From: a virus
DNA length: 22,660 nt
Virus record (IMG/VR): IMGVR_UViG_3300037485_000965
Location: 1 to 22,660 of that record
Direction: 5' to 3' (one strand)
The position numbers and the translations under genes were made by a program. Below, one piece after another: positions 1-22,660 of the stretch. How positions within the stretch are numbered: the first letter of the stretch is position 1; each line of letters begins with the position of its first letter. The notes under the pieces are model-generated. The model did not search any database. It saw nothing but the letters and a program-made list of their open reading frames with translations, and was not told the DNA's origin.

Positions 1-56
1 CTGCAAGTGATAAACCTGCAGGCGAATAATTTACTGTTTTGCTCTTTTGTTTTCAT
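1..56 (-). CDS. partial small CDS running off the left edge
   Basis: An ATG at 56 overlaps the stop of the preceding gene in the usual ATGA arrangement (53-56), and the frame stays open for 18 codons to the window edge. It begins MKTKEQNSKLFACRFITC. This is too little to name a family. The ATGA coupling is the pattern shown by most neighbours in this minus-strand block, which is the main reason to believe it. It may be noise if the frame closes soon after the edge. Confidence 0.4.
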   Translation of the reverse strand, partial: MKTKEQNSKLFACRFITC

Positions 57-235
57 GTGTTCTCAGACCGTTGCGTAGTGATATGCAGCGGTTTTTCTGT
101 TTGTGCTAACTTATGAAAGTTTCTTAGCCATAGTTCATTTATAATTATGTAGCCGTTGTTATAAAACATTTTGTTTTCGCCAGCTTCAAATAGTTGGCGT
201 TCAAATGTTTCTTCAAATGTCGGTAAATCTGTCAT
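53..235 (-). CDS. hypothetical protein (60 aa)
   Basis: This small soluble protein has an acidic N-terminal half (MTDLPTFEETFERQLFEAG) and an aromatic centre (FYNNGYIIINELWLRNF). No family is recognised, and no signal peptide or membrane segment is visible. The start codon overlaps the stop of the upstream gene by 4 nt (ATGA, 232-235), and its own stop overlaps the next start the same way. It is therefore very likely a translationally coupled member of the leftward operon. Function unknown. Confidence 0.6.
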   Translation of the reverse strand: MTDLPTFEETFERQLFEAGENKMFYNNGYIIINELWLRNFHKLAQTEKPLHITTQRSENT

Positions 236-630
236 TTTTTCGCTATTAGTATTTGATGTGTTTCAAATTTTATTAAGGCTGCAACCTGCACCACTTTGTT
301 ATGCTTAAAATAATAATCAGCATCATGTTCTATGTCATTGACTACAACCGTATTTCTATCCCACAGCGCAAACTCACAATGAAGCCTAAAGCGGTCATTC
401 ATTTGCGAATGAAACAAAAATAAAGGGATATAATCATTTGTTTTTGGTAGCTGCCTTATTAGGTCAAAATTTACGCATTTGTAATGATTACAATAAACAG
501 CCCATACAGATAAATCAGTAGGTATCATGCGCTGAATATCACCCATGCCAACGCCCAAAGTTCTATTATGAAATTCGCTTGTATCCTGATTAGGAAACAT
601 TTTATTGACCGCTTTCGCTACGCAGTTCAT
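232..630 (-). CDS. hypothetical protein; possible papain-like/C39-like fold (132 aa)
   Basis: The ATG at 630 is the only usable start: an in-frame TAG lies 8 codons upstream with no ATG between. The protein therefore really begins MNCVAKAVNKMF, with Cys3 near the N-terminus. Further on there is His84-Cys85, then a beta-like run (FALWDRNTVVVND) ending in Asp99. Cys ... His ... Asp/Asn in this order, with His and Asp about 15 residues apart, is how C39/papain-like cysteine peptidases arrange their triad. The oxyanion Gln and the usual Gly-rich context after Cys are not evident, so this is only a fold-level suggestion. The gene overlaps the 3' end of its upstream neighbour by 29 nt and is ATGA-coupled to the next gene. 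Confidence 0.65.
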   Translation of the reverse strand: MNCVAKAVNKMFPNQDTSEFHNRTLGVGMGDIQRMIPTDLSVWAVYCNHYKCVNFDLIRQLPKTNDYIPLFLFHSQMNDRFRLHCEFALWDRNTVVVNDIEHDADYYFKHNKVVQVAALIKFETHQILIAKK

Positions 631-1012
631 TTTGTGATTTATTAAACGCTACATAAGTTAATTTTTTACATTCATCTAAATACCATTCAATTTGTGATTC
701 GGGTAACGTTATTGCCATTGCTATCAATTCAGCAACCGCGCCTACGTTCTCATAAGATGTTGTATTTAATAGTTCACGTTCATCGGGATTTGCAGCCTTT
801 TCAAACGTATTAACAAATAGGTTTATAGCCGTGTGCAAATCTAAAAAACGCTTTTTCATTTCAAACTTTAGCTTATTAGGTTCAAACTGCGCTATCGCAT
901 ATTTTGCAGTTTTTAGCGACCCTAATAATAGCCAAATGTTTTGCGTTAATTCGTTTACTTTTTGCTCACCAACTTTAGCGATTAGTGCCGCCTTTTTTTC
1001 TTCATTAGTCAT
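602..1012 (-). CDS. hypothetical helical protein (136 aa)
   Basis: A mostly alpha-helical soluble protein starting MTNEEKKAALIAKVGEQ; no family recognised. The frame is open upstream to a TTG at 1063, which would give 153 aa. I chose the ATG at 1012 because it overlaps the stop of the small gene at 1005-1181 by 8 nt, matching the coupled-gene style here, and because the upstream extension lies entirely inside that other gene. The C-terminal 29 nt overlap the start of the following gene. The mix of hydrophobic and charged residues (AELIAMAITLPESQIEWYLDE) looks like a real folded protein. No membrane segment or signal peptide. Confidence 0.7.
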   Translation of the reverse strand: MTNEEKKAALIAKVGEQKVNELTQNIWLLLGSLKTAKYAIAQFEPNKLKFEMKKRFLDLHTAINLFVNTFEKAANPDERELLNTTSYENVGAVAELIAMAITLPESQIEWYLDECKKLTYVAFNKSQNELRSESGQ

Positions 1013-1181
1013 GTCCTTTGAGTTTGTTTTCAAGTTCTTTAATTTTATCTGTATATATGTCAATTCTTAATTCTATAACTTCATCATAAGGTTCGGAATT
1101 TTGCACCCATAACAAAGCATCTAAATAGCCCTTTTTGTATTCCAAAATTCGCTTTAAACGGTGTTTTTCTGCTTGTGTCAT
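1005..1181 (-). CDS. small hypothetical protein (58 aa), coiled-coil-like
   Basis: Read directly from the sequence. The ATG at 1181 overlaps the endolysin stop by 4 nt (ATGA, 1178-1181), and the stop TAA at 1005-1007 overlaps the next start. The product begins MTQAEKHRLKRILEYKKGYL and ends IKELENKLKGHD. It is Lys/Glu-rich and almost certainly helical, with a heptad-like C-terminal half. Overlaps on both sides, and the fact that it fills an otherwise empty 115-nt gap, make it convincing although it is short. The function is unknown. Its place after the amidase may be accidental. Confidence 0.7.
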   Translation of the reverse strand: MTQAEKHRLKRILEYKKGYLDALLWVQNSEPYDEVIELRIDIYTDKIKELENKLKGHD

Positions 1182-1888
1182 ATCTTTAGTTTAGAAGACC
1201 AATTAGCGATGTTATAAGCAGGGATTTTAATTGATTCCAAATATTTAGGAACATCAAAACTTGGACATGCTTTGTTCTGCACTTGGTTGTGCCCTGCAAT
1301 AATTATTTTAGGGTTATGCTTTACAATATCATGAACATAGTTATACATTGTAAGTAATTGCCCAGGTGTGCGCGTATCTTTAGGCATTCGCATGTCGGCA
1401 GTCATGCCACCGATATAACAAACGTGGCGGGCATTTCTATTTAGTAGCGTTGTACCTAATACGCCCCATGTTTGTTCCCATTCGTTTATAAGATTATCTT
1501 CATTGTACTTCCAAATGTTTACAAGTTTGCCGCTTGTTTCAATAACATCGGCATAACCAGGCTTAGACCAACCGCGCCCGCCTTTTGAAACAGGCAACGT
1601 GTGCATCGCTACAATTTGCTCCGCTTTAGCATCGCGGAACTCAGGACCTGCAGAACAATGCAAAAACAAAGTATGAAATCCATTAGCGCAAACAGTATTA
1701 GCAACCGTTAACGTTTTCGGTCCTGCAATTCCATCGGGCACTAATTGATATTTTTTTTGAAATTCTATTACAGCATTGCGCATTGTTTCATCATAGAATC
1801 CATCTATTAAACCAGCATAGAAGTCAAGCTGTCTTAATTGCATTTGTAGCCTTACAACGGCTAAAGAATTAGAATTTAGTGTTAGCAT
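1178..1888 (-). CDS. endolysin: peptidoglycan-binding domain + T7-lysozyme-like amidase (236 aa)
   Basis: Predicted N-acetylmuramoyl-L-alanine amidase that cuts the bond between MurNAc and the stem peptide at host lysis. Residues 5-65 form a PG_binding_1-type domain (repeated helices, DGFYDE and PDGIAGPKTL motifs). Residues 70-220 form an Amidase_2 domain. The visible zinc ligands are His77 (LHCSAG), His200 (AGHNQV) and Cys208 (KACPSFD). Tyr112 (GYADVI) and Lys206 correspond to the catalytic Tyr and Lys of T7 lysozyme. The binding-domain-first order is unusual for the short T7 type but common in larger amidase endolysins. There is no signal peptide, so release would need a holin. It is preceded by a tRNA-like element and followed by an ATGA-coupled small gene. 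Confidence 0.93.
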   Translation of the reverse strand: MLTLNSNSLAVVRLQMQLRQLDFYAGLIDGFYDETMRNAVIEFQKKYQLVPDGIAGPKTLTVANTVCANGFHTLFLHCSAGPEFRDAKAEQIVAMHTLPVSKGGRGWSKPGYADVIETSGKLVNIWKYNEDNLINEWEQTWGVLGTTLLNRNARHVCYIGGMTADMRMPKDTRTPGQLLTMYNYVHDIVKHNPKIIIAGHNQVQNKACPSFDVPKYLESIKIPAYNIANWSSKLKI

Positions 1889-1913
1889 TTTGTTTTGTTT
1901 TGTAGTTTTAAAA

Positions 1914-1928
1914 TCAGTTTTAAACTGA
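1914..1928. promoter_or_regulatory. 15-bp palindrome upstream of the endolysin
   Basis: TCAGTTT-T-AAACTGA is a perfect 7-bp inverted repeat with a 1-nt centre, 26-40 nt upstream of the endolysin start and about 30 nt after the tRNA-like element. There is no T run on either side, so it is not a terminator. An operator or RNA hairpin is possible. No promoter of the TAnnTTTG type is evident next to it. Confidence 0.3.
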
Positions 1929-1959
1929 CTGTAGTGATATAAAGCCTAAATAATTTTTG

Positions 1960-2057
1960 TAGTTAGGACAGGATTCGAACCTGTAACTTTACCAATCCCT
2001 TTTTGGTTTTACATATTAGAGGGCTAATATAAGCGTCTACCAATCAGCCACCTGACT
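1960..2057 (-). tRNA. tRNA-Leu-like element with abnormal anticodon arm
   Basis: On the minus strand, a 98-nt sequence has strong tRNA marks. The 7-nt acceptor arms AGTCAGG/CCTAACT pair at six of seven positions (C-A mismatch at the fourth). TG follows, then the D-arm word GGTAGACGC typical of tRNA-Leu. The T-arm is perfect (ACAGG-TTCGAAT-CCTGT), and the discriminator is A with no encoded CCA. The middle is odd. The only good anticodon-region hairpin is ATATTAG-CCCT-CTAATAT (or a 5-bp stem with an 8-nt loop AGCCCTCT), with no U33 and no clear anticodon. The variable region is 28 nt, with a 5-bp stem ACCAA/TTGGT. It may be a decayed, tRNA-mimic or specialised tRNA. Its 5' end overlaps the stop codon of the upstream gene by 2 nt. 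Confidence 0.55.
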
Positions 2058-2523
2058 AAATAAACCTTACCAATTCTGTTTTAATTTCGCTATCTATGTC
2101 ATTTTTTACCGTTGTTCTTATCGGAACTTCAATGGCTTTATTTTTCTTTATGCTTTGCATTATTTTAGGTCTTGAAATTCCAAAAAATATACATGCTGAA
2201 TCAATCGACATAAACGTGCTAAATGTTTCATCTGAAAATATCGCCTTAACTTGTCGGTTTTGTTTAGGTATTTTACCAAGTTTTTGTTTTAAATCGCTAC
2301 GATGCTGAATGTAATTGTAAACTGATTCGGCATTTACTAAGCCTTCGGTTTTTATATTGCCTAAACTTATATAAGAATCAAAATGTTTTACAAATATTTC
2401 GGGCTTTGCCTCAGCTAAATATCCAAAATTTATTAACTGTCTTATTCGTGTTGCAGCATAGTTTGCATTCTTAGCGCCGTTTGGCTTAATCAATTGCATC
2501 GCTTGCTCAAAGGTAAAATACAT
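2056..2523 (-). CDS. hypothetical protein with NUMOD1-like HTH segment (155 aa)
   Basis: The N-terminal half (MYFTFEQAMQLIKPNGAKNA) reads as helical. Residues about 104-130 (STFMSIDSACIFFGISRPKI) fit the small helix-turn-helix pattern of NUMOD1, the modular DNA-binding domain of many phage homing endonucleases (consensus: small residue, Ser/Ile, x2-3, Ala-A..LG.SR..I). No GIY-YIG or HNH catalytic core is visible, so this would be a DNA-binding protein without an obvious nuclease domain. The stop codon TAG (2056-2058) touches the 5' end of the tRNA-like element. The start lies only 13 nt after the T run of a terminator, so expression probably depends on readthrough or on a promoter I cannot identify. 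Confidence 0.65.
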   Translation of the reverse strand: MYFTFEQAMQLIKPNGAKNANYAATRIRQLINFGYLAEAKPEIFVKHFDSYISLGNIKTEGLVNAESVYNYIQHRSDLKQKLGKIPKQNRQVKAIFSDETFSTFMSIDSACIFFGISRPKIMQSIKKNKAIEVPIRTTVKNDIDSEIKTELVRFI

Positions 2524-2535
2524 ATCTTATTTTTT

Positions 2536-2570
2536 AAAAAAAACCGCCTGAACTTCAAAAAACAGGCGGT
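2536..2570 (-). terminator. rho-independent terminator after ssb
   Basis: On the minus strand ACCGCCTG (2570-2563), a 12-nt loop and CAGGCGGT (2550-2543) form a perfect 8-bp GC-rich stem followed by eight T residues (2543-2536). It sits between ssb (ending at 2638) and the gene starting at 2523. It would separate the replication/lysis operon from the distal genes, or reduce their expression. Confidence 0.85.
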
Positions 2571-2637
2571 CCAAACCAAAAGACTAATGAAAACTAAAAC
2601 TAAAATAAAAATAAGATAATTATTTAATATTTACAAG

Positions 2638-3000
2638 TTAAAAAGGCAAATCAGCATCATTATTTTTTGAAGTGCTGCTAATAACTTCAACTTCTACGGG
2701 TGTGGCTTTTTGCCCCGTGTTTATTTTTCTGCAATAGGATGCAATTATATCAGTATAATATTTGCCTTCATGCTCACGATATTCTACTTTACCTTCAATG
2801 AATAACATATCGCCTTTTTCAATTGTGATGTTATTCCAATAGCTTATTTGATGCCATTGTGTTTTTTCCTGCCATTCGCCGTTTTTGTCTTTGCTACTTT
2901 CAGATGTTGCGAAGCTAAATTTTGTTAATGTCTTTTCGCCAAATGTTTTTTGCTCAGGTTCTTTTCCGACCCTGCCGATTAGTGTTACGCGGTTGACCAT
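2638..3000 (-). CDS. ssb: single-stranded DNA-binding protein (120 aa)
   Basis: A bacterial-type SSB that coats single-stranded DNA in replication and recombination. Residues 1-100 form the OB fold, with the classic opening MVNRVTLIGRVGKEPE, then KTQWHQISYWNN (normally W..V..W/F) and IEGKVEYREHEGKYYTDIIA. The linker is short and the tail ends DADLPF, matching the acidic DDDIPF-type C-terminal tip that recruits partner proteins. At 120 aa it is shorter than host SSBs (usually 150-180 aa), as is common in phages. The 3' end of the small gene at 2954-3214 overlaps its start by 47 nt in another frame. A strong terminator follows 68 nt downstream. Confidence 0.95.
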   Translation of the reverse strand: MVNRVTLIGRVGKEPEQKTFGEKTLTKFSFATSESSKDKNGEWQEKTQWHQISYWNNITIEKGDMLFIEGKVEYREHEGKYYTDIIASYCRKINTGQKATPVEVEVISSTSKNNDADLPF

Positions 3001-3214
3001 CGTATTTTGTTTTAAGTGTTAAAGAATGATTATTAGGTTTTAATTTTCCCTTTGTCCATATTTTATAATCGTCAAAAAAAAAGTTTCTAACGCAGCCTAA
3101 TTTATAGACTTTAGTTTGACGTGTGCAGATAGCTTTGTAGTTACCCATTGGCAACTGCTCAACTACATACCATTCATCGCCTTTTATTTTGTCATGGAAA
3201 AATTGGGAAATCAT
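2954..3214 (-). CDS. hypothetical protein (86 aa)
   Basis: A small basic protein beginning MISQFFHDKIKGDEWYVVEQ and rich in aromatic residues. The central part (LPMGNYKAICTRQTKVYKLG) looks like a beta-rich fold; no family is recognised. It overlaps the preceding GH73 gene by 23 nt and ssb by 47 nt, more than the usual 4 nt here. Its C-terminal 15 residues lie fully within the ssb frame and are low-complexity (QPRNTNRQGRKRT). An internal start at Met23 would avoid the upstream overlap. I consider it real because it fills the gap between two solid genes in the same direction. Confidence 0.55.
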   Translation of the reverse strand: MISQFFHDKIKGDEWYVVEQLPMGNYKAICTRQTKVYKLGCVRNFFFDDYKIWTKGKLKPNNHSLTLKTKYDGQPRNTNRQGRKRT

Positions 3215-3713
3215 ATAGCCAAAGGTCGTATTTTTCTATTACAGAAATTAGTATTTCAGCATATTTTTTTTCGGTTGCATATCCGCACTTTTTTAAACCG
3301 TGTGCCCATGCTTTATAATTCAATCTATTTAGCCGTGTGAGGTGTTTATATCTTTTTGATACCAATAGCTTACTATGGGCACGATATGACCACCAAGGCG
3401 ATTTATAGACTTGAAAACGGTCTTTTGGCGTATCGTCTTTATAAACTGCATATTTGCCCCTACGATTCCATTTTATACCGAAGTGGTTGTTATGCTTTAG
3501 GCTTAGTCCTGAACGCCCTGCATTTGATTCTATTATGCCCTGCGCAAGCGTTATGCTAACGGGTATATTAAATAGCTTCGCTTCATTTTGCGCGGTCTTT
3601 AAAAAGCGTTTTATGTAACTATCTATGTGTTTTGGTGCAGGCTGTTTTTTTAGCGCGGGAAATGTTCCCGATGTAAATAATATTACTGCTAAGATTAGAA
3701 GTGTTGTTTTCAT
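3192..3713 (-). CDS. secreted GH73-family beta-N-acetylglucosaminidase (173 aa)
   Basis: A predicted peptidoglycan glycan-strand hydrolase. Residues 1-20 form a signal peptide (MKTTLLILAVILFTSGTFPA). The catalytic domain runs from about residue 35 to the end: FLKTAQNEAKLFNIPVSITL, then Glu62 in GIIESNAGRS (the general-acid Glu of GH73, usually ESGWGKS), NNHFGIK at 75-81, the DDTPKDRF block, and the C-terminal GYATEKKYAEIL. This is the Bacteroidota/FlgJ-like layout of about 150 residues. Because it is exported by Sec rather than by a holin, it could act before lysis, on the periplasmic side. The 53-aa membrane protein encoded just upstream (3839-4000) is a holin candidate. Confidence 0.9.
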   Translation of the reverse strand: MKTTLLILAVILFTSGTFPALKKQPAPKHIDSYIKRFLKTAQNEAKLFNIPVSITLAQGIIESNAGRSGLSLKHNNHFGIKWNRRGKYAVYKDDTPKDRFQVYKSPWWSYRAHSKLLVSKRYKHLTRLNRLNYKAWAHGLKKCGYATEKKYAEILISVIEKYDLWLYDFPIFP

Positions 3714-3838
3714 GGTTTAGTAGTTTAGTTTGTAAAAAAATGCGTTTTTAAATTATCCCCTGAACGCTAACAGTGCCGACATACGATTCGGAATACCTAT
3801 GTATTATCTTCGGTCCATGCAAGTGCACCTGCAGCGGG
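3714..3838. other. 125-bp intergenic region without a clear gene
   Basis: This lies between the holin candidate and the GH73 gene. The GC-rich first part (3790-3838) contrasts with the AT-rich 3715-3755. A 40-codon minus-strand frame starting at a TTG inside the holin candidate is open across most of it, but it has no good start and no recognisable similarity, so I do not call it. No terminator or TAnnTTTG promoter is seen. Confidence 0.3.
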
Positions 3839-4000
3839 CTAATTGTTTTTCTTTTTATCAATTAACAAAATTAAACCAATTCCAAGGCATGTACCGCCTA
3901 TAAATGCAAATGCTAACATAAGATAAAGTTTTTCGATTGTTAAGCCAGCGGTTAAGCCTGCCAATATACCAATTAAGGCACTAATAATAATTGTTTTCAT
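3839..4000 (-). CDS. small two-helix membrane protein, holin candidate (53 aa)
   Basis: Read directly from the sequence: ATG at 4000, TAG at 3839. The product begins MKTIIISALIGILAGLTAGL, has a short polar turn (TIEK), then a second hydrophobic helix (LYLMLAFAFIGGTCLGIGLI), and ends in a positive tail (DKKKNN). Two membrane segments, small size and a basic C-terminus match class II holins. It is 125 nt upstream of the GH73 hydrolase on the same strand, and no other holin candidate is in the window. It overlaps the upstream gene by 20 nt. Two-helix peptides can also be toxins or unknown membrane proteins, so the holin role is an inference. Confidence 0.6.
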   Translation of the reverse strand: MKTIIISALIGILAGLTAGLTIEKLYLMLAFAFIGGTCLGIGLILLIDKKKNN

Positions 4001-4298
4001 ATTGTAGTTCGTTATATAGTTCGTAATCAGATTCTAACTTATCGGCTAAGGCATCCTGTATCATTTCGCTTACATAGTTAAAAGAATAGTCTAATAGCGC
4101 TGCAAGTTCGTGTAATGAATAATTTTTATCGCCTATGTAAATATCTTCAATGATAAAATGCGCGTCAAAATCAGGTTCTAAAGGTACGCCAAAACTATCA
4201 CGTTCCCCGCGTTCAAAATCTACATATTCGGCTGTAATTTCAATGATATAAGCGTTGTTATCATTATCGTATTCTGTTATTTGCGTTTGTATTTTCAT
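3981..4298 (-). CDS. hypothetical acidic protein (105 aa)
   Basis: A strongly acidic soluble protein beginning MKIQTQITEYDNDNNAYIIE. The first half looks beta-rich. The second half contains a helix-like segment, SLHELAALLDYSFNYVSEMI. No family recognised. It is ATGA-coupled to the 69-aa gene upstream (4295-4298), and its 3' end overlaps the holin candidate by 20 nt. Net negative charge and small size would fit a DNA-mimic or inhibitor, but nothing specific supports this. Confidence 0.7.
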   Translation of the reverse strand: MKIQTQITEYDNDNNAYIIEITAEYVDFERGERDSFGVPLEPDFDAHFIIEDIYIGDKNYSLHELAALLDYSFNYVSEMIQDALADKLESDYELYNELQYENNYY

Positions 4299-4504
4299 GA
4301 TTCTTTTTCCAAGTTAAATTTGTCTGCAATAGTATTTTTTAAGGCTTTGAAATAGTCGGCTTCATCTTCATAATTATCCAAGTCTGATTCATTGGTATTG
4401 TAACCGCGTTTAATATCGACTTGAAAAAATAAATCTTTGCCCGCTTCATTAACTTGATGTATCATTAAAGTACCATCATAAGCTAAATACATTTTTAGTT
4501 CCAT
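4295..4504 (-). CDS. hypothetical acidic protein (69 aa)
   Basis: It begins MELKMYLAYDGTLMIHQVNE, carries an acidic stretch (NESDLDNYEDEADYF), and ends with a helix (KALKNTIADKFNLEKES). No family recognised. It is ATGA-coupled to the 105-aa acidic gene downstream, and the two probably form one unit. A weak terminator-like hairpin lies just upstream at 4526-4552. Confidence 0.65.
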   Translation of the reverse strand: MELKMYLAYDGTLMIHQVNEAGKDLFFQVDIKRGYNTNESDLDNYEDEADYFKALKNTIADKFNLEKES

Positions 4505-4525
4505 TAGTTGAAAGTTTTGAAGTTT

Positions 4526-4552
4526 AAAAAATTGCAGTTGGTCGGATACTGC
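4526..4552 (-). terminator. weak terminator-like hairpin
   Basis: On the minus strand GCAGT-(9 nt)-ACTGC is followed by AATTTTTT. The stem is only 5 bp. A GC-rich CACC/GGTG stem-like segment lies immediately upstream (4553-4567). It sits between the 44-aa gene and the acidic pair and could partly terminate or attenuate transcription. Confidence 0.4.
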
Positions 4553-4567
4553 ACCCCGTGGCGGTGG

Positions 4568-4702
4568 TTATACTTTTTTTATTGATATGTTCCAATAATT
4601 TGTATAGTTGTTTTTGCAATATTCAGAAGCTGCATTTCTGTTTTCAAATTGTCCTGTGAAAATCAATTTTTCAGCATTTAGATAAAATCCGTAAGTGTTC
4701 AT
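4568..4702 (-). CDS. small hypothetical protein (44 aa)
   Basis: Read directly from the sequence: ATG at 4702, TAA at 4568-4570. It begins MNTYGFYLNAEKLIFTGQFE and continues with NRNAASEYCKNNYTNYW. The aromatic and polar composition suggests a compact beta-alpha fold. No family recognised. A promoter-like pair of boxes lies 50-80 nt upstream (4752-4782), so this may be the first gene of its own transcript. Confidence 0.55.
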   Translation of the reverse strand: MNTYGFYLNAEKLIFTGQFENRNAASEYCKNNYTNYWNISIKKV

Positions 4703-4751
4703 AATTCTAATTTTTTGAAGTTTTTAATAATTCGTTCGTTGTATCTGGATG

Positions 4752-4782
4752 TAAAATTACAACCCTTTTTTATATTTCCAAG
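4752..4782 (-). promoter_or_regulatory. putative Bacteroidota-type promoter
   Basis: On the minus strand a TTG (4781-4779, in CTTGG) is followed after 19 nt by TAATTTTA (4759-4752), one base off the TAnnTTTG consensus. It lies between the SF3-like helicase stop and the 44-aa gene start at 4702. Confidence 0.4.
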
Positions 4783-4786
4783 CTTT

Positions 4787-4806
4787 TTTATAAAAATTTT
4801 TATAAA
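4787..4806. repeat. 20-bp AT-only perfect palindrome at helicase 3' end
   Basis: TTTATAAAAATTTTTATAAA is identical to its reverse complement and covers the stop codon of the SF3-like helicase (4800-4802). It contains no G or C. It could be a weak terminator, a regulator site, or a chance product of local AT richness. Confidence 0.4.
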
Positions 4807-6515
4807 TTTTTTAAATTTATTGAAACGCAGCGCCCCGACATACCAGCGGCAAAACGTGTATTACTTCGCCGTGATGCGCCTTTCAGCCTTAAAAGAATAG
4901 TATTCCATGATATTTGCCAAGGCGTATTATTCAAAACTTTTTTTACAAAAACAGATGTATTTAGTATTAATAGGTCATCGCCAATAACGCGAATGCCTAA
5001 ACGCATTAAGCGCTCGTTTGCCTCCGCTTGCGATGGTCTAACACTTGGCTGATAGTTGTGCGCGCATTCTACAAGTTCACCGACCGTTTTTGTACCTACA
5101 TAGTTTTCCGCTTCAATGCGTATTTCCTGACTTAATATTTGCTGTAAACATCTTTGTTCATCGGTTAAATCTTCTTTGTCTTCTTCATAGTTGCGCATAT
5201 CCAAAATAGTATCCGCTTCTTCTAATGCTATTTCGGGCGTAACGGGGTCATCGTGCAGCGTATGCCACCAACCGCCCATAAGCGCACCGAACTGGTCACC
5301 TACCGCCCTATCTTCAGTTATAAGCGATACGGCGTGTGTGAATAGCTTAATGCTTTTTTGTATGTTATCGGCTAAGTTTAGCATTCGCGCCTGAAAACGT
5401 GGTCCAAAGTCTTCAAATATTATTTTATTCTTTAGCTTTTCAACTTCGTTAAATTGCTTCGGGTCGACTAATTTCTTTAGTTCCAAAACACAAAAACGGC
5501 GTTTATCAGAATCATTTACTAACTGCGGATTTATAGATACGAATAAAAAACAGCTACGCACAAAATAATCAATAGCTTTGCCATCTTTGCCACCTTTAGC
5601 AATAGCAGGCGATTTTTCAGAACTTGCCGCCCTGGCTAAACCTATTATTTCCTGCATACGTTGTGCCGCGCGTTCATCATTGCCCTCACCTTCATCAATT
5701 GTAACAGGTAGTGCATCACTATTTAGTTTTTGCCTTACCGCTGGTTCGGTTGCCGCCGTGCCCTGTACACTTACTGCAATGTTACCTATAATTTCATTTA
5801 CTATATTTTCTAATACCCATGATTTACCATTGCCGCGCGGTCCTGTTATCCAAATGTGAGGACGCCATTTTAAAATACCACTAATCGGGGCTAAAGCTAA
5901 CCAACCCGATAAAAAGATTGCATCGGCTTTAGTTTGCCAATTTAGCTTGTTTAGAATCTTTGGCAGCATTCCCGCTTCAGTAGCTATTAACGGCGCTTCA
6001 ATAGGCATATCAATAGCCTTGTTATAAACATAGCTATATTTAGTATCTAAACCGCCTAAATTGTAGCGCTTTTTATCCTGGATAAGCTGTTGCCCTGCAT
6101 GAAATACAACGCCGTTTTTTTCATGCCATGCTCCGCGCCCGCGTATGTTTTCAGTATTATAAAAACCTACATGGTTGCAAAAGTTTATAAGATAATCAGC
6201 CGCTGTAGTTACATCGTAATTACTATTGTCACGGTTCGGGAATGATAAAAGCCAAAATTCTAAAGGCGCTATGCTCAATAAATTCGCCTTGTTTATTGTA
6301 GCAGCTTTATACTTTACTATGCTCATAGTTGAACGAATGTAAAAATAATAAAGCATTTGCCCATCCTCAGTTCCCCAACCTAAAGGGCGAAAATATCCCC
6401 CTATAAAACCTTTTTTATCGGTTTCAGGTGCTGCTGCTGTAGCGCGTTCGGCTTTAGGTTTCTTTGTGTTTTGTTTTGGTTTTTGTTCCCAGTCAATTGG
6501 TTTGTCCTGTTTCAT
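4800..6515 (-). CDS. SF3-like replicative helicase with DUF927-like N-terminal part (571 aa)
   Basis: A predicted ATP-driven DNA helicase of the phage replisome. After a basic, low-complexity N-terminus (1-35), residues 40-200 resemble the DUF927 type (YYFYIRSTMSIVKYKAATIN ... RGAWHEKNGVVFHAG). The helicase core follows: Walker A GPRGNGKS (225-232), Walker B VTIDEGEG (271-278), a sensor strand with the SF3-type Asn, FLFVSIN (323-329), and basic DKRRF (337-341) as candidate arginine finger. The C-terminus (STRFAAGMSGRCVSI-like pattern) resembles other members of this group. No primase motif is clear. It is ATGA-coupled to a separate DnaB N-terminal-domain protein (6512-6515), which suggests that the two act together at the fork. 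Confidence 0.85.
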   Translation of the reverse strand: MKQDKPIDWEQKPKQNTKKPKAERATAAAPETDKKGFIGGYFRPLGWGTEDGQMLYYFYIRSTMSIVKYKAATINKANLLSIAPLEFWLLSFPNRDNSNYDVTTAADYLINFCNHVGFYNTENIRGRGAWHEKNGVVFHAGQQLIQDKKRYNLGGLDTKYSYVYNKAIDMPIEAPLIATEAGMLPKILNKLNWQTKADAIFLSGWLALAPISGILKWRPHIWITGPRGNGKSWVLENIVNEIIGNIAVSVQGTAATEPAVRQKLNSDALPVTIDEGEGNDERAAQRMQEIIGLARAASSEKSPAIAKGGKDGKAIDYFVRSCFLFVSINPQLVNDSDKRRFCVLELKKLVDPKQFNEVEKLKNKIIFEDFGPRFQARMLNLADNIQKSIKLFTHAVSLITEDRAVGDQFGALMGGWWHTLHDDPVTPEIALEEADTILDMRNYEEDKEDLTDEQRCLQQILSQEIRIEAENYVGTKTVGELVECAHNYQPSVRPSQAEANERLMRLGIRVIGDDLLILNTSVFVKKVLNNTPWQISWNTILLRLKGASRRSNTRFAAGMSGRCVSINLKNL

Positions 6516-7123
6516 TGTCTTATAATTTGCTTACCTACATTAAATTTTTTAATATTCTGCATCAGTTCCCGTACCGTTTCAAAAACATCGTCAGTATCAG
6601 CGATAATCGTATTTATCATATTTATTCCAACTTTTATCAGTTCACGCTGTACATGCTTTTGAATTAGTATCCTGGCGTGGTATTCTAAATTTGCAGCACT
6701 TGCTACACGATTAGTTAGTTCAGCTAAATAAGCAGGACCGCCGCACCTATATTTTAATTTTTCCGCTACCGTTATTATATCGACTACTTCAACCGATTGG
6801 CAAAGTTCAAAAATAAGTTTGTGATTATCAAAATAAAAATGTTCGGGGCTTAAAAAATTAACTTTGTCACGGGCGTTGTTATCAACCAAAATAGCACCTA
6901 AAATGACTTGTTCTAAGTCTTTTGAATGTGGGAATCTTATTTGTTTTTCAAAAAAACTTTGTTCCTTTTCTTCAAGTGCTATTATGATATTTTGCAGCGT
7001 TAAAAGTTGCCTTTCTTTTAGTTGCCTATAATTTTGCCGCTTAGCATCGTCCTTAATGTAAGCATCCATTTTTAATGCTTCGTCTTTAAGTTCAGATAGT
7101 AGGCTTTGTGCTTCGGTTGTCAT
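6512..7123 (-). CDS. stand-alone DnaB N-terminal-domain protein (203 aa)
   Basis: Residues 1-60 are a charged helical leader. Residues 65-165 match the N-terminal domain of replicative helicase DnaB: PHSKDLEQVILGAILVDNNA, LSPEHFYFDNHKLIF, a VDIITVAEKL block and YLAELTNRVASAANLEYHAR. In DnaB this domain forms the collar that binds primase. Here it ends at residue 203 with no RecA-like ATPase; the helicase motor is in the next gene, of another superfamily. The frame ends cleanly with an ATGA overlap to that gene, so it is not a frameshifted DnaB. Likely role: adaptor between helicase and primase or loader. The tight TGACAACATGG-type coupling to its neighbours suggests equal expression. Confidence 0.85.
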   Translation of the reverse strand: MTTEAQSLLSELKDEALKMDAYIKDDAKRQNYRQLKERQLLTLQNIIIALEEKEQSFFEKQIRFPHSKDLEQVILGAILVDNNARDKVNFLSPEHFYFDNHKLIFELCQSVEVVDIITVAEKLKYRCGGPAYLAELTNRVASAANLEYHARILIQKHVQRELIKVGINMINTIIADTDDVFETVRELMQNIKKFNVGKQIIRQ

Positions 7124-7329
7124 GGGTTATTGGTTTTAAAGGTTTTGTTGTAGTATTCTTTAGATGGTTTGTCTATACAATTATTACCATGCACCCATCC
7201 TTCATTAAAAGCATATTTAATTTGCTGCTTTTCCATTTCTATGGCTTGGTAATAAAAACCTTCAACATCTTCAATATCTTCAAACCCACTATCTAATAGT
7301 GCTTTCCATAACCATTCTACTGCTGTCAT
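7120..7329 (-). CDS. conserved small phage protein (69 aa)
   Basis: It opens MTAVEWLWKALLDSGFEDIE and contains AIEMEKQQIKYAFNEGW and YYNKTF. This combination (TAVEWL near the start, EMEKQQI..A...G in the middle, YYN.TF at the end) recurs in small uncharacterised proteins of many Bacteroidota phages. No enzymatic motif. It overlaps both neighbours by 4 nt (7120-7123 and 7326-7329) and lies between the VRR-NUC nuclease and the DnaB-N protein in the replication operon, so a replication-linked accessory role is plausible but unproven. Confidence 0.8.
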   Translation of the reverse strand: MTAVEWLWKALLDSGFEDIEDVEGFYYQAIEMEKQQIKYAFNEGWVHGNNCIDKPSKEYYNKTFKTNNP

Positions 7330-7700
7330 ATCTCATCTGCTTTAAAGTCTTCATCAACCCAGCGTAAAATATCACCGATGCCGCCCGATTTTCTGACTTG
7401 TTTAATAAAATTGATTTGTTCTTTTGTTGCTTTGCCGCTTAGGTTTTTCACTTCAAGGGCTGTAAATATAGCAATTTTTTGTCCTATCATATCTTTAGTT
7501 ATAATTTTTTCGGTCCAACCGATTAAATCAGAACTACCAACGCATAAGCCAAATGTTATTTGCCGCGGTTCAGTTATTATTGGGCGGCTGTTAATTACCG
7601 CCCTTTTGCCCTGAAATGCTGTGCCTGTATTATTCCGAAATAAAACGCCGAACTTGCTATGCCGCGCTTGCAATTCTTTGTATAAGTGTTGTTCTTTCAT
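7326..7700 (-). CDS. VRR-NUC domain nuclease (124 aa)
   Basis: A stand-alone VRR-NUC (PD-(D/E)XK superfamily) nuclease, a family that cuts branched or flap DNA. Visible motifs: FRNNTG (21-26), SSDLIGW (56-62) with catalytic Asp58, IFTALEVK (78-85) with Glu83 and Lys85, and Gln95 in KEQINF with the following basic helix. Size (about 120 aa) is typical of phage VRR-NUC proteins. It lies upstream of the DnaB-N and SF3 helicase genes and likely resolves replication or recombination intermediates. A set of three tandem 12-bp repeats lies directly before, and includes, its start codon (7699-7734). Confidence 0.92.
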   Translation of the reverse strand: MKEQHLYKELQARHSKFGVLFRNNTGTAFQGKRAVINSRPIITEPRQITFGLCVGSSDLIGWTEKIITKDMIGQKIAIFTALEVKNLSGKATKEQINFIKQVRKSGGIGDILRWVDEDFKADEI

Positions 7701-7734
7701 GATGGTGTAAGTGAGGGTGTAAATGATGCTGTAA
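7699..7734. repeat. three tandem 12-bp repeats at the VRR-NUC start
   Basis: On the plus strand ATGATGGTGTAA (7699-7710), GTGAGGGTGTAA (7711-7722) and ATGATGCTGTAA (7723-7734) follow each other without gaps. The third repeat in minus-strand order includes the first two bases of the VRR-NUC ATG. The array fills nearly the whole gap between this gene and the preceding stop. Confidence 0.75.
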
Positions 7735-7739
7735 AAAAC

Positions 7740-8009
7740 TCATAGCTTTGATAAATCGGATTCTAAGCGTTCTAAAAATGATTCTTCGCCATCATCGCCT
7801 GCCAATAGATAATCGACACGCTGCGCATAAACATAAGCCATTTTTAGGCATTTTATAGCATCTTCTAAACGCTTTAATACTTCGGGTTCAAATGTTTCAT
7901 AAGTGCCGCCATAACCCGTTTCTTTGCCTTGTTTATTTATATAGCTTTCAATTGTTTCATGAATATCAATTATTCTATACTGGTCTCCTTGAAATGTACC
8001 TCCGCTCAT
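7740..8009 (-). CDS. conserved phage protein with GDDGEESF motif (89 aa)
   Basis: It starts MSGGTFQGDQYRIIDIHETI and ends MAYVYAQRVDYLLAGDDGEE...SFLERLESDL. Small proteins with an SGG.F....YRI N-terminus and a YAQR(I/V)D.L.(S/A)GDDGE.SF C-terminus are widespread in unrelated phages and remain uncharacterised. It is fully helical in the middle, with no membrane segment. The start shares one base with the upstream stop (TAATG at 8009). The same frame resumes as VRR-NUC after the stop, separated by the 12-bp repeats. Confidence 0.85.
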   Translation of the reverse strand: MSGGTFQGDQYRIIDIHETIESYINKQGKETGYGGTYETFEPEVLKRLEDAIKCLKMAYVYAQRVDYLLAGDDGEESFLERLESDLSKL

Positions 8010-8287
8010 TATATTTTCTTTGTTTTAGGTGAACAACCAAGCCAAAAACTAAACTGAAATGCTTTAGCCCTTTGCCCTTTAATTTTATACTTTGCTATTG
8101 CTTCATCTAAAATAGCCTGCATAGTATCGTGCTCGCATTCGTATTCTAAAAACTTTATAACTTTTTCGCCCCGTTCATTTAGTTCGGCATTTGCTACAAG
8201 TTCGTCAAAATTGGCAGGCGGTTCTGATACTGCGTAAACCTTTCGGTAAATTTCCAAAAGTATTTCATAATCTGTTTTTCGTTTCAT
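8009..8287 (-). CDS. conserved phage hypothetical protein (92 aa)
   Basis: It begins MKRKTDYEILLEIYRKVYAV; the C-terminal half has the pattern NERGEKVIKF...YKIKG.....F..WLGCSPKTKK. The NERGEKVI and (Y/W)LGCSPK(T/S)K signatures occur together in a small uncharacterised family of phage proteins. No catalytic residues can be assigned. It is ATGA-coupled to the lipoprotein gene upstream (8284-8287) and TAATG-coupled downstream. Confidence 0.75.
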   Translation of the reverse strand: MKRKTDYEILLEIYRKVYAVSEPPANFDELVANAELNERGEKVIKFLEYECEHDTMQAILDEAIAKYKIKGQRAKAFQFSFWLGCSPKTKKI

Positions 8288-8742
8288 TGTTGTTTAAATT
8301 TATGTAAGTAATTTAATGTAGCATTCTTTTTATAGCCTTCAGGACCTCCGCACCACATCCGCGCTAACTGTTCATAGTTTGGATAGTGCCCGTGCTTTTG
8401 TGCGTATGTATGGCAAAATATACCCATTGTAGCCCAAAATACATGCTTAGACTTTTCCGCGTTAAACATGTCATCATGTGAATAGCCTAATAGGTCTGTC
8501 ATTCCGCTACCTTTGACACAAATGTTATAAATTTGAAAACGACCGTAACCGTGCTGCGATTTAGCGTTATCGGTATTGCCTGATTCTATTTGTCCTATTT
8601 TGCGTATAAATTCAGAATCGCAGGTGTCAACATAAACCGTATCGGTTAAATAAATAATAATAGGTTCTATCTGTTTTAAAGGCTGTTGTTTGCAGCTGAA
8701 AAGAATAGTTATAAGTATTATGAATCCTGTTAATTGTTTCAT
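8284..8742 (-). CDS. lipoprotein with lytic-transglycosylase-like domain (152 aa)
   Basis: The N-terminus (MKQLTGFIILITILFSC) is a lipoprotein signal peptide with Cys17 as the lipidation site. From residue 44 a lysozyme-like SLT fold follows: FIRKIGQIESGN with probable catalytic Glu53, GYGRFQI (65-71), and YEQLARMWCGGPEGYKKNAT, the usual A..W.GGP.G block. It should be anchored to a membrane on the periplasmic side and cleave glycan strands. It is the third peptidoglycan hydrolase in the block besides the amidase and GH73. Possible roles are lysis, local wall opening or superinfection control. It is preceded by a short overlapping frame (8627-8812) and ATGA-coupled to the next gene. Confidence 0.85.
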   Translation of the reverse strand: MKQLTGFIILITILFSCKQQPLKQIEPIIIYLTDTVYVDTCDSEFIRKIGQIESGNTDNAKSQHGYGRFQIYNICVKGSGMTDLLGYSHDDMFNAEKSKHVFWATMGIFCHTYAQKHGHYPNYEQLARMWCGGPEGYKKNATLNYLHKFKQQ

Positions 8743-8812
8743 TGTTTAAAATTTTAGATGGTGTGTGATAAATGCCTAATTTGTCATAGGCTTGTTTAAG
8801 AAAGTGTTTCAT
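8627..8812 (-). CDS. doubtful small ORF overlapping the lipoprotein gene (61 aa)
   Basis: It starts MKHFLKQAYDKLGIYHTPSK in ATGA overlap with the gene upstream (8809-8812). Its last 116 nt lie inside the lipoprotein transglycosylase gene in another frame, and that part (YNYSFQLQTTAFKTDRTYYY) looks non-coding. Either a short leader that couples translation to the lipoprotein, or chance. The ATGA start is the only positive evidence. Confidence 0.3.
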   Translation of the reverse strand: MKHFLKQAYDKLGIYHTPSKILNNETINRIHNTYNYSFQLQTTAFKTDRTYYYLFNRYGLC

Positions 8813-9036
8813 ACTATTCTAATATATCTTGTCATTGAATCCTGTACCCTAATTTCTAAATTTCTATACTTTTCAAGTTTTTGTTTTGGCTTATGTAAAT
8901 TATCGCCAAATATTTCCATGTGTTCACGATATTCAGACATTAGCTTTTCATAGGTTATAGAATCCATTTGAATGCTATATGTAAGCGAATCTGAATTATC
9001 AATCATAAAATCTAATATTTCTTTAACTTGTTTCAT
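8809..9036 (-). CDS. hypothetical protein (75 aa)
   Basis: It begins MKQVKEILDFMIDNSDSLTY. Helical and charged, ending LEIRVQDSMTRYIRIV. No family recognised. The start overlaps the upstream stop by 4 nt (9033-9036). It belongs to the run of small coupled genes after the HNH endonuclease. Confidence 0.6.
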   Translation of the reverse strand: MKQVKEILDFMIDNSDSLTYSIQMDSITYEKLMSEYREHMEIFGDNLHKPKQKLEKYRNLEIRVQDSMTRYIRIV

Positions 9037-9263
9037 ACTATCTGTTTTTGTGTGTCCATCGGAATAAAACCAGTGCCGCTACCTTCAGCGCCAACCATGC
9101 GTAAAAAATCTACTTCAACCTTTGCAGACTGAACTAATACATTTGCTATTTGTGCAACGGCTTCCGCACGCTGTGTTTCTGTTGCTAAATCCGCATCATC
9201 ATCCATTAAGCGTTCCATTTGTTCGAATAGCATGTTTCTAAGGTCTTGAATCTTGTTTCTCAT
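9033..9263 (-). CDS. conserved phage hypothetical protein (76 aa)
   Basis: It begins MRNKIQDLRNMLFEQMERLM and contains RAEAVAQIANVLVQSAKVEVDFL and a GTGFIP tail. The order RNKI.DLR..LF, then a helix with RA.A...IA..(I/V)(V/L)...KVEVD.(L), then GSGFIP, recurs in small proteins of many phages. It is often found near endonuclease or replication genes; function unknown. It overlaps the HNH gene 3' end by 26 nt. Confidence 0.8.
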   Translation of the reverse strand: MRNKIQDLRNMLFEQMERLMDDDADLATETQRAEAVAQIANVLVQSAKVEVDFLRMVGAEGSGTGFIPMDTQKQIV

Positions 9264-9846
9264 TGATTTTCTTTTTAAGTTTTTTTAATAATTTGATTGT
9301 TTGTTTTAACTCAGTCGGGAATCTGTGTATAGCGTTTAATCGCATGTTATCAGCCATTGTTATCAGTTCCATGTTATCTAAAGAATAGTTTTCTTTATTG
9401 CCATCTTTAATTCTAATAACATAGCCTTTTGGTATTTCTCCGTGCGCTTGTTCCCAAATTACTCTATGTTTTCGAATCCATTTTTTGTGCGCTATCTTTA
9501 CTAATACATAGCCTTCTTTATCTTTTCGCGTTTCGCCTTCGTTACGTGTGTTGTGCGGTAAATTACCTTTTTTGAAACTTGTTGCATTTGCACCCATATA
9601 GGCTTTTACATCTTTGTTCCAAGGTGTTCTACCTTTTTGAAAGCGTTTTGTAGTGTTTTTTCTTATGTTTTCAATGTCTTGCAATCGGCGTTTTTCTTCA
9701 TATGCTGCCGATTTTTTTAAGTTATTAAAATATGCCTGGTTATAAATTGAACTCTGTGTTTTGTTTAGCATCTGCATAAGTTCGTGAATAGTAGAATCTG
9801 CATAGTGCTGTTTTAGTAGTTCTTTTTCGTGTGGTTTCCATTTCAT
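9238..9846 (-). CDS. HNH endonuclease (202 aa)
   Basis: Residues 1-48 form a Myb/SANT-like DNA-binding part (W.PHEKELLKQHYADSTIHE and KTQSSIYNQA). Residues 110-165 form an HNH_3-type core: HRVIWEQAHGEIPKG (His127), then IRIKDGNKENYSLDNMEL, with Asp148-Gly-Asn150 and Asn158. The second His of the motif is replaced, as in the common phage variant with I/V-F/I-x-DGN in that place. Such proteins are either free-standing homing endonucleases or work with terminase. Here the gene lies far from terminase, in the accessory/replication operon, so homing is the more likely explanation. No start alternative nearby. Confidence 0.85.
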   Translation of the reverse strand: MKWKPHEKELLKQHYADSTIHELMQMLNKTQSSIYNQAYFNNLKKSAAYEEKRRLQDIENIRKNTTKRFQKGRTPWNKDVKAYMGANATSFKKGNLPHNTRNEGETRKDKEGYVLVKIAHKKWIRKHRVIWEQAHGEIPKGYVIRIKDGNKENYSLDNMELITMADNMRLNAIHRFPTELKQTIKLLKKLKKKINEKQDSRP

Positions 9847-9848
9847 GA

Positions 9849-10025
9849 TTAGAATAGTGTTAATTGTTCTTCAAATAATAATTCATCTTTACTGCATAAG
9901 TGCGCCCATTTAGGACCGAATCGAACGTGATACCAAACAACGCTTTTATCTTTGTTGTGAAACGCTATGTATTCTATTTTACCAGGTATCATTTTACCAT
10001 CTCTGCGGTTATAAATTACATTCAT
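9849..10025 (-). CDS. small hypothetical protein (58 aa)
   Basis: Read directly from the sequence: ATG at 10025, one base after the SF2 helicase stop, and TAA at 9849-9851, two bases before the HNH start. It begins MNVIYNRRDGKMIPGKIEYI and contains VVWYHVRFGPKWAHLCSKDE. It looks like a compact SH3- or beta-type fold rich in aromatics; no family recognised. It fills the gap between two well-supported genes exactly. Confidence 0.75.
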   Translation of the reverse strand: MNVIYNRRDGKMIPGKIEYIAFHNKDKSVVWYHVRFGPKWAHLCSKDELLFEEQLTLF

Positions 10026-10026
10026 A

Positions 10027-11532
10027 TCAATTCTTTTTACTTCTTAAAAAATTATTCCATGCCCGTTTAGCCGCCTGTTTTAAATCATTCTTATCGGAAG
10101 CATCTAAACCGTACTTTTTATTTATCCAATCAATGCTGCTGTTTTCTTTTAAGATACGGGATTCAAAAATGTAATAAACCCAATTATCTTTGTGCCCGCG
10201 CTTGTTTTTCAGTTCCCATAAATCCGCTAATGTTTTACTTTTGCCCTGTTCGCTTTTTTTCGCCTTTAGCAGTTCATCTAAGGTTGTATTATCTTTAACT
10301 GCAACGCCCGCAACTTCTTCAATCTGTTGTATCTTTATTTCGGGTTTAGCGCCACAATACGGGCATTTAGGTTCAGTCTTAATATAAGTTCTTAAACATT
10401 CAATACAATCGGCATACTCAGCATCTAAAGTTTCGGTATCGCGTTTTTTCTTTTGAACGCCTTCCAATGTCCATTCGCGTGTTTGTAATGGGTGACCGTG
10501 CATTTTCTGATTGCCAACGTGGTCCAAAATTAAACAGCGGCTTTTACCTGCCATCGGTCTAAGTCCACGCCCAACTATCTGTAAGTATAAACTAAGCGAC
10601 ATAGTACGTCTAAGCATACCTACAACCGAAACAGCTGGTATATCTGTACCCTCGCTTATGAGGTCACAAAATGTTACCACATGTAGTGCGCCATTCGCTA
10701 AACCATCAAACGCTTTTTTTATTTCAGCATCTTCTAAGTTTCCATGAACCGCAACCGCCTTAAATCCTGCAGCATTAAACGCAGCCGCTACATTTTCAGA
10801 ATGCTTAATATTTACGCATGAATAGATAGCAGGTTCACCAGGCGCCAAACGTTTATATTCATCGACTGCATTGCCTGTTATTGCGGGTTTGTCCATTTCC
10901 TTAAATAAATCATCAGCTTTATATTCGCCGTGCCTATCTTTTTTAATCTTTGTAAAATCTGCCAACGGTTTGAAGTTATAATATTCAGGCATTACTAAAT
11001 TACCCATTTGCACTAATTCGGCTGGTAACGGTCCTAAAACTAAATCAGAAAACACATCGCCAAGTCCTTGACCATCGCCGCGCCAAGGTGTAGCAGTTAC
11101 GCCCAAAACATAAACCTTATCGCCGTAAAAATCCAAAATGTCTTTCCATGTTCCCGCGTTGGCGTGGTGCGCTTCATCTATTATAAGTAGGTCGGGCGTT
11201 GGTACTTCGCTAAGTCTATTTTTAAGGCTTTGAACGCTGCAAACCTGTGCAGGTAAATAATACTGTTTAGGTCTATTGCCTGCTATAAAACCATGCTTTA
11301 AACCGTATCGCCTGCAACGTTCTGAAATCTGATTTACTAAGTTTTTTTTATGTACTAAGAAATAGACGCGTTTACCTTTTGATATTGATTCTAAAGCCAT
11401 ATAGATAAACGTTTCAGTTTTACCACCGCCCGTTGGAAGCACAAACAATACTTTACGGTTGCCGCTTTTATAGCTCTCTCTTATGTCGCTTACGCTTTTC
11501 GATTGATATGCTCTTAGCTGTATTGTGTTCAT
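10027..11532 (-). CDS. SF2 DEAD/DEAH-box helicase with C-terminal zinc ribbon (501 aa)
   Basis: A predicted ATP-dependent DNA helicase or translocase. Motifs in order: LRAYQ (Q-like) at 6-10, Walker A LPTGGGKT (32-39), DEAH (119-122), TATP (146-149), TFCDLISEGTDIPA (motif V region, 287-300) and QIVGRGLRP (motif VI, 318-326). A four-cysteine zinc ribbon follows: CIEC (376-379) and CPYC (390-393). The last 110 residues are charged and helical. This is the single-chain phage SF2 type resembling the helicase part of type III restriction and UvsW-like enzymes. There is no nuclease domain. Likely role: replication or recombination fork processing. The start overlaps the HTH gene by 65 nt. Confidence 0.92.
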   Translation of the reverse strand: MNTIQLRAYQSKSVSDIRESYKSGNRKVLFVLPTGGGKTETFIYMALESISKGKRVYFLVHKKNLVNQISERCRRYGLKHGFIAGNRPKQYYLPAQVCSVQSLKNRLSEVPTPDLLIIDEAHHANAGTWKDILDFYGDKVYVLGVTATPWRGDGQGLGDVFSDLVLGPLPAELVQMGNLVMPEYYNFKPLADFTKIKKDRHGEYKADDLFKEMDKPAITGNAVDEYKRLAPGEPAIYSCVNIKHSENVAAAFNAAGFKAVAVHGNLEDAEIKKAFDGLANGALHVVTFCDLISEGTDIPAVSVVGMLRRTMSLSLYLQIVGRGLRPMAGKSRCLILDHVGNQKMHGHPLQTREWTLEGVQKKKRDTETLDAEYADCIECLRTYIKTEPKCPYCGAKPEIKIQQIEEVAGVAVKDNTTLDELLKAKKSEQGKSKTLADLWELKNKRGHKDNWVYYIFESRILKENSSIDWINKKYGLDASDKNDLKQAAKRAWNNFLRSKKN

Positions 11533-11704
11533 TTTCCAAGTCGTTTAAAACATTCATAAGTTTAAAATAAATAATCAATGTTTGCGGTTCTACGGTTTTC
11601 CAATGTTCCAAAGTTTGCCGCCCGACTTCGGCACGCCTGCAAAGTTCCGAAATGCTGATGCCTAACATGTCGCATCGAATTGATAAATTTTCAAAAGTTT
11701 TCAT
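11468..11704 (-). CDS. small HTH DNA-binding protein (78 aa)
   Basis: The N-terminal part holds a helix-turn-helix: MLGISISELCRRAEVGRQTL followed by EHWK, at residues 13-36, matching the XRE/Cro-like scaffold (LG.S.SELCRRA.V....L..W). The C-terminal tail is very basic (KRKRHKREL) and lies in the overlap with the SF2 helicase. It is the first gene of the leftward block and borders the divergent promoter region, the usual place for a regulator of both transcripts. It could be repressor, activator or a replication protein. Confidence 0.75.
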   Translation of the reverse strand: MKTFENLSIRCDMLGISISELCRRAEVGRQTLEHWKTVEPQTLIIYFKLMNVLNDLENEHNTAKSISIEKRKRHKREL

Positions 11705-11722
11705 ATTTTTTTGTTTAAATGT

Positions 11723-11753
11723 GTTGCAAAGTTAAAAACCTTTTTTAAATTTG
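11723..11753 (+). promoter_or_regulatory. rightward promoter for the recombination genes
   Basis: GTTG (11723-11726), a 19-nt spacer, and TAAATTTG (11746-11753), a full match to TAnnTTTG. Transcription would start near 11760, about 25 nt before the RecE-like ATG. A 12-bp AT palindrome (11767-11778) lies in the leader. Confidence 0.65.
11727..11734 (-). promoter_or_regulatory. leftward promoter -7 box for the HTH/helicase operon
   Basis: TAACTTTG on the minus strand is a full match to TAnnTTTG and lies 23 nt before the HTH start at 11704. No good -33 TTTG is found at the expected distance, so an activator may be needed. The box falls inside the spacer of the rightward promoter, so the two promoters overlap face to face. 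Confidence 0.5.
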
Positions 11754-11785
11754 TGCTATTATTTAATAAAATATTTTAAAAATTT

Positions 11786-12541
11786 ATGACAAACCAAGAG
11801 TATCACAAAAAAACTGACTTCATTAGCAAGTCACTTTTAGACTTAGTACATAAGTCACCAGCGCACTACAAAGCCTATATAGAAGGTGAAAAGCAAGCGC
11901 CAACATCCGCAATGAATTTAGGGTCATTAGTTCATAGCGTTGTATTTGACCAGGATAATTACGCCGTTATGCCCGAATGCGACCGCCGTACAAAAGAAGG
12001 TAAATTGATTTATGAATCTTTTATGGCAGATAATGAAGATAAAGAAATATTTGTAACTTCTAAAGATTACGAATTAGCCGTAAATATTAGAAACGCTGTA
12101 TTAGCACATCCAAAGGCGGCGTTACTTTTAGAACAAGGAACGGCTGAAACTTCATTTTGGGGTAGAATATCTGATATGCCTGCTAAATGTAGGGTCGATT
12201 TTTTAAACACAAAGTATAACGTTTGCATCGACTTAAAAACAACGACGAACTCAGCACCACACGAATTTTCCAAATCCATCTACAATTACCGTTATCATGT
12301 CCAAGCGGCATTTTATATGGACTTAACAAAGGCTGAACGCTTTATATTTATAGCTGTAGAAAAAGAAGCGCCGTTTAATGTCGAATTATACGAATTAGAT
12401 AATGATGCTATCGAACGCGGAAGACAAGAATATTTAGCCGATATTGAAACGCTTAAAAAATGTAAGGAAAACGGTAATTTTCACGGCTACACAACAGATA
12501 ACAAAATACATATTATTTCACTGCCTACATGGGCTAAATAA
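11786..12541 (+). CDS. RecE-like PD-(D/E)XK exonuclease (251 aa)
   Basis: A predicted 5'-3' double-strand DNA exonuclease that makes 3' single-strand tails for annealing. It opens MTNQEYHKKTDFISKSLLDL (the YH.....ISKS.L......P..Y pattern of the RecE/PDDEXK_1 family), then LGSLVHSVVF with His50, AETSFWG (Glu121), and the active-site strands CRVDFL (Asp138) and CIDLKTT (Asp149, Lys151), then YHVQAAFYMDL with Gln173. The length agrees with the nuclease core of RecE without its long N-terminal part. The next gene, 9 nt downstream, encodes the annealing partner. First gene of the rightward operon. Confidence 0.9.
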   Translation: MTNQEYHKKTDFISKSLLDLVHKSPAHYKAYIEGEKQAPTSAMNLGSLVHSVVFDQDNYAVMPECDRRTKEGKLIYESFMADNEDKEIFVTSKDYELAVNIRNAVLAHPKAALLLEQGTAETSFWGRISDMPAKCRVDFLNTKYNVCIDLKTTTNSAPHEFSKSIYNYRYHVQAAFYMDLTKAERFIFIAVEKEAPFNVELYELDNDAIERGRQEYLADIETLKKCKENGNFHGYTTDNKIHIISLPTWAK

Positions 12542-12550
12542 CTTCAAACC

Positions 12551-13084
12551 ATGCAACAATTAACAAAACTGCCAACACTTCAGGAACTATTAGTAGAAAA
12601 TGAAGACAGCCTAAAACAAAACGCGCTAACCGTATTATTGAATCAGGACCCGCCCGCTAAGTGGTTAGTTCAGCATCCAATGATTCGCGATTATAGATAC
12701 ATCCCTATTGAAAAAATAGAATATCTTTTAACGCGTATCTTCGGCAATTGGAACGTAGAAATACGCGGAACACAGATAGTAGCTAATTCAGTAGTTGTAA
12801 CTGTGCGTTTACATGTAAATAACCCGATAAGCGGAGAACCAATGTGGCAGGATGGCATAGGAGCTGCACCAATACAAACTGATAAGGGCGCTGGGGCTAC
12901 CGATTGGAATGCCGTAAAAACCGATGGTGTGCAAAAAGCTGCACCCGCTGCCGAAACATATGCCGTTAAAGATGCTGCCGAAAAGTTTGGTAAAATATTC
13001 GGTCGCGATGTTAGCCGCAAAGGTTCAATGAATTATACTGATTTACTGAAAAAAAGTAGTTTGAATGATGAATTAGAAAAATAA
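12551..13084 (+). CDS. Rad52-like single-strand annealing protein (177 aa)
   Basis: After a helical leader, residues 45-150 fit the Rad52/Sak-type annealing fold: YRYIPIEKIEYLLTRIFGNW, then alternating beta strands (IVANSVVVTVRLHV), a glycine-rich turn (DGIGAAPIQTDKGAGATDW), and a long helix AYAVKDAAEKFGKIFGRDV-like (ETYAVKDAAEKFGKIFG). Rad52-family SSAPs share the Y.P...(V/I).YLL..(V/I)FG.W opening and the A...A...A..KFGK.FG helix. With the RecE-like exonuclease upstream it forms a two-component recombination system. The C-terminus (LLKKSSLNDELEK) is short. RecT or Erf relationship is less likely. Confidence 0.8.
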   Translation: MQQLTKLPTLQELLVENEDSLKQNALTVLLNQDPPAKWLVQHPMIRDYRYIPIEKIEYLLTRIFGNWNVEIRGTQIVANSVVVTVRLHVNNPISGEPMWQDGIGAAPIQTDKGAGATDWNAVKTDGVQKAAPAAETYAVKDAAEKFGKIFGRDVSRKGSMNYTDLLKKSSLNDELEK

Positions 13085-13085
13085 A

Positions 13086-13117
13086 TTTTTTTTTCAGAAT
13101 TTTTACACATATCTTTG
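13086..13117 (+). promoter_or_regulatory. promoter directly upstream of a terminator
   Basis: TATCTTTG at 13110-13117 is a full match to TAnnTTTG. The -33 region is a T tract (13086-13094) instead of TTTG. Start of transcription would be near 13122-13125, and the terminator at 13140-13171 ends the RNA about 50 nt later. Confidence 0.6.
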
Positions 13118-13121
13118 CCCT

Positions 13122-13171
13122 AACGGCGGTCTAACCGCTAACCGCTGTTCAACAAGTGCAGCGGTTTTTTT
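13122..13171 (+). ncRNA. candidate ~50-nt small RNA or attenuated leader
   Basis: The interval between the promoter box (13110-13117) and the T run (13165-13171) would give an RNA of about 50 nt. It can fold two ways. GCGGT (13126-13130) pairs with ACCGC (13134-13138). A second ACCGCTG (13141-13147) pairs with CAGCGGT (13159-13165) as terminator. Because GCGGT could also pair with the second ACCGC copy, the first segment might act as an anti-terminator. No peptide frame of note. Confidence 0.45.
13140..13171 (+). terminator. rho-independent terminator after the annealing protein
   Basis: AACCGCTG (13140-13147), an 11-nt loop and CAGCGGTT (13159-13166) form a perfect 8-bp stem merging into a T run (13165-13171). 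It ends the RecE/Rad52-like operon and the short transcript from the promoter at 13110. Confidence 0.88.
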
Positions 13172-13180
13172 ATTTGAAAT

Positions 13181-13407
13181 GTTAACACACGTTACGCAGC
13201 ATGTAACACCTAAACGTTTGATTCTTAACGTTGTTACGCTGTTAACACCTGTTACGGGGTTTTTCACACACATAACGCATACACACACACATGCGTAGTT
13301 AAACTTAAAAAAATATATGTGCGTAATATACTGTAACAGGTGTAAACATGTAACATGCTATGTATATCAATTAGTTATGTGTTACACTTAATGTAACAAC
13401 TGTTAAC
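13181..13407. repeat. large imperfect inverted repeat, candidate origin or packaging site
   Basis: Two 75-nt arms (13181-13255 and 13333-13407) are imperfect reverse complements around centre 13294. The conserved blocks, outside to inside, are: GTTAACA at both ends, GTTAC, TGTAACAC (13202-13209 against 13379-13386), a TTGAT block, TGTTAC, and ACACCTGTTAC (13245-13255 against 13333-13343, perfect 11 bp). GTTAC/GTAAC words occur at 13191, 13203, 13233, 13251, 13333, 13350, 13381 and 13393, and GTTAAC at 13181, 13241 and 13402. The spacer holds a hairpin ACGCAT-(AC)5-ATGCGT (13275-13296). No credible gene. The density of initiator-like words and the adjacent AT tract favour an origin; the position before terS also allows a pac/cos function. 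Confidence 0.8.
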
Positions 13408-13460
13408 AATAATAATAAATAATAATAATAATATAAATAATAATACTAATTATAATATAG
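13408..13460. other. AT-rich (AAT)n tract beside the inverted repeat
   Basis: From the end of the right arm about 50 bases are almost only A and T, mostly AAT triplets, like a DNA-unwinding element. The rest up to 13560 is also AT-rich, with a direct repeat ACGGCATTTTA/AAGGCATTTTTA (around 13480-13507) and a sequence resembling a weak leader before terS. No gene and no TAnnTTTG box was found in 13408-13560. Confidence 0.5.
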
Positions 13461-13560
13461 ATATAGGCTTAAAACGTATTTAAACGGCATTTTAAGGCAT
13501 TTTTATATTAAAGTGGTGTGTATGTATCAAAACTTATTAAAAGTTTCTTAAAACGAAAAT

Positions 13561-13986
13561 ATGAAAGATTTAGGCGGTCGCCCAATGAAGTTTAAAAGTC
13601 CTGAAGAATTGCAAAGTAAAATAGATTCATATTTTGATTATTGTGAATCACGTACTAAAAAAGAAGTTGTAAAGACACGTGACTATTATGAGGTAATAGA
13701 TTTGCCCGACCCTATACCCTATACTGTTTACGGTCTTGCAGATTTCTTAGATTGCGATGCAGACACGCTTTTGAACTATCAAACGCGCGATGCTTTTTCG
13801 GTTTTAATCGCACGTGCAAAGTCTAAAATACTAACAAACAAGGTAGAACGCGGCTTAGATGGTAAGTCAAATCCGCAAATGACTAAGTTACTTTTAGGTC
13901 ACAACTATGGTATCATAGAACCTAAAGCAGAAACACAAGACGATAAAAACATTAACATAAACATTCAGTACCCGCCAGATAAGTAG
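13561..13986 (+). CDS. terS: terminase small subunit (141 aa)
   Basis: The DNA-recognition subunit of the packaging motor. It begins MKDLGGRPMKFKSPEELQSK (the GRP.KF.(S/T)..ELQ..ID.YF.YC opening of gp3-type small terminases), then PYTVYGLADFLDCDADTLLN (the HTH), FSVLIARAKSKI, and QMTKLLLGHNYG near the C-terminus. The DNA-binding helix-turn-helix is at about 58-80. The stop overlaps the GTG of the large subunit (TAGTG, 13984-13988). It follows the large inverted repeat, which may be its target. Confidence 0.88.
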   Translation: MKDLGGRPMKFKSPEELQSKIDSYFDYCESRTKKEVVKTRDYYEVIDLPDPIPYTVYGLADFLDCDADTLLNYQTRDAFSVLIARAKSKILTNKVERGLDGKSNPQMTKLLLGHNYGIIEPKAETQDDKNININIQYPPDK

Positions 13987-15437
13987 TGCCGCGAAATATC
14001 GACATAACACTATACCGACCGCATATAGGGCAGCAGCGTATCTTAAACAATAAACGGCGTTTTAATTGCATAGTGTGTGCGCGTAGATTTGGCAAAACTG
14101 AATTGATTACATCGGTTGCGTTACCGCTTATAAGTCCTGCAGTATTTGAAGGTAAGTTTGTAGGTATATTTGTCGATGATTTCAAAGATTTCGCTCAATC
14201 CTGGGCTAAGATAGTTGATACCTATAAGCTAAGTAATGAAGGCGGAATCATATCGCATAAAGATGAAACCTCAAAGATAATGCAGTTCTTAAATGGCGGT
14301 GTTTTAGAGGTGTGGTCTATTGGCGATGAAGGGCGAAAAGATAAAGGGCGCGGGCGAAAATATCACCGCGTTATTTACGAGGAAACGCAAAAGATACCAA
14401 GCCATATATTAGAATATCACTGGAAAACCGTTGCACGCCCTACCTTGACTGACTTCAAAGGTGAGGCGTTTTTCATTGGTACCGCTGCAGGCAAAGATAA
14501 CTATTGGTACGAACTATGCCGCAATGGCGCTATTGCTGGTAACGTTGAACGTAACTGTTACGGCGATATTGATTTGCCGCAAAGTGAAAACGGTTCTGAA
14601 AGTTGGATAACGTTTCGAATGGAAACAACCGATAACCCTGCCATTGACCCTGCAGAGGTAGCCGATGCAAGCCGCGACTTGGACCGCCTTACGTTTGAAC
14701 AGGAATATAAATCTGTATTTGTTGACTATTCAGGTGAGGCATGGGTTTATGTTCTAAAGGACAAAAGCATTCAGCAAAAAGTATTTCAGCCATCAAAAAA
14801 AATTAGTTGGGAAACGGAGCAAATTTACGTTTCGTTTGACTTTAATAAAATACCTATGACAGCGGCGGTGATGAAAAAAACAACATTGGCGCCTGACATA
14901 TCAGCACGTTCACGTTATCGCTATGGCGTGCACATTATTAAAGAATTTAAGATAGGTAGTGAGGAACGCGGCGAGGCTTCAATCTACGATACATGCCAGG
15001 CGTTTAGGGAATGGGTATTTGCCGAAACAAATAAAAAGATAGGGCGCTGGTCCGATACTGCTATTTACCCCTGCACTATTCCGCTACTTATTACAGGCGA
15101 TGCGAGTGGTGATAGGTCCGATGGTAGGCAGCGTGTTTCTAAAACCTACTATGAAATTATACAAGAAGAACTACAACTACCAGCGCGTTTCTTTGTAGTG
15201 CCTAAAGCGAATCCCCTGCATGCTGAAAGTTACGTTCAAACAAATACAATTATAAGCATGTGCCCCGACTTTCAAATATATGAAGACAAATGTCAAGGCT
15301 TACGGATGGACTGCCTTAGAATTAAATCGGATAACAGCCGCCGTATTATCAAAGGCAAAGGCGAAGAACGCCAGGCTGACTTATTAGATAATCTTAGATA
15401 CTTACTTAATACGTTTTGTCAAGATATTAAGCTGTAG
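13986..15437 (+). CDS. terL: terminase large subunit (483 aa)
   Basis: The ATPase-nuclease of DNA packaging. The ATPase part has a Walker A-like CARRFGKTE (31-39) and Walker B HRVIYEE (127-133; Glu133 as the catalytic residue, with Glu instead of Asp at 132). The RNase H-like nuclease part has three acidic residues: Asp285 in YVSFDFN, Asp372 in ITGDASGD, and Asp468 in ADLLDNLRYLL. The start is GTG at 13986, overlapping the terS stop. Length is in the usual 450-550 range. No portal gene follows, which is unusual. Confidence 0.95.
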   Translation: MPRNIDITLYRPHIGQQRILNNKRRFNCIVCARRFGKTELITSVALPLISPAVFEGKFVGIFVDDFKDFAQSWAKIVDTYKLSNEGGIISHKDETSKIMQFLNGGVLEVWSIGDEGRKDKGRGRKYHRVIYEETQKIPSHILEYHWKTVARPTLTDFKGEAFFIGTAAGKDNYWYELCRNGAIAGNVERNCYGDIDLPQSENGSESWITFRMETTDNPAIDPAEVADASRDLDRLTFEQEYKSVFVDYSGEAWVYVLKDKSIQQKVFQPSKKISWETEQIYVSFDFNKIPMTAAVMKKTTLAPDISARSRYRYGVHIIKEFKIGSEERGEASIYDTCQAFREWVFAETNKKIGRWSDTAIYPCTIPLLITGDASGDRSDGRQRVSKTYYEIIQEELQLPARFFVVPKANPLHAESYVQTNTIISMCPDFQIYEDKCQGLRMDCLRIKSDNSRRIIKGKGEERQADLLDNLRYLLNTFCQDIKL

Positions 15438-15441
15438 CATA

Positions 15442-15457
15442 TCGTTGACACCAACGA
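15442..15457 (+). other. short hairpin between terL and the phosphoesterase
   Basis: TCGTTG-ACAC-CAACGA is a perfect 6-bp stem with a 4-nt loop in the 21-nt gap, ending 1 nt before the phosphoesterase ATG at 15459. It could limit access to that start or mark an RNA processing point. No T run, so not a terminator. Confidence 0.45.
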
Positions 15458-15458
15458 A

Positions 15459-16319
15459 ATGATAACCCATAAAATAAAAGCTATGATTTACCGCCCCAAA
15501 ATTAGAGTTTATTCAGATGCTGAAATTGAATATTGGAAAAACCTAATAAATGAAAAACGCCGACAAAATAAAACTTTGCAGCGTTGGTTAGTAGTTAGCG
15601 ATGTGCACCGCCCGTTTCATAATAAGATACTTTGGCAAAAGCTATTAAGGCTAATTTCTGAATTAGGCACTAACTTACACGGCATTGTAATGGCAGGCGA
15701 TTACTTAGATTTATATACCTTAGGTTCTTATAATGCCGAATCATTAGCCAACTTATCAGGGCTTACATTACAAGATGAATATATAGATGGCTTGCAGGGC
15801 ATTGATGATATTAACAGCGCGTTCAAAGGTGCTAAAAAATATTTTCTATTTGGCAATCATGAAGACCGATACTTTAGGCATATCAAAGAAAAGGATAACG
15901 CGAAATATGGCGGCGCACTTATTAACCCATGCGAGGCGCTATACTTACATGAGCGCGGATGGGAAGTAAAAACAGATTGGCAGTCTGACTATTTCACATT
16001 AGGCAAACACTTAGATATTGTACACGGCGTTTATACATCTATTCATGCAGCAAAGGCGCACTTAGATAAAACACAACACTCGGTAATGTTTGGCCATACA
16101 CACAGGGTGCAATGTTACCACACAGGGAACAAAGCAGCTTTTAACATCGGCGGTCTATTTGATATAAAGTCAAAAGGGTTTAGCTATATGCCAAGGTTTC
16201 AGCGCCAATTGTGGGCGAATGGCTTTGCCCTGGTTAATGTCGATGACATTGGTAACTTCTATGTAGAACAGGTTAATGTTTGGGCTGATAAGTTCTTAGC
16301 TAATGGTAGGATGTATTAG
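15459..16319 (+). CDS. calcineurin-like metallophosphoesterase (286 aa)
   Basis: A predicted metal-dependent phosphoesterase. All five family motifs are visible: SDVH (47-50: Asp48, His50), GDYLD (80-84: Asp81), GNHED (132-136: Asn133, His134), DIVHG (186-190: His189) and GHTHR (212-216: His213, His215). The substrate cannot be told; phage members include DNA nucleases and nucleotide phosphatases. An alternative start at Met9 is possible; I kept the first ATG since it follows terL by 21 nt. The next gene is convergent. Its position beside the terminase could point to DNA-end processing, but this is inference. Confidence 0.9.
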   Translation: MITHKIKAMIYRPKIRVYSDAEIEYWKNLINEKRRQNKTLQRWLVVSDVHRPFHNKILWQKLLRLISELGTNLHGIVMAGDYLDLYTLGSYNAESLANLSGLTLQDEYIDGLQGIDDINSAFKGAKKYFLFGNHEDRYFRHIKEKDNAKYGGALINPCEALYLHERGWEVKTDWQSDYFTLGKHLDIVHGVYTSIHAAKAHLDKTQHSVMFGHTHRVQCYHTGNKAAFNIGGLFDIKSKGFSYMPRFQRQLWANGFALVNVDDIGNFYVEQVNVWADKFLANGRMY

Positions 16320-16325
16320 CTTATT

Positions 16326-16383
16326 CGCCAAAATGGCGTGCAAGTGGTGAACAAGACGCGTTCACGTTACGTGAACTTCACCA
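16326..16383. terminator. paired hairpins between convergent genes
   Basis: Two inverted repeats lie between the phosphoesterase (+) and the next gene (-). CGCCA-AAA-TGGCG is at 16326-16338. A larger structure follows: TGGTGAA (16345-16351) and TTCACCA (16377-16383) enclose GTTCACG-TTA-CGTGAAC (16360-16376), with an 8-nt bulge. The lack of a T run argues against classical intrinsic termination; bidirectional RNA 3'-end protection or a protein site is possible. Confidence 0.45.
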
Positions 16384-16764
16384 ATTAGTGAACATAGATG
16401 TATAAGGATGCGAAGGATAATGAAACAGCGGACCGTGATAGGGAAACTTAGCATTATTAGTAATATGCTTTTGCCATTGCTGCCAAGGCGTTTTAAACTT
16501 TGGTTCCTGAAAGTCCAACCAAAAATAACAGCGATGCGTTTTAAGTTCGTTGTTCAATAGTGCAACTTTTGCGTAATAACGGCTTTCTGATTCTAATACT
16601 GAGAATCGCTGCGATGGCTGCCAGAATCTAATTGTTTTATATTTTCTATAAAACTTACGGGTTAACGGAAAATAATTAAACGAATCATTAAGTATTAAAC
16701 CAAGTTCAATAGTATCGGGTTGACCGCTTAATATCAATTCCCTAACCCATTTGGATTCTTGCAT
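16378..16764 (-). CDS. hypothetical protein (128 aa)
   Basis: It begins MQESKWVRELILSGQPDTIE and continues with an aromatic, basic centre (FPLTRKFYRKYKTIRFWQPS) and a Trp/His/Pro-rich end (PYHGPLFHYPSHPYTSMFTNW). No family recognised. There is no signal peptide or membrane segment. The start overlaps the sigma factor 3' end by 23 nt, so it is probably the last gene of the sigma operon. A role next to the sigma factor is conceivable (cofactor, anti-sigma) but nothing shows it. Confidence 0.6.
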   Translation of the reverse strand: MQESKWVRELILSGQPDTIELGLILNDSFNYFPLTRKFYRKYKTIRFWQPSQRFSVLESESRYYAKVALLNNELKTHRCYFWLDFQEPKFKTPWQQWQKHITNNAKFPYHGPLFHYPSHPYTSMFTNW

Positions 16765-17512
16765 ATTGATTTTTTATTTTATCTAATGCCTGTTTTTCTA
16801 ATTGGCGTGCGCGTTCACCTGTAAGGTTTAGCATCTGCCCTATTTGCTTATAGTCTTTGACATAGCCTTCTAAGTATCTATGCTGAATAACTTTATACTC
16901 TGAATCATTTAAACGTTTGACAAGGTAATTAAATACCTTTTCGTTATCAGATTGTAATGCGTTTAAATCAGTTTGTGAATCAGATACAGCACAATACAAT
17001 TCGTTACCTTCGTCATCGACATGGTCCAAGCTAACAAAGCTGTGCATGTTCTTAACCATTTTAATGTGGTGTTCTGATACGTTTATTTGCTTAGCTATTT
17101 GTTCTGTAGTCGCATCTGTTATGTTACGCATCTGATGTTTTACAATGTATGCCTTATCGGGGTAGCGTATTATATCGCGTTTGGTATTTATAAAGTTTTG
17201 TATTTCTGCGCGCATCTTATAAACGGCATAAGATATAAATCTATTTTCACTATTACGGTCAAAGCTATCGGAAGCCTTAATTAGCCCTATCATAGATTCC
17301 GAAATTAAATCCATGATGTCCAAAGATTCGATATGATGCCTAAACGCTACCGATATGGCAAACATCATATTATGATTTATTAGCATATCGCGATTTGCGA
17401 TACGTTCCTGTTCAAATGTCAAAGGCTTGTATCTATTAGCTTCAAATAATAAACGCTGTAGAATGCCTTTCTTTTCATAAACAACGTTATACCTTACATC
17501 AATTCGCTTCAT
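16742..17512 (-). CDS. phage-encoded sigma-70 family factor (256 aa)
   Basis: A predicted RNA polymerase sigma factor of the primary-like type. Region 2 spans residues about 44-110 (INHNMMFAISVAFRHH, DIMDLISESMIGLIKASDSF, RFISYAVYKMRAEIQNFI). Region 3 spans about 112-160 (RYPDK...; TEQIAKQINVSEHHIK). A region 4 HTH spans about 201-247 (LNDSEYKVIQHRYLEGY, KQIGQMLNLTGERARQLEKQ). The open frame extends upstream to 17572, but I chose the ATG at 17512 (MKRIDVRYNVVYEKKG), since the extension lies inside the SPOR-like gene and the remaining overlap is only 14 nt. It likely directs host polymerase to late or special phage promoters. Confidence 0.88.
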   Translation of the reverse strand: MKRIDVRYNVVYEKKGILQRLLFEANRYKPLTFEQERIANRDMLINHNMMFAISVAFRHHIESLDIMDLISESMIGLIKASDSFDRNSENRFISYAVYKMRAEIQNFINTKRDIIRYPDKAYIVKHQMRNITDATTEQIAKQINVSEHHIKMVKNMHSFVSLDHVDDEGNELYCAVSDSQTDLNALQSDNEKVFNYLVKRLNDSEYKVIQHRYLEGYVKDYKQIGQMLNLTGERARQLEKQALDKIKNQYARIQMG

Positions 17513-17825
17513 TGGTATAGAACTTTTTAAGTTGTGAAGCCTGTGCAAAAGTACGGCGGCAAATAAAAGCATCTGAATAAGCGCGTTGCCATGATGCTAA
17601 TGATATTTCAGCCTCGAATAAATCTGAATAAACAATCATTAGCCTGTAATAATCGCCCGCCTGTTCATAAACAACCGTATCGAATGGCATAATACTAAGT
17701 TGTTCAGCCGTTACATATTCGGGTGTTTTAGTGCTAAGTATCTGAATACAGTATAGCGTGTCTGATGTTTGCGCGTAGGTAGCAGCGCTAAATAAAAGCG
17801 TGCAAATTAAAAGTAGTGTTTTCAT
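17499..17825 (-). CDS. secreted SPOR-like protein (108 aa)
   Basis: A signal peptide MKTLLLICTLLFSAATYA precedes a cleavage site at A-Q. The mature part opens with YCIQILSTK, then VVYEQAGDYYRLMIVYSDLF, then EAEISLASWQRAYSDAFICR. This order (short strand YxIQ(L/I), G.YYR(V/L).(V/I).......EA.........Y.DAF(I/V)) is that of the SPOR domain, which binds peptidoglycan stripped of stem peptides. If correct, it would act in the periplasm on the host wall. It overlaps the sigma gene by 14 nt. A weak TAACTTTA box lies 15-22 nt upstream (17840-17847, minus). Confidence 0.7.
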   Translation of the reverse strand: MKTLLLICTLLFSAATYAQTSDTLYCIQILSTKTPEYVTAEQLSIMPFDTVVYEQAGDYYRLMIVYSDLFEAEISLASWQRAYSDAFICRRTFAQASQLKKFYTNEAN

Positions 17826-17890
17826 TTTACATGGAATTTTAAAGTTATAAAAATGCAGTGTAAGATGCTGCGCCCTGTTTGGTTAAATTA

Positions 17891-18052
17891 TTATTTAGAT
17901 AAAAATAATATTCCGTTTTCAATTTTACATTCTTTTCTGCTTACCCACATTTCAACAGTTCTATTAAGTTTTTTTGAAATTTCATTTAGGTTAACACCTT
18001 GTTCGCTTAATTTAACTGCAAGTTCTCTTCTGTTGATAATTAAGTTTGTCAT
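17891..18052 (-). CDS. small HTH protein (53 aa)
   Basis: It begins MTNLIINRRELAVKLSEQGV and continues NLNEISKKLNRTVEMWVSRK, a resolvase/MerR-like helix-turn-helix (helix RRELAVKLSEQ, turn, NLNEISKKL, RTVEMWV). The frame is open upstream to 18121, but the promoter at 18092-18122 would start RNA near 18085, so I take the ATG at 18052 (Met at 18058 is the alternative). It is likely the leading gene of the leftward sigma/SPOR cluster and a candidate regulator of the divergent promoters here. Confidence 0.65.
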   Translation of the reverse strand: MTNLIINRRELAVKLSEQGVNLNEISKKLNRTVEMWVSRKECKIENGILFLSK

Positions 18053-18091
18053 AATCATTAGTTTTTTAAAGCGTTTCATCAAATCGATACA

Positions 18092-18122
18092 CAAAGTTAA
18101 GACTTGTTTCCGTAATTGCAAA
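18092..18122 (-). promoter_or_regulatory. leftward promoter, best Bacteroidota-type match in the window
   Basis: On the minus strand TTTG (18122-18119), a 19-nt spacer, and TAACTTTG (18099-18092) match both promoter elements fully. The RNA would begin near 18085, about 33 nt before the small HTH gene. Confidence 0.75.
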
Positions 18123-18166
18123 TAATTTTATTAAAATTTTATAAAAATATTTATCTTTTTTTGGAA

Positions 18167-18174
18167 TATCTTTA
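18167..18174 (+). promoter_or_regulatory. possible rightward promoter box for the tail operon
   Basis: TATCTTTA differs from TAnnTTTG in the last base and lies 19 nt before the tail-chaperone ATG. T-rich sequence lies at -33 (18137-18140). With the opposite promoter at 18092-18122 it makes a second divergent control region. A late promoter read by the phage sigma factor may use other sequences. Confidence 0.35.
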
Positions 18175-18192
18175 CAGCTAAATACTAAACAC

Positions 18193-18753
18193 ATGATTTT
18201 CAGAAAGCGAAACAGAGCAGAACAAAACGAAAAGAACTATTCAAAGTGGCTTAGAACCTACATTCCCGAAACTACAAAGCAGCGTATTGAGTTAACAAGG
18301 GTATTTACAGACCGCGAAGGCAATAACTTCTATATTCTTAAAAACCCTGCGAATTTAACGCGTGAACGTGCGCAAAGAATTGAGGAAGCTATGACTGCTA
18401 TTGATTACGGGATTCATAAGAACGAAGTAGTTGAAAAGCTAAGTTCTATTTTAGAAACGGTGGAAGATATGCCATGGCAAAACATGACACGCGATAAGCT
18501 AAAGGAATTTCACACGAAGTCTAAGGACCAGTTAAACGATATTATTTATAGGCTTAAAAGCGTTAAGATTGATGACCTATTATTAGAAGCTGGTTTATAT
18601 TTTTTCTATATTGATAACGAAAACCCCTATATAATAAATTCAGAAACGCAGCAACGCAAAATGGATGCAATACGTAAAGATGATGAACTGCGTGCTTTTT
18701 TTTTGAACAGTATAGAGCAAATATTGAAAGGTTCGAGCGCTTCAAACGTTTAA
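18193..18753 (+). CDS. tail assembly chaperone, short form (186 aa)
   Basis: This gene occupies the place of the tail assembly chaperone (gpG-like), two frames before the tape measure gene. It begins MIFRKRNRAEQNEKNYSKWL and ends with a helical part (RAFFLNSIEQILKGSSASNV). There is no sequence family I can name; the identification rests on its position and on the slippery T run at 18696-18704 near its 3' end, which opens a 100-codon -1 frame. The short form results from normal reading through GCT TTT TTT TTG to the stop at 18751-18753. Chaperones of this kind coat the tape measure protein during tail assembly and are absent from the virion. Confidence 0.75.
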   Translation: MIFRKRNRAEQNEKNYSKWLRTYIPETTKQRIELTRVFTDREGNNFYILKNPANLTRERAQRIEEAMTAIDYGIHKNEVVEKLSSILETVEDMPWQNMTRDKLKEFHTKSKDQLNDIIYRLKSVKIDDLLLEAGLYFFYIDNENPYIINSETQQRKMDAIRKDDELRAFFLNSIEQILKGSSASNV

Positions 18754-19007
18754 ACTTTCCAAGGCTAAACAAGATAGACCCTAAAGCAAAACCTACTAAA
18801 CGACCGCAAACATATCAGCACGCACTACAAAAACTAAAAGAACAAAACCGCGAAAATGATTATATAATAACTAAGGGTGACCCAGTTCAAATGGCAAATG
18901 TTAGGTTTTGGGTTATACGTGATTATTACAGCGCATTAGAACAAATATTAAAAGATAATGATAGGGCTGAGCAGGCTCAAAAACAAATAAAAAATGGCAG
19001 AAATTAA
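18193..19007 (+). CDS. tail assembly chaperone, -1 frameshift long form (~271 aa)
   Basis: Nine T residues (18696-18704) follow GC in GCT TTT TTT TTG. A -1 slip on T TTT TTT moves reading to GAA CAG TAT from 18705, which stays open for 100 codons to TAA at 19005-19007. The -1 frame has a TGA at 18684 just upstream and no ATG until 18893, so it cannot be started alone in full. The extension begins EQYRANIERFERFKRLNFPR and includes MANVRFWVIRDYYSALEQIL. It ends 14 nt into the tape measure gene. Joined positions: 18193-18702 with 18702-19007. This is the GT arrangement of lambda-like tails. Confidence 0.82.
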
Positions 19008-21681
19008 AGACGTTTATAGTTTAGAATTTAACAGTTCACAGTTTCAAACTGAAATCAATTCAGCTATTGAAAGTATCGACCAACTAAACGCGGCGATGGA
19101 ACAAGGCGTGGATGTTGCCGATGAATTAGAATCAGCGCAGGCTAATTTGGTTAGCGTGTTAGGTACTGAGGCTAAAGGCGTGGAACAGTTAAATCAAAAA
19201 CGTAACGCCTTAGTCAATACGCAAAAGCAAGTTAATGCAGAATCTAAAACAGGTGTCGCAGTTGGTAAACAATTAGACACTACAAATAAACAGATAGCAG
19301 TTAGTACAGGGCAAGCGGCTACGCAGCAACGCGGCTTCACTGGTTCTATTATCCAAGGCGCACGCCAAATCGGTTCTATGCGCCGCGTTGTTAGCCAATT
19401 GGGTTTTGCGTTTAGGTTAATGGGTTCACTATTGCCGTTCGGTTTAATTATGTCATTTGCGGGTCCTGTACTTTCTTTTTTTGGTAGCTTGTTTAAGGCA
19501 ACAGATAATACAGCGGAAAATATGAATAGACTTAAAGATAGCACTATTACATATTCAGAAAAAATAAGTATTGTTGAAGAAGAACTTGCAAAATTGCAAA
19601 CCATAGAAGCTAAGAATGGTAAACTTACTGAAGAAGAAATGCAACGCCGCCAAGAATTGACAAATGTTTATAAACAAACATCTGATGAAATTGTAAAGAT
19701 TGAAGAGGATAGAGCAAAGCGTATGCAAGAACTTGAATTTTCAATACAAGAAACAAGAATTAAATTATTAGGTGATACAACAGCGGCTGTATTGGAAAAT
19801 GCTAAATTTGAAAAAAATAAAACATTATTAGAATCAAATTCAAGATTTGATGAAATCTATAAAATTGAACAAGATTTATTTAAACAATTAAAAGCTGAAC
19901 AAGATAGATATAATTTAACTAATGAAACAAGTGCATTTCAAGCAATGCAAAAAATTCAAGATATGTTAAATAAAAATGCTGAAGCTTATGCTTTAAATGT
20001 AGAAAATCAAAATCTAAAATTAGCTGCAATTGAACAAGAAAAAAACAAACGCCTTGCGGATTTACAAGAAAAAGCAAGACAAGACAGAATCAAAGAAATA
20101 CAAAACGAAATTAAAGAAATTGAAAAGCTAAATCAGTTTAGAATTGATAATACTGTTGAAGGTAGCAAAGAACGCTACCAAGCTGAATTAAATGCCATTA
20201 ACTTAGTACAGGATGCCTACGAAAAGTATGCAAAAGAATTAGGCATGACATTATTAGATTTAGAATTGATGTTTGCCGATAATGCAAAAAAACGTAATGA
20301 CTTAGATACTAAAAGAATTGAAAATATTGAAAAGGTTAAACAGGCTGAATTAGAATCTATCAGACAAATGCGTCAAGCGTATGAGGATGAACTTCAAAAT
20401 CAAAGAAAAATAATTGATGCTGGTACTGAATACAGGGTTAATAATGCCGAGGCTGATTTAGCATTGCAACTATTAGAACTTGAAGCGGAACGAAATCAAA
20501 AATTAGATGCTGCATTTTTAAATGTCGATATGCAGGAAAAGATAGATGAAGAATACAACCGCAAAAGACAGATTTTAGAAATGAATACTAATCAGAAAAT
20601 TATTAAGATTCGTATTGAAGCGCTTAAAAAATTGCGTGATGCTTCGGGCGCTGAACCTGCAGAACTTGCAGCATTAAACAAACAGATAAACGAACTTGAA
20701 CTTAAATATGAGGAACTAAACAAAGTTACTATTGATGTAAATAAAGGAATATTAAAAAGTGCTATTGAAACAAATGAAAAAGCTACTGCACAAACTAAAG
20801 AAACAACTAAAAAATTAACCGATGAACAAAAAGAATTATTAGATAATACAACGCAGCTAATCCAAGGCGTATCCGATAATGTTTTCAATGTTCTAAACGC
20901 ACAAGTGCAAGCCTATATAGAAGGGCTTGACAAGGCAATAGATAAAAGCAAATCGGCATTGGATGAAATACGCGCGAATAGTGAAAACTACAACGCAAGG
21001 CAATTAGAAATTGAAAAGGAACGTTTAGAAAAATTGGAAGCTGAACGGGCGCGGGCGGTTGAACGTGAAAAAACATTAGGTCAAGTTCAGATAGCAATTA
21101 ACGCGGCTATTGCTATTTCTAAGGCGGCGGCTGAAGGTGGTGGCATTGCATCGGCTGTTACTATTGCACTAACTTTAGCTTCATTAGTTGCAGGCTTTGC
21201 ACAAGCGCGTGCCGCTTCATCAAACGCGTTCTTTCATGGTGTTGAATATTTAGAACGTGGCAAAAATAAAGCGGGTCGAGATACAATCCCCGCAATGCTT
21301 AACGAGGGTGAACGCGTAATTACAACCGATACAAATAATAAGTATTGGGATGTTCTTAGCGCTGTACACAATAACAGAATCCCTGCCGATGTACTTAATA
21401 CATTTTCTAAAGCATATCAGCAAGGCGGCATTAAAAACGCTTTAGGCGCATTTGGAGATAACGTTTCACTTAGTAGTGAACTTGGGCAAAAATCTATATT
21501 TGTAAACGTGGCGCAAACATACGGCGGTTTAGAAAACAGATTAGAACGTATCGAAAATGTTTTAACTGAATTGCCAAAGTACATGCCGAAAACAACAGTT
21601 AGCGCAAATGCAAACGGTATATTTAGAATTGTAGAACAAAGACAGGCGCGTAAAAACTTTTCACGTAATTGGTCAAAATAA
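18994..21681 (+). CDS. tape measure protein (895 aa)
   Basis: The long, helical tail-length ruler. Parts: an N-terminal helical start (MAEIKDVYSLEFNSSQFQTE); a hydrophobic stretch at about 136-165 (LGFAFRLMGSLLPFGLIMSF); long charged coiled coils at about 170-690; a second hydrophobic, Ala-rich region at about 698-738 (IAINAAIAISKAAAEGGG, SAVTIALTLASLVAGF); and a conserved C-terminal block with PAMLNEGERVITTDTNNKYW, typical of tape measure proteins in Bacteroidota phages. At 895 codons a siphovirus tail near 130 nm would follow from about 0.15 nm per residue. Codon use changes in 19730-20050 (see findings). Confidence 0.93.
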   Translation: MAEIKDVYSLEFNSSQFQTEINSAIESIDQLNAAMEQGVDVADELESAQANLVSVLGTEAKGVEQLNQKRNALVNTQKQVNAESKTGVAVGKQLDTTNKQIAVSTGQAATQQRGFTGSIIQGARQIGSMRRVVSQLGFAFRLMGSLLPFGLIMSFAGPVLSFFGSLFKATDNTAENMNRLKDSTITYSEKISIVEEELAKLQTIEAKNGKLTEEEMQRRQELTNVYKQTSDEIVKIEEDRAKRMQELEFSIQETRIKLLGDTTAAVLENAKFEKNKTLLESNSRFDEIYKIEQDLFKQLKAEQDRYNLTNETSAFQAMQKIQDMLNKNAEAYALNVENQNLKLAAIEQEKNKRLADLQEKARQDRIKEIQNEIKEIEKLNQFRIDNTVEGSKERYQAELNAINLVQDAYEKYAKELGMTLLDLELMFADNAKKRNDLDTKRIENIEKVKQAELESIRQMRQAYEDELQNQRKIIDAGTEYRVNNAEADLALQLLELEAERNQKLDAAFLNVDMQEKIDEEYNRKRQILEMNTNQKIIKIRIEALKKLRDASGAEPAELAALNKQINELELKYEELNKVTIDVNKGILKSAIETNEKATAQTKETTKKLTDEQKELLDNTTQLIQGVSDNVFNVLNAQVQAYIEGLDKAIDKSKSALDEIRANSENYNARQLEIEKERLEKLEAERARAVEREKTLGQVQIAINAAIAISKAAAEGGGIASAVTIALTLASLVAGFAQARAASSNAFFHGVEYLERGKNKAGRDTIPAMLNEGERVITTDTNNKYWDVLSAVHNNRIPADVLNTFSKAYQQGGIKNALGAFGDNVSLSSELGQKSIFVNVAQTYGGLENRLERIENVLTELPKYMPKTTVSANANGIFRIVEQRQARKNFSRNWSK

Positions 21682-21709
21682 TATCTAATTGTATAAATAT
21701 TTAAACACT

Positions 21710-21835
21710 ATGCCACTTATCAAATGCTTACCAGGCGATAACAAATGTATTTCTAAAAACATTAGAACACTTATAGCTGAAGGCAAACCGCAGGAACAAG
21801 CCGTTGCCATCGCTTTAAACTTAGTTAAAAAATGA
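21710..21835 (+). CDS. conserved small phage protein (41 aa)
   Basis: Read directly from the sequence: ATG at 21710, TGA at 21833-21835, which overlaps the next start by 4 nt. The product begins MPLIKCLPGDNKCISKNIRT and ends with GKPQEQAVAIALNLVKK. Short proteins with MPL(I/V)K, then N(I/V)(R/K)....(A/E)GKPQ.QAVAIAL are found throughout many phages and are usually called hypothetical. Normally there is a Gly/Lys-rich middle; here it has two Cys. Function unknown. Confidence 0.85.
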   Translation: MPLIKCLPGDNKCISKNIRTLIAEGKPQEQAVAIALNLVKK

Positions 21836-22161
21836 AATACCTTATAGCCATCGTAATAGTGCTAATATCTGTACTGCTATACATTACTATTGATAATAGC
21901 AATAAGCTACACAAACGGATACTAAAAACCGAACAGCAAACCCGTGACAGTTTGTCCCAAATATTGATTAAATTTGTGACAAAATCGGACAGCCTGCAAG
22001 CGCATATAGACACGATGCAGACTACATTAGACAAACAAATAAAACACTTTAGATATGATTTACACAGAATTAAGATTATTCAAATACCGAGTGTTAATTA
22101 TAGCGACGTTACTGACACTTTGCTCATTAGTCGCCTCTTGTCAAATTACAAAGGTCGATAA
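21832..22161 (+). CDS. N-terminal membrane anchor + coiled coil, i-spanin-like (109 aa)
   Basis: Residues 3-21 form a single membrane helix (YLIAIVIVLISVLLYITI), followed by a charged coiled coil (KLHKRILKTEQQTRDSLSQI, then SDSLQAHIDTMQTTLDKQIK). The end (NYSDVTDTLLISRLL) is polar. An N-terminal anchor with a periplasmic coiled coil is the plan of inner-membrane spanins (Rz). The next gene starts inside it and overlaps by 107 nt in another frame. It could equally be a tail-linked or unknown membrane protein, because lysis genes are otherwise on the opposite strand. Confidence 0.65.
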   Translation: MKYLIAIVIVLISVLLYITIDNSNKLHKRILKTEQQTRDSLSQILIKFVTKSDSLQAHIDTMQTTLDKQIKHFRYDLHRIKIIQIPSVNYSDVTDTLLISRLLSNYKGR

Positions 22162-22501
22162 CGGTTTTTTAATAACCCGTGACTATGCTGAATTTATCGC
22201 CGCGCGTTTTGATTCCTTAGAAACTTATAAAAAATACGCGGGCAAACTTGAAACATGCGATAGTATATTATATCAGGCAGAAACGGTCATATCGGCTATG
22301 AAAGTACAATATAATATACATAGCGACATGCTGAAATTGAAAGACCAAATGATTCAAAGTTACGAGCGCGGCAACGTAATATGCAATGACTATGCAAGGC
22401 AATTGAAAAAAGAAAAGCGTATGAAAAAAGTGTGGAAAATAACAACTTACGCGTTTATATCTGTATCTTTGGGATTGTTAACATATTCGATAGTTAAATG
22501 A
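22055..22501 (+). CDS. lipoprotein with C-terminal membrane helix, u-spanin candidate (148 aa)
   Basis: The N-terminus has a basic n-region and a hydrophobic core ending in LVASC, a good lipobox with Cys29. The middle (30-120) is a charged helical, coiled-coil-like region (FIAARFDSLETYKKYAGKLE, then DMLKLKDQMIQSYERG). The end (127-146) is a membrane helix, WKITTYAFISVSLGLLTYSI. Lipid anchor at one end and membrane helix at the other is the plan of single-protein spanins (T1 gp11 type), which link the outer and inner membrane. The overlapping partner upstream has an Rz-like layout. Function by layout only. Confidence 0.65.
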   Translation: MIYTELRLFKYRVLIIATLLTLCSLVASCQITKVDNGFLITRDYAEFIAARFDSLETYKKYAGKLETCDSILYQAETVISAMKVQYNIHSDMLKLKDQMIQSYERGNVICNDYARQLKKEKRMKKVWKITTYAFISVSLGLLTYSIVK

Positions 22502-22660
22502 ACGGCTTACTAATATTTTTTGATGGCATACCGCAAGACCTTGATAATTTCAATGGTACTGAATCAGCAAGTTTTGTTTTTCGCCGTAAAGATGAAGCGG
22601 GCGATTCTGCGTTTTCATTTGCCCCTGAGTTAACTGTAGTTGGCGATACTTATGAATATG
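22498..22660 (+). CDS. partial CDS, probable tail or baseplate protein
   Basis: The ATG at 22498 overlaps the stop before (ATGA, 22498-22501), and the frame is open to the window edge (54 codons). It begins MNGLLIFFDGIPQDLDNFNG and continues TESASFVFRRKDEAGDSAFS. The DG-IPQDL and beta-strand-like pattern (FVFRRK..., FSFAPELTVVGDTYEY) resembles proteins located after the tape measure gene in Bacteroidota siphoviruses. The exact family is not clear, and only the N-terminus is visible. Confidence 0.65.
   Translation, partial: MNGLLIFFDGIPQDLDNFNGTESASFVFRRKDEAGDSAFSFAPELTVVGDTYEY

Follow-up and report, generated by a model that had tools for sequence, protein, structure and literature searches.

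We found that the 22.7-kb virus record analyzed here (the window, meaning the whole stretch of DNA at its full length) carries twelve near-palindromic boxes within 229 bp (13180..13408), arranged as two mirrored arms of six boxes each and kept upstream of the small terminase gene (terS) in related phages. Judging from the sequence and its relatives, we hold with moderate confidence that this array is the initiator-binding part of the phage's replication origin. It would be an origin of the iteron type, new in its mirror symmetry, and is put forward as a candidate and not as a proven member of that type. The host group is probably Bacteroidota: the promoters agree with the TAnnTTTG type, and a Bacteroidetes MAG contig contains one of the relatives. 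The replication origin of an uncultivated phage is rarely known, and the present candidate is recognisable from its sequence alone in over 60 related contigs.

Organization of the box array

The array lies inside a 476-bp non-coding interval between a Rad52-like annealing gene (12551-13084) and terS (13561-13986). Its boxes have a two-fold core, TGT-W-ACA or TGT-TA-ACA, with CGTTACG (13190) and TGTAAACA (13341) counted in. The left arm consists of box 1 (TGTTAACA, 13180..13187), box 2 (CGTTACG, 13190..13196), box 3 (TGTAACA, 13202..13208), box 4 (TGTTACG, 13232..13238), box 5 (TGTTAACA, 13240..13247) and box 6 (TGTTACG, 13250..13256), and the right arm of box 7 (TGTAACA, 13332..13338), box 8 (TGTAAACA, 13341..13348), box 9 (TGTAACA, 13349..13355), box 10 (TGTTACA, 13380..13386), box 11 (TGTAACA, 13392..13398) and box 12 (TGTTAACA, 13401..13408). 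Box centres fall at 13183.5, 13193, 13205, 13235, 13243.5 and 13253 on the left and, in mirror order, at 13404.5, 13395, 13383, 13352, 13344.5 and 13335 on the right. The coordinates of the mirror pairs sum to 26588 in five pairs and to 26587 in one, which sets the dyad centre at 13294, with all six pairs within 0.5 bp of one centre. A sequence-only reading of this DNA had given the same centre with one 1-nt shift, and that shift is the single mirror pair off by 1. When twelve non-overlapping boxes were placed at random, none of 20,000 placements was fully mirrored; the best had ten paired boxes, reached in 98 trials.

The dyad had been described at 13181-13407, and its coordinates and words proved correct: we confirmed both arms, the perfect ACACCTGTTAC block and the AAT tract, and GTTAC/GTAAC occurs eight times and GTTAAC three times (13181, 13241 and 13402). 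A search for enrichment of GTTAC elsewhere, proposed at the same time, found 35 further copies of GTTAC/GTAAC scattered over the other 22.4 kb and no second cluster. The window thus has the one short box clustered once that is looked for in an iteron-type origin, its twelve boxes in 229 bp being the sole cluster. The variable centre between the arms (13257..13331) contains alternating purine-pyrimidine tracts and is less conserved than any other part of the element. The ACGCAT-(AC)5-ATGCGT placed in the middle by the earlier reading is indeed present (13275-13296), but it is centred at 13285.5 and not at 13294.

Outside the boxes, only 13 of 33 positions are complementary between the window's arms. 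The inverted repeat therefore arises largely from the mirroring of boxes that are palindromic in themselves, and the array is not primarily a hairpin. Folding of 13081-13560 as DNA, another suggested check, gave an energy well below that of shuffled sequences (z = -5), probably from the same cause. The mirrored, conserved boxes and the low spacer complementarity agree with the earlier proposal that the separate symmetric words would probably serve protein binding and not just hairpin formation. A structured RNA or hairpin in the 5' leader of terS might account for the folding z-score, and many relatives have no terminator between the upstream promoter and terS; however, the spacers pair too poorly, the region has no Rfam match and conservation is concentrated in the box words. 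An element of this kind was rejected on spacer complementarity and Rfam, and we regard it as extremely unlikely.

Conservation among related phages

Relatives were collected by TerS and Rad52 searches and by a scan with a right-arm pattern, which together gave more than 60 contigs with the array; the region was also sought in isolate phages, with no match. The box scan returned 67 rows. L273 and L294 were doubled, because a mirror-symmetric array is also readable on the other strand, and L156 and L179 were chance matches, leaving 63 real distinct arrays. Twelve boxes were counted in 59 of the 63 and eleven in the other four, counts that are partly imposed because the selecting pattern includes part of the right arm. 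Both arms were retained in the relatives, as the sequence-only reading had led us to expect. Intervals within the arms were constant to about 1-2 bp, and in 55 of 59 arrays, which as relatives are not independent, the two arms had equal outer spacing (12/12 or 11/11). The centre span, measured between the centres of boxes 6 and 7, ranged from 61 to 85 bp; its values (61-63, 69, 76 and 80-85 bp) do not fit helical turns of 10.5, and helical phasing of the arms across the centre was rejected. In an alignment chosen by TerS alone, identity was 95% in the box cores (41 of 64 columns invariant), 79% in the rest of the arms and 69% in the centre.

The distance to terS was also conserved. In 48 distinct rad52-to-terS intervals, the window's included, only L008 has the array starting as far as 659 bp upstream of terS; all the others have it at approximately 340-380 bp, while the rad52-terS distance ranges from 0.45 to 2.7 kb. 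The gap between rad52 and the array is in some relatives (e.g. L031, L010, L050, L135 and L089) a hypervariable cargo slot of 0.3-2.3 kb that is absent in the window. By eye, it often carries a gene whose ParB-like N-terminus (MELKIKEEFKKLIPPLT...) is constant while the DNA methyltransferase fused to it differs; varied nuclease-like ORFs follow this fusion gene, and the slot seems to be a place where modification or defence genes turn over.

Boxes, terminases and early modules

The earlier reading had offered two functions for the dyad, a replication origin or a packaging recognition site. As a packaging site, the array would be a cos or pac sequence read by TerS, in effect a doubled and symmetric lambda cosB in which TerS boxes flank an IHF bend and the cut is made in the centre. 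Lambda cosB has the order R3-I1-R2-R1, and its TerS sites R3 and R2 flank the IHF site I1 (PMC4669245). The array is like cosB in lying directly upstream of the small terminase gene with boxes on both sides of an IHF-like bend, here in each arm, and by this analogy each arm may work mechanically like cosB. Several contigs, moreover, end within 75 bp of the centre. Unlike cosB, the array has two arms and not one, its boxes are independent of TerS and no fixed end was found.

Comparison of three classes of relatives bears directly on this choice. In the first, the window's class (A), the same array stands before TerS proteins of 42-100% identity, with the helix-turn-helix included in the divergence, and the boxes are kept even where TerS falls to 42-56%. 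Class A' (L140-L146 and L295-L299) has the exonuclease, Rad52, helicase, SSB and XRE protein in common with the window. Its TerS and TerL showed no BLASTP similarity to the window's, with both TerL proteins still in terminase families, yet 11-12 box matches remain. In L295-L298 the right-arm spacing (9, 8, 31, 11 and 9 bp) is the same as in the window's class and the central W of most boxes is inverted; in A' the left outer triplet is partly lost, so that full mirror symmetry is confined to class A. In the long relatives of A and A' the array region is the densest stretch of GTTAC/GTAAC, and each genome has a single array. In class B (L045-L049), on the other hand, TerS is 72-74% and TerL 78% identical to the window's and the TerS helix-turn-helix is nearly the same, whereas the recombination genes differ (Erf and a RecE-like exonuclease) and at the same place TGTTTAGT words, clustered about a (TA)n centre, stand in for the boxes.

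These comparisons, which cover three classes only, indicate that the box words go with the early replication/recombination module and not with the terminase. Box type appears to follow the replication proteins, since A and A' share both the early module and the boxes and B differs in both. The boxes do not co-vary with the DNA-binding domain of TerS, and TerS was rejected as the box reader on the dissociation of boxes from terminase type. Of the two functions proposed earlier, the origin is thus favoured and packaging disfavoured: the boxes stay constant while TerS drops to 42%, most of them survive the swap of both terminase genes, and a different word is used where TerS and TerL are 72-78% identical.

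Contig ends, used to check for a packaging end, did not give a single sharp end and were spread over more than 1 kb around the array, with most contigs running through it. Ends are weakly clustered near the centre (-41 to +72), yet others lie as far out as about -900 and +770, a scatter that a variable region would produce in mixed populations, and fixed genome ends were provisionally set aside. The length of the centre varies by 24 bp, and TerS belongs to a P22 gp3-like family, whereas the P22 pac site is located within the TerS gene (PMC9611059). Taken together, these results make a packaging site improbable. A site adjoining terS therefore need not be a packaging site, and the array marks a boundary where terminase and early modules are exchanged against each other in these phages.

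For terminase-linked signals, the 80-bp terS leader at 13480-13560 (TTTTAAGGCATTTTT..TTAAAGTGG..) seems a better place than the array. This leader has 92% identity across class A; class B (L045-L049) also has a similar block before terS, as does, more weakly, A' (L140-L146). It may act as a late promoter, as a leader or as a signal linked to pac; elsewhere in the window its late-promoter motif TTTTAAGGCATTTTT is not above chance. For TerS itself (13561-13983 and homologues) we distinguish at least three or four versions, which differ sharply except for a C-terminal tail (DDKNININIQYPP) that hardly varies; between conserved neighbours, the DNA-binding part has apparently been exchanged as a module.

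Transcription signals and other early-module sites

Sequence and alignment revealed a promoter-like and terminator-like unit left of the array (13110..13171, plus strand). It consists of a -7 box, TATCTTTG (13110-13117), which was matched by eye to the Bacteroidota TAnnTTTG consensus, and of a terminator-like hairpin (13140-13171) that is missing in many relatives. The unit may yield a possible short transcript and is considered accessory. In class A' a promoter-like box followed by a terminator-like hairpin is found on the array's right (L142, about 5830-5915), and in class A on its left. The hairpin follows the box within approximately 60-90 bp, and a short RNA (primer, attenuator or 6S-like) is a possible product.

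An early regulator, for example the 78-aa XRE-like protein, could fill the boxes and repress or activate late transcription into terS, assisted by IHF-like bending and with the promoter-terminator unit acting as an attenuated late leader. The array does stand at the early/late boundary directly before terS, with promoter-like and terminator-like sequences adjoining it; the box words follow the early module, and the XRE protein is common to A and A' and was not found in the class B contig. However, the other promoters of the window have no box cluster, and the TAnnTTTG promoter is to the left of the array in A but between the array and terS in A' and B, so that the array has no fixed position relative to the promoter. 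Twelve boxes are also many for an operator, and for a Cro-type dimer a two-fold box of 7 bp is short. We therefore consider a regulatory array rather unlikely.

Opposite-strand genes inside the late region (16378-17825) include a sigma-70-like factor with Pfam regions 2 and 4, possibly serving late promoters. A borderline Rfam tRNA match was obtained on the minus strand at 1960-2057 (29.7 bits against a cut-off of 29), where ARAGORN reports none.

Symmetric arrays with IHF-type bends are known from P1 parS and lambda attP, and the array might be another DNA site of the early module, such as a centromere-like site, a recombination hot spot or an attachment site. Against such a site, tyrosine integrase and ParA (AAA_31) families were not detected in 20 relatives. 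An attachment site was rejected on a search confined to tyrosine integrases, in which none of 20 records, the majority incomplete, had PF00589; a partition site was rejected on searches confined to one ParA family and to ParB_N, with PF13614 present in 0/20 and ParB_N in 2/17. This alternative appears quite improbable.

Melting, skew and IHF-like sites of the candidate origin

The reading of the array as an origin was compared with the signs usual for such sites. Easily melted DNA adjoins the array: the least stable 100 bp falls in the array/AAT region in all seven contigs tested (7/7), which represent three classes, and with 60-bp windows the array region ranks first in four contigs and second in three. 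In the window the AAT tract (13404..13467) is the candidate DNA-unwinding element, and the least stable 60-bp stretch starts at 13405. Low stability is supportive and not decisive, because long intergenic regions are AT-rich anyway.

GC skew, proposed earlier as a check, was calculated for three long contigs and gave a divided answer. The cumulative minimum lies at the cluster in one (G015) but 1.1 kb and 2.4 kb away in the others (G020 and G030), and it is confounded, coinciding with the divergence of gene direction.

Each arm of the window contains a perfect match to the IHF consensus, that of E. coli, in mirrored orientation. The left IHF-like site (13211..13223, minus strand) has the reverse complement AATCAAACGTTTA and the right one (13365..13377, plus strand) the sequence TATCAATTAGTTA, both fitting WATCAANNNNTTR. 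The left site is perfect in 21 of 59 relatives and fits the looser YTGAWW in all 59 tested. The right site is perfect in 59/59 twelve-box relatives, a set selected partly by that motif, and is nearly invariant also in the alignment chosen by TerS. Relaxed DnaA-like matches occur at 13101 and 13260, their number in the window being at chance level; a conserved DnaA box was not established.

Candidate box readers and a proposed model for initiation

By analogy with helicases that read iterons, the most likely box reader is possibly the 571-aa SF3/AAA+-like replicative helicase (4800..6515, minus strand), a relative of the PHROG DNA primase family (E 8e-97) and our candidate initiator, although its gene lies 6.7 kb away from the array. 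Its structural model is of low confidence (pLDDT 61); the best fold match is SCCmec Cch (E 1.8e-4, TM-score about 0.3), followed by PriRep1, a SaPI-type helicase, and poxvirus D5. A Pfam match to DUF5906 was below the cut-off, and sequence searches of solved structures gave nothing useful. The last 81 residues of the helicase are 57-60% identical between A and A' and 30% between A and B, compared with 69-73% and 49%, respectively, for the core (176-340), and the C-terminal domain thus appears to track box type. In the SCCmec system Cch2 binds its putative origin through the C-terminal domain (PMC7581432). The same source describes SaPI Rep as acting with its C-terminal domain on iterons, apparently in the form of two hexamers.

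The gene adjoining that of the helicase (6512-7123) encodes a free-standing DnaB N-terminal domain protein; the class A' homologue has only approximately 120 aa and matches part of the DnaB N-terminal protein. Distant homologues of the helicase (26-28%) are found on Arsenophonus plasmids of approximately 8 kb, e.g. NZ_CP123558.1, and one such plasmid is annotated as linear and carries a protelomerase gene.

The second candidate reader is the 78-aa XRE/Cro-like helix-turn-helix protein (11468..11704, minus strand), whose model (pLDDT 87) has a 434-Cro-like domain. The geometry of a 7-bp two-fold box would also suit a ribbon-helix-helix or other regulator; PF01402 (RHH_1) was not detected in 17 records, and a reader of this family was rejected.

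In the origin model that we favour, the phage initiator would bind the boxes and a host HU/IHF-type protein would bend each arm, joining its two box triplets. The resulting strain would open either the AAT tract or the weak centre; helicase and primase would load at the opening, and the forks would leave from there. The 571-aa helicase could sit as one hexamer per arm, since six boxes fit the hexamer number suggested by the two-hexamer description of SaPI Rep. An arrangement of two facing hexamers, one on each six-box arm, with IHF-like bends and the melting centre between them, is a tentative extension by analogy that we consider unlikely to hold as drawn. With one hexamer per arm, the DNA itself would encode the stoichiometry and orientation of the double hexamer, and the array would be the phage equivalent of a mirror-symmetric origin on which helicases load as a double hexamer. 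The geometry of six boxes per arm gives a testable stoichiometric prediction.

Comparison with known origins

The IHF-assisted iteron origins of plasmids R6K and pSC101 combine repeated boxes, an IHF site and an AT-rich opening region. The array has repeated boxes, an IHF-like site in each arm and an AT-rich candidate opening region, but its boxes are two-fold symmetric and mirrored, and no plasmid-type Rep initiator was identified. Lambda ori consists of four iterons and an AT-rich tract inside gene O (PMC7466680). As there, the inverted-repeat boxes of the window adjoin an AT-rich tract; they differ in being twelve mirrored boxes of 7-8 bp instead of four longer iterons, the array is intergenic and not within the initiator gene, and the replication proteins are different.

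SaPI origins and the putative origin of SCCmec cch2 have iterons read by the self-loading helicases Rep and Cch2, respectively (PMC7581432). Mirror symmetry and an IHF-like site in each arm set the array apart from both systems. A SaPI origin adjoins rep, whereas the array is separated from the helicase gene by 6.7 kb and stands beside terS; homology to the SaPI and SCCmec helicases is weak and the model is poor. On the other hand, the window encodes a candidate initiator-type helicase with a C-terminal domain, whose low-confidence model has Cch as best fold match. With SaPI it shares an array of short repeats: SaPI Rep is reported to bind there apparently as two hexamers, and here the boxes form two six-box arms.
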